Shown one piece after another: positions 1 through 64,000 of a stretch of 64,000 bases of DNA (positions are counted from its first letter, which is position 1; each line of letters begins with the position of its first letter). This DNA comes from Salinisphaera sp. LB1. GTDB taxonomy: Bacteria > Pseudomonadota > Gammaproteobacteria > Nevskiales > Salinisphaeraceae. The stretch lies in contig NZ_CP029488.1 of NCBI RefSeq assembly GCF_003177035.1, forward strand, positions 1,426,001-1,490,000, written 5' to 3'. The notes beneath the pieces were generated by a model. It was not told where the DNA came from. It saw nothing but the letters and a program-made list of their open reading frames with translations, and did not search any database. Position numbers and translations under genes: made by a program.

Positions 1-588
1 GCCGGTAGCCAGCATATCGATCACCGCCGAGTCTTCCAGCCGCCCGCAGAAGCTGTGGTGTGCGGTGTTGGCGACGAACGTCATGGCCGGCAGCGACGCG
101 CCACCACGATCATATAGCGTGACCCAACGCGGCGTGTAAACTCCCGTGAGCATTTCGCGCCGCCAGATCATCAGCAGCTCGTGCTCCAGATCGTCCGGCG
201 GCAGCCGCAGCGCCATGCCCCGGCAGGAGCCGCCCGGCACCAGGCCGAGCATCAACCCCGGCGCTTCAGCCGAACCGCGACCATGCGTCAGCCGAATGCG
301 GAAATCGCGATGAAAACCATAAAGCAGAACGTCGAGCCATTTCGCGACCGGCACGCACGGGTTCCAAAGCAGCGACCCATAACCGAAGACCCATACACCC
401 ATGTCGAGATCGGCGGCGGGCGGCCGCTGCGCCAGCATCGCCTGAATCGAGTCCTGCATCTGCTCGTCGCTGATCATCGCGACATCCGGATGCGCCGTGG
501 CCAGCGCTTGGCGTAATTCGTCCCGTTCGAGCACCTCGCGGGTAATCCCGTTGGGCAGCGGACGATGGCGCGGGTCGGATCGTGTCAT
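1..588 (-). CDS. chaC: Glutathione-specific gamma-glutamylcyclotransferase (ChaC family), 5' part only
   Basis: The reverse strand is open from an ATG at 588 through the window edge (196 codons), so the C-terminus is missing. Residues 67-77 read VFGYGSLLWNP, the glycine-rich substrate-binding motif of the ChaC/GGCT fold; GLVPGGSCRGMALRL follows further on. ChaC proteins cleave cytosolic glutathione to 5-oxoproline and Cys-Gly. The family catalytic glutamate lies in the middle of the domain, and I have not assigned it to a residue here. The gene is transcribed away from the LysR gene, with about 220 bp between them in which I see no other gene. Confidence 0.85.
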   Translation of the reverse strand, partial: MTRSDPRHRPLPNGITREVLERDELRQALATAHPDVAMISDEQMQDSIQAMLAQRPPAADLDMGVWVFGYGSLLWNPCVPVAKWLDVLLYGFHRDFRIRLTHGRGSAEAPGLMLGLVPGGSCRGMALRLPPDDLEHELLMIWRREMLTGVYTPRWVTLYDRGGASLPAMTFVANTAHHSFCGRLEDSAVIDMLATG

Positions 589-812
589 GCGGTCATTATT
601 ACGCCGACCGGGCGCGGCTGGCTAAAAAGCGTCGGAACAGAGAACGGACCGAGTCGGCATGGTCAGCCCATTGACGATACGGGGCGAAGGCCGCTTTTGC
701 GTTCGCGAATCACGGCTGACTTCTTCAGTCGGCATGACCTGCAGATCTTCGCTTGACGCACATCGCAAGACCTGAAATCGGTTGTGTGACCCCGGCTGTG
801 CTCTTCAGGCCG

Positions 813-1688
813 CTACCCAACGTGCCGGTGATCGCGAATACGCTCGATCAAGAGTTCGGCCAGGCAGTCAGCCGCGCGGCTTGCCCGCCCCGGGCTGCGG
901 TGTAGCCGAATATCCATGGTCGGTAGTTCGGGTAATCCTGTCGTGTCGGGATCCAGTATTTCAAGATCCGAGCCGAGCAAGCTCGGTATCGCGACGGTCA
1001 CGGCGAGACCGACACTCACGGGTATCCGCTGGGTGGCGAATGCCTGACTTTCATAAGCAGTTCGCCAACGTCGACCAGCAGCATCCAGGCGTGCCGTTGC
1101 CGCGGTTCGGAACGCACAGACGCCCTGCAGGCTCAGGGCGAGCGGCAGGGGGCTCTGCAGGTGCGCGGTGGCGCCAGGAGCTGACACCCAGACCAGCGGT
1201 TCGCGACGGAGCCGGACGCCGCCCGAGGCGTCTGACTCGCGGGTCACGATTGCCATATCGATATCGCCGGCGCGGGTCTGCTCGATCAGATTCACACTGA
1301 GATCGGACCGTACCTCCATTTCCACCAACGGATAACGTTCGGCAAATAGGGTCAGCGTGCCGGGAATATACGGCGCGTAATCTACCGGCAGGCCGAGTCG
1401 AACGGTACCGGCGACTTCGCGTTCGGCCAGGCGCCCGCGCAACTCGCCATTGAGCCGCAGCATTTCTCGCGCATAGCCAAGCACTTCGCGACCAGGTCGA
1501 GTGGGCTCGATCGTTCGCGCATTGCGCGCCAGCAAGGCCACACCGAGTTCGGACTCAAGCCGACGCAGCTGCATGCTCACCGCCGACTGCGAGTAATTGA
1601 GTTGCTGGGCGGCCGTGGTGAAACTGCCGGTCGACACGACCGTGACGAAGCTTTGCAGCGCTTTGAGATCGAGGGTTCGGTGTCGCAA
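813..1688 (-). CDS. LysR-family transcriptional regulator
   Basis: A 291-residue protein of normal LysR length. The N-terminal winged helix-turn-helix spans about residues 6-65 (LQSFVTVVSTGSFTTAAQQL, then SQSAVSMQLRRLE), followed by a linker helix and a periplasmic-binding-protein-like effector domain from about residue 93. Its ligand cannot be read from the sequence. It is divergent from the EamA transporter at 1879, with an AT-rich intergenic stretch containing a TTGA-N8-TCAA dyad. The usual LysR logic would be autoregulation plus control of the transporter, which is an inference from position. Confidence 0.9.
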   Translation of the reverse strand: MRHRTLDLKALQSFVTVVSTGSFTTAAQQLNYSQSAVSMQLRRLESELGVALLARNARTIEPTRPGREVLGYAREMLRLNGELRGRLAEREVAGTVRLGLPVDYAPYIPGTLTLFAERYPLVEMEVRSDLSVNLIEQTRAGDIDMAIVTRESDASGGVRLRREPLVWVSAPGATAHLQSPLPLALSLQGVCAFRTAATARLDAAGRRWRTAYESQAFATQRIPVSVGLAVTVAIPSLLGSDLEILDPDTTGLPELPTMDIRLHRSPGRASRAADCLAELLIERIRDHRHVG

Positions 1689-1703
1689 GAGGTATCACAA
1701 AAA

Positions 1704-1719
1704 TTGATGAATTCCTCAA
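1704..1719. promoter_or_regulatory. Candidate LysR-type operator
   Basis: TTGATGAATTCCTCAA is a near-palindrome matching the T-N11-A pattern of LysR-type operators. It lies just upstream of the LysR start (1688), in the only AT-rich stretch between the two divergent genes. Binding by this regulator is inferred. Confidence 0.45.
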
Positions 1720-1878
1720 AAATTATCGTTTCACGAATAGCTTTCGCAAGGTCATCGTAGCGACGTTGCGATACCGAAGAGCCCGTCCGGTTCTCTCGAG
1801 ATATTGCCGTTCACTCCCGACTATCGAACAGGTGAATAGGCTTCGGGCTTTTCTTGATCCCACAAGAGGCTATGCGAT

Positions 1879-2763
1879 ATGCGAGGGATCGATCCGTTTT
1901 ACAAACCCACTTGGCGTATCGTCATTCTCAGCGGCGTGGTCGTCCTGCTGTGGGGACTAACGGCTTGGCTGCGGATGTTGGCCGGTAATATACCGCCGCT
2001 CGAACTGACCGGCATTGCGCTGGCCGGCGCGGCGGCCAGCAGTCGTCTGTTGCCCGGTACGTACGGTGCTTTCAGGACCGCGGTGCGTGATCATCGCTGG
2101 TATGCGTGGGTGGTCGTGGTAGCCGGCCTGATCGGTGGCGCAGCCTTCTATTTCGCGGCGCTCGCCTACGCGCCGGCCGCCCAGGTGGTTGTGATTACCT
2201 ATAGCTGGCCGCTGCTGTTTGCCATGGCGAGCGACGTTTACAGCGGACGTCGGCCGGCGCCCACGACGTTTGTCAGTCTGTTGCTTGGATTGGCCGGCGT
2301 GTTTGTCATGCACGGTTCGATGCAGGCACCGTCGCCGGGGGCTTGGCTGGGCTATGTGGGCGGTCTGGCTTCCGGCTTGTGCTGGGTTGCGTATTCGCTG
2401 TTCCTGCAAGTCTATTCGCGCCCTGTAGGGTCGGCTTATCCTGCGTTTTTCACGGCCGCTGCGGTCACAGCCCTTGCGCTTCAGGCAGCCATCGGCGGAC
2501 TCGTGTGGCCTGCTACGGTCGGCGCTTGGGTGGCCAGTGCGATGCTCGGTATCGGGCCCTACGGGCTCGGTTTTGTTGCCTGGGGCCATGTCGTGCGACA
2601 TGGCCATCCGCGAATCGTGCCCGTATTGCCCTATGCGGTGCCGGCCGTTGCGGCCATTACGCTGGTCATGGCCGGTCGGGCGCAGCCCACGCTGTTCTTA
2701 TTCGCCGGTTGTGTGCTGGTAACCATCGCCTGCGTGGTATCGACGCGTGTGCGCACGCTCTGA
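1879..2763 (+). CDS. EamA/DMT-superfamily transporter
   Basis: A 294-residue, strongly hydrophobic protein with about ten predicted membrane helices in two repeats, typical of EamA (drug/metabolite transporter) permeases. Conserved family features include an early VVVLLWGLTAW helix, ALAYAPAAQVVVITYSWPLL at the end of the first repeat and a second repeat ending with PYAVPAVAAITLVMAG. The start at 1879 is supported by AAGAGG nine bases upstream. Members export amino acids or other small metabolites; the substrate here is unknown. Control by the adjacent LysR protein is likely from the divergent arrangement. Confidence 0.85.
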   Translation: MRGIDPFYKPTWRIVILSGVVVLLWGLTAWLRMLAGNIPPLELTGIALAGAAASSRLLPGTYGAFRTAVRDHRWYAWVVVVAGLIGGAAFYFAALAYAPAAQVVVITYSWPLLFAMASDVYSGRRPAPTTFVSLLLGLAGVFVMHGSMQAPSPGAWLGYVGGLASGLCWVAYSLFLQVYSRPVGSAYPAFFTAAAVTALALQAAIGGLVWPATVGAWVASAMLGIGPYGLGFVAWGHVVRHGHPRIVPVLPYAVPAVAAITLVMAGRAQPTLFLFAGCVLVTIACVVSTRVRTL

Positions 2764-3002
2764 CGTAGTGTATGTGATCTTTCAACGCTTGCGACCGGCG
2801 ATATGATCGGCAGAGAGAAATAATAGGGACGGGCCACGAGTCGTGGACAACCTGCTCAAGCCGCATCATGCCGATGCACTTCTTCCAGATCGCAATCAGC
2901 CTGCAACCCATCCGGAACTTCTCCCTCGTACCCCTCACTGTCAGACTACCTATCGTGCCTTCGAATACACTGTCTTAAACGAGAGGGCGATAGGAGAATG
3001 TC

Positions 3003-3500
3003 ATGCCTCGTTATTCTGAGGAACGCCGACAAGCCGTCGTGGCCAAGCTGCTGCCACCGCACGCGCTCAGTGCTTATGAGGTCGCCGACCAGGAAGGCAT
3101 TCCGGTCGCCACCCTCTACAAATGGCGTAAGGAAGCCCGCGCCGAGGGGCGATGTCTGCCCAACGCCAGCGATCAGGGTGTCGAAGGTTGGTCATCCCAG
3201 GACAAGTTCGCGGCCGTGGTCGAGAGCGCGGCCATGAATGGCGAGCAGATCGCCGAATACTGTCGCCGACGCGGGCTGTTCCCCGAGCAGCTCCAGCGCT
3301 GGCGCCATGACTGCGAGCAGGCAGCGAGCCTGTCTCACGAGGATCGGCGCCAGGAGGCGGCTCAGACCCGGGAACAGCGGCGCCGCATCCGCGATCTCGA
3401 GCGCGAACTCAAACGCAAGGACGCCGCTTTGGCTGAGACGGCCGCGCTGTTGACCCTGTCAAAAAAAGCGCGGGCGATCTGGGGGGACGAGGAGTCATGA
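3003..3500 (+). CDS. IS3-type transposase OrfA (helix-turn-helix protein)
   Basis: A 165-residue transposase OrfA-like protein. It has two consecutive helix-turn-helix blocks (YEVADQEGIPVATLYKWRKE and EQIAEYCRRRGLFPEQLQRW) and a C-terminal coiled coil (RRIRDLERELKRKDAALAET) of the kind that mediates OrfA dimerisation in IS3-like elements. AGGAG lies five bases before the ATG. It overlaps the start of the broken orfB at 3497 by four bases, the normal coupling of such elements. The element is truncated on its 3' side, so this is a remnant and probably cannot move on its own. Confidence 0.8.
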   Translation: MPRYSEERRQAVVAKLLPPHALSAYEVADQEGIPVATLYKWRKEARAEGRCLPNASDQGVEGWSSQDKFAAVVESAAMNGEQIAEYCRRRGLFPEQLQRWRHDCEQAASLSHEDRRQEAAQTREQRRRIRDLERELKRKDAALAETAALLTLSKKARAIWGDEES

Positions 3501-3690
3501 TCAGCGCCCCGGATCGCCAACACGCCGTCACGCTGATCGAGCAAGCCCGGGCTCAGGGTGCCCGCCTGGAAACGGCCTGCCAAGTGCTGGGCCTCACCGC
3601 CCGTACCCCATCAGCGCTGGACACGCGATGGCGGCGTACAGGAAGACCAGCGCCCTTTAGCCGACCGGCCGGTGCCACCCCCTATCCGGT
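3497..3690 (+). pseudogene. Truncated, frameshifted OrfB of the same IS3-type element
   Basis: The first ~38 codons (MISAPDRQHAVTLIEQARAQ and on to LGLTART) match the N-terminus expected for the OrfB partner. Similarity then continues in another frame (QRWTRDGGVQEDQRPLADRP), so an indel sits near 3612. After about 3690 neither frame looks like transposase, and no DDE catalytic domain remains. The element was therefore cut off, most likely when the AT-rich Kiwa segment came to lie beside it. I could not fix the left end of the element with confidence; it lies upstream of 3003. Confidence 0.65.
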
Positions 3691-3746
3691 GCGCTTTGGA
3701 GTGGAATCCGCCTTCCCCCAAGTGCCTATGCCCTCGGTCTGTTCCG

Positions 3747-4687
3747 TTAACGTTGACGACCGACTGTGGATGCATCTGGCACATCATAGATATTATGCGA
3801 GAAGCCTGACGCCAAACGATGATCCAAAAGAGCTTGAAAAATATCTCTACAATTTTCAGCTGTCGGAATAATTTGGTTAAATTCGTCGAACTCGATATCT
3901 AAGCCATACTGTTGAGCGTTTAATCTCAAGTTTTCCATAAACTGAGCATTCTTGTAATGGCCTTTTTGCCTAATCGCAGAAGCTCTTCGCAACTGCATTT
4001 TATTATTTCCAACGTATTCTCTTATATGAGTTAAATCACTAAAAACTTCGTTGAACTCATTTTCCTCTATAAGATCAACGAAATCCTGTTTATGAGCGTT
4101 TTTATAACTCGCTACCGTTTCGAAGGAGCCTTTAGACCGAACGAATATAGTTTCATCTAATATAAAAAAATCTACATATTTCGAGATGTTGAAAGCCGGC
4201 TGCTCGTTGAGAGTTAATTCCTCGTCTACGAAGAATGTGTTTATCCCACCTATCATTTTCTTTGCCGACCAACTGTTATCTACCTTTCTTCCTGAGAGCA
4301 GAGCCCCGCCCTGATCGTCTACAACTTTTATTATATAAAAATCAGCATTTTTAATATGCTTTACTTTTTTATCTTTTTAGCCTCCTCCTCGTCGGATACT
4401 GCCTCAACAACTCTCGGTATATGCGTCTCAATCAACGGGATAGTTAGAGCGCTATTACTATTAGTATCCGTTAATAAACTATATGCATCGATTTCGGTTA
4501 TTTTCTCTCGCTCAGACTCTAGACACTCCTTCAGCCGAGCGTCTAGCAGAGGGTCTGTTTCAATCCATCGTCCCGTGAATTTTGGGTCTTCGCTTCCGCC
4601 CGATTTCTTAAATATCCAAAGCGTTACCGTCGACTCATCCAGATTAAATTCGTGAAGATCGCAGAGACTACTCACCGTTTTCCCCAA
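3747..4687 (-). pseudogene. kwaB: Kiwa anti-phage protein KwaB (DUF4868), split by a frameshift
   Basis: Two AT-rich reverse-strand frames together make one KwaB-like protein. The 5' frame (to the stop at 4361) contains STVTLWIFKKSG and KITEIDAYSLLTDTNSNSAL. The 3' frame, read upstream of its first ATG (4256), runs KHIKNADFYIIKVVDDQ through KKMIGGINTFFVDEELTL, a DUF4868-style segment, and ends at 3747. A -1 shift near 4364-4370 joins them without loss. KwaB is the cytoplasmic DNA-binding partner of membrane KwaA in Kiwa. Start choice is uncertain: TTG at 4687, or GTG at 4675 with GGGGA upstream. The join is either an indel (pseudogene) or a -1 frameshift (see findings). Base composition is unlike the core genome, suggesting horizontal transfer. 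Confidence 0.75.
4344..4370 (-). promoter_or_regulatory. A_AAA_AAG heptamer, stop codon and hairpin at the kwaB frame junction
   Basis: On the reverse strand the 5' kwaB frame reads ATA AAA AAG TAA (4372-4361). It therefore contains the heptamer A_AAA_AAG, the same slippery sequence and phase used by E. coli dnaX, immediately before the stop. Three bases later AGCAT-attaaaa-ATGCT (4360-4344) can form a short stem-loop. A -1 slip gives the reading K-K-V-K-H-I-K-N-A-D-F, continuing into the downstream kwaB frame. The stem is weak and the spacing shorter than in dnaX, so a plain homopolymer indel is an equally good explanation. Confidence 0.4.
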
Positions 4688-4900
4688 TCTCTTTACCGAT
4701 TACTAAAACATGCCCAACGGAACTGTAGCTATACTTCGAACCAACCAAAATATCGACTTTAGACAATACTAATTTTTTTCTTATACTCCCCCCCTCCTAA
4801 ACTTTTAAATTCCACTTCGTTTAGAGTCCACCCTAAGACAACTAACAAAGGGTTAAGAAGTATCAATCCAGCCCGATGTGTTATCCAAAATAGCCACAAG

Positions 4901-4908
4901 AAAAAAAT
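4901..4908. repeat. 8-bp target-site duplication of the ISL3 element
   Basis: AAAAAAAT occurs at 4901-4908 and again at 6270-6277, directly abutting both element ends. Eight-base duplications are characteristic of ISL3 transposition. The perfect match argues for a recent insertion. Confidence 0.9.
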
Positions 4909-6269
4909 GGCTCTTGTGACATGGTTTGAGCCAATCATCCGGTCAGAGCGTACAGGCCAAGGGGTGGTTCGGGCGTTGCGCTTTGCCGGATTTTGAGTTT
5001 GAAGTATTCGGTATCGAGCAGTCCGCGAGCGCGTTTACGGATCAACCCGATCGCGACGTGGCCGCCTTCGAGTCGGGCGGTGGTGATGGGGTGGGCCGCG
5101 TAGTTGCAGATCCCGGTGCGATGCCGCTGTAGCATCGCCACGAAGCGTTTCATGGGGGCCAGCCCGGTGGCCTCGGCCAAGGCACACCAGGCATCCAGGC
5201 GCTGGCCCATGACGGTGAAGCTCGCTGGGGCGTGCCACAGTTGCTGGAGCTGTTCTTTCAAGGCATAGACTGCGTTGAGCGGGCCATTGACGGCGAGCAA
5301 CCGATCGAGTCGCGCGGCCTGGCTATCGCTCAAGCGTTCGGCGTTTTTGAGCAGCAGATAACGGCTGCCAACCAAGACCTGCTTGTCGGCGTGGGTTGCC
5401 CGCTTGAACTCGGTTCGGCGGACGGTATCGATCACCTTCGAATACTGCTGCATGACATGGAAGCGATCGAAGACGATGGCGGCGTTCGGCAACGCCTCGG
5501 CCACCGCCTGTTCAAAGGGCTTCCACATATCCATGGCTACGGCCTCGATGCCCTGGGCAACGGGCTCATCGAGCTGATCGAAAAACGCCGTCAGGCCGGC
5601 CTTGCGACGGCCCTCGGTGACCCATACCAGATCGCCGGACTCGAGGTCGTAGACGATGGTCAGATAATCATGGCCCTTGGCGCGGGCGACCTCGTCGACG
5701 CCCAGATGCCGCAGGCCGGTCAGTGCGCCAGGATCCAGAGCCGGCAGATCACGCGTCAACGCCCGTTCGTCCATAGCCTTGACCGTACGCCACGCCAGGC
5801 CGGTGTAAGCCGCGACGGCGGCGATGCTGATATGCCGAGCCAGTTGGCTGACAAACCGCGCATAGCGGCGTGTGAAGCCATGGCCGGGCTCGACGAACGA
5901 CAGCCGTTCCATACGGCGATCCGTCGCCCCGATCTTGAGCTGACAGTACGCGATCGAGAGCGTCACTGAGCGGCCCCAGATCGGCAGATCCTGAACCTCG
6001 CGACGCAGCCGTCGATTGACGGTGCCTCGTGCGCCGCTCCGGTGATCCACCGGCACGAAGCGGCGATCGCGGTCGCAGTGAAACACCAGCGTGCCACGAG
6101 CTTCGTCCCACGCCACGCCCTTGACGCACTGCCCGCGCAGACCAACAATCCAACTTGGGATGGTTGCCGCCATCTACAAACCCCTTCTGTATTTGTGTAG
6201 GAGCTTGTATTGAAACGGATTTGTCGGCGGCAGTCATCCCTCTCTAGCGCATGTCAGTGCAGAAGAGCC
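4909..6269 (-). mobile_element. Complete ISL3-family insertion sequence
   Basis: A 1361-bp element carrying one transposase gene. Both ends begin, read inward, with GGCTCTT; TGACATG follows at slightly different distances (left at 4909, right ending at 6269). The ends are flanked by the perfect 8-bp duplication AAAAAAAT. It lies in kwaA, with its transposase in the same orientation as the disrupted gene. Its GC-rich coding sequence resembles the host chromosome, not the AT-rich operon it entered, which suggests that it came from the resident genome. Confidence 0.9.
4935..6173 (-). CDS. ISL3-family transposase
   Basis: 412 residues, normal for ISL3 transposases. The central DDE domain is visible: HLGVDEVARAKGHDYLTIVY (first Asp), AVAMDMWKPFEQAV and IVFDRFHVMQQYSKVIDTVR (second Asp, with the family HV motif), and a C-terminal YAAHPITTARLEGG segment containing the last acidic residue. 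The N-terminal part holds the HTH region (HISIAAVAAYTGLAWRTVKA). The usual N-terminal zinc-finger segment is not evident in this reading. The frame is intact, so the element is probably active or recently so. Confidence 0.9.
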   Translation of the reverse strand: MAATIPSWIVGLRGQCVKGVAWDEARGTLVFHCDRDRRFVPVDHRSGARGTVNRRLRREVQDLPIWGRSVTLSIAYCQLKIGATDRRMERLSFVEPGHGFTRRYARFVSQLARHISIAAVAAYTGLAWRTVKAMDERALTRDLPALDPGALTGLRHLGVDEVARAKGHDYLTIVYDLESGDLVWVTEGRRKAGLTAFFDQLDEPVAQGIEAVAMDMWKPFEQAVAEALPNAAIVFDRFHVMQQYSKVIDTVRRTEFKRATHADKQVLVGSRYLLLKNAERLSDSQAARLDRLLAVNGPLNAVYALKEQLQQLWHAPASFTVMGQRLDAWCALAEATGLAPMKRFVAMLQRHRTGICNYAAHPITTARLEGGHVAIGLIRKRARGLLDTEYFKLKIRQSATPEPPLGLYALTG

Positions 6270-6756
6270 AAAAAAATAACGAATCCAAGAACTCCCAAAA
6301 GGTCGCTATAGTTTAGATTGATAAAAGCCAATATATAAGGAAAAACGTAGCTAACTAAATCAGACGACCTAGTCTCTACGCGTTTAACTACTATTGTCCT
6401 TTTTTTGCGAATAGACTTTAATAATAAAACCGTGATCAACAAAGAAAGTGAAGTTATGCTAACGAAAGATAAAGCTATAATCGGATTTTTAAGGGGTAAA
6501 TTACAATTATTCTGAGCCAGATTAAGACAAAATCTTAGCTTTTCCGAACTAATTGAGAGGTTTTTGACTAGCAAAATCAAAGCTAGCGGCACATATGACC
6601 CAAGAAAAAGAACGAACGAGAATAAAACTTTAGGCGTCATTAGCTTTGCTTTACTTCTACCGGAAGCTAGGCTTATACAGCAGCGGAGCCCTCAGGGATC
6701 ATTCTCAAGATAACTTGCGTCAATATTAAGCTATAGGGGTTAGGTATTAGCCTGCC

Positions 6757-6772
6757 CACGGTTTAGACCGTG
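6757..6772. repeat. CACGGT-ttag-ACCGTG inverted repeat upstream of kwaA
   Basis: A perfect 6-bp dyad with a four-base centre, in the 230-bp gap between kwaA (start 6640) and the IS3 element (from 6871). There is no T-run, so it is not a convincing terminator. It could be an operator or a degraded boundary sequence. I see no gene in this gap. Confidence 0.3.
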
Positions 6773-6909
6773 CCACTCAAGTCGTTCCTTAAGCCTGACA
6801 AATTTGATCACCCAAGCTTCAAGGACGTCGCTCTGATGCGCCGATATACTGACAGGTCACGTTTAAGACATGAACCGCCCCGGGTTTACCGGAGACTCGT
6901 GGGTTTGAG

Positions 6910-7815
6910 TCATGCCACTTTGGCAGACCCGGCGATTGTGTCATAGAAGTTGGCTTCAGCCTCGGCCGGCGGCATATCACCGATCGGCTCGAACAGCCGC
7001 TGATTATTGAACCAGTCGACCCAGTCCAGCACCGCGAACTCGACGGCGGCAAGGTGAGGCCACGGCCCGTCGTGCTGACGGATGACTTCCGTCTTGAACA
7101 GGCCGATCACGGTCTCGGCCAGCGCGTTATCGTATGAACTGCCGACGCGGCCGGCCGACGGGGTGATACCGACATCCGCCAGGCGTTCGCTATAGCGAAT
7201 TGACAGGTATTGCACCCCGCGGTCGGTGTGCTGAATCAGGCGCTGGCCGGGTTGCCGGTCATGGATGGCCTGCTCGAGCGCGTCGAGCACGAGGCCCGTG
7301 TTGGGGGCGCTCGAAACGCGCCAGCCGACAATGCGACGCGCGAACGCATCGATAACAAACGCTGCATAAACAAAGCCGTGCCGGGTCGGGCAGTACGTAA
7401 AATCGGCCACCCAGAGCCGATCGGGTCGGGCGGCTGTGAAGTCACGCTGGACGTGGTCGCCCGGGCTCGGTTGGTTGGGGTCGGAAGTGGTCGTTTTCGG
7501 CGTGCGCCCGCGCACAGCGCCTTGCAAGCCCATCTGACGCATCAGACGCTCGACCGTGCACCGAGCCACCGACCAACCCTCACGCTGCAACTGCAGCCAG
7601 ACTTTGCGGGCGCCATAGACGCAACGATTGGCCTCCCAGACCTGCTGGATGGCGTCGCTCAAGACCCTCTCACGTCGGTCCCGCTTCGAACGGCGAGCCG
7701 GGTCGGTTTGCCGGGCCTTGGCGGCATAGTAGGTCGACGGTGCGATCGGCAGCACACGGCAGATCGGCCCGACACCGTAGACCCGGCGATAATCGTCGAT
7801 GAACGTCACCATCAC
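6910..7815 (-). CDS. IS3-family transposase OrfB (integrase domain)
   Basis: 301 residues with a complete DDE catalytic core: [20 protein letters not shown] (first D), [20 protein letters not shown] (second D) and [20 protein letters not shown] (E). The N-terminal HTH_21-like region includes [20 protein letters not shown]. It starts with GTG at 7815, overlapping the orfA stop by four bases (GTGA), so it is expressed by coupling or as an OrfAB frameshift fusion, as in other IS3 elements. All expected motifs are intact. Confidence 0.93.
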
Positions 7816-8132
7816 TTGTGTCGGCGGTCGAGCTCCGCCTGGGCAAAATAGGCCGAAGCCTTGCGCAGGATCTCATTGGCCCGTTTCAACTCACGGTTCT
7901 CACGCTCAAGCGCCTTGATGCGCTCGCGCTCTTCCGTGCTCTGGCCATTGCGCAGCCCGCGGTCCCGTTCGGCCTGGCGAACCCAACTGCGCAGCGTCTC
8001 GGGCGTACAGCCGATCTTGCCGGCGATCGAACCGATCGCCGCCCACTGCGAGCTGTAGTCCGCCTGATGCTCAAAGACCATGCGAACCGCTCGTTCACGG
8101 ACTTCCGGGGAATAAGGTTTCCGCTGTTTCAT
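7812..8132 (-). CDS. IS3-family transposase OrfA
   Basis: 106 residues: an N-terminal helix-turn-helix ([20 protein letters not shown]) followed by a leucine-zipper-like coiled coil ([20 protein letters not shown]) that ends in the family tail [14 protein letters not shown]. OrfA binds the terminal repeats and dimerises with OrfAB. It lies just inside the right inverted repeat, as expected for the promoter-proximal orf. Confidence 0.93.
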
Positions 8133-8187
8133 GCTCCAATTCTCTCAAGAGTTGGAGTCTCCAGCATTCCCGGGGCGGTTCAACACG

Positions 8188-8784
8188 CTACTGGGCATCT
8201 ATACGCTTAATGGATAGCCTAATTGAACCTTGATTATTGCCGTACAGCAACCAAGCGTCGTTCATATAGCAATACAGATAACCAGACTGAACATTCTGTT
8301 CTCCAGCGGGAGGCCAACTTGTCGACTCACCGATCAAGAAGGTCGTGTGCTCAGCCGGTGTGCCATCTCGACCCGGGTTCCCACAGTCACTAATTGCACC
8401 AATCAGTGCTCCCCACGGGTTTGCGCCATCACGCCTAGTACCGACGAGTTCGGCATGCTGGTCATCAGTTAATTGCCGGTACCAATCGCCCACTGCACCG
8501 GTGAGCTTTTCGATCCCGTGCTTAACGTGAACCATTAGCGACGTCGACAATGTCCGCTTTTCACCAACACCGTTTGGCGACGTTTCATCATCACCATTCG
8601 CCCATTTTCCAGAGGCAGTTAGTTCGTACTGAGTTCCGGGCTCCATGTAGATCCCAGTCGAATTCCACCGCTCCTGAGCCTCAATCAAAATCGTTTCGCT
8701 ATCACCAGGTTCAAGTACCTTGGTCGCCCAGTAACTCGGCTCAGTGATAGGCGGGTAGTTCGTGCCGGACGAGTGCCGACTCAT
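8188..8784 (-). CDS. Carbohydrate-binding-like (LecA/PA-IL-like) C-terminal domain, separate ORF
   Basis: Starts at ATG 8784 with GGAGGA eight bases upstream and runs 198 codons. The sequence is beta-rich: RWNSTGIYMEPGTQYELTAS near the start, a GALIGAI segment in the middle and GYLYCYMNDAWLLYGNNQGS at the end. This resembles the galactose-binding/LecA-like modules often found at the C-terminus of DUF2235 hydrolases. It overlaps the DUF2235 gene by 44 bases in a different frame. Either the two are coupled cistrons, or an indel near 8755 split one two-domain protein; the strong ribosome site favours independent translation now. Upstream ORF codons as far as 8892 lie inside the DUF2235 gene and are not counted. 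Confidence 0.6.
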   Translation of the reverse strand: MSRHSSGTNYPPITEPSYWATKVLEPGDSETILIEAQERWNSTGIYMEPGTQYELTASGKWANGDDETSPNGVGEKRTLSTSLMVHVKHGIEKLTGAVGDWYRQLTDDQHAELVGTRRDGANPWGALIGAISDCGNPGRDGTPAEHTTFLIGESTSWPPAGEQNVQSGYLYCYMNDAWLLYGNNQGSIRLSIKRIDAQ

Positions 8785-9766
8785 GGAAAATATCCTCCGC
8801 GTTCTTACTGCGAAGATGCGGAACGTTTCTTGGCTGGTTTCGGAGGTGCGCGAAAATGCCGGTGAGTGAATCATGCCGCACATCCCACGCATTCGGAATT
8901 ACTTCCTTCCTGCCGTCCTGTTCCTCAACAATGCCAGGGCGAAACTGGAGCTCTGCGTGTTGTGCTTCGTGAATCATCCAGTCTAGCGCTCCATCCGAGA
9001 GACCCGTCTCTCTATAACCTCCGCCTACATCACAATGCACACCAGGAAACCAGACTTGGCGTGCATCTGGGTGCTGTTCGAGAGTAGACGCCTCCCACAA
9101 TGTCGGCATGAAGCTAGCACGTCGCTCATCAATCGCGACCGCATGGCGAGCAATCTTAACGGCGGGCGTCAGTCTGGTATTAAAAAACTGATAGCGCTTC
9201 GGATCATCCAATACGCCGAGTAAATGCATATGATCTGGAACGCCCAAAGCGCCGACGGTATCCCAGACTCCAAGAAAGTGGATCGGTAGTTTTGCGCCTT
9301 CGGCAAAAAACTCGGCATTTTGGCTGTCTGCGTTTGTTTCGTCACGATATGCCGAATAAGCTCTATCGACGTCCTCTCGCGCCTTATCCCCGGTCACCGG
9401 GCTTAGATTGAGCAATCCAACCGAGTGAATCATGCCAACTAGGCTTCGAGCTGTGTAGGCACCACGGCTGAACCCAAAAATGTAGATTCGATCCTCTGGC
9501 TGATAGTTGTTCCCGAGCCATTGATAAGCTTCCTTGATGTGCTTATCTAGCCCGATGCCCATCGCACCCCCTGCTACGCGTTGCCACCAATGCTCTTCAG
9601 TTCCGACACCGCTGTGATAGTACTTCCTCTGCTCCGTACCATCGGCGGAGTGGTCCGCAATCGCATTGTGAATACGCGCGACATTCGATGGCGTTAGAAC
9701 ACCACCCTCCCGCTGATCGGCTGTATCCCAAGTACCATCACAGCACAAGACAAGCTTCTTAGGCAT
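8741..9766 (-). CDS. DUF2235 alpha/beta-hydrolase (Tle1-like phospholipase effector family)
   Basis: From ATG 9766 (GAGGGGG upstream) the product is 341 residues. It has the DUF2235 hallmarks KLVLCCDGTWDTAD at the N-terminus, the nucleophile elbow IYIFGFSRGAYTARSL, the acid GVWDTVGALGVPDH and a histidine in WFPGVHCDVGGGY. This domain occurs in type VI secretion lipase effectors (Tle1) and in other bacterial hydrolases. No VgrG, PAAR or immunity gene lies nearby, so a secreted-effector role is not supported by context. Homologues often continue into a C-terminal binding domain, which here is the overlapping ORF at 8188-8784. The short tail ELPAYH before the stop looks like out-of-frame sequence. 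Confidence 0.8.
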   Translation of the reverse strand: MPKKLVLCCDGTWDTADQREGGVLTPSNVARIHNAIADHSADGTEQRKYYHSGVGTEEHWWQRVAGGAMGIGLDKHIKEAYQWLGNNYQPEDRIYIFGFSRGAYTARSLVGMIHSVGLLNLSPVTGDKAREDVDRAYSAYRDETNADSQNAEFFAEGAKLPIHFLGVWDTVGALGVPDHMHLLGVLDDPKRYQFFNTRLTPAVKIARHAVAIDERRASFMPTLWEASTLEQHPDARQVWFPGVHCDVGGGYRETGLSDGALDWMIHEAQHAELQFRPGIVEEQDGRKEVIPNAWDVRHDSLTGIFAHLRNQPRNVPHLRSKNAEDIFHESALVRHELPAYH

Positions 9767-9838
9767 CGAAGTCCCCCTCGTAAAATTCGCCCTAGCAAAT
9801 GACAACAACTCAAAAGCCTATAGCCAACAGATTTGGAG

Positions 9839-10087
9839 TCAGGTCTTGCGTTGCGCGTCGACTTCATCCTCGAAAGCACGCTGAAGACCTACCCAAAACG
9901 AAGCCGACGTTCCGAAGTAGTTTGCGAAGCGGTGCGAATCCGCTAAACCCAAGCTTCGTCGACCAACGAGGAATTGGTTGACGCTATCCAACGACAAGCC
10001 GGCCTTGTCAGCAAATCGAGACACACCAATCCCCATCGACTTGAAAAATTCCTCAAGCAACACATTCACCTGGATGAATGTTGGCAA
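9839..10087 (-). CDS. HigA/VapI-like XRE regulator, apparently an orphan
   Basis: 82 residues. LLEEFFKSMGIGVSRFADKA, then a helix pair ending LVGRRS and RFANYFGTSASFWVGLQ, match the HigA antitoxin HTH fold (LLEEFL..MGIS; ARYFGTSPEFWLNLQ). No HigB-type toxin lies on either side. The nearest gene downstream is the DUF2235 hydrolase, about 70 bp away in the same orientation, so it may regulate that gene. The start is TTG (10087) or an internal GTG; no strong ribosome site separates them. It could be a stranded antitoxin or a plain repressor. Confidence 0.6.
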   Translation of the reverse strand: MPTFIQVNVLLEEFFKSMGIGVSRFADKAGLSLDSVNQFLVGRRSLGLADSHRFANYFGTSASFWVGLQRAFEDEVDAQRKT

Positions 10088-10180
10088 GCTCGGTCAAGAT
10101 TTCCCCCTCGGCACACGATTACTCGTTGCCTGATACAGACATTATGCAATTTCGCTCCGCCTGTAAATAACGCCGCCCAC

Positions 10181-10207
10181 AAAAAAGGCCGGCTAAGAGC
10201 CGACCTT
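10181..10207 (-). terminator. Rho-independent terminator of the pdh operon
   Basis: On the reverse strand AAGGTCGGCT-ctt-AGCCGGCCTT forms a 10-bp stem (one G-T pair) followed by a run of T. It lies 25 bases after the lpdA stop codon. Confidence 0.85.
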
Positions 10208-10231
10208 TAGTAGTAGCAGGCGGTAACGCCG

Positions 10232-12394
10232 CTACTTTTTCTTCTTCGGAATATACAGATCCGTCAGCGTCCCGGCCTCGGCTTCGGCCGCCATGCCGAC
10301 CGTTTCGGCGAGCGTCGGATGCGGGTGGATCGTAAGGCCGATGTCGTGGGCGTCGGCGCCCATTTCGATCGCCAGACACGTCTCGGCGATCAGGTCGCCG
10401 GCGCCCGAGCCCACGGCACCGGCGCCGATGATGCGGCCGTCGGCGCCGAACAGCAGCTTGGTGCTGCCGTCGGTGGCGTCCAGGCCGATGGCGCGGCCGT
10501 TGGCGGCCCAGGGGAAGGCGCTCTTGGTGTATTCGATGCCTTCCTTCTTGGCCTGGGTTTCGGTGACGCCGGTCCAGGCGACTTCCGGATCGGTGTAGAC
10601 AACCGAGGGGATGCACTTGGCGTCGAAGGCGGCTTTTTCGCCGGCGCAGCATTCGGCCGCGACCTTGCCCTGGTGGGTGGCGCGATGGGCGAGCTGGGGT
10701 TCGCCGGAGACGTCGCCGATGGCGAAGATGTGCGCGACGTTCGTGCGGCACTGCTTGTCGACCGGGATGAAGCCGCGCTCGTTGACGTCCAGGCCGGCGT
10801 TCTCGGCGCCGATCTTGTGGCCGTTGGGCTTGCGGCCGACGGCGACCAGCACGCGGTCGTAATTCTTGGATTCGGGCGCGTCCTTGCCTTCGAAGGTCGC
10901 CTTGAGCGCTTTCTTGTTGGCTTTGAGGCCGGTGACCTTGGTCGAGACCCATATGTTGCCGCAGCGCTTGTTCATGCGCTTGGTGAGCGGCTTGATGAGG
11001 TCCTTGTCGGCGCCCGGAATGAGGCTGTCGGTCATCTCGACCACATCGACCTCGGTGCCGTGGGCGGCATAGACGTTGGCGATTTCGCAGCCGATGATGC
11101 CGCCGCCGACGACCAGCAGCGAGCCGGGGATTGCGTCGGGCGAGAGGGCGTCTTCGGAGGTCCAGATGCGCTCGTCTTCGGGCCAGCCGGGCAGCATGAC
11201 CGGCTCGGAACCGACCGCGATGATGGCCTTGTTGAAGGTGATCTGATTCGTATCGTCGTTGCCGTCGATCTTGAGCGTGTGGTCGTCGGCGAAGGTGCCG
11301 GTGCCGTTGACAACGTTCACCTTGCGCTTGGATGCCATGGATTTCAGGCCGCCGGTGAGCTGGTCGATGACGGACTGCTTGTAGTCCAGCAGTTTTTCGA
11401 GATCGATCTCGGGCTTGCCGAAGCTGACACCGTGGCGGGCCATGTTGGCGGCGTCTTCAATCACCTTGGCCGAGTGGAGCAGGGCCTTGGATGGGATACA
11501 GCCGACGTTGAGGCAGACGCCGCCGAGCACACTGTGGCGCTCGACCAGGGTGACGTTCAGGCCCAGGTCTGCGGCACGGAAGGCGGCGGTGTAGCCGCCC
11601 GGGCCGGAGCCCAGCACGAGCACATCGCAATCGTAATTGTGCTTTTCGTTTTTGGGGTCGCTGGCGGGCGTGGTGCCCTTGGACTCGGACTTCGACGCGC
11701 CGCCGGACGAGGCCTTGGCGCTGTCGCCGCCGGCCGGCTTATCCCCGCCAGATTTGGATTCGCTCTTCGCCGCCTTGCCACCGCCGCTTGCGGCCGAGGC
11801 CACCAGGGCGATCAGGTCGCCTTCGGATACGGTGCTGCCTTCTTTGACCTTCAGTTCGCGGATGGTACCGGCGGCGGTGGAGGGGACTTCCAGCGTGGCC
11901 TTGTCGGATTCCAGCGTAATCAGGGGCTGTTCAACCTCCACCGTATCGCCTTCGGCCACCAGCACTTCGATGACTTCGACCAAATCGAAATCGCCGATGT
12001 CGGGCACCTTCACCTCGACGGTTTCGTCTTCGCCCTGGCTGCCGCTGTCTTCGGACTCGTCGGCCGCGCTATCGGCGCCCCGAGGCTCATCGGATTGCTG
12101 GTCGGCCCCGGCGGTGTCGCCGGCCGAGCCGCCATCGCTGTCGGATTCATCCGCTGCGTCCGCGGCTTCGATCAGGGCGATCAAATCGCCTTCCGAGACC
12201 GTATCGCCCTCGGCGACTTTCAGGCTCGTGATCCGGCCGGCCGCGGTGGAGGGCACTTCGAGCGTGGCCTTGTCGGATTCCAGCGTGATCAGCGGCTGTT
12301 CCTTTTCGACCGTGTCGCCCTCGGCGACAAGCACTTCGATGATCTCGACCGCGTCGAAATCACCAATATCCGGGACCTTGATTTCCTGCGCCAT
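10232..12394 (-). CDS. lpdA: Dihydrolipoyl dehydrogenase (E3) with two N-terminal lipoyl domains
   Basis: 720 residues, far longer than the ~475 of classical E3. Two lipoyl domains, each with the ESDKATLEVPS swinging-arm motif (Lys42 and Lys165), are joined by acidic Asp/Glu/Ser/Gly linkers. The E3 core starts near residue 251: FAD-binding LVLGSGPGGYTAAFRAADLG, redox disulfide GGVCLNVGCIPSK (Cys294/Cys299), the NAD site GGGIIGCEIANVYAAHG, the second FAD segment and a C-terminal TIHPHPTLAETVGMAAE with the catalytic His-Glu. It reoxidises dihydrolipoamide of the pyruvate dehydrogenase complex. It is the last gene of aceE-aceF-lpdA. One lipoyl domain on E3 is known in several bacteria; two is unusual. 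Confidence 0.95.
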   Translation of the reverse strand: MAQEIKVPDIGDFDAVEIIEVLVAEGDTVEKEQPLITLESDKATLEVPSTAAGRITSLKVAEGDTVSEGDLIALIEAADAADESDSDGGSAGDTAGADQQSDEPRGADSAADESEDSGSQGEDETVEVKVPDIGDFDLVEVIEVLVAEGDTVEVEQPLITLESDKATLEVPSTAAGTIRELKVKEGSTVSEGDLIALVASAASGGGKAAKSESKSGGDKPAGGDSAKASSGGASKSESKGTTPASDPKNEKHNYDCDVLVLGSGPGGYTAAFRAADLGLNVTLVERHSVLGGVCLNVGCIPSKALLHSAKVIEDAANMARHGVSFGKPEIDLEKLLDYKQSVIDQLTGGLKSMASKRKVNVVNGTGTFADDHTLKIDGNDDTNQITFNKAIIAVGSEPVMLPGWPEDERIWTSEDALSPDAIPGSLLVVGGGIIGCEIANVYAAHGTEVDVVEMTDSLIPGADKDLIKPLTKRMNKRCGNIWVSTKVTGLKANKKALKATFEGKDAPESKNYDRVLVAVGRKPNGHKIGAENAGLDVNERGFIPVDKQCRTNVAHIFAIGDVSGEPQLAHRATHQGKVAAECCAGEKAAFDAKCIPSVVYTDPEVAWTGVTETQAKKEGIEYTKSAFPWAANGRAIGLDATDGSTKLLFGADGRIIGAGAVGSGAGDLIAETCLAIEMGADAHDIGLTIHPHPTLAETVGMAAEAEAGTLTDLYIPKKKK

Positions 12395-12488
12395 GGTTTA
12401 GCACCTTCGACCGACTACGTGCCGATCCTTGCGTTCTGGTAATCGGGCCGACCGGAAATCGTACGAAAATCCGGTCGACCCGGCGCGA

Positions 12489-12574
12489 GTCAGTTCGTTG
12501 CAAGCCAAGGCGTGGCGATCGCGGTGTAGCAGCGCTACACGAGTGAGCCGCAACGCCGGATTGCGACGAACTGG
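12489..12574. repeat. Long imperfect hairpin between aceF and lpdA
   Basis: The outer arms GTCAGTTCGTTGCAA (12489-12503) and TTGCGACGAACTGGC (12560-12574) pair with two mismatches. Inner GC-rich arms also pair partly, and a perfect GTGTAGC-agc-GCTACAC stem-loop (12524-12540) sits at the centre. This fills most of the aceF-lpdA gap. It may be a processing or stability element that tunes E3 relative to E2, or a dispersed intergenic repeat. I see no second copy in this window. Confidence 0.55.
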
Positions 12575-12582
12575 CCGCGGCC

Positions 12583-14349
12583 CTATAACAATAACGTTCT
12601 CAGATCCGACAGCTTCTCGCTGATGTAGCCGGTAATCCGCGCCGCCTTGGCGCCGTCGATCACGCGGTGATCGTAGGAGAACGACAACGGCAGGATCAGC
12701 CGGGGTTCGAACTCGGACCCGTTCCAGACCGGCTGCCAGCTGTGCTTGGACACGCCCAGGATGCCGACCTCGGGGGAGTTGACGATCGGCGTGAAGGCCG
12801 TACCGCCGACACCGCCCAGGCTGGAGATCGAGAAGCAGGCGCCTTTCATGTCGTCGCCGCGGATCTTGCCGTCGCGGGCGCGGGACGAGACGTCGTCGAG
12901 ATCGCGCGCGATCTCGTAGATGCCTTTCTTGTCGACATCCTTGATCACCGGCATGAGCAGGCCGCCCGGGGTATCCACCGCCACGGCGATGTTCACGTAT
13001 TTCTTGTGCACCAGGGACTCGCCATCGGCCGTGAGCGAGCTGTTGAGATCCGGGAAGGCCTTCAGCGCAGCGGCTGAGGCTTTCAGCAGGAACGCCAGCG
13101 GGGTGAGCTTGACGCCGTCCGCCTTGGCTTTTTCCTTGTTCGCCTGACGGAATTGCTCCATCTCGGTGATGTCGGCGGTGTCGAACTGGGTGACATGCGG
13201 AATCAGCAGCCAGTTCTTGTGCACGGCCTTGGCCGAGATCTTGCGGATACGGGACAGCTCGGTGATTTCGACGTCGCCAAACTGGCTGAAGTCGATGTCC
13301 GGCTGGGTGGGCACGCCGCCGCCACCGCCGGCCGGCGCGGCCGCCCCCGCACTCTTGCCGCTCTGCACTTGATCGAGCGCGCCTTTCACGTAGGACTGCA
13401 CGTCCTCAAAGGTGATACGGCCCTTGTGGCCGGAGCCTTCGATACGGCCGAGGTCGGCGCCGAGCTCGCGGGCATACTTGCGCACACTGGGCGAGGCATG
13501 GGCCTTGCCGAAGCGGTCTTCATCCACCGACTTGAGCTGGGACGGGTCGCCGCCGCGACGGCTGGCATCGTGCGGCTCGTCGTCCTTGTGCGCGGTGCCC
13601 GAACGCGACGTCGACGGCTCTTCGCTGTGCTTGTCGTCGCGCTGTTTTTTCGCTTGGTCGCTGCCCGACTTGGATTGCGACGAGCCGGCGGCCTGCCGAT
13701 CGCCACCGGATTGCGGCTGGGTCTTAGCGCTCGAGGATTGGCCGCCGCCGCTGGATTCGAGCAGCGCGATGACGTCGCCTTCGGAGACGGTGCTGCCTTC
13801 GGCGACCTTCAGTCCGGTGATCCGGCCGGCCGCCGTGGAGGGCACTTCAAGCGTGGCCTTGTCGGATTCCAGCGTGATCAGCGGCTGTTCCTTTTCGACC
13901 GTATCGCCCTCGGCTACCAGCACTTCGATGACTTCGACCGAATCGAAGTCGCCGATGTCCGGCACCTTCACCTCGATCGTGTCACCGCCGGATTCGCCGC
14001 CGCCGTTGCCCGTTTCCGCGCTGGCTTGTTCGGCGCCGTCGTCTTCCGAAGATTGCTCGGCTTCGGCCTTGTCGCCGGTTTCATCGGCGTCGTCGCCGCT
14101 GCCGGCGTCGTCGTCGGCCTCGATCATGGCGATCACGTCGCCTTCGGAGACGGTGCTGCCCTCAGAGACTTTCAGCTCGGTGATCTTGCCAGCGACCGTC
14201 GACGGCACTTCCAGTGTCGCCTTGTCGGACTCGAGCGTGATCAGAGGCTGTTCCTTTTCAACCGTGTCGCCCGCGGAGACCAGCACTTCGATGACTTCGA
14301 CCGAGTCGAAATCGCCGATATCCGGGACCTTGATTTCCTGCGCCGCCAT
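12583..14349 (-). CDS. aceF: Pyruvate dehydrogenase dihydrolipoyllysine acetyltransferase (E2), two lipoyl domains
   Basis: 588 residues. Two lipoyl domains with ESDKATLEVPS (Lys43 and Lys164) are followed by Ser/Gln-rich flexible linkers and a peripheral-subunit-binding domain (ASPSVRKYARELGADLGRIE). The acetyltransferase core ends with SYDHRVIDGA, which holds the catalytic His561 and Asp565. It transfers the acetyl group from E1-generated acetyl-lipoamide to CoA and forms the structural core of the complex. AAGGAA precedes the ATG. The lipoyl-coding segments are nearly identical at DNA level to those of lpdA. Confidence 0.96.
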   Translation of the reverse strand: MAAQEIKVPDIGDFDSVEVIEVLVSAGDTVEKEQPLITLESDKATLEVPSTVAGKITELKVSEGSTVSEGDVIAMIEADDDAGSGDDADETGDKAEAEQSSEDDGAEQASAETGNGGGESGGDTIEVKVPDIGDFDSVEVIEVLVAEGDTVEKEQPLITLESDKATLEVPSTAAGRITGLKVAEGSTVSEGDVIALLESSGGGQSSSAKTQPQSGGDRQAAGSSQSKSGSDQAKKQRDDKHSEEPSTSRSGTAHKDDEPHDASRRGGDPSQLKSVDEDRFGKAHASPSVRKYARELGADLGRIEGSGHKGRITFEDVQSYVKGALDQVQSGKSAGAAAPAGGGGGVPTQPDIDFSQFGDVEITELSRIRKISAKAVHKNWLLIPHVTQFDTADITEMEQFRQANKEKAKADGVKLTPLAFLLKASAAALKAFPDLNSSLTADGESLVHKKYVNIAVAVDTPGGLLMPVIKDVDKKGIYEIARDLDDVSSRARDGKIRGDDMKGACFSISSLGGVGGTAFTPIVNSPEVGILGVSKHSWQPVWNGSEFEPRLILPLSFSYDHRVIDGAKAARITGYISEKLSDLRTLLL

Positions 14350-14378
14350 AAAGCGTTTCCTTGGCTGGACGAGTCGGA

Positions 14379-14394
14379 TGTTTCACATGAAACA
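14379..14394. promoter_or_regulatory. Candidate parS site (ParB binding) in the aceE-aceF gap
   Basis: TGTTTCACATGAAACA differs from the parS consensus TGTTnCACGTGAAACA at one central base and sits in a longer near-palindrome (GGA...TCC). It is the outermost of several parS-like sites around oriC in this window. Confidence 0.55.
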
Positions 14395-14446
14395 TCCGGT
14401 CGTCTTGTCTCGGTTGGTTCGTTCTACCCCTCGCGATACGCGCGGA

Positions 14447-17137
14447 TCAATGCGTCAGCGGTTCCGGCTTTTCCGGATCGATACCGTACTTGTTGATGGC
14501 GTCGGCCACGACCTTGCGTTCCACCTTACCTTCGTCGGCCAGCGCCTTCAGCGCGCAGACCGTGATCCAGCGACGATCGACCTCGAAGAATTCGCGCAGC
14601 GCCTCGCGCGTATCGGAGCGGCCGAAGCCGTCGGTGCCGAGCGTGTGGTAAGCCACCGGCATGTACGGCCGGATCATCTCGGGCAGGGCGCGGACATAGT
14701 CGGTGGCCGCGATCGCCGGGCCCTTGGCGTCGGCGAACTTGCGGGCCACGAAACTCTGCTTCGGCTCCTGTTCCGGATGCAGCATATTCCAGCGCTCGAC
14801 CGAGGCGCCTTCGCGCTTGAGCTCGGGGAAGCTCGGCGCGCTCCACACGGTGGCGCCGACGTCGTATTCCTCTTCCAGCATTTCGGCGGCGGCGATCGCT
14901 TCGCGAAGAATGCTGCCGCAACCCAGCAGGTTGACCTGCTTGTCCTTGTCGGTACCCGACTCGGAGAACTTGTACATGCCGGCGATGATGTCGTCTTCCA
15001 CGCCTTCCGGCATCGCCGGGTGGCTGTAGTTCTCGTTCATCATCGTGAGGTAGTAGTAGACGTCGCGGCCTTCCTCGTACATCTCCACCAGACCTCGGTG
15101 GATGATCACCGCCATCTCGTAGGAAAAGGTCGGGTCGTAGGCCTTGGCGTTGGGCACGCACTCGAACATGACGTGCGAATGGCCGTCCTGATGCTGCAGG
15201 CCCTCGCCGTTGATAGTGGTGCGGCCAGCCGTGCCGGCCATCATGAAGCCGCGGGCGCGCATGTCGCCGGCGGCCCAGCAGAAGTCGCCGACACGCTGGA
15301 AGCCGAACATCGAATAGAAGGCATAGAACGGGATCATCGTCGTGCCGTGATTCGAGTACGACGTGGCCGCGGCAATGAAAGACGAAATCGCTCCGGCTTC
15401 GGTGATGCCTTCTTCCAGGATCTGGCCGTCCTTGGCTTCCTTGTAGAAGGCGAGCTGGTCGGAATCCTCGGGCGTGAACAGCTGGCCCACCGGCGAGTAG
15501 ATGCCCAGGGAGCGGAACATGCCTTCCATGCCGAAGGTGCGCGCCTCGTCCGGAATGATCGGGACGACGCGGTCCTTGATGTGCTTGTCGCGGGTCAGTA
15601 TCTGCAGGATGCGCGTGAAGACCATGGTCGTGGCCATCTCGCGGTCGCCCGAGCCCTGGAGCAGCTTGTCGAAGGCGGACAATTCCGGAATCTGGAGCTT
15701 GTCGCCCTCGGTGCGGCGCTGCGGCAGATAGCCGCCGAGTTCCTTGCGGCGCGCATGGAGATACTGGATCTCTTCGGAATCGTCATCCGGCTTGTAGAAG
15801 GGCGCATCGGCGATCTTGTCGTCCGAGATCGGGATCTCGAAGCGATCGCGGAATTCCTTGAGCGCGTCCTCGGCCATCTTCTTCTGTTGATGGGTGATGT
15901 TCTGGCCTTCGCCGGCCTCACCCATGCCGTAGCCCTTGACCGTCTTGGCCAGGATGACCGTCGGCTTGCCGTTCTTCTGATTGACCGCGTGATGGTAGGC
16001 GGCATAGACCTTGTGCGGGTCATGGCCGCCACGGTTCAACCGGCCGATGTCCTCGTCGGACATCGAGGCGACCATCTTCTCCAGCTCGGGATACTTGCCG
16101 AAGAATTTCTCGCGCGTGTATTTGCCACCGCGCGCCTTGTAGGCCTGGTATTCACCGTCGACGGTTTCGTTCATCAACTGGACAAGCTGGCCGTCGTGGT
16201 CCTGGGCGAACAGGCCGTCCCACAACGCCCCCCAGAGCACCTTGATGACATTCCAGCCAGCGCCGCGGAAGAAACCTTCGAGCTCGTCGACGATCTTGGA
16301 GTCGCCGCGCACCGGGCCGTCCAGGCGCTGCAGGTTGCAATTGACCACGAAGATGAGGTTGTCGAGGTTCTCGCGCGCGGCCATGCCGATGGCGCCCTTG
16401 GATTCGGGCTCGTCCATCTCGCCGTCGCCGCAGAAGCACCAGACGTGGCGCCCCTCGGTGTTCTGGATGCCGCGATTCTCCATGTAGCGCATGAAGCGCG
16501 CCTGGTAGATCGCATTGATGGGGCCGATACCCATCGACACGGTGGCGAACTGCCAGTAGTCGGGCATGAGCCAGGCGTGCGGGTAGCTCGACAGCCCTTT
16601 GCCGGTGGATTCGGCGCGGAAGTTGTAGAGCTGGTCTTCGGTCAGCCGGCCTTCCAGGTACGAGCGGGCGTAGAAGCCCGGCGCGGAATGGCCCTGGAAG
16701 AAGACCAGGTCGCCGCCGTGTTCTTCGCTCGGGGCGTGGAAGAAGTGGTTGAAGCCCACTTCATACAGCGTGGCCGCCGAGGCGAAGCTGGCGATATGCC
16801 CGCCCACGCCGGCGTGGTGCCGGTTGGCCTGGACCACCATGGCCATGGCGTTCCAGCGGATGTAGGAACGAATCCGCCACTCGATGGCCGGGTCGCCCGG
16901 CGAGGCGGCCTCCATATGCGGCGGAATGGTGTTCACATACGCCGTGTTCGGCGAATAGGGGATCTGGGCGCCGGTGCGGCGGGAGCGCTCGATGAGCATC
17001 TCCAGCAGGAAATGCGCGCGCTCGGGGCCTTCGTATTCAATGACCGCGTCAAGCGCATCGCGCCATTCCGCAGATTCCTGGGGATCGACGTCGGAGCCGT
17101 CATCCACATGCTCGGGGTGGGCGCTCGCTTGAGCCAT
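14447..17137 (-). CDS. aceE: Pyruvate dehydrogenase E1 component (homodimeric type)
   Basis: 896 residues from ATG 17137, chosen because AGGAG lies seven bases upstream; an in-frame start at 17185 would add 16 residues. The thiamine-diphosphate motif starts at CFCGDGEMDEPESKGAIGMA (GDGE at 237-240) and ends with VVNCNLQRLDG. DYVRALPEMIRPYMPVAYHT near the C-terminus is typical of AceE. It decarboxylates pyruvate and acetylates the lipoyl domains of AceF. It is the first gene of the operon with aceF and lpdA. A dyad at 17240-17264 lies in the promoter region shared with the divergent amidoligase gene. Confidence 0.97.
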   Translation of the reverse strand: MAQASAHPEHVDDGSDVDPQESAEWRDALDAVIEYEGPERAHFLLEMLIERSRRTGAQIPYSPNTAYVNTIPPHMEAASPGDPAIEWRIRSYIRWNAMAMVVQANRHHAGVGGHIASFASAATLYEVGFNHFFHAPSEEHGGDLVFFQGHSAPGFYARSYLEGRLTEDQLYNFRAESTGKGLSSYPHAWLMPDYWQFATVSMGIGPINAIYQARFMRYMENRGIQNTEGRHVWCFCGDGEMDEPESKGAIGMAARENLDNLIFVVNCNLQRLDGPVRGDSKIVDELEGFFRGAGWNVIKVLWGALWDGLFAQDHDGQLVQLMNETVDGEYQAYKARGGKYTREKFFGKYPELEKMVASMSDEDIGRLNRGGHDPHKVYAAYHHAVNQKNGKPTVILAKTVKGYGMGEAGEGQNITHQQKKMAEDALKEFRDRFEIPISDDKIADAPFYKPDDDSEEIQYLHARRKELGGYLPQRRTEGDKLQIPELSAFDKLLQGSGDREMATTMVFTRILQILTRDKHIKDRVVPIIPDEARTFGMEGMFRSLGIYSPVGQLFTPEDSDQLAFYKEAKDGQILEEGITEAGAISSFIAAATSYSNHGTTMIPFYAFYSMFGFQRVGDFCWAAGDMRARGFMMAGTAGRTTINGEGLQHQDGHSHVMFECVPNAKAYDPTFSYEMAVIIHRGLVEMYEEGRDVYYYLTMMNENYSHPAMPEGVEDDIIAGMYKFSESGTDKDKQVNLLGCGSILREAIAAAEMLEEEYDVGATVWSAPSFPELKREGASVERWNMLHPEQEPKQSFVARKFADAKGPAIAATDYVRALPEMIRPYMPVAYHTLGTDGFGRSDTREALREFFEVDRRWITVCALKALADEGKVERKVVADAINKYGIDPEKPEPLTH

Positions 17138-17239
17138 ACCATGCTCCTTCGACAAAGCATTTTTAAGTGGGTCTGTTGCGAGCAAATATTACGCCCGCAC
17201 TCGGAATAGCGACAACTAGCCGCGCCGGCCCGGGCTTGG

Positions 17240-17264
17240 CATATTCAACGCTGTATTGAATATG
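17240..17264. promoter_or_regulatory. Perfect inverted repeat in the aceE / amidoligase promoter region
   Basis: CATATTCAA-cgctgta-TTGAATATG is a perfect 9-bp dyad with a seven-base spacer, about 100 bp upstream of the aceE start and 18 bp before the amidoligase ATG. It looks like a dimeric repressor operator. It is not the E. coli PdhR site (ATTGGT-N3-ACCAAT). The regulator is unknown. Confidence 0.5.
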
Positions 17265-17281
17265 TTGCACCGCACGATCCC

Positions 17282-18286
17282 ATGAGCCTGACTGTCGCCG
17301 ATACGGCCAATGCCCCGTTGAAACAGCCTTCGCGGCGCCATACGCAAGCGCATGTCGGGCGCCGGCTCGGCGTGGAACTTGAATTAACCGGCCTGCCGAT
17401 CGAGCGCATGGCGATGCGAATACAGTCCGTGCTTGGCGGTCGAATCGTACCGCATAGCGCGTATGAATACACCGTGGCCGATACCGCGTTCGGCGATTTC
17501 GCGGCCGAACTGGACTATGCCTACCTCAAGGCGCGCGGTCGTCAGGACGCCGGCTCGGGGTTCTGGGACGAGATTGCGCAGCTGTCCGACGATCTGCTGG
17601 GCGCAGTGGCCAAGCACGTGGTCCCCATGGAGATTGTGGCGCCGCCGATCGCGCTCGACCGAGTACACGAACTGCATCCGCTCATTGCGGATCTGCGTGC
17701 GGCCGGCGCGCGCGGCACCAACGTATCGGCGATCTATGCGTTCGGCCTGCATTTCAACATCGAGGTGCCGGACACCGATGCCGCGACGCTGCTGGACTAC
17801 ATGCGCGCGTTTGTCGTGGCCTTCGACTGGCTCAAAGAGGTCAGCGAGATCGACATCAGCCGGCGCGTGTTTCCCTACATCCAGCCCTACGATAGCGCCT
17901 ATGCCCGGCGCATCTGCGACGCGGACTATGCGCCGGACCTCGCCACGCTGATCGATGATTACCTGGCCGCCAACGCCAGCCGCAACCGGGCGCTGGACAT
18001 GCTGCCGCTGTTCGCCTGGCTGGACGCCGGGCGCGTGGATGCGGTGATCGGCGACACGCTGGTCAAGGCCCGACCGACGCTGCACTACCGGCTGCCGAAC
18101 TGCGAGATCGAAAAGCCCGGCTGGGATCTGCATCCGGCGTGGAACCACTGGTGGGTAGTCGAGGAACTGGCGGCCGATCGCGAGCGGCTCGGCGCGGTAT
18201 GCGCCGACTACTGCGCGACGCTGGACGCCCCGCTCGGCGATCCCTTCGGTCGCTGGCGCGAACAGTTCGAACGCAGCCTGCCATGA
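17282..18286 (+). CDS. Putative amidoligase enzyme (glutamine-synthetase-like fold)
   Basis: 334 residues. RRLGVELELTGLPIERMAM near the N-terminus is the metal/nucleotide-binding ExE strand of the amidoligase family. MEIVAPPI, GLHFNIEVPD (a conserved HxNxE-type motif) and SEIDISRRVFPYIQPYD follow. Family members are predicted to form amide or gamma-glutamyl bonds using ATP. The gene overlaps the next one by four bases (ATGA), and that neighbour is a class I glutamine-amidotransferase-like hydrolase. Such pairs recur in bacteria and are thought to make and trim an unidentified gamma-glutamyl compound. There is no clear ribosome site before the ATG. Confidence 0.75.
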   Translation: MSLTVADTANAPLKQPSRRHTQAHVGRRLGVELELTGLPIERMAMRIQSVLGGRIVPHSAYEYTVADTAFGDFAAELDYAYLKARGRQDAGSGFWDEIAQLSDDLLGAVAKHVVPMEIVAPPIALDRVHELHPLIADLRAAGARGTNVSAIYAFGLHFNIEVPDTDAATLLDYMRAFVVAFDWLKEVSEIDISRRVFPYIQPYDSAYARRICDADYAPDLATLIDDYLAANASRNRALDMLPLFAWLDAGRVDAVIGDTLVKARPTLHYRLPNCEIEKPGWDLHPAWNHWWVVEELAADRERLGAVCADYCATLDAPLGDPFGRWREQFERSLP

Positions 18287-18957
18287 GCCGGCCGCGGATC
18301 GCCGTGACCGGCAAGGCCAGCCGGTGGGCGCCAGGCTGGTGGTGTGCGGGCCTTGCGATCGTGCTCGCGGGCGGGCGGCCGGTGCGCGCCACGCCGAATC
18401 GCCCCTGGCCGGCCCGGATCGATGGCATCGTGATCGGCGGCGGTGACGATATCGCGACCGACTGGTACGCCGCGGCTGTCGAGACCGATCGGGGCACGGA
18501 TCGGGTGCGCGATGCGTTCGAGCTCGCGGCGATCCGGAGCGCTCGCGCCGCACATCGACCGATTCTCGGCATCTGCCGCGGCGCACAGCTGCTCAACGTC
18601 GCCGCCGGCGGCAGCCTGCACACTGATATAACGGCCCGGCGCCGGGCCACCTCGGCGCGGGTGAACCCGCTACCCTGCAAGCCAATTGCGATCCGCTCGG
18701 CCTCCGGCCTGGCTCGGCTGGTGGGCGCGCGGCGGGCCCGGGTCAATGGGCTTCATCATCAGGCGATGGCGCGGCTCGGGACGGGCCTGAGGGTCACCGC
18801 ACGCGATGCCGACGGCTTTGTGCAGGCAATCGAGGATCACGACACAGGCGCGCCGATCGTCGGCGTGCAATGGCACCCAGAGTACTTGATCTACCAACGA
18901 ACGTCGCGCCGGCTGTTCGTAGCCCTGGTCACCGCAGCACGCCAGGCCGGGCGATAA
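18283..18957 (+). CDS. Class C26 gamma-glutamyl hydrolase-like protein
   Basis: 224 residues from the ATG that overlaps the amidoligase stop. The nucleophile elbow is PILGICRGAQLLNVAAGG (Cys in GICRG), and the His-x-Glu pair is VGVQWHPEYL near the C-terminus, as in gamma-glutamyl-GABA hydrolase PuuD. GIVIGGGDDIA is the substrate-loop segment. It probably hydrolyses a gamma-glutamyl amide made by the upstream enzyme. The protein is somewhat shorter than PuuD, with a compact N-terminal part. Translational coupling suggests the two act in one pathway. Confidence 0.8.
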   Translation: MSRPRIAVTGKASRWAPGWWCAGLAIVLAGGRPVRATPNRPWPARIDGIVIGGGDDIATDWYAAAVETDRGTDRVRDAFELAAIRSARAAHRPILGICRGAQLLNVAAGGSLHTDITARRRATSARVNPLPCKPIAIRSASGLARLVGARRARVNGLHHQAMARLGTGLRVTARDADGFVQAIEDHDTGAPIVGVQWHPEYLIYQRTSRRLFVALVTAARQAGR

Positions 18958-18984
18958 AAAAGCCGGCGGGTCGCCCCACCGGCC
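18956..18984 (-). terminator. Rho-independent terminator after csbD
   Basis: On the reverse strand GCCGGTGGG-gcga-CCCGCCGGC is followed by TTTTTT. It ends transcription of the csbD-like gene, and lies immediately after the stop of the convergent C26 gene. Confidence 0.75.
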
Positions 18985-19013
18985 TTGCGTTGAATCACCG
19001 GGTCCAGTCGGCG

Positions 19014-19220
19014 CTAGAAATGGCGGCGCTCGAAGTCCTTGAGCATTTCCTCGGCCTTTTCCTTGGTCTCGCCGTATTTTTCCTGGATCTTGCCGAGCAG
19101 GTTCTCGCGCTTGCCGCGCGCCTGTGCCACGTCGTCATCGGTCAGACGACCAAAATGCTCACGGGCCTTGCCTTTGACTCGTTCCCAACGACCTTCCCAT
19201 TTATCACTGGATTGCGTCAT
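19014..19220 (-). CDS. CsbD-family stress protein (YjbJ-like)
   Basis: 68 residues, highly charged and helical. DKWEGRWERVKGKAREHFGR with DDDVAQARGKRENLLGKIQE is the CsbD signature (W..gK..kG..ke..G.ltdd...a.G....l.G.iq..YG). CsbD proteins are small and abundant under general or envelope stress; their biochemical role is unknown. GAGGAC lies a few bases upstream of the ATG. It is monocistronic with its own terminator. The IS110-type element begins 195 bp upstream; apart from the promoter I see nothing in that gap. Confidence 0.85.
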   Translation of the reverse strand: MTQSSDKWEGRWERVKGKAREHFGRLTDDDVAQARGKRENLLGKIQEKYGETKEKAEEMLKDFERRHF

Positions 19221-19428
19221 AACAACTGTCCTCGTTGCTGAAGAATTACCTTCTACATATGAACCAAACGGACAGAACTCAATATGAGCACGTCGCGGGC
19301 ATCAGCTTGCCCGGCTCAAATCCCTGCAGGCGACCGCGTCGACCACGGCCGCCCGGGATGGCTCGCTCATGCGGTTTCATAACATCCGCGGGACGGCTTG
19401 TTCCATGACCCTGATATGGATTGACCTG

Positions 19429-19710
19429 TCAACTACGACTCGTGATTCGTTCATCATGTCTTTTGACGTATGCCCTTGGAACAGAACACGGGCGGCTGCT
19501 GCGACGGTAGATCACTCTGATATACGTGGATTGGGTACCGACCTGACATGTCTTCGTCGCGGAGCTGCCTTGCTCTAGTGGCGGGGATCAAGCGGATTGG
19601 CCGGGTGCCCCATAGGGTCCTCAAGGGTTCTCCAACCGGGCCGGCCGTGTCCTGATCCAAAGGCATGCGTTTCAATCCTCCTGTTGTGAATGGGGGTGAC
19701 GGCCGAGCGG
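19429..19710 (-). ncRNA. Probable guide (bridge/seek) RNA region of the IS110-type element
   Basis: A 282-bp non-coding stretch between the recombinase stop and the element end, transcribed in the recombinase direction. Established work on IS110-family elements shows a structured RNA from the non-coding end that specifies target and donor. Position and size fit that here. Several short GC-rich dyads are visible, but I cannot fold the RNA or assign guide loops by eye. Small ORFs here look accidental. Confidence 0.45.
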
Positions 19711-20910
19711 TTACGCGGCTACGGCTGGATTGACCGGTACTTCGCAGGCGATGGCCCAGATAAAGCCGGCCAATTCGCGTGCGACCGCGGTGGTGGCCAG
19801 CGGCGTGTTCTTGCCGGCGCCGATCAGATGGCGATAACGCCCGCATAAACGCTTCTGGGCGTGCCAAGCGATGGCTTGGACGGTGTCACTGGTCTGTTCG
19901 GCCCGCCGCTGGATGGCATCACTTTTACGCGCCGGGAATCGATAGGCCCAGGCGGCTTCGACCAGCACGCGCCGAACATGGCCGTTGCCTGTCTTGGTAA
20001 TGCTGCCCTGGCGTCGTGAACCACCGGACGAGTGCTCGCTGGGCACCAGGCCCAGATATGCCATCAGCTGGCTCGGCGAGTCAAAGCGCGTGAGATCGCC
20101 GAGCTCGGCGAGCACAGTCATGGCGGTTATCATCTGCACGCCGCGCAGTGCCATCAGGGCCTCGACCACCGGCCGCAGCGACCAGCTGTCCAGTGCTTGG
20201 CGCATCTGCCCGGTCAGGGCGGCCACGCGACGCTGGGCCGCGATCACGGTATCCACATATTCCTGCAAGACGATCTGCTGAACCGGTGTGGCCATGGTGA
20301 TCCGCTCGATCCAGCGAAAATGGGCCTGGGTCCAGCGGCTCTTGCCGGGGTACACGTGCCCGTGGCGCAGCAAGAAGGCACCCAGGCGTTGGCGTGCCGT
20401 GCGTTCGATCGCCTTGAGATCCTCACGCGCCCGGGTGAGATCGCGCATCGCTTCCTGCTCGGCATCCGGCACCCACACGGCGGTCAGATCGCCGCTGCGC
20501 AGCGTTGTGGCCAACTTGAGGGCATCGCGCCGATCCGTCTTGATCCGCTCGCCGGGCTTGCGCGGAATCAGCGACGGCGCCACCACTTGGCAATCATGGC
20601 CCAGACTCAGGAGCTGGCGATAAAGCCCGTACCCACAGGGCCCGGCCTCGTAGCAAAACAGGATCACCTCGCCATCAAAAGCCGTGGTCAAACGGTCGAC
20701 GAGCTTGGCGATCGTCTTGGGCTTGTTGGCCACCTCGCCCCAGCTGGCCGGCGTACTGCTGCGTCCCGCCGGCGCGACCGCCACGGCAATCGTGTCCTTG
20801 TGCACGTCTAGACCGACGTAAACGCCGTATTCGGCGACGGTCGACACCCGCTGTTCCAGCACAGCCTGCGCGATCCGGGTCTCATTGGCGTCCATGCTAA
20901 TCTCATTCAT
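19711..20910 (-). CDS. IS110-family recombinase (DEDD transposase)
   Basis: 399 residues. The RuvC-like DEDD domain is visible: YVGLDVHKDTIAVAVAPAGR (D), ILFCYEAGPCGYGLYRQLLS (E), and GERIKTDRRDALKLATTLRS (the D-D pair). The C-terminal Tnp_20 domain includes VQMITAMTVLAELGDLTRFD and YLGLVPSEHSSGGSRRQGSI with the catalytic serine. The frame is intact. It works with an element-encoded RNA and leaves no classical transposition footprint. Confidence 0.93.
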   Translation of the reverse strand: MNEISMDANETRIAQAVLEQRVSTVAEYGVYVGLDVHKDTIAVAVAPAGRSSTPASWGEVANKPKTIAKLVDRLTTAFDGEVILFCYEAGPCGYGLYRQLLSLGHDCQVVAPSLIPRKPGERIKTDRRDALKLATTLRSGDLTAVWVPDAEQEAMRDLTRAREDLKAIERTARQRLGAFLLRHGHVYPGKSRWTQAHFRWIERITMATPVQQIVLQEYVDTVIAAQRRVAALTGQMRQALDSWSLRPVVEALMALRGVQMITAMTVLAELGDLTRFDSPSQLMAYLGLVPSEHSSGGSRRQGSITKTGNGHVRRVLVEAAWAYRFPARKSDAIQRRAEQTSDTVQAIAWHAQKRLCGRYRHLIGAGKNTPLATTAVARELAGFIWAIACEVPVNPAVAA

Positions 20911-21018
20911 GACCTGCCCTCCTCAATGTGGCTCTGTGTCAGGGGTTTAACCCATCCCCAACATAACCCACGCAATGTTGAGGACGGGCAGGTCAATCCA
21001 TGATGTCTAGCCCTCGCC

Positions 21019-21855
21019 ATGACGGGCTTTTCGGGGCGGACGCGACGCACGGCGGCGGCAATCGCCGCGATGCTCTTGGCACTGCTTCCGGCGGTCGGCC
21101 ATGCGGGCCCGCCGCCGATCGAGACGGCGCGGCCGCTGGCACGACTGCCGCATGATCGCTCGGCCTTCACGGAAGGCCTGCTGATCAGCCGCGGGGTGCT
21201 CTACGAGAGCACGGGCGATTACGGTCATTCGGACGTCCGTCGCGTGAATCTGGCGAACGGCCGGATTCTGGCCCGGCACGCGTTGCCGGATCGATATTTC
21301 GGCGAAGGCCTGGCCAGGTTCGGCAACCGGCTGTATCAGCTGACCTGGAAATCCGGCACCGGCTTTGTCTACGACGCGGACACCCTTCGCCCGATCCGGC
21401 GGTTTCATTACGCCGGCGAGGGTTGGGGGCTGACCCGCTGCGGCAGGCAACTGGTGATGAGCAACGGCTCCGCCACGCTGCAGTTCGTCGATCCTTCGGA
21501 TTTCAGCGTCCGGCACCGCCTGCCCGTGACCGAGCACGGCCGGCCGGTCACGCATCTCAACGAACTGGAGACGATCGACGGGCTGATCTGGGCCAATGTC
21601 TGGCTCACCGACGACATCGTGCGCATCGACCCGCTCGACGGGCATGTGGTCGACCGGATCGATGCATCGGCGCTTGCCGACGCCATGCCGGAGTCGGTGG
21701 ACGTGCTCAACGGCATTGCCTACGACGCCCGCAGGGACCGCGTCTATATCACCGGCAAGTACTGGCCCGTGCTGTTTCGGATCGCCCCACCGCCGGTGCC
21801 GGAGGCAGCCGATCAGAACGCATCGGCACGGGCGCGCTGCCAGTCGCGCCGGTAG
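21019..21855 (+). CDS. Secreted glutaminyl-peptide cyclotransferase
   Basis: 278 residues with an N-terminal signal peptide (about 1-30, hydrophobic IAAMLLALLPAVGHA). The mature part is a beta-propeller of the glutamine cyclotransferase family: SAFTEGLLISRGVLYESTGD, YFGEGLARFGNRLYQLTWKS, HYAGEGWGLTRCGRQLVMSN, VTHLNELETIDGLIWANVWL and DVLNGIAYDARRDRVYITGK. These enzymes turn N-terminal Gln of exported proteins or peptides into pyroglutamate. Its 3' end overlaps the convergent gene at 21813 by 43 bases. The IS110-type element ends only 17 bp upstream, so its native promoter may have been displaced. Confidence 0.88.
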   Translation: MTGFSGRTRRTAAAIAAMLLALLPAVGHAGPPPIETARPLARLPHDRSAFTEGLLISRGVLYESTGDYGHSDVRRVNLANGRILARHALPDRYFGEGLARFGNRLYQLTWKSGTGFVYDADTLRPIRRFHYAGEGWGLTRCGRQLVMSNGSATLQFVDPSDFSVRHRLPVTEHGRPVTHLNELETIDGLIWANVWLTDDIVRIDPLDGHVVDRIDASALADAMPESVDVLNGIAYDARRDRVYITGKYWPVLFRIAPPPVPEAADQNASARARCQSRR

Positions 21856-23438
21856 GCATCGGGAATCCGGTCGTTGAGAAAATCGCCCGGGGCGACCGTC
21901 GGATGCATTTGTTCGTAGGTCTCGGCCGGACCGTATTGCGGCCGGTGATAGACATGGATCGGCGCGAGCTCTTCCGGCGATGAGACCCCCAGCGCGCCGG
22001 TGATGTCCATGAACGACTTGATCGTCGCATCATGGAAGTTGCGCACCTGCAGCGACTTGCCCATCACCTCCAGCGCCTTCGCGCGGCGAGGGTCCTGGGT
22101 CGCGACGCCGGTCGGACAGGTATCGGTATGGCAGCGCCGCGACTGGATGCAGCCGGTGGAAAACATGAAGCCACGCGCCGCATTGCACATGTCGGCACCG
22201 AGCGCGAGCTTGACCACCATGTCGTAGCCCATCGCCACCTTGCCGCTGGCGATGACGACGATATCGTCGCGCAACCCGATACCACGTAGGCAGTTGTTCA
22301 CAATCGGCAGCGCCTCGTTGATGTAAGTGCCGATGAAGTCCTCGAACTCGGTGGGGGCCGCCCCGGTCCCGCCCTCGGCACCGTCCACGGTGATGAAGTC
22401 CGGCGTGATTCCGGTCTCGAGCATCGCCTTGCAGATGCCCATGAACTCGTGCTGATGACCCAGACATAGCTTGAAGCCCACCGGCTTGCCGTGGGTGAGC
22501 TCGCGCAGCTTCTGCATGAACTCAAGCAGGCCCCGGGGCGTGTCGAACTCGGGATGGGTGGCGGGCGACTGGCAGTCCCGGCCCTGTTCGATCTGACGGA
22601 CCCGGGCGATCTCGGCGGTCACCTTCTTGCCCGGCAGCAGGCCGCCGTGGGCCGGCTTGGCGCCCTGCGAGATCTTGATCTCGATCATCTTCACCTGCTC
22701 GGTATTCGCCTTCTCGGCGAACTCGTCGGCGTTGAACGACCCGTCCTTGTGCCGGCAGCCGAAATAGGCCGACGCGATCTCCCAGATCAGGTCGCCCCCG
22801 TGTTCGCGATGATAGTCGCTTATTGCGCCCTCACCGGTATCCTGGGCGAAGTTGCCAAGCTTGGCACCGCGGTTCATCGCGCCCACGGCGTTGCCCGACA
22901 GGGAACCAAAACTCATTGCCGAGATATTCAGACGCGAGGAGCTGTAGGGCTGGGCACACTGGCTGTTGCCAATGGTGATACGCGCATGCGCCGCGTCCAG
23001 CGTCTTGGGCGCCATCGAGTGCTGCGAGAACGAAAAGCCCGCATCCTCGAAGTCGCGCATGGTGCCAAAGGGCGAGGTATCGGGTTCGCCCCGCGCGCGC
23101 TTGTAGATGACTTCGCGCTGTTCGCGGTTGAACGGCCGTCCGCTGGTCTCGGATTCGAAGAAGTACTGGCGCAGCTCAGGGCGCAGGAATTCCATCATGT
23201 AGCGCAGATGGCCGATGATGGGAAAATTGCGCAACACGTTGTGTTGCGAGCGCAAATCCATCGCCCCGAGAATCGCCAGCGCCACCAGGATCGCCGCGAT
23301 CCATAACCCTGTGGGTGCCAGGATCGCCAGCACCACGGTGACCGCCGTGGTGAACAGCAGATAGATCAAGTAGAGCGCGCGGGGATGTCCTAGCATGAGC
23401 AAATAACGGCTGAGCTGAACGATCCACGCACTATGCAC
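21813..23438 (-). CDS. FMN-binding glutamate-synthase-family protein (GltB2-like)
   Basis: 541 residues. Two N-terminal membrane helices (about 10-55) precede a TIM-barrel glutamate-synthase domain: LNISAMSFGSLSGNAVGAMN, IKISQGAKPAHGGLLPGKKV, FITVDGAEGGTGAAPTEFED (FMN phosphate site) and FMFSTGCIQSRRCHTDTCPT, which holds the cysteines that ligate a 3Fe-4S cluster in the large subunit of GOGAT. It lacks the N-terminal glutaminase and the C-terminal domains of true GltB, so it is a stand-alone oxidoreductase with unknown substrate. It is the neighbour of mnmE in the position where many gammaproteobacteria have other origin-proximal genes. Confidence 0.85.
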   Translation of the reverse strand: MHSAWIVQLSRYLLMLGHPRALYLIYLLFTTAVTVVLAILAPTGLWIAAILVALAILGAMDLRSQHNVLRNFPIIGHLRYMMEFLRPELRQYFFESETSGRPFNREQREVIYKRARGEPDTSPFGTMRDFEDAGFSFSQHSMAPKTLDAAHARITIGNSQCAQPYSSSRLNISAMSFGSLSGNAVGAMNRGAKLGNFAQDTGEGAISDYHREHGGDLIWEIASAYFGCRHKDGSFNADEFAEKANTEQVKMIEIKISQGAKPAHGGLLPGKKVTAEIARVRQIEQGRDCQSPATHPEFDTPRGLLEFMQKLRELTHGKPVGFKLCLGHQHEFMGICKAMLETGITPDFITVDGAEGGTGAAPTEFEDFIGTYINEALPIVNNCLRGIGLRDDIVVIASGKVAMGYDMVVKLALGADMCNAARGFMFSTGCIQSRRCHTDTCPTGVATQDPRRAKALEVMGKSLQVRNFHDATIKSFMDITGALGVSSPEELAPIHVYHRPQYGPAETYEQMHPTVAPGDFLNDRIPDAYRRDWQRARADAF

Positions 23439-23463
23439 CCGGTTCGGGGCGCGCTAAAACCGT

Positions 23464-24825
23464 TTATTTACCGATGCAGAAACTGGAGAAGATTTCGCCG
23501 AGCAGGTCGTCGCTGCTGACCTGGCCGGTGATTTCGCCCAGCGCGGCCTGGGCCAGACGAAGCTCTTCGGCCAGCAGATCGCCCGCCGCATCAACCACCA
23601 GCCGCTCGCGACCCAGGGCCAGTGCCGCGGCGGCACGATCGAGCGCGGCCAGATGCCGGCGCCGGGCCACGAACGCCGGCTCGGCATCACCTTCGATGCC
23701 GACCAGCGACTTCAGATGGGCCGCCAACGCCTCGAACCCACGACCGTCGATCGCCGCCACGCGAACGCCCGCGCGGCCGGCGATAGGCGTCGGGCCGGCC
23801 GGCTGACCCGACAGATCCGCTTTGTTCGCGACCACGGTGACACTCATTTCCTCCGGCATCTCGTCCAGCAACGCGCGATCGGCCGCGGTCAGCCCGGCCT
23901 GGTCGTCGATCACCAGCAGCACGCGGTCGGCGGCGGCGATCTCGGCGCGCGCCCGGCGCACGCCCTCGGCCTCGACCGGATCGTCGGTCTCGCGCAGGCC
24001 GGCGGTATCGACCAGGGTCAGCGGCAGGCCCTCGATCGACAGCTGCTCATGCAGCACGTCGCGCGTGGTGCCAGCGATTTCGGTGACGATGGCCGTTTCG
24101 CGCCGGGCGAGCCGGTTGAGCAGGCTGGACTTGCCCACGTTCGGCCGGCCGAGGATGACCAGCCGCAACCCGTCGCGAAAACCCGCGCCCTGAACCGCAC
24201 GGGCGCGCAGGGCCGCGAGGTCCTCGGTGATCGCCGCGAGCCGGCGTTCGATCGCGCCGTCGCCGAGAAAATCGACGTCGTCCTCGTCGGGGAAATCGAT
24301 GGCGGCTTCGGTATAGACCCGCAGCCGGGTGAGCGCCTCGACCAACGCCTCGATCTCGCGGGCGAAAGCGCCCTCCAGCGAACGAATCGCCGCGCGCGCC
24401 GAGACCCGGCTGCCGGCGGCGATGGCGTCGGCGATCGCCTCGGCCTGATCCAGGCTGAGCTTGTCGTTGAGAAAGGCGCGCTGGGAGAACTCGCCCGGGC
24501 CGGCCAGCCGCGCACCCAGCGCCACCAGCCGGGCCAGCAATTCATCGACCAGAACTGGACTGCCGTGGCCCTGCAGCTCGAGCACATGTTCGCCGGTGAA
24601 CGAGGCCGGGGCAGCGAAATACAGCGCCACGCCCTGATCAATGGTTTCTCCGGCGGCGTCCGTGAACCGTGCCAGCACGGCCCGGCGCGGTTCCGGCAAC
24701 CGGCCAATCAGGCAACGCGCGATTCGTGGCACATCGGGCCCGGAGACCCGCACCACCGCCACGCCGGCCTGGCCGGCGGCGCTCGCCAGCGCGGCGATGG
24801 TGTCGTTGGCTGTGGTGCCGTTCAT
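23464..24825 (-). CDS. mnmE: tRNA uridine-5-carboxymethylaminomethyl modification GTPase
   Basis: 453 residues. The N-terminal tetrahydrofolate-binding domain (about 1-120) is followed by a helical domain with an inserted Ras-like G domain: G1 LGRPNVGKSSLLNRL near 228, AGTTRD (G2), DTAGLRET (G3) and NKAD (G4). The C-terminal FCIGK is the conserved CxGK motif that acts in catalysis. With MnmG (not in this window) it modifies wobble U34 of several tRNAs. It lies in the conserved order rpmH-rnpA-yidC-mnmE. Confidence 0.97.
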   Translation of the reverse strand: MNGTTANDTIAALASAAGQAGVAVVRVSGPDVPRIARCLIGRLPEPRRAVLARFTDAAGETIDQGVALYFAAPASFTGEHVLELQGHGSPVLVDELLARLVALGARLAGPGEFSQRAFLNDKLSLDQAEAIADAIAAGSRVSARAAIRSLEGAFAREIEALVEALTRLRVYTEAAIDFPDEDDVDFLGDGAIERRLAAITEDLAALRARAVQGAGFRDGLRLVILGRPNVGKSSLLNRLARRETAIVTEIAGTTRDVLHEQLSIEGLPLTLVDTAGLRETDDPVEAEGVRRARAEIAAADRVLLVIDDQAGLTAADRALLDEMPEEMSVTVVANKADLSGQPAGPTPIAGRAGVRVAAIDGRGFEALAAHLKSLVGIEGDAEPAFVARRRHLAALDRAAAALALGRERLVVDAAGDLLAEELRLAQAALGEITGQVSSDDLLGEIFSSFCIGK

Positions 24826-24828
24826 CTA

Positions 24829-24946
24829 GGGCGTGTTGCGGCGTTGCGAGTCTGGGTCGTGGCACGCCACGACGCGGCGAATCGCGCCTTGCGGGACACA
24901 ATTTGCGGTCTCCCGCGCCGCGCTCGCACGAAACCTCAACACGCCC
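24829..24946. repeat. Inverted-repeat-bounded segment between yidC and mnmE
   Basis: GGGCGTGTTG (24829-24838) and its exact inverse CAACACGCCC (24937-24946) bracket about 100 bp of GC-rich non-coding DNA that fills the yidC-mnmE gap. It could form a long stem-looped structure or be a small dispersed repeat. It has no T-run and no ORF. Confidence 0.45.
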
Positions 24947-24957
24947 ACGCCCCGCAG

Positions 24958-26733
24958 TCAGCTCTTGCTGGGCGCGTCCTGATGCAGGCCCTCGGCGTCC
25001 AGCTTGCGGTAGATGTACCACTGCTGAGCGATGGTCAGCAGGCTGTTAGTGCACCAATACAGCACCAGGCCGGCCGGGAAGAAGCAGAAGAACACCGCCA
25101 TGCCGATGGGCATGATCTGCATGATGCGCTGCTGCATCGGGTCCATCGCCACATTCGCGTTGAGCTTCTGCTGCGCGAACATCACCAGACCGAAGATGAT
25201 CGGCAGGATGAAGTAGGGGTCCGGCGCCGACAGATCCTGAATCCACAGCACGAACGGCGCGTGGCGCAGCTCCACCGACTCACGCAGCACCCAGTACAGC
25301 GAGATGAACACCGGCATCTGCACCAGCAGCGGCCAACAGCCAGCCATCGGATTGAAGCCCTCTTTCTTGTAGAGCTCCATCATCCGTTTCTGCAATTCCT
25401 GCTTGTCGTCGCCGTACTGCTCCTTGAGCTTTTGCATGCGCGGCTGGAACTTGCGCATGCGCGCCATGCCGCGGAACTGAATCTCGGAGAGCTTGTAGAA
25501 CAGCGCCTTGATCAGGAACGTCAACAGGATAATGGACACGCCCCAGTTGCCGACGATCGAGTGCAGGTGATCCAGTACCCAGAAGATCGGACGGGCCAGC
25601 ACCGAGAACCAGCCGTAGTCCACGGTCAGGCCCAGGCCGGGCGCGACAGCGTCGAGCTGGTCCTGGTATTTCGGGCCGACGAACAGCGTGGACTTGAACT
25701 CGCTCGCGCTGTGCGGCGCGACGCTGCGCTGCTGACCCACAAAACCGGCGGCATAACCACCGGAGGCGCCCTGCACGGACTTGGGCCGGGCAAACAGGCG
25801 AACCTTGGCATCGGACGGCGGAATGACCGCGCCGATGAAGTAGTGCTGGACCATGGCGATCCAGCCGCCCTGCTGATGCAGTGACAGCTTGTTCGATGCA
25901 AGATCGCCGCGGCCGCGCTGCTGGTAGGCAAAGTCGTTGCCGCTCTTGTGCTGATACCAGCCGACCCCGAAGAAGGCATGCGAGAACGGCACGTCACCGG
26001 TGTTTTCGTGCGGCGCGCGCCAGTAACGCACGTACTGCGACAACTGCCAGGGCTTGGCCGACTTGTTCTCGACCTTGTGATCCAGACCGATCTTGTAACT
26101 GCCGCGATGGAAGACGTAGATCTTGGTGACCTTGTGGCCGTTATGGTCGGTCCAGGTCAGGGGCACGCGCAGCGTGTCCTGACCCTTGGCCAAGTGATAT
26201 TCCTTCTTCGCCGATTGATAGGTCGTGTTGTGATTCGGCGCGTCGCCGCCCTGCGAGATCAGCCCGCTCTGCTCGATGAAGAAATCCGGCAGCGAGTCGT
26301 TGATCAGACGCAGATTGGTATTCGGATGCTTGTCCGACAGCGGCACCCCGCGCAACGCCACCTGGCGCAGATCGCCGCCGTGGGTATTGATGGTCACGTT
26401 GAGCTTATCGGTGACCACATGCACCTGCTGTCCGGAATCGGACACCGGGGTTGGCTCCGAACCGGGCGCGGCAGTAGCAGGCCCCGGCGTGCCGCTGCCA
26501 CCGCTGCCACCGCTGCCGTTGCTGGCCGTGCTCGAGCCCTGGCTGGACGGCGCACCGATATCCGGCAGGTCGGAGCCATTGGCGCCATTATTGGCGTTGG
26601 CCCCGGTCTGCTGGCTGGTGTGTTGCGCGGTTTGGCCATGGCCGGCGGGCGCATAATCCGTCTGCCACGCCTGATACAAAAAGAAGCAGATGACGGCTGC
26701 CGCACACAGCAGCCCGAAGCGAATGTTGTCCAT
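24958..26733 (-). CDS. yidC: Membrane protein insertase YidC
   Basis: 591 residues. An N-terminal anchor helix (IRFGLLCAAAVICFFLYQAW) and a Gly/Ser/Asn-rich linker lead into the large periplasmic P1 domain (about 100-370). The C-terminal Oxa1 core of five helices begins near FWVLDHLHSIVGNWGVSIIL and includes MAGCWPLLVQMPVFISLYWV. It inserts inner-membrane proteins alone or with SecYEG. It follows rnpA after 27 bp; the small yidD gene usually found between them is absent. Confidence 0.97.
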   Translation of the reverse strand: MDNIRFGLLCAAAVICFFLYQAWQTDYAPAGHGQTAQHTSQQTGANANNGANGSDLPDIGAPSSQGSSTASNGSGGSGGSGTPGPATAAPGSEPTPVSDSGQQVHVVTDKLNVTINTHGGDLRQVALRGVPLSDKHPNTNLRLINDSLPDFFIEQSGLISQGGDAPNHNTTYQSAKKEYHLAKGQDTLRVPLTWTDHNGHKVTKIYVFHRGSYKIGLDHKVENKSAKPWQLSQYVRYWRAPHENTGDVPFSHAFFGVGWYQHKSGNDFAYQQRGRGDLASNKLSLHQQGGWIAMVQHYFIGAVIPPSDAKVRLFARPKSVQGASGGYAAGFVGQQRSVAPHSASEFKSTLFVGPKYQDQLDAVAPGLGLTVDYGWFSVLARPIFWVLDHLHSIVGNWGVSIILLTFLIKALFYKLSEIQFRGMARMRKFQPRMQKLKEQYGDDKQELQKRMMELYKKEGFNPMAGCWPLLVQMPVFISLYWVLRESVELRHAPFVLWIQDLSAPDPYFILPIIFGLVMFAQQKLNANVAMDPMQQRIMQIMPIGMAVFFCFFPAGLVLYWCTNSLLTIAQQWYIYRKLDAEGLHQDAPSKS

Positions 26734-26760
26734 GCGAGGCGTGTATCCCTGACGTTGGCT

Positions 26761-27120
26761 CTATTGCGCGCGCCGCGCGAGCCGCTGCCAGATCCGGGTC
26801 AGCTGCGCGGTCAGCGATGCGTTGTCGATGGTCGCCGTGCGACTGCGGGCGAGCACGACAATATCAGTCGCCGGCAGATCGGGGCGCACATGACGGAAAG
26901 ACTCGCGGACGACCCGTTTGACGCGATTGCGATCCACGGCACGGCGGATGCGCCGTTTGGCGAGCGCCAGCCCGAGCCGGGCATGCGCTTCGCCATTGTT
27001 TGCGGCGATGACCACGAAGCCGTCGCAGACGAACTTCTCGCCGCGCGCAAACACGGCCGTGTACTGCGACGGTCGAAGCAGGCGCGCCGCGCGGGGAAAC
27101 GTCGCCTGCCGCGCGTCCAC
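26761..27120 (-). CDS. rnpA: Ribonuclease P protein component
   Basis: 119 residues with the RNase P protein signature KRRIRRAVDRNRVKRVVRES in the central RNR helix and an FARGEKFVCDGFVVIA strand before it. It binds the catalytic RNA to process tRNA 5' ends. The start is GTG three bases after the rpmH stop, so the two are coupled. A short C-terminal extension (RIWQRLARRAQ) is normal. Confidence 0.95.
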   Translation of the reverse strand: MDARQATFPRAARLLRPSQYTAVFARGEKFVCDGFVVIAANNGEAHARLGLALAKRRIRRAVDRNRVKRVVRESFRHVRPDLPATDIVVLARSRTATIDNASLTAQLTRIWQRLARRAQ

Positions 27121-27123
27121 GAG

Positions 27124-27258
27124 TTACGGCGTCAGGCGCTTGCGCCCCTTGGCACGACGGGCGGCCAGAACGCGACGGCCGTTTTTGGTCGCCATACGGG
27201 CACGAAAGCCGTGCGTACGCTTGCGACGCAGATTGCTGGGTTGAAAGGTGCGTTTCAT
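27124..27258 (-). CDS. rpmH: 50S ribosomal protein L34
   Basis: 44 residues: [20 protein letters not shown], then [19 protein letters not shown], an almost universal L34 sequence. The start is ATG 27258, with further in-frame codons upstream not expected to be translated. It is divergent from dnaA, the usual gammaproteobacterial arrangement at oriC. Confidence 0.98.
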
Positions 27259-27352
27259 AACGGACTCGGCTCGCGCCTGCGTCGGCGCATTGCAAGGAAA
27301 AGAGCGCGGGATTCTAGTCCCGTCCGCGCTCGCTTGCAAGGTGGCATAACAC

Positions 27353-27361
27353 TGTGGATAA
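27353..27361 (-). promoter_or_regulatory. DnaA box in the rpmH-dnaA gap
   Basis: TGTGGATAA is the exact inverse of the consensus TTATCCACA. It lies 80 bases upstream of the predicted dnaA start, positioned for autoregulation of dnaA and possibly part of a bipartite origin. Confidence 0.85.
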
Positions 27362-27440
27362 GTTGTGGTCAGTGGGTTATCTTGTCGGGCCGTCGAGCTC
27401 GGCGGGTTACGCCGTGTTTTGCCGCAATGGAGCGATCGAG

Positions 27441-28754
27441 TTGGCGAATACCCTCTGGCAGCGTTGTCTGAGCCACATCGAGACGCGACTTCCCGAAAAA
27501 GACGTCAATCTCTGGCTGCGCCCGCTCGAGGCTCATTTCGGCGATGACGGACTGGACCTCATGGCGCCCAATGAGGTCGTACGCGATCAGGTTGAGCGCG
27601 AGCTGCGGGCTCCCATCGCCAATGCACTGAGCGAGCTCGGCGAGCAACCGCGCCGGATCAGGGTTCTGGTGGGCGGCGGCCGACGCAGCCATGCGGCGGA
27701 GGTCGACGACGGCCCGACCCTGACCGATACCAAACGCCATAATCTCGATCCGCGCTACACCTTCGAGTCGTTCGTCCAGGGCAAATCCAACCAGATCGCC
27801 CGGGCCGCGGCCGAACAGGCCGCCGAGCCGGAGAACATGGCCTACAACCCGCTGCTGATCTACGGCGGCGTGGGCTTGGGCAAGACCCATCTGATGCAGA
27901 GCGTCGGTCATCGGCTGCTGGCCAACAACCCGCGGGCCCGGATCGCGTACGTCCGCTCCGAGCATTTCGTCAACGAAATGATCACGGCGATCCGGCATAA
28001 CCGGATGGATCAGTTCAAGGAGCACTACCGCACGCTCGAGGCACTGCTGATCGACGATATCCAGTTCTTCGCGAACAAGGATCGGTCGCAGGAGGAGTTC
28101 TTCCACACGTTCAACTCCCTGCTCGAGGCGAACCAGCGCATCGTGATCACCTGCGACCGGTTCCCAAAGGAAGTGGAAGGACTCGAGGATCGACTCAAGT
28201 CACGCTTTTCCTGGGGGCTGTCGGTCGCCGTTGAGCCGCCCGAACTCGAGACCCGTGTCGCCATCCTGCTGTCCAAGGCCGAGGCGCACAACGTGGAACT
28301 GCCGCAGGAGGTCGCGTTCTTCATCGCCAAGCGCGTGCGTTCGAACGTACGCGACCTGGAAGGCGCGCTGCATCGTTTGAAGGCCTCCGCGCAGATCACC
28401 GGGGCGCCCATCAGTGTCGACTTCGCCAAACAGGCCCTCTACGACATGCTCGCGGTGTATGACCGTCTGGTTACGCTGGAGAACATCCAGAAGACCGTCG
28501 CCGAGTACTTCAAGATCCGGCTGGCTGATCTGCTGGGCAAGAAACGCACGCGATCGATCGCACGGCCTCGCCAGCTCGCGATGGCACTGGCCAAGGAGCT
28601 CACCAATCACAGCCTGCCGGAAATCGGCCAGGGCTTCGGCGGTCGCGATCATACGACGGTTCTTCACGCCTGCCGCAAGGTCAAGGAACTACGCGAGACC
28701 GATACCCGGATGGATGAAGACTACGTGAACCTTAGCCGGATTCTCACCAGCTAG
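27441..28754 (+). CDS. dnaA: Chromosomal replication initiator DnaA
   Basis: 437 residues from a TTG at 27441. That start is chosen because GGAG lies about eight bases upstream and the protein then begins [20 protein letters not shown], matching the start of domain I in other DnaA proteins. An in-frame GTG/ATG at 27354 overlaps the DnaA box. The AAA+ domain has Walker [10 protein letters not shown] and Walker [10 protein letters not shown]; domain IV contains the box-binding [15 protein letters not shown]. It opens the origin and regulates its own gene. The interdomain linker is short. Confidence 0.96.
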
Positions 28755-29008
28755 TTGTGTATAAGTCGTGCATAACCGCAGCCTCGGCTCGATCCCGGCC
28801 TTGGCGCGCTAAACCACACACAATGAATCCACAGGCCAACAACAACTTCACCACCCTATTCGCAACAACATTAGAAGAAAAGTAAGACTTTGAATAATAA
28901 GTAGAAATAGAGTTATCAACAGAAAGTCACAGCAGCTATTGTGACTACTACTAACTTTTCTTTGAGTACTTAAGACAACAAGGCGGCGACCGTTCGGAGA
29001 CCCCAGCC
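28755..29008. other. Candidate origin of replication (oriC), dnaA-dnaN intergenic region
   Basis: This 254-bp gap contains a perfect DnaA box immediately after the dnaA stop (TGTGTATAA, inverse of TTATACACA, 28756-28764). A one-mismatch box CGTGCATAA lies at 28767-28775 and TTATCAACA at 28913-28921. Between them is an AT-rich stretch (about 28840-28925) containing TAGAAG/AATAATAAG/TAGAAATAG triplets, reminiscent of a DnaA-trio unwinding element. Position, boxes and AT-richness fit oriC of Pseudomonas-like gammaproteobacteria. Confidence 0.75.
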
Positions 29009-30109
29009 ATGCAGTTCTCAGTCCAACGCAGAGATATTCTGTCCGCGCTACAGACCGTGATTGGTGTGGTGGAACGAAGACAGACCATGCCGATCCTGTC
29101 GAACGTCCTGATACAGGGCGACAACAACCAGCTCACGATTACGGCGACCGACCTCGAGCTCGAGCTGGTGACCCAGTGCCCAGCCGTGATCGAGGAACCG
29201 GGCGAGCTCGCCGTTCCCGCCCGAAAGTTGCTCGACATCTGCCGAGGGCTGCCAGAAGACGCTGAGATCACCTGTCGGCAAGAGGCCAATCAGACGCGCA
29301 TCCAGTCGGGGCGATCGCGGTTCACGTTGTCCAGCCTGTCGGCACAGGATTGGCCGCATCTGGATGAAGTCGAATCCGGCCAGGCCATCAACCTGCCGGA
29401 AAGCATGCTCAAGCAATTGCTGGATCGCACGCATTTCGCGATGGCGCATCAGGACGTGCGCTACTATCTCAATGGTCTCCTGCTGGCACTTCGGCACGAT
29501 CATGTTCGCTGTGTCGCCACCGACGGGCACCGACTGGCGATGAGCGAATCCCCCATCGATCTGGATATCGAGGAGGCTCAGCAGGCGATCGTGCCGCGCA
29601 AGGCCATTACCGAACTGGTCCGACTGCTGGGCCACAGTGAAGCCGAAATTACCTTGTGGCTGTCGAACAAGCATCTACGCCTGCAGCTACCGGGTCTCAA
29701 TTTCACCACGAAACTGATCGATGGTCGCTTCCCCGACTACGAGCGCGTGATTCCGGATAATCCGGAACGCGAGATGCTTGCCAATCGAGACACGATCCGC
29801 CAGGCGCTGTCGCGTACCGCTATTCTGTCGAACGAGAAATTCGGCGGCGTGCGTCTGTCGCTGTCGCAACACACGCTGAAGTTGCAGGCACAGAACGTCG
29901 AACGCGAAGAAGCCGAAGACGAAATCGAAGTCAGCTACGATCACGAGCCGATGGAAATCGGCTTCAATGTCAGCTATTTGCTGGATGCACTCGGCGCCAT
30001 GCAGGCTGACGAATTTCGGCTGTCGTTATCCGGACCCGACAGCAGCGGATTGTTGCAGGCGGTCGGCGACGACCACAGCCGGTACGTCGTCATGCCCATG
30101 CGGTTGTAG
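29009..30109 (+). CDS. dnaN: DNA polymerase III beta sliding clamp
   Basis: 366 residues, normal length. It shows three repeated clamp domains; typical features include MQFSVQRRDILSALQTVIGV at the start, RCVATDGHRLA in the middle and YVVMPMRL at the C-terminus, which is the canonical clamp ending. The ring-shaped dimer tethers polymerase III to DNA. GGAG precedes the ATG. It is followed by recF after 18 bp, so it probably shares an operon with recF and gyrB. Confidence 0.98.
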   Translation: MQFSVQRRDILSALQTVIGVVERRQTMPILSNVLIQGDNNQLTITATDLELELVTQCPAVIEEPGELAVPARKLLDICRGLPEDAEITCRQEANQTRIQSGRSRFTLSSLSAQDWPHLDEVESGQAINLPESMLKQLLDRTHFAMAHQDVRYYLNGLLLALRHDHVRCVATDGHRLAMSESPIDLDIEEAQQAIVPRKAITELVRLLGHSEAEITLWLSNKHLRLQLPGLNFTTKLIDGRFPDYERVIPDNPEREMLANRDTIRQALSRTAILSNEKFGGVRLSLSQHTLKLQAQNVEREEAEDEIEVSYDHEPMEIGFNVSYLLDALGAMQADEFRLSLSGPDSSGLLQAVGDDHSRYVVMPMRL

Positions 30110-30127
30110 CAAGAGCCGGAAATCCGT

Positions 30128-31207
30128 GTGCGGCTAGAGTCGCTCCATATCGAGAACTTCCGGTGTATCGAGCGCTGCGATGTCGATGTATCGCCGGGGA
30201 TCAACTGTATCGTCGGCGATAACGCCTCGGGAAAGACCAGCTTTCTGGAGGCGATCTATATACTCGGCCGCGGCGAATCGTTCCGCCAATCGCGGCTCGG
30301 TCAGGCGGTTCGACACGATAGCGACGCACTGACCGTTCGTACGCGTCTGACCGACAGGCAGGGCAGTCGTCATCGAATTGGTTGTCATGCCTCCCGGTCG
30401 AAGTACCAGATCAAACTCGACGACCAGGCGGAGACACGTCGCTTCGACCTGATCAACGTTCTACCGTTGCAGCACATCGATCCCAATCTGCACCGCTTGC
30501 TGGAGCATGGCCCCAAATACCGGCGACATTTTCTCGACTGGGGCGTGTTTCACGTGGAACACGCTTTTTTCCCGGCGTGGCGCCGATATCGTCGGGCGCT
30601 GAAACAGCGCAATCGCGCGTTGCGAGCGCGCCAGCCGAAACACCAGGTGGTCGCCTGGGATGCCGAATTGGTGCAACAGGGGGAAATTATTGACGCCTGT
30701 CGACGGCAGTATCTTGAGCACATCAAGCGGCGTCTTCCCGAGACCACACGGAACTTATTCGGAAACCAGGACATTACGTTCACCTACCATCCGGGCTGGC
30801 GTGGCGATCAGGGTTTCGGCTATGCCCTGATCGATAGCCTGGAACAGGATCTCCGTGCCGGGTTTACGCAACAGGGACCGCATCGTGCCGATATCCGCAT
30901 ATCGATTGCCGCCATGAATGCGCGCGACTGGGTATCGCGCGGGCAACAGAAACTACTCACAGCGGGGTTGCTACTGGCCCAGGCGGATATCCTTCAGTCG
31001 ACACGCGGCATTGAGCCGGTGCTCCTGCTTGACGACATGGCGGCAGAGCTGGGGGCAAGCTATCGCGCAGCTTTGGCCAAGGAGGTCGCGCGACTGGGTG
31101 TGCAGTGTTTTGTGACATTCCTCAGTCCCGAGCTGATCCCCGAGACATTGCGACCCGAGCGAATGTTTCACGTGGAACACGGATACATCACACCGGCGCG
31201 AGCATGA
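30128..31207 (+). CDS. recF: DNA replication and repair protein RecF
   Basis: 359 residues from GTG. Walker A is IVGDNASGKTSFLEAIYILG; the ABC signature is WVSRGQQKLL and Walker B is PVLLLDDMAAELG. RecF loads RecA at gaps. Its coding sequence contains two 16-bp parS-like sites (30546-30561 and 31164-31179), each encoding FHVEH, so these stretches are under double constraint. The second lies ten codons from the end. Confidence 0.97.
   Translation: MRLESLHIENFRCIERCDVDVSPGINCIVGDNASGKTSFLEAIYILGRGESFRQSRLGQAVRHDSDALTVRTRLTDRQGSRHRIGCHASRSKYQIKLDDQAETRRFDLINVLPLQHIDPNLHRLLEHGPKYRRHFLDWGVFHVEHAFFPAWRRYRRALKQRNRALRARQPKHQVVAWDAELVQQGEIIDACRRQYLEHIKRRLPETTRNLFGNQDITFTYHPGWRGDQGFGYALIDSLEQDLRAGFTQQGPHRADIRISIAAMNARDWVSRGQQKLLTAGLLLAQADILQSTRGIEPVLLLDDMAAELGASYRAALAKEVARLGVQCFVTFLSPELIPETLRPERMFHVEHGYITPARA
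30546..30561. promoter_or_regulatory. parS site 1, inside recF
   Basis: TGTTTCACGTGGAACA: a 16-bp near-palindrome with the invariant CACGTG core, matching the pseudomonad parS type (TGTTCCACGTGGAACA) except at one base. Expected ParB (Spo0J) loading site near the origin. Confidence 0.85.
31164..31179. promoter_or_regulatory. parS site 2, inside recF
   Basis: The same 16-bp sequence TGTTTCACGTGGAACA recurs 618 bp after site 1, near the recF 3' end. Recurrence of an identical 16-mer in one gene, with a palindromic core, supports selection as a protein-binding site. Confidence 0.85.
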
Positions 31208-31219
31208 CAGGCATGCTAA

Positions 31220-33676
<2,457 letters not shown>

Positions 33677-33715
33677 TACACAGCGCTCGCCACGGGGCGG
33701 GCCGTGTCCGTATTG

Positions 33716-33746
33716 AAAGCCCTCGGCTGCCGCTGAGGGCTTTTTT
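33716..33746 (+). terminator. Rho-independent terminator after gyrB
   Basis: AAAGCCCTCGGC-tgcc-GCTGAGGGCTTTTTT: strong stem followed by a T-run, 40 bases after the gyrB stop. Confidence 0.9.
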
Positions 33747-33800
33747 ACGGGCGGTGGGACCATGGGTCTGGGCGGCTGGCCCGGCGGCGCTCACGGGCCG

Positions 33801-33864
33801 TAGCGCCTGCGCGCGGGTGAATATGCCGTCAGCGCCGGTAACGCGCACCCGCGCAGGCGCGCTA
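33801..33864. repeat. GC-rich inverted repeat between gyrB and gmhB
   Basis: TAGCGCCTGCGCGCGGGTG (33801-33819) and CACCCGCGCAGGCGCGCTA (33846-33864) are inverted copies with a small internal rearrangement. The arrangement looks like a REP-type palindromic unit in the gap between the convergent gyrB and gmhB genes. Confidence 0.5.
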
Positions 33865-33871
33865 CTGGGGC

Positions 33872-34420
33872 TCAGGTGCGGGTGTGCGCCGAGAGCAGAT
33901 GATCGACCGCTGCCGAGAGGTCGTCGTATACCGCAATGCCCTGCCAGCGCCCATCCATGTCGTCAATCGGTTTGCCGGTGCGCACGCCGTAGCCCGCGAT
34001 GCCGGCGGCGCGCGCGGCTTCAATATCGGTGACGCTGTCCCCGATCATTACGCAGTCGTGCGGCTTCAAGCTCCAGCGGCGCAGAATATCCTCAAGCAAC
34101 CCCGGCCGGGGTTTGCGACAACGGCAGCCGTCGTCGGCGGTATGCGGACAGAAGAATATGCCATCGAGCGCGACACCGAGCTCGGCGAGATGCCGTGTCA
34201 TCTTGTCGTGAATGGCGAACAGGTCGTCGTAATCGAACAGGCCACGGCCGAGTCCGGATTGGTTGCTGGCCAGCACCACGCGCAGGCCGGCGTGCTTGAG
34301 CCGCGCGATGGCCTCGAGGCTGCCTGCGATCGGCTGCCATTCCGCGGGCGATTTGATGAACGCGTCGCTGTCGTGATTCACCACGCCGTCACGGTCGAGT
34401 ATGGCCGTGGAAACCGGCAT
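33872..34420 (-). CDS. gmhB: D-glycero-D-manno-heptose-1,7-bisphosphate 7-phosphatase
   Basis: 182 residues from ATG 34420, whose A is shared with the glyS TGA. HAD-superfamily motifs: AILDRDGVVN (motif I nucleophile DxD), LASNQSGLGRG (motif II) and MIGDSVTDIEAA (motif IV). FCPHTADDGCRCRKP supplies the Cys/His zinc-binding loop of GmhB. It dephosphorylates heptose bisphosphate for LPS inner-core synthesis. It is coupled to glyQ-glyS, as in several gammaproteobacteria. Confidence 0.92.
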   Translation of the reverse strand: MPVSTAILDRDGVVNHDSDAFIKSPAEWQPIAGSLEAIARLKHAGLRVVLASNQSGLGRGLFDYDDLFAIHDKMTRHLAELGVALDGIFFCPHTADDGCRCRKPRPGLLEDILRRWSLKPHDCVMIGDSVTDIEAARAAGIAGYGVRTGKPIDDMDGRWQGIAVYDDLSAAVDHLLSAHTRT

Positions 34421-36498
34421 CACGCAGATTCGACCGAAAGACAGGATAGATCGGCCACGCGGCGGCACAGGCGATCAATCTGCGCGAGTAGCGCCAGGCG
34501 GTTGCGTTGGAGCGCCGGGTCGTCGCTCATCACCATGACGTCGTTGAAGAACGCGTCGAGTGGTTCAGCTAGCGGGGCCAGCGCGGACAAGGCGCCGGTA
34601 TAATCACCTTCGCGGGCGGCGGCCTCGAGCGTGGTCGCGCACGCCGTCGCCTGGTCATGCAGTGCCGTTTCCGCCGGTTCGACCATGGCGGCGGGGTCGG
34701 CCGTCGCGGCGATGTCGGCATCGGCGTTACGCCTGAGGATGTTGCGGATGCGTTTGTGCGCACCGCCCACCACGGCAGCGGCGGGCAGCTGCGCGAAATC
34801 GCCGACAGCGCGCACGCGGCGATCGAAATCCTGCATGTCCGGGATATTGAGCGACATAATCGATTCGAAATGCGCGGCCGGCACGCCGTGATCCATGTAG
34901 TAGCCACGTAGACGTTCCATGTGAAACATCCACAGTGCTTCGCCCGTGTCTTCGGGCGGGTCCACCGGCTGCATGGCAATGGCGGTATCCAGTAGATGCC
35001 TGAGGTCGATGGCGATGCCCGCTTCGATCAACGTCCGCAGCACCCCGAGCGCCGCGCGTCGAAGGCCGAACGGGTCCTTGTCGCCGCTCGGCCGCTTACC
35101 GATGGCGAAGATGCCGGCCAGCGTGTCGAGACGGTCGGCGAGTGCAATGCAGCGTCCGACCGGCGTTGCCGCAATCGCCGCGCCGGCACCGGCCGGCGCA
35201 TATTGCTCGGGCAGCGCGCGGACCACGGCCTCGGATTCGCCCTCCAGCTCGGCATAATATCCGCCCATCACACCCTGGAGTTCCGGGAACTCGTCGACCA
35301 TTTCGGTGAGAAGATCGGTCTTGGCGAGCTCGGCTGCACGTGCAACGTCGGCCGCCGCTGCGCCAACCGCGGGCGCCAGTTCGGCGGCGAGCCGGCCAAA
35401 GCGTTGGCTCTTGTCGGCCAGCGTGCCGAGCGCCTGCTGAAAGCTGACACGTTCCAGTGCCGGGATACGCGCGGCCAGACCCTGACGGCGGTCCTGCTCC
35501 CAGAAGAACAGCGCGTCCGCCAGGCGCGGCCGGATCACGCGTTCATTACCGGCGACAACCTGGGCCGGATCGCGGCTTTCGATATTGGCGACCGTGACGA
35601 AACCGGGCAGGAGCGCGCCGTCGTCACCCTCGACCGGGAAGTAGCGCTGATGTCCTTCCAGCGTGGCCACGAGTACCTCGCGCGGCAACTCGAGAAAACG
35701 CGCATCGAAGCGTCCGGCAATGCCGACCGGCCACTCGACCAGTGCGGTCACCTCGGCCACCAGCGCGTCGTCGACCAAAGCGTGGCCGCCCAGCGACCGG
35801 GCGGCAGCCACCACGCCCTCTAGCACTCGCGCCCGGCGTTCGGCGATATCCACGATCACGTATCCGGGATCGCGTAGCCGCTCTACGTAGCTGGCCGCGT
35901 CCGCGATCTCGATGGTCTCGGGATAATGAAAACGATGGCCGCGGGTGTAACGGTCAGCACTTTCGCCAAACACCGTCAAAGGCAGAATATCGCTGCCATG
36001 CAACGCCACGACCCAATGCACCGGGCGTACGAAGGCCGCCTCGGAATCGCCCCAACGCATGCGCTTGGGAATCGGCAGGGCGCGGAGCGCCGCGTCCACC
36101 GCGGGCGGCAGCAGTTCGCCGAGGGCGAGACCCGGGGCGGTGCCGCGATAAACCAGGCGCCGCCCCTTGTCGCTGTCCTCGATTTCGAGCGCGTCGAGGG
36201 TCGTGCCGACCGAGCGGGCGAAGCCTTCGCCGGCCTTTGTTGGATTGCCCTGGTCATCGTAGGCGATCGCCACGGTCGGGCCGAATTTCTCTACGCGCTC
36301 GGCCGCGCTGGTGTCATCGGTATCGGCAATGATGACTGCCAGACGCCGCGGTGTGGCCAGATAACGCACCGCACCGTGCGCCAGTCCGGCCTGGTCCAAT
36401 TGCGCGGCCAGACCGTCGGCCAATGCCTCGGCCAGCGGATGCATCGCTTTCGGCGGTAATTCCTCGACGCCGATTTCGATCAGAAGGTCTGCACTCAT
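34420..36498 (-). CDS. glyS: Glycine-tRNA ligase beta subunit
   Basis: 692 residues, normal length for the bacterial alpha2-beta2 enzyme. It begins with [20 protein letters not shown], contains the HD-like core and ends with the anticodon-binding DALR-like helices, including [20 protein letters not shown]. The beta subunit recognises tRNA-Gly. It overlaps glyQ by four bases. A parS-like site (34913-34928) falls where the protein reads MFHMERLRG. Confidence 0.96.
34913..34928. promoter_or_regulatory. Degenerate parS-like site inside glyS
   Basis: CGTTCCATGTGAAACA has two mismatches to TGTTCCACGTGAAACA. It is within about 4.4 kb of the two recF sites, so it may be a weaker ParB site. Confidence 0.45.
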
Positions 36499-37391
36499 GC
36501 CGCGTCGTTATCCTTGTTGAGCATGGGGAAACCGAGTGCCTCGCGCGCCTCGTAATAGCCTTTGGCCACGGCCCGGGCCAGGGTGCGCACGCGCAGGATG
36601 TAGCGCTGGCGTTCCGTTACCGAAATGGCATGGCGGGCATCCAGCAGGTTGAAGGTGTGCGAGCACTCGAGCATGCGTTCATAAGCCGGCAGCGGAAGAT
36701 TCGAGTTCACCAGCGCCAGACATTCCGCCTCGAGCTCGTCAAAGCGTCGGAAAAGCGCCGCCACGGGCGCGTGCTCGAAATTGTAGGTCGATTGCTCGAC
36801 TTCGTTCTGATGAAACACATCGCCGTAATAGACCGTGCCATACGGCGACGCTGACCACACCAGATCGTAGACCGATTCCACGTTCTGGATATACATCGCA
36901 ATGCGCTCGAGGCCGTAGGTGATCTCGCCGGAGACGGGGCGGCAGTCCAGTCCGCCCACCTGCTGGAAATAAGTGAACTGGGTGATCTCCATCCCGTTCA
37001 GCCAGATTTCCCAGCCCAGCCCCCAGGCGCCCAGGGTCGGCGATTCCCAGTTGTCCTCGACAAAGCGGACGTCATGGATCGACATGTCCAGGCCAAGGGC
37101 TTCGAGCGAGCCGAGATACTGGGCCTGGATATCCTTGGGCGACGGTTTCAGCAGCACCTGAAACTGATAATAGTGCTGTAGACGATTGGGGTTGTTGCCG
37201 TAGCGGCCGTCCGTGGGTCGCCTGGAGGGCTGGACGTACGCGGCACGCCAGGGCTCCGGGCCGATCGAACGCAGAAACGTTGCGGTGTGGAACGTGCCCG
37301 CGCCAACCGGCATGTCCAGAGGCTGCACGACGACGCAGCCGCGTTCGGCCCAGTATTGCTGCAGCGCGAAAATGAGCTGTTGGAAATCCAT
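36495..37391 (-). CDS. glyQ: Glycine-tRNA ligase alpha subunit
   Basis: 298 residues, normal length. Class II synthetase features include [20 protein letters not shown] at the start, [20 protein letters not shown] (motif 2) and [10 protein letters not shown]. The alpha subunit catalyses glycyl-adenylate formation. It is the first gene of glyQ-glyS-gmhB, with four-base overlap to glyS, and is divergent from glnA. Confidence 0.97.
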
Positions 37392-37457
37392 GCCAGTGCA
37401 CCGTTTGATCAGGCCGCGATTGTACCCGAACGCCTGTAATCGCTGGGGCGCAGCTTA

Positions 37458-37474
37458 TGCACCATAATAGTGCA
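37458..37474. promoter_or_regulatory. NtrC-binding site upstream of glnA
   Basis: TGCAC-cataata-GTGCA fits the NtrC dyad TGCACC-N5-GGTGCA in its outer bases. Further half-sites (TTGGTGCG near 37495, TGGTGCA near 37520) follow. It lies about 100 bp upstream of the sigma-54 promoter, the normal enhancer distance. Confidence 0.75.
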
Positions 37475-37564
37475 CCAATATAGCGCGGCTCTTTTTTGGT
37501 GCGCTTTCGGCTTTGTCGTGGTGCATTAGGGTTCGCCCGGGTCCTTGAATCGGCGCAGGTGACG

Positions 37565-37579
37565 TGGCACGGAACCTGC
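37565..37579 (+). promoter_or_regulatory. Sigma-54 promoter of glnA
   Basis: TGGCACGGAACCTGC has the -24 GG and -12 GC dinucleotides with correct spacing (consensus TGGCACG-N4-TTGC). It lies about 70 bp before the glnA start. Together with the NtrC site it indicates nitrogen-limitation control. Confidence 0.85.
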
Positions 37580-37646
37580 CTTTATAGTGCGTCTGTTGTA
37601 CTGGCGATTCCGGACAGCTGAGTTCCCATCCCAATGAGGAGTCATC

Positions 37647-39056
37647 ATGGCGAGTAGCAAGGCGCTCGAACTGATCAAAAAGACCGAAGCGAAATTCGTG
37701 GACTTTCGTTTCTGCGACGCGCGTGGCAAAGAGCAGCACATGACCATGCCGGCGCATGTCGTCGACGAAGAGTTCATGGAAGAAGGCAAGATGTTCGACG
37801 GCTCGTCGATCGATGGCTGGAAAGGCATCAACGAGTCCGACATGGTCATGATGCCGGACGACGATTCGGCTGTGCTGGACCCGTTCTTCGAAGAGCCGAC
37901 CGTCAACATCCGCTGTGACGTGCTCGAACCCAACACCATGATGGGCTACGAGCGCGACCCGCGGACCGTCGCCAAGCGCGCGGAAGCGTATCTGGCCTCG
38001 ACCGGTATCGCCGATACTGCCCTGTTCGGCCCGGAAGCCGAATTCTTCATCTTCGACTCGGTGCAATGGCACAACGAGATGCGCGGCGCCGGCTTTGCCG
38101 TCGACTCCGAGGAAGCCTGCTGGAACAGCGAGACCCGCTATCCGGAAGGCAACATGGGCCATCGGCCGGGGATCAAGGGCGGTTATGTGCCGGTCCCGCC
38201 GGTCGATTCCCAGCATGACATCCGCTCGGCCATGTGCCTCGCCATGGAGGAAATGGGGCTGACCGTCGAAGTGCACCACCACGAGGTGGGCACCGCCGGC
38301 CAGGGCGAGATCGGCATGTTGTTCAACACGCTGGTCAAGAAGGCCGACGAAACGCTGATCTACAAGTACTGCGTGGCCAACGTCGCGCACGCCTTCGGCA
38401 AGACGGCCACCTTCATGCCCAAGCCGCTGGTCGGCGACAATGGCTCCGGCATGCACGTGCATCAGTCGCTGACCAAGGATGGCAAGAACATCTTTTCCGG
38501 CGACGAATACGGCGGCCTGTCCGAGGAAGCGCTGTACTACATCGGCGGCATCATCAAGCACGCCAAGGCCATCAACGCCTTCGCCAATGCCTCGACCAAC
38601 AGCTATAAGCGCCTGGTCAAGGGCTTCGAAGCGCCGGTACTGCTGGCCTATTCCGCGCGCAATCGCTCGGCGTCGATTCGTATTCCCTGGGTCTCCAGCC
38701 CCAAGGCGCGTCGCATCGAGGTGCGTTTCCCGGACCCGACCGCCAACCCGTACTTTGCCTTCTCGGCCATGATGATGGCCGGCCTGGACGGTATCCAGAA
38801 CAAGATCCATCCGGGCGAAGCCATGGACAAGGACTTGTACGACCTGCCGCCGGAAGAAGAGAAGAAGATTCCGACCGTGGCCCAGTCGCTGGAAGAAGCG
38901 CTGCAGTCGCTGTCGGCCGATCGCGACTTCCTCAAGAAGGGCGACGTGTTCACCGACGATCTGATCGACGGCTACATCGATCTCAAGATGGAAGAAGTGC
39001 TGCGCCTGAAAATGAGCACCCATCCGGCCGAGTTTGATATGTACTATTCCTGCTAG
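37647..39056 (+). CDS. glnA: Glutamine synthetase, type I
   Basis: 469 residues, the exact length of enterobacterial Gln[28 protein letters not shown], the ATP loop [17 protein letters not shown] and [11 protein letters not shown] are present. The adenylylation site is Tyr398 in [10 protein letters not shown], so activity is probably controlled by GlnE. GAGGAG precedes the ATG. It is expressed from a sigma-54/NtrC promoter and followed by a terminator, with ntrB-ntrC downstream beyond one small gene. Confidence 0.98.
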
Positions 39057-39101
39057 GCCGCAGGACATACGCAGCGGCCGGTGGCGGTCGCTGCGGTCAC
39101 G

Positions 39102-39136
39102 AAAAGCGCATCCGTCACCACGGATGCGCTTTTTTT
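39102..39136 (+). terminator. Rho-independent terminator after glnA
   Basis: AAAAGCGCATCCGT-cacc-ACGGATGCGCTTTTTTT: 14-bp stem with a T-run, 45 bases after the glnA stop. Confidence 0.93.
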
Positions 39137-39148
39137 ATGGAATACGCG

Positions 39149-39739
39149 ATGCGAACACGACGACCAGGACGATGGGGTGGGCTCGCGGTCTGGATGGGGC
39201 TGGCCATCGCGCTGCCGGCGCAGGCGACGATCTATACCTGGACCGATGCGCAGGGCGTGCGCCACTACAGCGATATCGCGCGGCCAGGGGCCAGGACGGT
39301 GCAACTCAAACGGATGCCCAATGGCGGTGCAAGCCCGGCGTCTACGGGGTCCGGTGGATCCGGCGCGGCGCCCAGCGGTGACGCCCGCGCCCTGAACCTG
39401 GTCTCGCCCGCTGAGGGGCAGGTCTTTACCAGCCGACAGGGCCAGGTGCCGGTTTCGGTGGTGGTGGGCAACAACAACGACAACAACGCCGGGCTCGGCG
39501 ATGGCGAATCGCTGCGCTACAAGCTCGACGGCAAGCCGGTGGGCTCGGGCCCAACGCGGAACACGCGCCTGACGTTGTCGAATGTCGCGGCCGGGCCGCA
39601 CACCTTCAGCGTCACACTGCTCTATCGCGGCCATGCCGTCCAGCACAGCGATGCCGTCACGTTTCGCGTCGACCGCAGCGCCCACGCGCCGCCGCCGCAA
39701 TCCTCACCGGACACGGGCAATCGCCGCCCGCCGTCCTAA
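39149..39739 (+). CDS. DUF4124-domain periplasmic protein
   Basis: 196 residues from the ATG at 39149; the earlier in-frame ATG at 39137 overlaps the glnA terminator. A signal peptide (about 1-27, GLAVWMGLAIALPAQA) precedes TIYTWTDAQGVRHYSDIARP, the DUF4124 signature. After a Gly/Ser/Ala-rich linker there is an Ig-like beta domain (LVSPAEGQVFTSRQGQVPVS, GPHTFSVTLLYRGHAVQHSD). The C-terminus is Pro/Ser-rich. Function is unknown; the DUF4124 gene is often found beside glnA-ntrBC in gammaproteobacteria. Confidence 0.8.
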   Translation: MRTRRPGRWGGLAVWMGLAIALPAQATIYTWTDAQGVRHYSDIARPGARTVQLKRMPNGGASPASTGSGGSGAAPSGDARALNLVSPAEGQVFTSRQGQVPVSVVVGNNNDNNAGLGDGESLRYKLDGKPVGSGPTRNTRLTLSNVAAGPHTFSVTLLYRGHAVQHSDAVTFRVDRSAHAPPPQSSPDTGNRRPPS

Positions 39740-39811
39740 GCTGCTGAATGATGTCGATGTTTGGCCGTTCGATGTATCCCGCAGTGGCCCGAACCTTGCT
39801 AGACAGCTGCC

Positions 39812-40888
39812 ATGCGTGCCGATGAACACAGCGAGCATCGTCCCGACACGATCCTCGACAATCTCAAGACTGCGGTCGTGTGTCTGGACGACCGGCTGCA
39901 CGTCACTTATCTGAATACGGCCAGCGAAATGCTGTTCGGCGTATCGGCCCGGCACTGCGATCAGGAGGCTTTCGACAAGGCGCTGCCCTATCTTGCCGAC
40001 CATCGCAGCCGACTGACTGCGGCGCTGACCGAGGGGGCCGCCTACACCGAGCGCGAGCTGCACCTGCGTGCGGGCGGCGGCGATCCGCTGATCGTGGACT
40101 GCACGGTCACGCCGTTCACTGACCGGGCTGGCGAATCGGCCTTGCTGATGGAGTTTCTGTCCCTGGATCGCCAGTTGCGTATCTCGCGAGACGACCAGAT
40201 GCGGATCCAGAATCTCGCCAATCGCGAAATGATTCGCGGCATGGCACACGAGATCAAGAACCCGCTGGGCGGGCTGCGCGGCGCCGCCCAGTTGCTCGAG
40301 CGCGAAATAGACGACGACGAGCTCAAGGAATACACCACCGTCATCATCCGCGAGGCCGATCGGTTGCAGAACCTGGTGGACGGTCTGCTCGGGCCGCGCC
40401 GGCCCCCGAACAAGCAGCCGCTCAATATCCACGAGCCCCTCGAGCATGTGCGCGCACTGATCGATACCGAGTTGCCGCCCGGTATTACGATCGAGCGCGA
40501 CTACGATCCGAGCATCCCGGAGGTCCGTGCCGACCGTGAGCAGCTCATCCAGACGTTCTTCAACCTGGTTGGCAATGCGGTCACGGCGCTCGGCCGCTCC
40601 GGCAATATCCTGCTGCGCACGCGCACCCAGCGGCTGTTCACCATCAGCGGCGTCAAACACCGGCTGGTGACCCGGGTCGACGTGGTCGACAACGGGCCCG
40701 GTATTGCGCGCGATCTGCTACCGCGCATCTTTCATCCGATGGTCAGCTCGCGCGCGGAAGGCTCCGGTATGGGGCTGCCCATCGCCCAGTATTTAATCCA
40801 TCTACACGACGGTCTGATCGAGTGCGAAAGCCGCCCCGGCCAGACCGTCTTCAGCGTCTTTCTGCCCATGGAGGCCAGCGATGGCTGA
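39812..40888 (+). CDS. glnL: Nitrogen regulation sensor histidine kinase/phosphatase NtrB
   Basis: 358 residues. An N-terminal PAS domain (about 12-120, VVCLDDRLHVTYLNTASEML) is followed by the H-box RGMAHEIKNPLGGLRGAAQL (phospho-acceptor His146) and an HATPase domain with the N-box NLVGNAVTAL and G-boxes DNGPGI and SGMGLPIAQYL. No membrane helix: it is cytoplasmic and expected to answer to the PII protein. It phosphorylates NtrC under nitrogen limitation. Its last eight bases overlap ntrC. Confidence 0.94.
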   Translation: MRADEHSEHRPDTILDNLKTAVVCLDDRLHVTYLNTASEMLFGVSARHCDQEAFDKALPYLADHRSRLTAALTEGAAYTERELHLRAGGGDPLIVDCTVTPFTDRAGESALLMEFLSLDRQLRISRDDQMRIQNLANREMIRGMAHEIKNPLGGLRGAAQLLEREIDDDELKEYTTVIIREADRLQNLVDGLLGPRRPPNKQPLNIHEPLEHVRALIDTELPPGITIERDYDPSIPEVRADREQLIQTFFNLVGNAVTALGRSGNILLRTRTQRLFTISGVKHRLVTRVDVVDNGPGIARDLLPRIFHPMVSSRAEGSGMGLPIAQYLIHLHDGLIECESRPGQTVFSVFLPMEASDG

Positions 40889-42377
40889 ACTCACTGCCTG
40901 GGTCGTCGATGATGACGAATCGATCCGCTGGGTGCTCGAGCGTGCGCTGAAGGCCGCCTCGATCGACGTGGTCTGTTTTGCCGGCGGCGCCGAGTTGCTC
41001 GACGCCATTGAAGACAACGTGCCGGACGTCCTGCTCACCGATATTCGCATGCCCGGCATTTCGGGGCTGGATCTACTGGAACGGGTGCATGCGGTGCAGC
41101 CGCAGCTGCCGGTCATCATCATCACCGCGCACTCGGATCTGGATTCGGCGGTGTCATCCTACCGCGGCGGCGCGTTCGAATATCTGCCCAAGCCGTTCGA
41201 CCTGGACGAGGCGGTCGAACTGGTCCAGCGTGCCGCCATGCTCGCCGACGAGACCGGTGCCGCCGACAAGACGGGATCGCGCGCGCCGGCCGAGTCGACC
41301 ATCATCGGCGAAGCGCCGGCCATGCAGGAAGTGTTTCGCGCCATCGGGCGCCTGTCGGCCTCCAATATCACGGTGTTGATCACCGGTGAATCCGGTACCG
41401 GCAAGGAGTTGGTTGCGCATGCCCTGCACGAACACAGCCCCCGCGCCGACCGGCCGTTCATCGCGGTCAATACGGCCGCGATTCCTAAGGAGTTGATGGA
41501 ATCCGAGTTCTTCGGCCACGAGAAAGGCGCGTTCACCGGCGCCGCCAGTCAACGCCGCGGCCGTTTCGAGCAGGCCCATGGCGGCACGCTGTTTCTCGAT
41601 GAAATCGGCGATATGCCGGCCGATCTGCAGACCCGCTTGCTGCGCGTGCTGCAGGATGGGCAGTTCTATCGGGTTGGCGGTCACGTCGGGGTCAAGGTCG
41701 ATGTCCGCATCATTGCCGCCACCAATCAGAACCTCGAAGCCGAGGTGAAACGCGGCCATTTCCGCGAGGATCTGTTTCATCGCCTGAACGTGATCCGACT
41801 GCGCGTGCCGCCGTTGCGCGAGCGTCGCGAGGATATCCCCCTGCTGCTGAATTTCTTCCTTGGGCGTGCCGCGCGGGAACTCGACATGGAGGTCAAGACG
41901 CTGTCCCGCGGTGCCAGCGAATACCTGACCGGGCTCGACTGGGCCGGTAATGTGCGCGAGCTGGAAAATCTCTGCCGCTGGCTGACCGTCATGGCGCCCG
42001 GGCGTGAAGTGGTGCTCGACGACCTGCCGATCGAATTGCGCCCGCGCGCCGACGCCGCGGAGATGCCGTCGGCCATGGGCTTCGGCGCCGAGAGCAGCGC
42101 CGCGCCCGCCGGGCTCGCGCCCGACACCGCGCCCAGCCAGCCCGGGGCGCGAAGCGAATGGGACGCGCAACTGTCGAGCTGGGCCGACGAGCGCCTGGCG
42201 GCCGGCGCCGATCATCTGCTCGACGAAGCCATACCGCGGCTGGAGCGGGTCATGATTCGCGCAGCACTGGCCCATACCGACGGCCATCGCCAGGAAGCGG
42301 CCCGGTTGCTCGGCTGGGGCCGGAATACCCTGACCCGAAAGATCAAGGAATTGTCGCTGTCGGATGAGCCCGCCTGA
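40881..42377 (+). CDS. glnG: Nitrogen regulation response regulator NtrC
   Basis: 498 residues. The receiver domain has Asp54 in [10 protein letters not shown]. The sigma-54 AAA+ domain has Walker [12 protein letters not shown], the GAFTGA loop ([20 protein letters not shown]) and Walker [14 protein letters not shown]. The C-terminal Fis-type HTH is [20 protein letters not shown]. An Ala/Pro-rich linker of about 60 residues before the HTH is longer than in E. coli. It activates sigma-54 promoters such as that of glnA. Confidence 0.96.
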
Positions 42378-42441
42378 TCCCGGTCGAACATACGGGCATG
42401 ATAGCGTCGTCGACCTGTGAATCGATCGATGGCGAGGACCC

Positions 42442-43218
42442 ATGTGTCTGATCGTTCTGGCCTGGCAGGTCGACCCGGCCTGCCCCTTGCTATTCGCGGC
42501 CAACCGAGACGAATTCTACGAGCGGCCGACCGAGGCCGCGCATTGGTGGCAGACGCCGCCGGATCTGTTCGCTGGACGTGACCTGCGGGCCGGCGGCACC
42601 TGGTGCGGCGCGGACCGTCGCGGCCGTGTTGCGGCCGTGACCAACGTGCGCGAACCGGGTGCGACTGTCGCCACCGACCTGGTGTCGCGCGGGTCGCTGG
42701 TAGCCGATTATTTCGCCACCGACACCGGTGCGCGCGACTGGGCTGAGCAGGTGGCCGAGATCGGCGCCGCGTACGGCCCTTTCAACCTGCTGGTGGCCGA
42801 TCCGGCGCGGCTTTGCTTTGTGTCCAATCGCGACAGCGCTGGCGTGCGCGATCTGCCGCCGGGTATCTTCGCGGTCTCCAACGGCCACTGGGGCGAGCGA
42901 TGGCCCAAGACCGAACGCGCCGAACAGGGCATGGCTCAGCGCCTCGCCGCCGGCAACCCGGGTGCCGAATCCCTGTTCGATCTGCTAGCCGATCGCACGG
43001 CCGCGGCCGAATCCGAGCTACCGGATACCGGCGTGCCGCGCGCGCAGGAAAGATTCCTGTCGCCGCCCTTCATCGCCGGCGAACACTACGGCACGCGCGC
43101 CTCGACCGTGATCCAGCGCTACGCTGACGGTATGGTGCATTTTTACGAACGTGGCTTTGCTCAGCATGGCCAACCCGTGCACCGTATACATCAATCCTGG
43201 TCTGTTGGTTCCACATGA
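42442..43218 (+). CDS. NRDE (TANGO2-like) family protein
   Basis: 258 residues. It begins MCLIVLAWQVDPACPLLFAA followed by NRDEFYERPT, the motif that names the family, and has GTWCGADRRGRVAAVTNVRE and GPFNLLVADPARLCFVSNRD. Cys2, exposed after Met removal, is the predicted Ntn-hydrolase-type nucleophile. Eukaryotic TANGO2 is implicated in haem or lipid handling; the bacterial role is unknown. GAGGA precedes the ATG. The stop overlaps the start of the peptidase gene (ATGA). Confidence 0.88.
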   Translation: MCLIVLAWQVDPACPLLFAANRDEFYERPTEAAHWWQTPPDLFAGRDLRAGGTWCGADRRGRVAAVTNVREPGATVATDLVSRGSLVADYFATDTGARDWAEQVAEIGAAYGPFNLLVADPARLCFVSNRDSAGVRDLPPGIFAVSNGHWGERWPKTERAEQGMAQRLAAGNPGAESLFDLLADRTAAAESELPDTGVPRAQERFLSPPFIAGEHYGTRASTVIQRYADGMVHFYERGFAQHGQPVHRIHQSWSVGST

Positions 43219-45149
43219 AACCGATTCGTCCCTATGGCAGTTGGCCGTCCTCGATCTCCGCGGCCCATGTCGCGGCTGCCGGCCGCAAGTTTGCCGATCT
43301 GAGCGTCGATCGCGGCGCCGCCGAAGGTCCGCGTCTATACTGGCTGGAAAGCCGGCCCGAGGAAGCCGGCCGCAACACGATCATGACGTTATCCGAGCAT
43401 GGCGCCGTCTCCTGCCTGGAGGCGCCGGCTTCGGCGCGTAGTTCGGTGTATGAGTATGGTGGCGGCGCGTTCGCCGTCCACGCCGGCTTCATATGGTTCG
43501 TCAATGCGGCCGACCAGGCGATCTGGATGCGGGACCCGGATGGGCATCTGTCGGCGATCACCGACCCGGATGCCGATATCCGCTTCGCCGATCTGCAGTA
43601 CGACGCACGATTCGGCCGCCTGATCGCCATCGCCGAGGATTTGGGCGAAGCGCTCGACGAACCGGTGGCCCGCGTTGTGAGTGTGCATCGCGATGGCCGT
43701 GTGCATACCCTCGCCTCGGGCCATGATTTCTATGCCAGCCCACGCTTGTCGCCCGATGCCGATCGGCTCGTCTGGCTGGCCTGGAATCATCCGAACATGC
43801 CCTGGGATGTCAGTGAGCTATGGCAGGCGTCGATCGATGACGACGGCCATGTCGGCGAGCCGCAGCCGTTGTGGCAACCGAACGACAACTCATTGTTCGG
43901 GCCGGTGTTCGATCCGGACGGGCGTCTGCATATCGTCGCCGACATTGACAACTGGTGGAATATTCATCGCGAGCGTGTGGGTGCCGCTGGTTTCGAGGCG
44001 CTGACGGCCGAACGCGGTGAGTTCGGTGTGCCGCAGTGGGTGTTTGGCCAGTCAACCTACGACTTCACCGACGATGGCCGCTTGTTCGCGTTGCTCACCC
44101 AGGCGGGTGTCTGGCATCTGGGCGAGGTCGATCGGGTGTCCGGCGCGTTCCATCGCCTGCGTCACGATAGCGATTTCTTCGAGCAGATCACCGCGCTCGG
44201 CGACCGGATCGCCGTGGTTGCGGCCAGTCCGTCGCGCGCCAAACATATTCGGCGGCTGGATTTCGAAGGCTCGGGCGAAGTGCTGCGCTCGGCCGACAGT
44301 CTGCCGGCCGACGCCGCCCTGTCGCGGCCGGAGCCGCTGAGTTGGCCCACCGGCGACGGCGATACCGCGCATGGGCTGTTCTATCCCCCGTCCAGCGAAC
44401 GCTGGACGGCGCCGTCCGACGAGCGGCCTCCGCTGATTCTGAAGTGCCACGGCGGCCCCACCGGCGCGACCGACACCGCGCTCGATGCACGGATCCAGTA
44501 CTGGACATCGCGCGGCTATGCCGTGCTCGATGTCAATTACCGCGGCAGCACGGGATACGGGCGCGATTATCGAATGGCGCTCGATGGTGTCTGGGGCGTG
44601 GCCGACGTCGAGGATTGCCAGACCGGCGCCGCCCATCTGGCCGAGGCCGATCGCATCGATCCCGAGCGCGTTCTCATTTCGGGCTCGAGTGCCGGCGGTT
44701 ATACCGTGCTGTCGGTGCTGGCCTTCACCGACCTGGCGGCTGCGGGAGCCAGCTACTACGGCATCGGCGATCTCAAGCGGCTGCTGGCCTCCACGCACAA
44801 GTTCGAATCACGTTATCTGGAACGCCTGATCGGTCGCGATGAACAAACATTGATTGCGCGTTCGCCGCTATATCATGCCGATCAACTCGCCTGCCCGGTG
44901 CTGTTCCTGCAGGGCGGCCAGGACAAGGTCGTTCCGCCGGATCAGGCTGAATCCATGGTCGCGGCGCTTTCCGAGCGCGGCGTGCCCGTGGCCTATGTGC
45001 GTTTTGAATCCGAACGCCACGGTTTTCGTAATGCCGATAACGTGATGACCGCGATCGAAGCCGAGCGCAGTTTCTACAGCCGGGTGCTGCGGATCTCGGA
45101 CGTCGAGGATCTCGAGCCGCTGACGATCGAGAATTTCGAAGACCTTTGA
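43215..45149 (+). CDS. S9-family (prolyl oligopeptidase-type) serine peptidase
   Basis: 644 residues with no signal peptide. The N-terminal two thirds are a beta-propeller (repeated FDPDGRLHI-type strands). The C-terminal alpha/beta-hydrolase domain has nucleophile RVLISGSSAGGYTVLSVLAF, acid LQGGQDKVVPPDQAESM and histidine ESERHGFR; KCHGGPTGATD forms the oxyanion region. The family acts on oligopeptides in the cytosol. It is translationally coupled to the NRDE gene. A GC-rich hairpin without a T-run lies just after the stop (45150-45170). Confidence 0.9.
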   Translation: MKPIRPYGSWPSSISAAHVAAAGRKFADLSVDRGAAEGPRLYWLESRPEEAGRNTIMTLSEHGAVSCLEAPASARSSVYEYGGGAFAVHAGFIWFVNAADQAIWMRDPDGHLSAITDPDADIRFADLQYDARFGRLIAIAEDLGEALDEPVARVVSVHRDGRVHTLASGHDFYASPRLSPDADRLVWLAWNHPNMPWDVSELWQASIDDDGHVGEPQPLWQPNDNSLFGPVFDPDGRLHIVADIDNWWNIHRERVGAAGFEALTAERGEFGVPQWVFGQSTYDFTDDGRLFALLTQAGVWHLGEVDRVSGAFHRLRHDSDFFEQITALGDRIAVVAASPSRAKHIRRLDFEGSGEVLRSADSLPADAALSRPEPLSWPTGDGDTAHGLFYPPSSERWTAPSDERPPLILKCHGGPTGATDTALDARIQYWTSRGYAVLDVNYRGSTGYGRDYRMALDGVWGVADVEDCQTGAAHLAEADRIDPERVLISGSSAGGYTVLSVLAFTDLAAAGASYYGIGDLKRLLASTHKFESRYLERLIGRDEQTLIARSPLYHADQLACPVLFLQGGQDKVVPPDQAESMVAALSERGVPVAYVRFESERHGFRNADNVMTAIEAERSFYSRVLRISDVEDLEPLTIENFEDL

Positions 45150-45341
45150 CGCCCCCGGGCACGGGGGCGGTGATCGGCGGTGGCCACAACCGGGGTCGAC
45201 GGTATCGCTATGCGGCCCGCTTCTGGGGTAGGCTTGATTGCGCACAAGCGTTTTTTCGTTCCTGGGCTCTGGTTTGTTAGTCGTTGATTACAGCGGGTTT
45301 GTTGCGCACGCAGCGGCCGGTCATGAAGCTATGCAGTCATT

Positions 45342-47186
45342 GTGAAATACGGTTCCCCGCGTTGGTATGCTGCAACGGTAATCGGTATCACCGTGATCGG
45401 GGTCACCGGCATGGTGCTTGTGCCCCGGGCGCTGGCCGACGATGTCGACGTCAAGATCAAGGGTATCGGCGACCCGCTCGAGAGCAATGTGCGCAAGTCG
45501 CTGTCAGTGGCCGGCAAGCACAAGCAGCCCTGGTCGCCCGATCAGATCAAACGCCTGTATCGACTGGCACCGAAAGAGATCAAGCAGGCGCTCCAGCCTT
45601 ACGGGTATTTCAATCCCCGGATCAGCGAGCGGCTGAAGCAGCCCGGCAGTGATTCCAAGACCTGGAAGGCGAAATTCGACATCAAGCATGGGCCGCCCAC
45701 CAAGATCACCAAGCTGAATATCGACGTCCGGGGCCCCGGTCGTGGATTGGATGCGGTCAAAAAGGCGCTGCATTCGACCCAGCTGGCCCAAGGCAAGCGT
45801 CTGATCGAATCCCAGTACTCGGACACCAAGAGCGCGCTCTACAATGCGGCCTACAACGCCGGCTATCTGGACGCGAAGTTCAGCCAGTCGGCGATCCGGG
45901 TCAACCCGAAGAACAACACCGCCGAGATCGATCTCGTGCTCGATACCGGCGAACGGTATTACTTCGGCCCGGTCACCTTCGACCAGCACTTGCTCAACGA
46001 CAAGTTCCTGCATCGCTATGTGCCTTTCAAACCGGGCCAGCCCTACGACGCCGAGCAGTTGATCAACCTGCAATTGGCGCTTTCGAATACCGACTACTTC
46101 AGCCAGATCGAGATCCAGGCGCCGCGGGATCAGGCCACGCGTACCCCGGCGCTGCATCGTTGGTTCTATGATTTGCTCTACCCGCCACGGCATCCGCTGG
46201 AACCGATCGGCGAGTTGCGTGTCCCGGTGACGGTCAAGGCCAAACCGAGCAAGGGGCAGAGCTACAAGATCTCCGCTGGCTACGGCACCGATACCGGCCC
46301 GCGGCTTGGTCTCGGTGTGAAGTTCCCGCACATAAACCGGTATGGCCATCAGTTCCGGACCAACCTGCGTCTTTCGCAGGTGCAGCGCACCCTGCAGTCG
46401 GCCTATGACATCCCGATCGGCGATGTCACGAAGGATAAGCTCAGTTTCACCGCCACGATCAGCAATCAGGATTTCGGCGACATCACGTCAACGATCTACG
46501 GTGTGGGTGCCACCCGCGACACCAGCTGGGCCCTCGGCCGCAAGCGGGCTTATGTCAAGTTCGAGCGCGAGAACTACAATCTGGGGCACGGCAACCGTCA
46601 AAGCACACTGCTCTACCCAGGCTACAAAATTACATTGAAGAAAGCCGACAATCTGATGTTCACGCGCAAGGGGGTCAGCTTGTCGCTGGATGTGCATGGC
46701 GCCAGCAGTGCCCTGTTGTCGACCGCGAGTTTTGTATCAGCCGATTTCACCGGCCATGCGGTGCTGCCGATGACGTCCACCACGCGGCTTGTGCTGCGCA
46801 CCGAGTTGGGTGCCATCGAGACCAACAATTTCAATAATGTACCGCCCTCCCAGCGTTTCTTCGCCGGCGGCTCCGGTAGCGTGCGCGGCTATGCCTATCA
46901 GTCGATCAGTCCGACCAACAGTAAAAATCACGATATCGGCGGGCGCTATCTGGCCTCCGGCAGCATCGAGGGGGACTGGTTCTTCTACAAGAAATTCGGT
47001 GTGGCGGCCTTCTTTGATGCGGGGGATGTCGAGAACAGCATCAGCAACTTCTCGTTCAGGAAAGGTGTCGGTATCGGTTTCCGCTGGGGGTCGCCGGTGG
47101 GCATGGTGCGGCTCGATGTGGCCCATCCATTGAATCACTCGAGCAGCAGCGTTCGCGTCGACTTCAGCCTCGGGCCCGATTTGTGA
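45342..47186 (+). CDS. tamA: Translocation and assembly module subunit TamA
   Basis: 614 residues from GTG. A signal-like N-terminus (about 1-32, ending RALAD) is followed by three POTRA domains (about 33-300) and a 16-strand Omp85 barrel. RFFAGGSGSVRGYAYQ (near 503-518) holds the VRGY lid-lock motif, and the protein ends in a barrel strand, VRVDFSLGPDL. With TamB it exports or inserts outer-membrane proteins and lipids. Its stop overlaps the tamB start by four bases (GTGA). No clear ribosome site is seen before the GTG. Confidence 0.93.
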   Translation: MKYGSPRWYAATVIGITVIGVTGMVLVPRALADDVDVKIKGIGDPLESNVRKSLSVAGKHKQPWSPDQIKRLYRLAPKEIKQALQPYGYFNPRISERLKQPGSDSKTWKAKFDIKHGPPTKITKLNIDVRGPGRGLDAVKKALHSTQLAQGKRLIESQYSDTKSALYNAAYNAGYLDAKFSQSAIRVNPKNNTAEIDLVLDTGERYYFGPVTFDQHLLNDKFLHRYVPFKPGQPYDAEQLINLQLALSNTDYFSQIEIQAPRDQATRTPALHRWFYDLLYPPRHPLEPIGELRVPVTVKAKPSKGQSYKISAGYGTDTGPRLGLGVKFPHINRYGHQFRTNLRLSQVQRTLQSAYDIPIGDVTKDKLSFTATISNQDFGDITSTIYGVGATRDTSWALGRKRAYVKFERENYNLGHGNRQSTLLYPGYKITLKKADNLMFTRKGVSLSLDVHGASSALLSTASFVSADFTGHAVLPMTSTTRLVLRTELGAIETNNFNNVPPSQRFFAGGSGSVRGYAYQSISPTNSKNHDIGGRYLASGSIEGDWFFYKKFGVAAFFDAGDVENSISNFSFRKGVGIGFRWGSPVGMVRLDVAHPLNHSSSSVRVDFSLGPDL

Positions 47187-50100
47187 GTGAGTCGCAAGAC
47201 AGCGCCGAACAGACGCGGCAACCGGAACCGAACAGGCCGCGCCGCCGGCGTTCGCGTGTCTGGCGTGTCCTCAAATGGGCGCTGCTGGTTCTGTTCGTCC
47301 TGGTTCTGGCTCTGGCTGGCCTGGTCTGCTGGGTCGGCGGTACGCGTAGCGGCACCGAGTTTGCCTGGCGCCAGGCCAAACAGTTCATGCCCGCCGATAT
47401 TCACATCGCCTCGGTCAAGGGCCGGCTGATCGGGCCGCTGCACATCAGGGGCGTCGATTACGATACCGATGCCATGAAAGTGCATATCGGCTCGATCGAT
47501 TTCGATATGGACTTCTCGGCCATTTGGCATCGAACCGTCCATATCAAGCATCTGGACGTGCATAACGTCGAGTACACCGTCACCCAGGCGACGCCGAAAC
47601 AACCCAGGCAGACGAGCCAGCCGTTCTCCATGCCGAAGCGGATCCATCTGCCGGTCACGGTGATCGTGGACCGGGTGGCGGTCACCCACGTCACGGCCGT
47701 GACCGCGCCCAAGGCCAAACCTGTGAAGGTTGATCGTCTGCAATTAACCGGCGCTCGCCTCGCCAAGGCCCAGTGGCGCATTAAGTCCGTGACCGGGCAC
47801 GGCCCGATGTTCGACCTGGACGCGCATGCCGCGGTCACGCCGAACAGCGGCTACAACACCAAGTTGCACGCCAAGGTGGATCTGCGTCTGCCCCACTATG
47901 CGCCGCTGTCGGCGACCGCCGACATTACCGGCAAACTCGATGACCTGCAGCTGGCCGCCAACGTCGCCGCGCCTTATAACCTCAAGCTCAACGGCCACGT
48001 CACCGACGCCCTGTCCAAACCGACAATCGACGCCGAGCTCCAGGCTCATGGCGTGAAGACCCAGGCGATCAGCAAGACACTGCCGCAGATCGCCGCGGAT
48101 GCCGAGATCAAGGCCAAGGGCCCGATCGACGACCTCGGGTTGCAGCTGTCGGGTCACGTCGACAGCGCCGACTACGGCAAGGCAACGCTGGACGGCGGTC
48201 TGCACTACACACCCCAGGCCATCGACATCCATGATCTGAAGATCGGCGTGCCGGCGACCCACGGCCAGCTTACGGCCAACGGGACGGTCGCCATGGCCAG
48301 CGGCAACAACATGAATCTGACCGTGAACTGGTCGAATCTGGCCTGGCCGTTGTCGGCCAAGCCAGCGTACAAGTCCGGCCAAGGGAAGGTTCGGCTGACC
48401 GGCAGTCTCGACCACTACGATCTGAATACCAACCTGGTGTGGCAGGTGGTCGGCCAGACCCAGGGCAAGCTCGCCGCCCGCGGGTCCGGCAGCATGAAAG
48501 CGTTCGATTTGAAATCGCTGGATATTTCCGGCGGGCCCGGCCATATCACCGGCCACGCCCGGACGCGGTGGTCGCCCAAGCTCGATGTGAGGGCTCACTT
48601 GCAAGGCCGCCATATCAATCCGGGCGCGATCGTGGCCAACATCCCGGGCGACTTCAATCTCAATCTCGACGTTACCGCCACCCGGGTCGGCCAGCAGATC
48701 CATGCCGATCTGAAATCGCTGACCGCCCATGGCAGCCTGCGGCACCAGCCGCTGGACCTGAAGGCAAAGGCGCAATACCTGGGAAACCACGTCAAGGTCG
48801 ATACCCTGCACCTGGTCGCCGGCGCCGCCACGGCCGACGTCAACGGCACCTTCGGCTGGACGCCCAACGCCAAGCTCGACGGGCAATGGTCGGTTCATTC
48901 GACCGATCTGTCGACGATCATGCCGGGGCTGGCCGGCAGCCTGCAGACCGACGGGCATGTGTCCGGCCGCTTCAAGGCGCCGGACATCACCGCCAAGCTC
49001 ACCGCGCACCATCTCGATGCCTACGGCGACAAGGTGGCGGCCGCCGACATGAACGCCAAGGTGGATTGGTCGGGAGCGACGCAGTCAAAGGTCGATCTGA
49101 CCGTAAACGGGATCGACGCCTCCGGCCAGAAGATCCGCAAGGTCGCGCTGAATCTCGATGGCACGCCGGCCAAGCATCGTTTGTCGTTGAAGCTGGACAG
49201 CGACACGGCCAGGGCCGATCTGGCACTGACGGGCTCACTGAACAAAAAGAGCGACCGCGAGCAGTTCAAGCTGCGCCGCCTGACCGCCGGTTACGGCAAG
49301 CTTGCGCCCTGGTCGCTGGCCTCGCCGGCCTCCGGGTCTGTTTCGGCCAAGGCTCAGTCGATCGAAAACGCCTGCCTGACCTCGGGCAGTGCCCGCCTGT
49401 GCCTGTCCGGCAGTCACGACGCCAAGCGCAGCAAGGGCCACGTCAAACTCTCCGATTTCAACTACGACTATGCCAAGCACTTCTTCCCGGCTGGTCTGAA
49501 GGTCACCGGGTCGGTCTCGGGGCAGGTCGACGCCAAGCTGCCCACGGGCGGCACGCCCCAGGTCAACGCCAATCTACAGACCTCGGCCGGGACGGTCAGC
49601 ATGGCCAACGCCCAGAGCAAGAGGGTGAAGGTTCTGAATATGCAGCCCGGCCATATCAAGGCGAAGATGGCCAACAATGGGATGCACGCCGACGTCGACC
49701 TGCCGCTGGCCGGCAGTGACGGTATTCGTGCGCAGGCCCGTGTCGCCTCCGGATCCGGCAGCCTGATACAGCATCCGTTGCACGGCCGACTGCATATCGG
49801 CCTCGCATCGATGGCATTCCTCGCCAAGCTTTCGCCCCAGGTGGATACCTTCGACGGCCATTTCGCCGGCGACATGCAGCTTGGTGGGACGCTCGCCAAA
49901 CCGACCGTTCGCGGCCGTATGGGGCTGGATGCATCCAAGGTCGTTCTCGTCACGCCCGGGTTGACGCTGACCGACGTGAGTTTGGCGGCACAGGGCCGGG
50001 GAAACACCATCGGCATCACCGCGGCCGCCAAGTCCGGTGGCGGCACGCTTAACGCCAATGGCAATATTTCGCTGGCCAATCGCGGTCAGACCGTCAATCT

Positions 50101-51049
50101 GGCGATCAAGGGCGATCATTTCCAGATTGCCCACATCCCGGATGTGACGGCCTATGTCAGCCCGGATCTCAAGGTCGCCGTCACCCCCGCGCGCGTGAAC
50201 GTCACCGGCAGTGTGACCATTCCCCAGGCCGCGATCACGCCGAAGAATTTGCCGGCTTCGGGCGTGACCGCGCCGTCATCGGACCAGGTGATCGTGACCC
50301 ACAAGGCCCCGGCCACCCAGGTCGCGGCACGCGCCATTCATGCCGACGTGAACGTCATACTTGGCAAGAAAGTACATATCAATGGCTTCGGCCTGAAGGC
50401 CGATCTGGGGGGCAACCTACGCGTGGTCCAACAGCCCGGAAACGAGCCGACCGGCACCGGGGCGATCCAGATCACCAAGGGGTCCTACCAGGCCTACGGC
50501 CAGAATCTGGATATCCAGAAGGGCAAGATCGTGTTCGCCGGCGGCCCGGTCAGCGAGCCCGGCGTCGATATCAAGGCCGCGCGCTATCCGACCAAGGATG
50601 TGACGGTGGGCGTGCACGTGCATGGCAGCATCAAGAACCCGAAGCTCGAACTCTTCTCCGATCCATCGATGACCCAGTCGGAACAGTTGTCCTGGCTGTT
50701 GCTCGGCCGGCCACTGAACGCCACCAATGGGCAGCAGTCGAGTCTGGTCGCCCGAGCCGCGCTGGCGCTGGGATCCTCTCGCAGCAACAAGGTATTGCAG
50801 AACATCGGCAACAAGCTGGGGCTGGACAATGTCGGTATCGGCGCCGGCGCCGGCAAGAGCAGTAGCGAAGCGGCGTTTACGGTCGGCAAATACCTGTCGC
50901 CGAAGTTGTATATCGGTTACGGCCTCGGCCTGTTCGACCAGGTCTCCACCGTCACCATGCGTTATACCCTGTCGTCGCACTGGACACTCGAGACCTCATC
51001 GAGCAGCCAGGCTACCGGTGGCGATATCATCTGGAGATTCGATCACTAA
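47183..51049 (+). CDS. tamB: Translocation and assembly module subunit TamB (AsmA-like)
   Basis: 1288 residues. A basic N-terminus and one inner-membrane helix (about 30-52, WALLVLFVLVLALAGLVCWV) are followed by more than 1,100 residues of repetitive beta-helix (AsmA-like taco fold) spanning the periplasm. The C-terminal DUF490/TamB domain includes YQAYGQNLDIQKGKIVFAGG and LFSDPSMTQSEQLSWLLLGR, ending with a barrel-like strand (WRFDH). It forms a hydrophobic groove thought to carry phospholipid between membranes and docks with TamA. Confidence 0.94.
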   Translation: MSESQDSAEQTRQPEPNRPRRRRSRVWRVLKWALLVLFVLVLALAGLVCWVGGTRSGTEFAWRQAKQFMPADIHIASVKGRLIGPLHIRGVDYDTDAMKVHIGSIDFDMDFSAIWHRTVHIKHLDVHNVEYTVTQATPKQPRQTSQPFSMPKRIHLPVTVIVDRVAVTHVTAVTAPKAKPVKVDRLQLTGARLAKAQWRIKSVTGHGPMFDLDAHAAVTPNSGYNTKLHAKVDLRLPHYAPLSATADITGKLDDLQLAANVAAPYNLKLNGHVTDALSKPTIDAELQAHGVKTQAISKTLPQIAADAEIKAKGPIDDLGLQLSGHVDSADYGKATLDGGLHYTPQAIDIHDLKIGVPATHGQLTANGTVAMASGNNMNLTVNWSNLAWPLSAKPAYKSGQGKVRLTGSLDHYDLNTNLVWQVVGQTQGKLAARGSGSMKAFDLKSLDISGGPGHITGHARTRWSPKLDVRAHLQGRHINPGAIVANIPGDFNLNLDVTATRVGQQIHADLKSLTAHGSLRHQPLDLKAKAQYLGNHVKVDTLHLVAGAATADVNGTFGWTPNAKLDGQWSVHSTDLSTIMPGLAGSLQTDGHVSGRFKAPDITAKLTAHHLDAYGDKVAAADMNAKVDWSGATQSKVDLTVNGIDASGQKIRKVALNLDGTPAKHRLSLKLDSDTARADLALTGSLNKKSDREQFKLRRLTAGYGKLAPWSLASPASGSVSAKAQSIENACLTSGSARLCLSGSHDAKRSKGHVKLSDFNYDYAKHFFPAGLKVTGSVSGQVDAKLPTGGTPQVNANLQTSAGTVSMANAQSKRVKVLNMQPGHIKAKMANNGMHADVDLPLAGSDGIRAQARVASGSGSLIQHPLHGRLHIGLASMAFLAKLSPQVDTFDGHFAGDMQLGGTLAKPTVRGRMGLDASKVVLVTPGLTLTDVSLAAQGRGNTIGITAAAKSGGGTLNANGNISLANRGQTVNLAIKGDHFQIAHIPDVTAYVSPDLKVAVTPARVNVTGSVTIPQAAITPKNLPASGVTAPSSDQVIVTHKAPATQVAARAIHADVNVILGKKVHINGFGLKADLGGNLRVVQQPGNEPTGTGAIQITKGSYQAYGQNLDIQKGKIVFAGGPVSEPGVDIKAARYPTKDVTVGVHVHGSIKNPKLELFSDPSMTQSEQLSWLLLGRPLNATNGQQSSLVARAALALGSSRSNKVLQNIGNKLGLDNVGIGAGAGKSSSEAAFTVGKYLSPKLYIGYGLGLFDQVSTVTMRYTLSSHWTLETSSSSQATGGDIIWRFDH

Positions 51050-51050
51050 G

Positions 51051-51257
51051 AGCCTATTGCAATAGGCTGTTATTAATCCGGCATCAAAACAGCTGACTTC
51101 ATCAGCTGTTTTCAACGCCTGCAAAAATAAAAGCCGGCGCCTGCCCGTCTTTTATTTTTGAAGGCTTCGCGGCCAATGGCCGCGGCGAGCATGAGCATGC
51201 GGTCGCGTACTCGCGCTATTAACCCGACAAATCATCTATTTTGTGCCGGGTTAATAG
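51051..51257. repeat. Four consecutive perfect hairpins between tamB and dedA
   Basis: In about 210 bp the following perfect dyads occur: AGCCTATT-gc-AATAGGCT (51051-51068); an 11-bp stem AAAACAGCTGA with its inverse (51086-51112); an 11-bp stem AAAAATAAAAG with its inverse around a GC-rich 15-base loop (51123-51159); and an 11-bp stem CTATTAACCCG with its inverse (51216-51257). The second and third have A-runs before and T-runs after, so they can terminate transcription from both convergent genes. The fourth lies just beyond the dedA stop. Confidence 0.7.
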
Positions 51258-51260
51258 TGT

Positions 51261-51836
51261 TCAGTTCCGGTTTTCGCGCGACCGGCGCCGCAGGTAGTAG
51301 ATCAGCCAGGCAATGCCGGCCAGCACGAGCACCAGCGCGAGCAGCGCCTGCTCGACATTCTGGATATGGCTGACTGCCTGGCCGATGGCGTCGGCCAGGT
51401 AATGCGCGATCACGGTGACCGTGGTCGACCAGATCAGCGTGCCGATGAAATCGTAGAACAGGAAACGCCACGGTGAGACGCCCAGAGAGCCCAGCACAAA
51501 CGGCGTGAGTGAACGCATCGCCCAAAGAAAGCGAAAGCCGATCATGACGACCGCGCCGTAGCGCTCCAGCAGGGCCTCGATCTGGGTCGCGCGCGCATGC
51601 CATTTTGGGCGCTTGGCCAGCGCCGGCCGACCCATTTTGTGGCCGATGTGAAACCAGATGTTGTCGCCCAGAAGGGTGCCGATTGTCGCGGCAAGCCAGA
51701 CGCCGTGACCGGTCAGTACACCGTTGTTCGCTGCCAGCATGCCCAATAGAATCGAGGCCTCGCCCTCGAAAAAGCAGCCGGCCGCGACCGCGAAATAGCC
51801 GTATTGCGCGATCAGGTGCCACAGCGTATGGATCAT
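51261..51836 (-). CDS. DedA-family membrane protein
   Basis: 191 residues, hydrophobic, with about five membrane segments. It carries the DedA signature FFEGEASILLGMLAANNGVL and GTLLGDNIWFHIGHKMGR, then RFLWAMRSLTPFVLGSLGVS, which contains the conserved R-x3-P segment of the family. DedA proteins are half-transporter-like and support membrane potential, division and lipid-carrier recycling. The C-terminus RRRSRENRN is basic and cytoplasmic. It is convergent with tamB. Confidence 0.87.
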   Translation of the reverse strand: MIHTLWHLIAQYGYFAVAAGCFFEGEASILLGMLAANNGVLTGHGVWLAATIGTLLGDNIWFHIGHKMGRPALAKRPKWHARATQIEALLERYGAVVMIGFRFLWAMRSLTPFVLGSLGVSPWRFLFYDFIGTLIWSTTVTVIAHYLADAIGQAVSHIQNVEQALLALVLVLAGIAWLIYYLRRRSRENRN

Positions 51837-51860
51837 GAGTTCGTTTGCCCTGTTGCCTTC

Positions 51861-53800
<1,940 letters not shown>

Positions 53801-53826
53801 ACAAGGCGAGCCTCCGGGAGGTCCGC

Positions 53827-54681
53827 ATGGATGTAAAACAGATCGACGAACACAAATCCTTCGGCGGCTGGCAGCGGCGTTATACCCATGCGTCCAGCGT
53901 CTGCGGCTGTGACATGACGTTCGCGCTGTATCTGCCGCCGGCGGCCGAGCACGGGCGCGTGCCGCTGGTCTACTGGTTGTCGGGACTCACCTGCACCGAC
54001 GAGAATTTCGTCAACAAGGCCGGCGCACAGGCCGTGGCCGCCGAACTCGGCATCGCCATCGTCGCGCCCGATACCAGCCCGCGTGGCGAGGACGTGGCCG
54101 ACGACGCGGCCTATGATCTTGGCCAGGGCGCCGGCTTTTACGTCAACGCCCGTCAAGCGCCCTGGTCGCGTCATTACCGGATGTACGACTATGTCGTCAC
54201 CGAGCTGCCCGATCTGCTCGCCGATCGCTTCGGCGAGCAGATCGATCTGTCGCGTGAGGCGATCGCGGGGCATTCCATGGGCGGTCACGGCGCGCTGGTG
54301 ATCGGGCTGCGCAACCCCGATCGCTTTGCGGCCATATCCGCGTTTTCGGCGATCTGCAATCCGGTCGAGGTGCCCTGGGGCGAGAAAGCCTTTTCGACCT
54401 ATCTTGGCGATGACCGCAAGGCCTGGGCCGAGTATGATGCCAGCCTGCTTCTGACCCATGCCGATCACGCTGCGGCCCTGCCGCCGGTGTTGCTGGAGCA
54501 GGGGCTGGCCGACGGTTTTCTCGATGAACAGCTCAAGCCCGAGGCACTGGAGGCCGCCGCCACGAAAGCCGGCGCCTCGGTCGAGGTCCGGCGGCGGGAC
54601 GGCTATGATCACAGTTATTTCTTCATCGCCACCTTCATCGGCGAGCACCTGCGGTTTCTTGCACGCCACATGGGCGTCTAG
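53827..54681 (+). CDS. fghA: S-formylglutathione hydrolase
   Basis: 284 residues from ATG 53827, with GGGAGG upstream. Esterase D family: VYWLSGLTCTDENFVNKAGA, the nucleophile in IAGHSMGGHGALVIGLRNP, Asp in LEQGLADGFLDEQL and His in RRDGYDHSYFFIATFI. It hydrolyses S-formylglutathione to formate and glutathione, completing the pathway begun by the preceding dehydrogenase. Confidence 0.96.
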   Translation: MDVKQIDEHKSFGGWQRRYTHASSVCGCDMTFALYLPPAAEHGRVPLVYWLSGLTCTDENFVNKAGAQAVAAELGIAIVAPDTSPRGEDVADDAAYDLGQGAGFYVNARQAPWSRHYRMYDYVVTELPDLLADRFGEQIDLSREAIAGHSMGGHGALVIGLRNPDRFAAISAFSAICNPVEVPWGEKAFSTYLGDDRKAWAEYDASLLLTHADHAAALPPVLLEQGLADGFLDEQLKPEALEAAATKAGASVEVRRRDGYDHSYFFIATFIGEHLRFLARHMGV

Positions 54682-54731
54682 GCAGGGCGCGGGTTAGACT
54701 GTCGGGCTGGAACCGGAATACGAGTGTGCGC

Positions 54732-54965
54732 ATGAAGCCCGTCATCCTGGCCCTGTTCATTGCCGTGGCGGCCGGCCTCTTGCTGGCCGGCTGCGGCCAG
54801 AAGGGCGCACTGTATCTGCCGGGCCACAACCCGAACCCGCCCAAGCCGCTGATCAAACCGCCGACATCGGGCCAATCCGGGCAATCTTCCGGCCGCGGGG
54901 CCGACAAGGCGTCGACCACACCGGCGGCGTCGAGCCAGCCCAACACAAACCGCGCCGAGCCGTAG
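54732..54965 (+). CDS. lptM: LptM (YifL-like) small lipoprotein
   Basis: 77 residues. The signal peptide ends with the lipobox LLLAGCGQKGALYLP; the GCGQKGALYLP stretch is the conserved LptM motif, which in E. coli assists LptDE assembly. The rest is Pro/Ser/Thr-rich and disordered. It lies directly before lysA, as in many gammaproteobacteria. Start at ATG 54732; a GTG two codons upstream is possible. Confidence 0.88.
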   Translation: MKPVILALFIAVAAGLLLAGCGQKGALYLPGHNPNPPKPLIKPPTSGQSGQSSGRGADKASTTPAASSQPNTNRAEP

Positions 54966-56231
54966 ATGGATCATTTCGAGTACCGAGACGGCGCGCTTTA
55001 CGCTGAAAACGTGCCGGTGGCCGATATCGTGCAACGTTTCGGCACACCCACTTATGTCTATAGCGCCGCGACCCTGTCGCGTCATTATCGCGTGTTCGAC
55101 GACGCGCTCGCGGGCATCGATCACGACATCTGTTTCGCGGTGAAGGCCAACGGCAACATCGGCGTACTGGGCGTGCTGGCGGATCTGGGCAGCGGTTTCG
55201 ATATTGTGTCGGTCGGTGAATTGGAGCGCGTGATCACCGCCGGCGGCGATCCGGCACGCGTCGTGTTCTCGGGCGTGGGCAAGCGCGTCGACGAGATCGA
55301 GCGTGCACTGGAAGTCGGTATCGCCTGTTTCAACGTCGAGTCCGAAGCGGAGTTGGCGTGTATCGATGCCCTGGCTCAGCGCATGGGGGTTGTGGCGCCG
55401 ATTTCCCTGCGCGTGAACCCGGATGTGGATGCCCAGACGCATCCCTATATCTCCACCGGCTTGAAGGAAAACAAGTTCGGCATCGCCATCGACCGGGCGG
55501 AAGCGCTGTATGCCGATGCCGCGGTCCGGGCCGGTCTGGCGCCTATCGGCGTGGATTGTCATATCGGCTCGCAGCTGACCACACTCTCGCCGTTTCGCGA
55601 CGCGGTCGGTCGCGTCCTCGACCTGATCGATCGCCTGGCCGGGCGCGGTATTGAACTCTCGCATATCGATGTCGGCGGCGGTCTGGGCGTATGCTATCGC
55701 GACGAAACGCCGCCGACCCCGGCGGAATACGCCAGCGCCATCGCGGACATGCTGGGCGATCGCCCATTGAAGCTGATTCTGGAGCCGGGCCGCGTGCTGG
55801 TGGCCAACGCCGGCATTCTGGTCACGCGGGTGGCACTACTCAAGCCCGGAACGGCCGAGGATGACAAGCATTTCGCCGTGGTCGACGCCGCCATGAACGA
55901 TCTGATCCGGCCCGCGCTCTATGCCGGCTGGCATCGTGTCGTGCCGTTGCAAATGAATACGCACGGCGGTCAGACACGCAGCTGGGATATCGTCGGCCCG
56001 ATCTGCGAAACCGGCGATTTCCTGGCCCAGGGGCGTGAACTCACCCTGGCAGCGGGCGATCTGCTGGCGGTGCGTACGGCCGGGGCCTACGGCTTCACCA
56101 TGGCCTCGAACTACAACGCCCGCCCGCGCGCGGCTGAGGTCATGGTCGTGGACGATGCGATGCACGAAGTCCGCGCCCGCGAAACGCTGGCCGATCTCAT
56201 GCGCGGCGAGCGACGGCTGCCTTTTTCCTGA
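54966..56231 (+). CDS. lysA: Diaminopimelate decarboxylase
   Basis: 421 residues. The PLP-binding lysine is in DICFAVKANGNIGVLGVLAD; further motifs are GSGFDIVSVGELERVI, HIGSQLTTLSPF, HIDVGGGLGVCY, ILEPGRVLVANAGILVT and GPICETGDFLA. It makes lysine from meso-diaminopimelate. It starts at once after the lptM stop. dapF, which commonly follows, is absent here; a 620-bp non-coding region leads to polA. Confidence 0.96.
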   Translation: MDHFEYRDGALYAENVPVADIVQRFGTPTYVYSAATLSRHYRVFDDALAGIDHDICFAVKANGNIGVLGVLADLGSGFDIVSVGELERVITAGGDPARVVFSGVGKRVDEIERALEVGIACFNVESEAELACIDALAQRMGVVAPISLRVNPDVDAQTHPYISTGLKENKFGIAIDRAEALYADAAVRAGLAPIGVDCHIGSQLTTLSPFRDAVGRVLDLIDRLAGRGIELSHIDVGGGLGVCYRDETPPTPAEYASAIADMLGDRPLKLILEPGRVLVANAGILVTRVALLKPGTAEDDKHFAVVDAAMNDLIRPALYAGWHRVVPLQMNTHGGQTRSWDIVGPICETGDFLAQGRELTLAAGDLLAVRTAGAYGFTMASNYNARPRAAEVMVVDDAMHEVRARETLADLMRGERRLPFS

Positions 56232-56852
56232 GTCGTTTCTGCTTCTTTGGGTGCATCATCAGGATATTTTGTCCGCAGATCGACGCAGATTCACGCAGAT
56301 GGCGGTCGGCTGATGCGTCGTTGCAGTCTTCGTGGCGCCGCGATTTCTAGCGCTGCCGATTCTGGGTGAAACAACGCGAAACGGTTCGACAGTCGGCATT
56401 AAGCGTCCTTGGAACAACGCGCCCATCGCCGATGGCGCCCCGGGCGGTTATGGCATCGAAACCATAACCGCCATCTGCGTTGATCTGCGGATAATGTAAC
56501 GAACGAAACCGCCGCAATAGGCGGACCGTCGTAGGCCTTCAGAGCGCTGCTGTCGCAATACGAACGGCGGTACTGAGAAAGCTGTGGCGCCCCGAAGGCC
56601 GCAACAACGCGCCAGCCGCCCGCCATCGGTGAAATCTGTGGATAACCTTTCAGGAACGAAGCCACCAACCGGCCCGGGCCCGGATAGCGTCAAACACCAC
56701 GACGACACGCCAACCGCCCGCCATCTGCGTGAATCTGCGCCGGTCTGCGGACAGGTTTTACAAGGAACGATGCCGTGCAAATGGACCCGAAGGCGTCGCG
56801 CTCTTAAAGTGTCGGTCGCACTCTTCGTATCGTGTTTCGCACGCATCTTGTC
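56232..56852. repeat. Non-coding lysA-polA region with four degenerate repeats and a perfect hairpin
   Basis: The motif family CCGCCATCTGCGTnAATCTG occurs four times: inverted at 56270-56309, direct at 56464-56494, 56615-56659 and 56712-56769. The last three are each followed within about 20 bases by a GAACGA box. A perfect 11-bp stem GGCGGTTATGG-catcgaaa-CCATAACCGCC lies at 56443-56472 and includes part of copy 2. No ORF with coding character is present. It resembles dispersed intergenic repeat DNA that has expanded locally. Confidence 0.65.
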
Positions 56853-59558
56853 ATGTCCGAATCCAATGCCCGTGGCCCGCTGATCCTCATCGACGGCTCG
56901 TCCTGGCTGTATCGCGCCTTTCACGTCCTGCCGCCGCTGACCAATGCCGAAGGCCAGCCGACCGGCGCGATCTATGGCATGACCAATATGCTGCGCAAGT
57001 TCCTGCGCGAATATGATTCGGATCGCATCGTCGTGGTCTTCGACCCGCGCGGGCCGACGTTCCGCAACGAACTGTTCGCCGACTACAAGGCCAACCGGCC
57101 GCCGGTGCCACCGGATCTGGCCGACCAGTTCGAGGGCATTCGCGACGTCATTCACGCCATGGGCCTGCCGATCGTGCAGATGGACGGCGTGGAGGCCGAC
57201 GATGTGATCGGCACGCTGGCGGTGCGTGAGCCCGGCCCGGTGGTGATTGTCACCGGCGACAAGGACATGGCCCAGCTCGTCAACGAGCGTGTCGTATTGC
57301 TCGACACCATGCAGGACAAGCGCACGGATGTGGCGCGTGTGCACGACAAGTTCGGCGTGGGGCCTGAGCTGATCACCGATTATCTGGCCCTGGTCGGCGA
57401 TACCTCCGACAACATTCCGGGGATCGACAAGGTTGGCCCCAAGACCGCCGTCAAGTGGCTGATCAATTACGGCAATCTCGCCGGCGTGATCGAGCATGCC
57501 GACGATATCGGCGGCAAGGTGGCCGAGAATCTGCGCGCCCGGCTCGATCAACTGCCGCTCTATCAGGATCTGGCGACGATCCGTACCGAACTGGATCTGG
57601 CCGGCCTTGCGGACGAGCTGACCCGCCGCGAACCGGATACCGAAGCCCTCGCCGCGTTGTTCCGCCGCTACGAGTTCAACAAGTTCCTGGAGGAACTGGA
57701 CGCACCGGCCGAAGCAGCCAACGGTGGCGATGCGCCGGGCGCGCCGGTCGATACGCACTACCACACCGTGCTGGATACCGATGCGCTCGAGGCCATGATG
57801 GCCAAACTCGAGGCCGCCGAACTGATCTGCGTGGATACCGAGACCGACGCCCTGTCGGCGATGCAGTCGAATCTGGTCGGGCTGTCGTTTGCGGTGACGC
57901 CCGGCGAGGCCTGGTATGTGCCGGTCGGCCACAATTATCTGGGCGCGCCGGACCAGCTGCCGATGAATATCGTGCTCGATCGCGTGCGCGGTGTGCTGGA
58001 GAATCCGGCCATCAGCAAGCTCGGCCAGCACATCAAGTACGACCTGAATGTACTCGCGCGCTACAACGTGCACCTCGCCGGCGCCGATCAGGACACCATG
58101 CTCGAATCCTATGTGCTGGATTCCACTGCCACGCGCCACGACATGGATTCGCTGGCCCAGAAGTATCTGGCGCGCACGACGACCAAGTTCGAGGAGGTGG
58201 CCGGCAAGGGCGCCAAGCAGGTCGGCTTCAACCAGGTCGCCCTGGATGTGGCCACGCCGTATGCCGCCGAGGACGCCGATGTCACGTTGCAGCTGCACCA
58301 GCTGCTGCATGCGCGTCTGGGCCAGACCGGCCGCCTGCTCGAACTGTATGAAACGGTCGAAATGCCGCTCATGCCGGTGCTCGCGCGCGTCGAGGCCAAC
58401 GGGGTGCTGGTCGACGACCAGTTGTTGAAGCGCGTGTCCGGCGAAATGGCCGAACGCATGATCGAGATCGAGCAGCAGGCCTTTGCGGCGGCGGGCGGCG
58501 AGTTCAACCTGGGCTCACCCGCCCAGCTCAAGGAAATTCTGTTCGACCGGTTGGAACTGCCGGTGATCCGCAAGACACCCAAGGGCGCGCCGTCGACCGC
58601 CGAAGACGTGCTGCGCGAACTGGCCGACAAGCACGCGCTGCCGGCGCATATCGTGGCCTGGCGTGAATTGTCCAAGCTGCGCTCGACCTACGCCGACAAG
58701 TTGCCGACACTGATCAACCCGGCCACCGGGCGAATCCATACCAGCTACCACCAGGCGGTGACGGCCACCGGGCGGCTGTCGTCATCCGACCCCAACCTGC
58801 AGAACATTCCCATCCGGACCGAAGCCGGACGCCGTATCCGCGAAGCCTTCATCGCCCCGCCCGGCTACAAGATCCTGGCGGTCGACTATTCCCAGATCGA
58901 ACTGCGCATCATGGCGCATCTGTCGGGTGATCCGGGGCTGCTTGCAGCCTTCAACGAACAGCGCGACGTGCACGCGGCAACGGCCAGCGAAGTGTTCGAT
59001 ACGCCGCTCGAGCAAGTGAGCGTCAACCAACGGCGCGCGGCCAAGGCGATCAATTTCGGCCTGATGTACGGCATGTCCGCCTATGGTCTGGCCAAACAAC
59101 TCGAACTGTCGCGCGAGGATGCGGGCGCTTATATTGATCGTTTTTTCGACCGCTTTGCCGGCGTGCATCGCTATATGGAACAAACGCGAGCTGCCGCCAA
59201 GGCCGATGGCTATGTTGAAACGCTGTTCGGACGTCGTCTTTATCTGCCCGAGATCAATGCGCGCAACGGCACCCGCCGCCAGGGGGCGGAGCGGGCCGCG
59301 ATCAACGCCCCGCTACAAGGCACAGCCGCCGATCTGATCAAAAAAGCGATGATCGAGGTCGATGCCTGGCTGCGAGAAACCGGCGAGGACGCGCGCATGA
59401 TCATGCAGGTACACGACGAACTGGTCTTCGAGGTGCCGGCAGCCGAGGGCGAGCGCCTGGGTAAGGCCATCGCCGATCGCATGAGCGCGGTCGCCGAGCT
59501 CGATGTGCCATTGATCGCCGAGGTCGGCATTGCGGACAACTGGCAGCAGGCGCACTGA
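56853..59558 (+). CDS. polA: DNA polymerase I
   Basis: About 901 residues from ATG 56853; an in-frame GTG at 56832 would add seven. The 5'-3' exonuclease domain (about 1-290) has VVFDPRGPTFRNELFADYKA and GVEADDVIGTLAV. The 3'-5' proofreading domain keeps ICVDTETDALSAMQ (DxE) and looks active. The polymerase domain has motif A KILAVDYSQIELRIMAHLSG, the O-helix RRAAKAINFGLMYGMSAYGL and motif C IMQVHDELVFEVP. It fills gaps and removes primers. A 130-bp gap follows before the small-RNA array. Confidence 0.98.
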   Translation: MSESNARGPLILIDGSSWLYRAFHVLPPLTNAEGQPTGAIYGMTNMLRKFLREYDSDRIVVVFDPRGPTFRNELFADYKANRPPVPPDLADQFEGIRDVIHAMGLPIVQMDGVEADDVIGTLAVREPGPVVIVTGDKDMAQLVNERVVLLDTMQDKRTDVARVHDKFGVGPELITDYLALVGDTSDNIPGIDKVGPKTAVKWLINYGNLAGVIEHADDIGGKVAENLRARLDQLPLYQDLATIRTELDLAGLADELTRREPDTEALAALFRRYEFNKFLEELDAPAEAANGGDAPGAPVDTHYHTVLDTDALEAMMAKLEAAELICVDTETDALSAMQSNLVGLSFAVTPGEAWYVPVGHNYLGAPDQLPMNIVLDRVRGVLENPAISKLGQHIKYDLNVLARYNVHLAGADQDTMLESYVLDSTATRHDMDSLAQKYLARTTTKFEEVAGKGAKQVGFNQVALDVATPYAAEDADVTLQLHQLLHARLGQTGRLLELYETVEMPLMPVLARVEANGVLVDDQLLKRVSGEMAERMIEIEQQAFAAAGGEFNLGSPAQLKEILFDRLELPVIRKTPKGAPSTAEDVLRELADKHALPAHIVAWRELSKLRSTYADKLPTLINPATGRIHTSYHQAVTATGRLSSSDPNLQNIPIRTEAGRRIREAFIAPPGYKILAVDYSQIELRIMAHLSGDPGLLAAFNEQRDVHAATASEVFDTPLEQVSVNQRRAAKAINFGLMYGMSAYGLAKQLELSREDAGAYIDRFFDRFAGVHRYMEQTRAAAKADGYVETLFGRRLYLPEINARNGTRRQGAERAAINAPLQGTAADLIKKAMIEVDAWLRETGEDARMIMQVHDELVFEVPAAEGERLGKAIADRMSAVAELDVPLIAEVGIADNWQQAH

Positions 59559-59726
59559 CAAGCCCGGCGAACCGGCGGAACAATTTGGCGCGTTTTTATG
59601 CGGCGATCCGCCCGCCTGAAAAAAATCGCATCGAATTTATCGAGCGATTACAGATGCTTGGAATTTTTTGAAAAAATTTTGGCCGCGGGCTGGAACTTGC
59701 CCGCCGGGGGCAGGGTCTTATTCCCT

Positions 59727-59845
59727 GCAAGCACATTGTTGCTTGCCCGCTTTTCTCCCTGAGCGGTAACCCCCAATCCGGTTTCCCCCAAGAACCGGAA
59801 TGCTTGCCCCGACGGTAATTCCCCCTGCCGTCGGGGCTTCTTTTT
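59727..59845 (+). ncRNA. Sibling sRNA, unit 1
   Basis: Promoter GGAACTT (59692-59698), 17-base spacer, TCTTA (59716-59720); start estimated at about 59727. Hairpin 1 is GCAAGCA-cattgt-TGCTTGC. Hairpin 2 is CCGCT-tttctccctg-AGCGG. Hairpin 3 is TCCGGTT-tcccccaag-AACCGGA. The terminator is GCCCCGACGG (59806-59815) with CCGTCGGGGC (59828-59837), then TTCTTTTT. Start site and length are inferred. Confidence 0.75.
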
Positions 59846-59963
59846 GTTCCACATTCTCGCGTCGGTCGCGACGATGCCCGCATCGAACGGTTTACGCGAC
59901 GAGGCGTTGAAAAAAATCCGGATTTATTTTGAAACTTTCCGGCCCGCCCGCAGTCTCAGCCCA

Positions 59964-60070
59964 TGTAAGCGAAACGCTTACCCGCTTTTCTCCCTGAGCG
60001 GTAATATCCGGTTCCCCCCCAAGACCGGATCCGCCCCGACGGTTTCCCCCGGCCGTCGGGGCATTTTTTT
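59964..60070 (+). ncRNA. Sibling sRNA, unit 2
   Basis: Promoter GAAACTT (59931-59937), 16-base spacer, TCTCA (59954-59958). Hairpin 1 is GTAAGCG-aaa-CGCTTAC, unrelated in sequence to that of unit 1 but of the same shape. Hairpin 2 is identical to the other units; hairpin 3 is ATCCGGT with ACCGGAT around a run of C. The terminator is GCCCCGACGG (60033-60042) with CCGTCGGGGC (60053-60062) and seven T. Confidence 0.78.
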
Positions 60071-60144
60071 GAGCACGTTCCGGCGCGCCGAATTTTTTTG
60101 CGAAGCGGCCGGAACTTCTGCGTTGCCCCGGCGTCTATAGTCTT

Positions 60145-60259
60145 GCAGGCCAAGCCGAGGCTGGACCTGCCCGCTTTTCTCCCTGAGCGGTAACATCCGG
60201 TTCCCCCCCAAGACCGGATCCGCCCCGACGGTTTCCCCCGACCGTCGGGGCATTTTTTT
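60145..60259 (+). ncRNA. Sibling sRNA, unit 3
   Basis: Promoter GGAACTT (60111-60117), 16-base spacer, TCTATA (60134-60139), a close match to the RpoE/AlgU consensus. Hairpin 1 is GCAGG...CCTGC with an inner CCA-GCC/GGC-TGG stem. Hairpins 2 and 3 are as in unit 2. Terminator 60222-60251 with the T-run to 60259. Confidence 0.8.
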
Positions 60260-60334
60260 GAGCGTGTTCCGGCGCGCCGAAAATTTTTTGCGAAGCGGCC
60301 GGAACTTCTGCGCAGCTCCGGCGTCTATAGTCTT

Positions 60335-60450
60335 GCAGGCCAAGCTGAGGCTGGACCTGCCCGCTTTTCTCCCTGAGCGGTAACATCCGGTTCCCCCCCC
60401 AAGACCGGATCCGCCCCGACGGTTTCCCCCGACCGTCGGGGCATTTTTTT
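60335..60450 (+). ncRNA. Sibling sRNA, unit 4
   Basis: Promoter GGAACTT (60301-60307), 16-base spacer, TCTATA (60324-60329). It is almost identical to unit 3. Differences include one base in hairpin 1, an extra C in the hairpin-3 loop and changes in the promoter spacer. Terminator 60413-60442 with the T-run to 60450. Confidence 0.8.
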
Positions 60451-60523
60451 GAGCGTGTTCCGGCGCGTCGAAATTTTTGCGAAGCGGCCGGAACTTCTGT
60501 GCGGCCCCGGCGTCTACAGTGCG

Positions 60524-60643
60524 GTAGGCCAAGCATAGGCTAGACCTGCCCCGCTTTTCTCCCTGAGCGGTAACATCCGTTCCCCTCCCCAGAGGCCGGA
60601 TTGATCGCCCTGGCGACGTTCCCCGCGTCGCCAGGGTTTTTTT
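60524..60643 (+). ncRNA. Sibling sRNA, unit 5
   Basis: Promoter GGAACTT (60490-60496), 16-base spacer, TCTACA (60513-60518). Hairpin 2 is unchanged. Hairpin 3 is shortened (ATCCG...CGGAT). The terminator has a different stem, CCCTGGCGACG (60608-60618) with CGTCGCCAGGG (60626-60636) and seven T, yet keeps a C-rich loop. The 140 bp between its end and engB shows no gene. Confidence 0.78.
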
Positions 60644-60783
60644 ATACCCTGGGCGTAACCCGCACTGCTTTTATCGCACAAGATGATCGTCGAGGTCGAC
60701 TCCTGACGCCGTTTAGCCGACAAGTGGTCGTTATGGCTCGATGAACGTACTGATCGACAACGGATCTCGGTCTGCGCGGCGGC

Positions 60784-61440
60784 TCAGTCGGCATGCTCGC
60801 CGGGCACGTCATCGGGCACGAGCAGGGCAATCGCCTTGCGGGCTTCGTCGATGCCGATGCGTTTGCTCGAGGAGAACAACTGGGCGGTGGCACCATCGAC
60901 CGCCGCACGGGTCCGACGGAGGATGTTGTGTTGATCGTTGCGTGAGAGCTTGTCGGCCTTGGTCAGCACTAGGTGGAACGCCAGACCGTAGGCCGCGCCC
61001 CATTCGATCAGTTGGCGATCGAAGTCCAGCAGCGGACGGCGCGCGTCCATGATCAGCACCACGCCGCTCAAGGTTTCGCGTTCGGCCAGATAGCCCTCGA
61101 TCAGAGCCCCCCATTCAGCCTTGATCGCCGGCGGCACCCGAGCGAAGCCGTAGCCCGGCAGATCGGCGAAGCGCAGGCGCTCGTTCTCGAAGAAATTGAT
61201 CGCCTGGGTCCGTCCCGGCGTCTTGCTGGTTCGCGCCAGATTGCCCTGTTCGCAGAGCGCGTTGAGCGCACTGGACTTGCCGGCGTTGGAGCGCCCGGCG
61301 AAAGCGATTTCGCAGCGATCCGCCGGTGGCAACGCCGACAATTTGGGCGCCGACAGCAGAAAATGCATGGTTCGAAAGTCGCGGGCGGTGAGTTCGGGCA
61401 TCGATTCAATCAGGCTGGTAGTGTGACGGCGCACGGCCAT
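60784..61440 (-). CDS. engB: Ribosome-biogenesis GTPase EngB (YihA/YsxC)
   Basis: 218 residues from 61440; ATG 61401 (MPELTARDFRTMHFLLSAPK) matches the family N-terminus better, but neither start has a clear ribosome site. G1 is FAGRSNAGKSSALNAL, G2 KTPGRTQ, G3 DLPGYGFA, G4 LTKADKL. It assists assembly of the 50S subunit. It is convergent with the sRNA array and divergent from dsbA. The polA-sRNA-engB order is conserved with E. coli and Pseudomonas. Confidence 0.95.
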   Translation of the reverse strand: MAVRRHTTSLIESMPELTARDFRTMHFLLSAPKLSALPPADRCEIAFAGRSNAGKSSALNALCEQGNLARTSKTPGRTQAINFFENERLRFADLPGYGFARVPPAIKAEWGALIEGYLAERETLSGVVLIMDARRPLLDFDRQLIEWGAAYGLAFHLVLTKADKLSRNDQHNILRRTRAAVDGATAQLFSSSKRIGIDEARKAIALLVPDDVPGEHAD

Positions 61441-61519
61441 TGTAAGTGCTGGCGTACTCCGGCGTCGGTCACGCCGCGAATTCGGCCCATTGTTGGCCGT
61501 TCATCACGGGAAAAGAACC

Positions 61520-62173
61520 ATGTTGAATCGATCGATCGCCCTGTGGGTCCTTGTCGGCCTCGCCATCTGCGGGCCGGCGTCGGCACAAAGCCTGATTTCG
61601 CGCTATGTGGCCGGCGAGGATTACAAGGTTGCGCATTCCGCCGGCCCGGCGAACGGTCAGGGCCCGGTCCGGGTGACCGAGTTCTTTCTCTACAGTTGCC
61701 CGCATTGTTTTCACTTCGAGCCCGAGCTCAACGCCTGGCGCAAGCAGCATCCGAAGATCGATTTCAGCCGCGTGCCGGTATTGTTCGGCCCCGGATCGCA
61801 GCCCTACGCGCGGCTGTACTACACCGAGGTGAAGCTCGGCGTGGTCGATCGATTGCACGATCCGATCTTCGACGCGATTCACGAAGACGGTGAGCCGCTG
61901 TCGAGCGAGGGCCAGATGCGCCGGTTCATGGTGGCCCACGGTGTCAACGGGCAACGCTTCGACAAGATCTACCACAGTACGGCGGTCGAGCGGAAGGTCC
62001 AGGCCATTACGGCCCGCATGCAACGCTATCCCGTGATGGCGGTGCCGAGCATCAGCGTCGCCGGGCGCTACTGGACGAGCGGGCGCCTGGCCGGAAGCAA
62101 TCAGCGCATGCTCAAGGTGGTGGATTATCTGATCGCTCGCTCGCGCCATGCGGGTGCCAACGCCAGCGGTTGA
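61520..62173 (+). CDS. dsbA: Thiol:disulfide interchange protein DsbA
   Basis: 217 residues from ATG 61520. The signal peptide ends at about residue 22 (PASAQ). The thioredoxin-fold active site is LYSCPHCFHFEPELNAW with Cys60 and Cys63, and the cis-proline loop is MAVPSISVAGRY. It introduces disulfides into periplasmic proteins and is reoxidised by DsbB. It is near polA and engB, as in Pseudomonas. Confidence 0.93.
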   Translation: MLNRSIALWVLVGLAICGPASAQSLISRYVAGEDYKVAHSAGPANGQGPVRVTEFFLYSCPHCFHFEPELNAWRKQHPKIDFSRVPVLFGPGSQPYARLYYTEVKLGVVDRLHDPIFDAIHEDGEPLSSEGQMRRFMVAHGVNGQRFDKIYHSTAVERKVQAITARMQRYPVMAVPSISVAGRYWTSGRLAGSNQRMLKVVDYLIARSRHAGANASG

Positions 62174-62300
62174 TTCGATTGCCGCGCCTCGCATCGCACA
62201 TTGCCCGGCCGCATTTGTATCATAGCGGCGCATCGCCGGACGGTCGCGCCCGCGACTGCTCGACTCGTTCAGACGCTCGAACCGTATCCAAGGGGTCCTC

Positions 62301-63758
62301 ATGCTCATTCCCGTACTACTGGCCGGCGGCACCGGCACGCGATTGTGGCCGGCTTCGCGCCAGAGCCGACCCAAGCAGTTCCTGCCGCTGGCCGGCGGCG
62401 AGACCAGTCTGTTGTCGGCCACGCTCGAGCGCCTGCGCACGCTGGACGATCTCGGCGATGCCCTGGCCATCGGCAGCGAAGCGCATCGTTTCGTGATCGC
62501 CGAACAGATGCACGCCGCCGGGCACGACGGCCGCATCATCCTGGAGCCGGCCCCGCGCAATACCGCGGCGGCGGTGGCGGCCGCCGCCTTCGAAGCCCGT
62601 GCACGGCATGGCGAGGATGTCGAACTGCTGGTGCTGCCCACCGATCATGCGGTAGCCGATCAGGCGGCGTTCGTCGCCACAATCGAGCGCGCTCGCGCGG
62701 CCACCGGGGCCGGGCGTCTGGCGTTGTTCGGTGTTGCGCCGGATCGCCCGGAAACCGGCTATGGCTATATTCGCGCAGGGGCGCGGGTTTCCGAGGGCGT
62801 GCGCGTGGTCGATGCCTTCGTCGAGAAGCCGGATGTGGCAACCGCCGAGCGGTTTCTCGCCGCGGGCGATCACTACTGGAACAGCGGCATGTTCATGTTC
62901 CGGGCGAGCGACTACCTGGAACTACTGTCCGAGCACGCACGCGATATTTTCGACGGGGTCGCGGCGGCCTACGAGAAGGCGACCACGGATATCGATTTCC
63001 TGCGCCTGGACAAGGCCAGCTTCGAGGCCGTGCGCGCCGATTCGATCGACTACGCGGTGATGGAAAAGACCGATCGCGCGGTGATGGCTGAACTGGATGC
63101 CGCCTGGTCGGATCTGGGCAGCTGGACCACGGTCGCCCGCGCCGTCGGGCTGGATGCGCGCGGCAACAGCGCGACCGGCGACGTCTGGCTCGAGGACAGC
63201 GATGACTGCGTGGTGCGCAGTGAAGGTCGGCTGGTGGCCGCGCTCGGCACGCGCGACCAGATCATCATCGAAACCGCCGACGCTGTACTGGTGGCCGATC
63301 GCTCACGCGAGCAGGATATCAAGGCCCTGGTGGCCAAGCTGGCTGCCGCCGGCCGCAGCGAGGCCACCGCGCATCGCAAGTCGTATCGGCCGTGGGGGTC
63401 CTACCAGCAGATCGCGGCCGGGCCGCGTTTCCAGGTCAAGCATATCCGCGTGACGCCGGGCGGACGCCTGTCGCTGCAGTCGCATCATCACCGCGCCGAG
63501 CACTGGATCGTGGTGCGCGGTACCGCCAAGGTCACCTGCGACGAGCGCGAGATGCTGCTCACGGAAAACCAGTCGACCTATATCCCGCTGGGCGCCGTTC
63601 ATCGACTGGAAAACCCGGGCAAGGTAGAACTGGATCTGATCGAAGTACAATCGGGAAGCTATCTGGGCGAGGACGACATCGTGCGTTACGACGATGTGTA
63701 CGGGCGGCCCGAGCTGGAAGAACACGATACCGGCGCGGCTCCGGGCACAGGGGCCTGA
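62301..63758 (+). CDS. manC: Bifunctional mannose-1-phosphate guanylyltransferase / mannose-6-phosphate isomerase
   Basis: 485 residues, typical of AlgA/ManC/XanB type II enzymes. The N-terminal nucleotidyltransferase has VLLAGGTGTRLWPASRQSRP and KQFLPLAGG (pyrophosphorylase signature and Lys), then GYGYIRAG and FVEKPDV. The C-terminal cupin isomerase domain has YRPWGSYQQI and GGRLSLQSHHHRAEHWIVVR with the metal ligands. It makes GDP-mannose for exopolysaccharide or O-antigen. It is 29 bp before the phosphomannomutase gene, so the two form a GDP-mannose operon. Confidence 0.95.
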   Translation: MLIPVLLAGGTGTRLWPASRQSRPKQFLPLAGGETSLLSATLERLRTLDDLGDALAIGSEAHRFVIAEQMHAAGHDGRIILEPAPRNTAAAVAAAAFEARARHGEDVELLVLPTDHAVADQAAFVATIERARAATGAGRLALFGVAPDRPETGYGYIRAGARVSEGVRVVDAFVEKPDVATAERFLAAGDHYWNSGMFMFRASDYLELLSEHARDIFDGVAAAYEKATTDIDFLRLDKASFEAVRADSIDYAVMEKTDRAVMAELDAAWSDLGSWTTVARAVGLDARGNSATGDVWLEDSDDCVVRSEGRLVAALGTRDQIIIETADAVLVADRSREQDIKALVAKLAAAGRSEATAHRKSYRPWGSYQQIAAGPRFQVKHIRVTPGGRLSLQSHHHRAEHWIVVRGTAKVTCDEREMLLTENQSTYIPLGAVHRLENPGKVELDLIEVQSGSYLGEDDIVRYDDVYGRPELEEHDTGAAPGTGA

Positions 63759-63787
63759 ACCGTCCCCACACTGAAGGAGCATTACCG

Positions 63788-64000
63788 ATGGGCCAGTATT
63801 ATCCGTTTTTCAAGGCGTACGACGTCCGGGCGCGGGTGCCCGATGAACTCGACGCCGGCGTGGCGCGCCGCATCGGCCTGGCGTTCGTCGCCGAACTGGG
63901 CGCGAAGACGGTGGTAGTGGGCCGCGACATGCGCCTGTCCAGCCCCGAACTGGCCGATGCCCTGATCGACGGCCTGACCGCGGCCGGCGCCGATGTGCTC
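63788..64000 (+). CDS. Phosphomannomutase/phosphoglucomutase (AlgC-like), 5' part only
   Basis: 71 codons to the window edge, starting at ATG 63788 with AAGGAG upstream. FKAYDVRARVPDELDAGVAR followed by VVVGRDMRLSSPELADALID is the N-terminus of the alpha-D-phosphohexomutase family; the catalytic serine loop lies beyond the window. It converts mannose-6-phosphate to mannose-1-phosphate, the step between the two activities of the preceding enzyme. Confidence 0.9.
   Translation, partial: MGQYYPFFKAYDVRARVPDELDAGVARRIGLAFVAELGAKTVVVGRDMRLSSPELADALIDGLTAAGADVL

Follow-up and report, generated by a model that had tools for sequence, protein, structure and literature searches.

Remains of a Kiwa anti-phage operon in Salinisphaera sp. 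LB1, broken by an ISL3-family insertion and losses of reading frame

Introduction

Kiwa is an anti-phage defence system of two proteins, KwaA and KwaB. In the account given in PMC12904381, KwaA forms membrane-embedded tetramers to which homodimers of KwaB bind. Infection is sensed at the membrane by KwaA; KwaB binds the injected DNA and, with no cutting involved, blocks both replication and late transcription (PMC12904381).

Here, we analysed a 64,000-nucleotide stretch of the Salinisphaera sp. LB1 genome (hereafter the window, in whose numbering all coordinates are given) that holds kwaA followed by kwaB. Since the reading frames of both genes are interrupted, the locus is a broken Kiwa remnant rather than a working Kiwa. 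It is very probably the wreck of a horizontally acquired operon that was disabled by an ISL3-family insertion, a loss of frame in kwaA and a loss of frame in kwaB.

Results

A preliminary description, made from the letters alone, had taken the minus-strand stretch 3747-6640 for an AT-rich, decayed Kiwa operon, with kwaA damaged by an ISL3 element and kwaB by a frameshift; it would have to be abandoned if the repaired proteins hit neither a KwaA nor a KwaB profile. We scanned the pieces of the locus separately and with their frames unmended against PADLOC (PDLC) and Pfam profiles, and the four main pieces, belonging to both genes, gave strong matches to Kiwa profiles. Coordinates and strand were as described, and the kwa DNA has a G+C content of 38.2% versus 62.3% for the window. 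The gene order is that of Kiwa, with kwaA directly upstream of kwaB on the same strand, but neither gene is open: an insertion sequence (IS) and a loss of frame interrupt kwaA, and a further loss of frame interrupts kwaB (Table 1).

Table 1. Features of the kwa locus and its surroundings in the window
Feature	Position	Strand	Remarks
kwaA 5' part	6278-6640	-	121 codons before target duplication; ATG at 6640
Target duplication, first copy, 8 bp, AAAAAAAT	6270-6277	.	Perfect repeat
ISL3-family IS, 1361 bp	4909-6269	-	Transposase 4935-6173; same orientation as kwaA
Target duplication, second copy, 8 bp, AAAAAAAT	4901-4908	.	Perfect repeat
kwaA 3' part	4668-4900	-	Goes out of frame within 4760-4796; natural end at the TAG 4668-4670
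kwaB 5' piece	4361-4675	-	GTG start at 4675, inferred from alignment with relatives
kwaB frame-loss interval	4361-4376	-	A_AAA_AAG heptamer 4364-4370, then immediate TAA 4361-4363
kwaB 3' piece	3747-4376	-	Natural C-terminus and stop (3747)
Segment absent from sister genome G004	2933-9832 (~6.9 kb)	.	IS3-type remnant, kwa block, IS3-type element 6871-8182, two further genes

The IS splits kwaA after about 123 codons. On both sides of it we found matches to PDLC00215, the profile of KwaA, a small multi-pass membrane protein: the open reading frame 6254-6640 (128 aa) covers profile positions 1-128 of 196 (E = 1.4e-37), and the frame 4759-4938 (59 aa) covers positions 122-162 (E = 5e-14), or 126-163 when taken as the piece 4762-4899. 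Two strong hydrophobic segments were predicted in the N-terminal piece, and none above threshold in the piece 3' of the IS. The element itself encodes an ISL3 transposase (PF01610, E = 1.5e-73; also PF13542) and has a G+C content of 62.5%. The perfect 8-bp duplication at its ends is of the length usual for ISL3. Including the copy in kwaA, eight copies in the genome are identical over 1361 bp, all eight with an 8-bp duplication of their own, and one further near-full ISL3-family copy is 99% identical. Identical copies and perfect duplications together indicate that the IS was recently active. The insertion alone suffices to break kwaA, whatever is made of the frame losses.

Removal of the IS in silico had been expected to restore a membrane protein of 170 codons. 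The count is correct, since the frame read downward from 6640 joins the 4899-4759 frame in phase, but the product is not the whole gene. KwaA of nine relatives is 193-206 aa long, and in LB1 the gene also goes out of frame downstream of the IS, within 4760-4796; the 170-codon product would therefore be a shortened KwaA. This interval contains homopolymers of seven C and of seven T. The natural last ~27 residues of KwaA lie in a third frame, up to the TAG stop. On a KwaA profile made from the nine relatives, the piece 4671-4796 in this last frame scored 4.3 bits (best of 500 shuffles, 2.2), and it aligns with the C-termini of all nine; a PADLOC profile search of the same short piece gave no match. 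As a putative KwaA C-terminus, it thus has evidence that is modest in score and strong in position.

For kwaB, two stop-to-stop pieces match the KwaB/DUF4868 profile PDLC00237 at positions 3-105 (E = 2.7e-28; E = 3.9e-28 as the open reading frame 4361-4687) and 104-305 of 306 (E = 3.9e-80; the open reading frame 3747-4256 alone, E = 7.1e-69). The 3' piece also passes Pfam PF16162 (86.4 bits, cut-off 26.3). That is, KwaB is complete, but spread across two frames, and the frame must change within the 16 positions listed in Table 1, in or beside which lies a run of six T. The end of kwaA and the GTG start of kwaB overlap by 8 bases (4668-4675, GTGAGTAG). Our reading of the kwaB break is that the frame was lost in a stretch rich in A.

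We then compared the locus with other genomes. Among 17 genomes of the family, PDLC00237 was found in Salinisphaera sp. LB1 and in none of the other 16. It matched in 5 of the 369 genomes sampled from the class and in 7 of the 398 sampled from the phylum, which makes ten distinct genomes, as two are common to both samples; KwaB lies in two frames in two of the ten, LB1 and G379. In the sister genome G004, the counterparts of window positions 2932 and 9833 are only 271 bp apart, and everything between them in the window is missing. In genomes G013 and G010 the left border is the same (2932), and about 1 kb further on they match the window at 10178-10182. Composition, and the lack of KwaB in the other 16 genomes searched from the family, support horizontal acquisition of the kwa operon, and from these we infer a foreign origin.

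Several side observations concern this segment. Its left border is exactly where a 60-78-bp stretch (window 2856-2932, ~87% identical in G004, G013 and G010) ends. The IS3-type element at 6871-8182 has several near-identical copies in the genome and no obvious target duplication here, which suggests rearrangement between copies. A composite transposon was considered and rejected, given that the flanking elements appear to differ in their orfA sequences and that the element at 6871-8182 has no obvious duplication at its sides. On the minus strand, window 8188-9808 holds two genes: the first product has a Tle1-like phospholipase domain (PF09994, E = 2.1e-85), and for the second, of 234 aa, no family scored above cut-off. 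Both genes lie inside the segment that G004 lacks, and may form an effector/partner pair.

Are the frame losses real? One alternative is that the IS insertion is the only true lesion, that one or both frame losses are homopolymer errors of sequencing or assembly, and that Kiwa was intact until a recent IS hop. Homopolymers (C7, T7 and T6) do lie in or beside both frame-loss intervals, and these are error-prone places; in G379, whose KwaB is split as well, the break likewise falls at a run of eight A. The eight IS copies count on both sides: they imply the recent hop that this alternative calls for, and their identity over 1361 bp also argues against it. In addition, nearby conserved genes seldom show candidate frame breaks. 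When open reading frames of G016 were set against 424 kb around the window, one of 61 orthologue-like genes (84.8 kb) had such a break, in a pair of 55% identity; the survey is a limited comparison, pooled over run types, and it probably hardly sampled AT-rich homopolymers, which are few in this GC-rich genome. The survey argues against a frameshift-ridden assembly, and no homopolymer error can explain the IS insertion. We regard the alternative as unlikely, yet worth serious consideration, and retain three lesions as the preferred reading.

A second alternative takes kwaB as unbroken and decoded by programmed -1 frameshifting. A_AAA_AAG is the -1 slippery heptamer known classically from dnaX and IS3-type elements. 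In LB1 it is in phase with the incoming kwaB frame and directly adjoined by the stop; the purine-rich, Shine-Dalgarno-like GAGGAGGAGG lies about 10 bases upstream, and a 5-bp hairpin begins just downstream. However, an in-phase slippery heptamer was absent from kwaB in all eight intact relatives, and the downstream fold was unremarkable against shuffles (z = -1.41). Moreover, a single deletion could yield such a site in 259 of 2,000 kwaB-like genes under a shuffled-codon model, a rough guide restricted to runs of at least six A, and kwaA is broken regardless. Programmed frameshifting is thus highly improbable, although some leaky synthesis of KwaB from the broken gene is possible.

Since transposase, kwaA and kwaB share one orientation, the 3' end of kwaA and the kwaB gene could also be expressed from the IS, giving a KwaB-only activity; with kwaB itself out of frame, we give this slightly less credence still. 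The least credible reading of all is that -1 frameshifting yields a small, set amount of KwaB, which is kept as a KwaA-independent DNA-binding remnant.

Discussion

The locus had been presented as an acquired defence that is being lost or silenced, and our analysis supports this: composition and absence in relatives argue for the foreign origin, and three separate lesions for the loss. In the history that we favour, an AT-rich kwaA-kwaB pair would have entered the lineage from outside, inside a block bordered by insertion sequences. Its function would then have been lost through the hop of the ISL3 element into kwaA, a loss of frame near the 3' end of that gene and a loss of frame in kwaB. In the intact state, KwaA would have been the inner-membrane sensor and KwaB its partner, binding injected phage DNA. 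Since KwaA is shortened and the frame of KwaB is lost, both would be expected to fail: a full-length KwaA is impossible, KwaB could arise at best via rare slippage, and protection would not be expected.

Defence genes broken by insertion sequences and frameshifts are common. Kiwa is a known kind of system and its decay here an ordinary fate; knowledge of how Kiwa works is unchanged. The locus nevertheless illustrates clearly the loss of a horizontally gained defence, by a recent IS hop and frame losses, in the one sampled genome of the genus that carries it. It is also a warning, as a tool that takes a profile match as proof of a defence system would include this dead Kiwa in its count.

No close relatives of this KwaB were confirmed by tblastn in genome contigs or viral contigs, and a search of phage records with KwaB gave no match. 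Alignments were made with nine KwaA sequences, and with eight intact KwaB sequences together with the split pieces from G000 and G379; they left out the more distant KwaA/KwaB of G342, G205 and G458, as well as weak matches in G439, G592 and G634.

Compared with intact Kiwa systems, LB1 differs in the IS and the frame loss in kwaA and in the frame loss in kwaB, and the best plasmid match of its KwaB 3' piece has 50.3% identity. As in Kiwa systems elsewhere, both proteins match their family profiles along most of their length, and the gene order recurs on Sinorhizobium alkalisoli and Rhizobium acidisoli plasmids and in several genomes. The 8-base overlap of kwaA and kwaB in LB1 is comparable to the 4-base overlap in four relatives (L011, L013, L018 and L047). 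The most similar case of damage is G379, where KwaB is likewise frame-split, at its A8 run (L013 1477-1538) and in roughly the same region of the protein. There, in contrast to LB1, kwaA is open (201 aa), and the break in KwaB lies about 25-30 residues further on, which indicates that KwaB lost its frame in the two genomes in independent events.

Follow-up and report, generated by a model that had tools for sequence, protein, structure and literature searches.

Layout of the polA–engB gap

In Salinisphaera sp. LB1, whose genome is a single 4.14-Mb contig, the 1.2-kb gap between polA and the convergent engB/yihA gene is filled by five direct repeats with a period of ~190 bp, which span positions 59692–60643 of the window (the 64-kb stretch of DNA analysed here). 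Each repeat unit carries a promoter of the sigma-E type, a predicted small RNA (sRNA) of 107–121 nt and a terminator. The features are listed below, with the fold energy of each RNA expressed as a z-score relative to dinucleotide shuffles, and with its score under R1, a covariance model built from 46 Salinisphaera units.

56832..59558, + strand: polA, upstream flank
59692..59720, + strand: unit 1 sigma-E-type promoter, GGAACTT ... GTCTTA
59726..59845, + strand: unit 1 predicted sRNA, start placed within a few nt; terminator stem 59806–59837; fold z −7.7; R1 112.6 bits
59931..59958, + strand: unit 2 promoter, GAAACTT ... GTCTCA
59964..60070, + strand: unit 2 predicted sRNA; terminator stem 60033–60062; fold z −6.7; R1 111.2 bits
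60111..60138, + strand: unit 3 promoter, GGAACTT ... GTCTAT
60144..60259, + strand: unit 3 predicted sRNA; terminator stem 60222–60251; fold z −6.5; R1 103 bits
60301..60328, + strand: unit 4 promoter, GGAACTT ... GTCTAT
60334..60450, + strand: unit 4 predicted sRNA, recent duplicate of unit 3; terminator stem 60413–60442; fold z −5.9; R1 101.5 bits
60490..60517, + strand: unit 5 promoter, GGAACTT ... GTCTAC
60523..60643, + strand: unit 5 predicted sRNA, most diverged copy; terminator stem 60607–60637; fold z −5.9; R1 84.4 bits
60784..61440, − strand: engB/yihA, convergent downstream flank

The original prediction of five tandem sibling units, each with its own promoter and terminator, is confirmed by the promoter boxes and by an independent scan that located 12–13-pair terminators at 59806, 60033, 60222, 60413 and 60607; the same scan found no sigma-70-like promoter inside the array. 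From −35 box to terminator, units 3 and 4 are identical at 145 of 149 positions, and the remaining pairs at 82–91% of aligned positions. An R1 search of the whole genome returned no convincing sixth copy, the next match scoring 20 bits versus 84–113 bits for the five. A protein-coding reading of the minus-strand open reading frames that cross the array was rejected in view of the covarying stems described below, and of unit lengths and spacings that are not multiples of three. Immediately after the last terminator (60644–60680) lies a CCCTGAGC/CCCTGGGCGTAACC-like stretch, which occupies the same place in three other loci (L005, L011, L015). Elsewhere in the window, an ALIL pseudoknot, a frameshift element of the kind usually carried by insertion sequences of the IS3 type, is found on the minus strand at 7738–7854 (109.7 bits, above the Rfam cut-off).

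Promoters and the link to RpoE

The pattern G[GA]AACTT-N14-17-GTCT occurs five times on the two strands of the window, each time in the array, where 0.025 occurrences are expected under a first-order Markov model; the spacers between GGAACTT and TCT are 17, 16, 16, 16 and 16 nt for units 1–5. An exact search with a 24-mer of the RNA core retrieved 11 other loci, of which ten have Salinisphaera in their title, and the 12 Salinisphaera loci including the window hold 46 units, 2–6 per locus (in the two-unit locus, L013, the units lie near the end of an 8-kb stretch, and G078, the genome that contains this contig, shows four matches). All 46 units, which were chosen by their RNA core and not by their promoter, have G[GA]AAC-N17/18-GTC just upstream. 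Where the commoner spacing applies (40 units), the boxes are kept while the spacer is near random, the conservation of G, AAC and GTC in this set being partly due to the construction of the pattern, and a conserved AAAATTTTT tract precedes the −35 box by 12–20 nt.

The genome encodes one RpoE match above the NCBIfam cut-off (282 bits) and three weaker ECF-type matches. Upstream of rpoE stands GAACTATTCCCGGTCGCCGCGGTCTATG, with the spacing of the array promoters and a reading (GAACTA...GGTCTATG) slightly unlike the GGAACTT of the array, and the reading frames that follow the gene look by eye like rseA and rseB. This promoter element lies ~121 nt before rpoE in all 14 Salinisphaera genomes examined (for the 13 besides LB1, the distance to the rpoE match is 118–127 nt); of three further genomes of the family, two have it. 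More broadly, the strict promoter precedes 57 of the 105 class-wide matches with enough upstream sequence, where 0.44 would be expected and reversed controls yield none; a single spacing is common to 51 of these 57. Among the half or so of class-wide members without the strict motif, a variant such as GAACTA or GAAACTT is common, and a few lack anything similar. The array promoters are thus, by sequence, of the RpoE/AlgU type that had been predicted, with the same element found at rpoE genes of the genus and conserved class-wide. Because the same promoter precedes rpoE in 14 of 14 Salinisphaera genomes, sigma-E control is well supported by sequence, and we regard control of the array by RpoE itself as highly probable. 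Exact genome-wide promoter patterns proved too narrow, missing four or all five of the array units, so that their single hits are uninformative on the size of the regulon.

Structure, distribution and named relatives of the RNA

The predicted RNAs fold into four hairpins, the last of which is the 12–13-pair terminator with its T-run, and the fold energies of the five window units lie 5.9 to 7.7 SD below those of dinucleotide shuffles. Covariation was counted in two alignments sharing a structure of 26 pairs. In the genus alignment (A1, aligned by MAFFT with structure by RNAalifold, and not fitted to the model), 14 of 26 pairs changed on both sides, giving 74 cells compared with 17.7 after shuffling and at most 11 with the pairing partner slid. 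In the second (A2), made of 109 class-wide matches fitted to the model, so that its counts lean towards the structure, compensatory changes appear in 25 of 26 pairs, with 726 cells compared with 199 shuffled and at most 80 slid. The SL2 stem offers no evidence of covariation within the genus because it never varies there, and class-wide it both varies and covaries. Indeed, the SL2 hairpin is nearly identical across all 46 units, and its loop, UUCUCCCU, is invariant. Loops remain C-rich throughout the class, with CTCCC in SL2 (97/109), CCCC in SL3 (96/109) and CCCC in the terminator loop (84/109), and GGG occurs in none of the 109 SL2 loops.

The original prediction had proposed a covariance-model search of related genomes, and R1, whose E-values are rough, finds the family in the genus, the order and the class. 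Within the order, hits occur in 83 of 85 genomes, representing 21 of 21 genera; across the class, they occur in 132 of 369 sampled genomes, a figure that depends on the genomes drawn and on strict filters and is probably a lower bound. Of 44 order and class loci inspected by tblastn (L036–L079), all except L043, L050, L057 and L060 have polA, engB or both within ~1.5 kb. Within the genus, strong R1 matches amount to 3–6 copies per genome, one 81%-complete Salinisphaera genome giving no strong match, and outside it genomes mostly hold one or two copies, most often one, with some larger arrays (four units in L048). Copy number thus appears to have been raised in Salinisphaera, in line with the earlier description of the array as amplified. 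An Rfam scan of 40 order and class loci at gathering scores assigned two to sX13 and two to anti-hemB, and recovered no sRNA family in the other 36; the anti-hemB cut-off was passed by two class-wide members, L053 (adjacent to engB) and L158.

Among named RNAs, sX13 of Xanthomonadaceae comes closest in sequence and structure, followed by anti-hemB. sX13 is a three-stem RNA with C-rich loops, encoded downstream of polA; it acts independently of Hfq and uses its C-loops to repress mRNAs that carry G-rich motifs near their start (PMC3771888), effects tested only in Xanthomonas; an hfq gene is present in the LB1 genome. It shares with the array its position, a similar length and C-rich hairpin loops including that of the terminator, and its SL1, ACAAGCGCAATGCTTGT, is nearly the Salinisphaera SL1 consensus. 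The relation is seen from both directions. In the class sample the sX13 model (RF02232) has two loci above threshold, in genomes G248 (116.7 bits) and G096 (103.2 bits), and R1 recovers both in place at 46 and 43 bits (genome E-values 3.1e-8 and 1.4e-7). Conversely, RF02232 matches a Salinisphaera unit in G080, the best of the genus, at 48.3 bits (E 7.4e-8), just short of its cut-off of 50, and the window units at 29.5–33.8 bits. Each of the two sX13 genomes has a second R1 match (G248:C1:926310-926409, 40.5 bits; G096:C22:263747-263876, 37.3 bits; loci L149 and L165), possibly an sX13 paralog away from polA. Where the two differ is in number and control, sX13 being described as one gene with constitutive expression (PMC3771888), whereas Salinisphaera carries 3–6 tandem copies with sigma-E-type promoters.

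Of the Rfam models, anti-hemB (RF02837, Burkholderia RNA 7) scores highest on the window (32–36 bits, E 4e-6 to 5e-5), below its cut-off of 49.5 bits, and shares the CTCCCTGAGCGG hairpin and a similar terminator, although its Rfam model has three hairpins and the array units four. The earlier label of the array as ErsA-like holds for locus and promoter type, since ErsA (Pseudomon-1, RF01719) of Pseudomonas is located in the polA–engB gap (PMC8575079), is reported to be AlgU/sigma-22-dependent (PMC5819304) and has, by sequence, a sigma-22/RpoE-type promoter (GAACTT-N-GTCATA, read in L081, where polA was also found). For the RNA itself the match is only weak. In the proposed comparison with the ErsA Rfam model, the window units score no higher than 19.9 bits, where the cut-off is 50; RF01719 scores the G080 unit at 37.1 bits, R1 scores ErsA at 21.6 bits only, and kinship between the two would be a weak relation at best. 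Likewise, enterobacterial Spot 42 (spf) occupies the same polA–yihA/engB gap, as had been remarked, and this common locus is all that stands of the comparison, R1 giving no match at the E. coli K-12 locus at E-values up to 10. We therefore file the array as sX13-like, rather than as sX13 or ErsA, because it misses the cut-offs of both; judged by sequence, it belongs to an sX13-like sRNA family of the polA–engB gap, mostly missing from Rfam, and is an amplified member with promoters of the sigma-E type. In the open-licence literature we found no paper naming two of sX13, ErsA, anti-hemB and RF02837 and, among the matches listed by a non-restrictive search for Salinisphaera sRNAs, none on the genus, neither of which is proof of novelty.

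Proposed action of the RNAs and the role of their copies

We consider it likely that the array comprises five separately transcribed tandem copies of one trans-acting, RpoE-controlled sRNA, a C-loop repressor whose copies add dosage. Envelope stress would release RpoE from its anti-sigma factor, whereupon it would fire all five GGAACTT-N-GTCT promoters together with its own gene, and transcription of each unit would end at its own terminator to yield RNAs of ~105–120 nt with four hairpins. The C-rich loops (UUCUCCCU in SL2, CCCC-type in SL3 and the terminator loop) would then pair with G-rich mRNA sites at or near the ribosome-binding site, mostly lowering translation of the target, as is known for sX13. 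Such pairing with G-rich start regions is fairly probable, supported by the conserved C-richness of the loops and by the sX13 precedent. Several copies would raise both the total amount of RNA and the speed of its accumulation, and units 1 and 5, whose SL1 and SL3 set them apart from the middle units, may have private targets as well. Shared targets and dosage are favoured because the SL2 loop is invariant in all units, and on balance we lean towards dosage as the main role of the copies. As to targets, a search confined to perfect 10-nt complements of the SL2 loop region returned seven genomic hits, of which five are the array itself, one (L222) does not lie at a start codon, and one immediately precedes the ATG of an acetyltransferase-like gene in L216 (identity judged by eye; start region TCAGGGAGAAAAGGATG), a plausible candidate and the sole target lead. 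A second candidate, hfq, which is a target of sX13 in Xanthomonas, was rejected, as its start region in LB1 has no G4 motif.

Two systems offer a precedent for parts of this scheme. In Listeria monocytogenes, the envelope-stress sRNAs LhrC1–5 also number five and carry C-rich motifs, their UCCC motifs binding a G-rich start region with copies that appear additive (PMC4132741); this likeness, one of copy number, stress and loop motif, concerns an unrelated bacterium in which control is by the LisRK two-component system and not by a sigma factor. Caulobacter GsrN is a C-loop sRNA controlled by a sigma factor, and confers dose-dependent stress protection (PMC5869019).

The copies need not be equivalent, and it is possible, though we think it unlikely, that the five diverged siblings each repress targets of their own through SL1, SL3 or the 5′ end, rather than contributing dosage. 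SL1 indeed differs between units 1, 2, 3/4 and 5, and unit 5 has a different SL3 and the lowest R1 score of the five. In a tree most of whose forks are weak, the first units of several species cluster together, and divergence is greatest in some of the terminal units. However, the near-identity of the SL2 hairpin in all 46 units speaks against this reading, copy number changes from 3 to 6 between species, and the middle units of Q1T1-3 are grouped by species. This grouping, together with the near-identity of units 3 and 4, is what recent duplication or gene conversion would give, and the pattern suits repeated events of this kind in the middle of the array. The same near-identity, and the tandem ~190-bp periodicity, could also be read as local expansion of a dispersed repeat or mobile palindrome (REP/BIME-like) without regulatory role, a reading to which we give almost no credence and which was rejected on the finding by R1 of the family at a single locus in the genome; moreover, the same locus is used across the class, the stems covary and the promoters are conserved.

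The sigma factor and the mode of action have likewise been weighed against other readings. The three further ECF-type matches, and the preference of the units for GGAACTT where the rpoE promoter of the same genome has GAACTA, would fit an ECF sigma factor of similar recognition sequence other than RpoE. We hold this to be improbable, given the same boxes and spacing before rpoE in every Salinisphaera genome examined and the AlgU/sigma-22 dependence reported for ErsA, which has the same locus and promoter type (PMC5819304). Even less probable, in our estimate, is a CsrB/RsmY-like sponge, in which the repeated loops would sequester an RNA-binding protein without pairing to mRNA. RNAs that act by titration typically have several similar stem-loops and exist in several copies, yet sponges of the CsrA/RsmA type expose GGA in their loops, whereas those of the array are C-rich and G-poor, as the absence of GGG from SL2 illustrates. 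The homolog sX13, in addition, works by C-loops on G-motifs (PMC3771888).

Beyond the preferred reading of the array as a dosage-adding RpoE-controlled repressor, we incline, with some reserve, to a common history in which the polA–engB gap of much of Gammaproteobacteria would be home to one ancestral C-loop sRNA under sigma-E control. The separately named fragments of this family would be sX13 and anti-hemB and, at a greater distance, ErsA; some lineages would have lost sigma-E control, and Salinisphaera would have amplified the gene to 3–6 copies, with dosage setting the strength of a non-coding envelope-stress response. If true, RNAs now filed as separate families would join as one class-wide sRNA locus tied to the envelope-stress sigma factor, most of whose members go unrecognised by Rfam (36 of 40 scanned loci), and the natural series of one to six copies at a fixed chromosomal place would provide a ready set for the study of sRNA dosage in a stress response.

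Two further observations concern individual loci. L006 (1–8000) bears the title Endozoicomonas sp. G2_2; its array is of the Salinisphaera type, and its polA shares 81% identity with that of the window. The title is probably a misnomer because the corresponding genome, G082, ranks in Salinisphaera. In S. hydrothermalis (L011, 4880–6180), units 2 and 3 of the array are split by ~1.4 kb containing a frame that by eye resembles a transposase.
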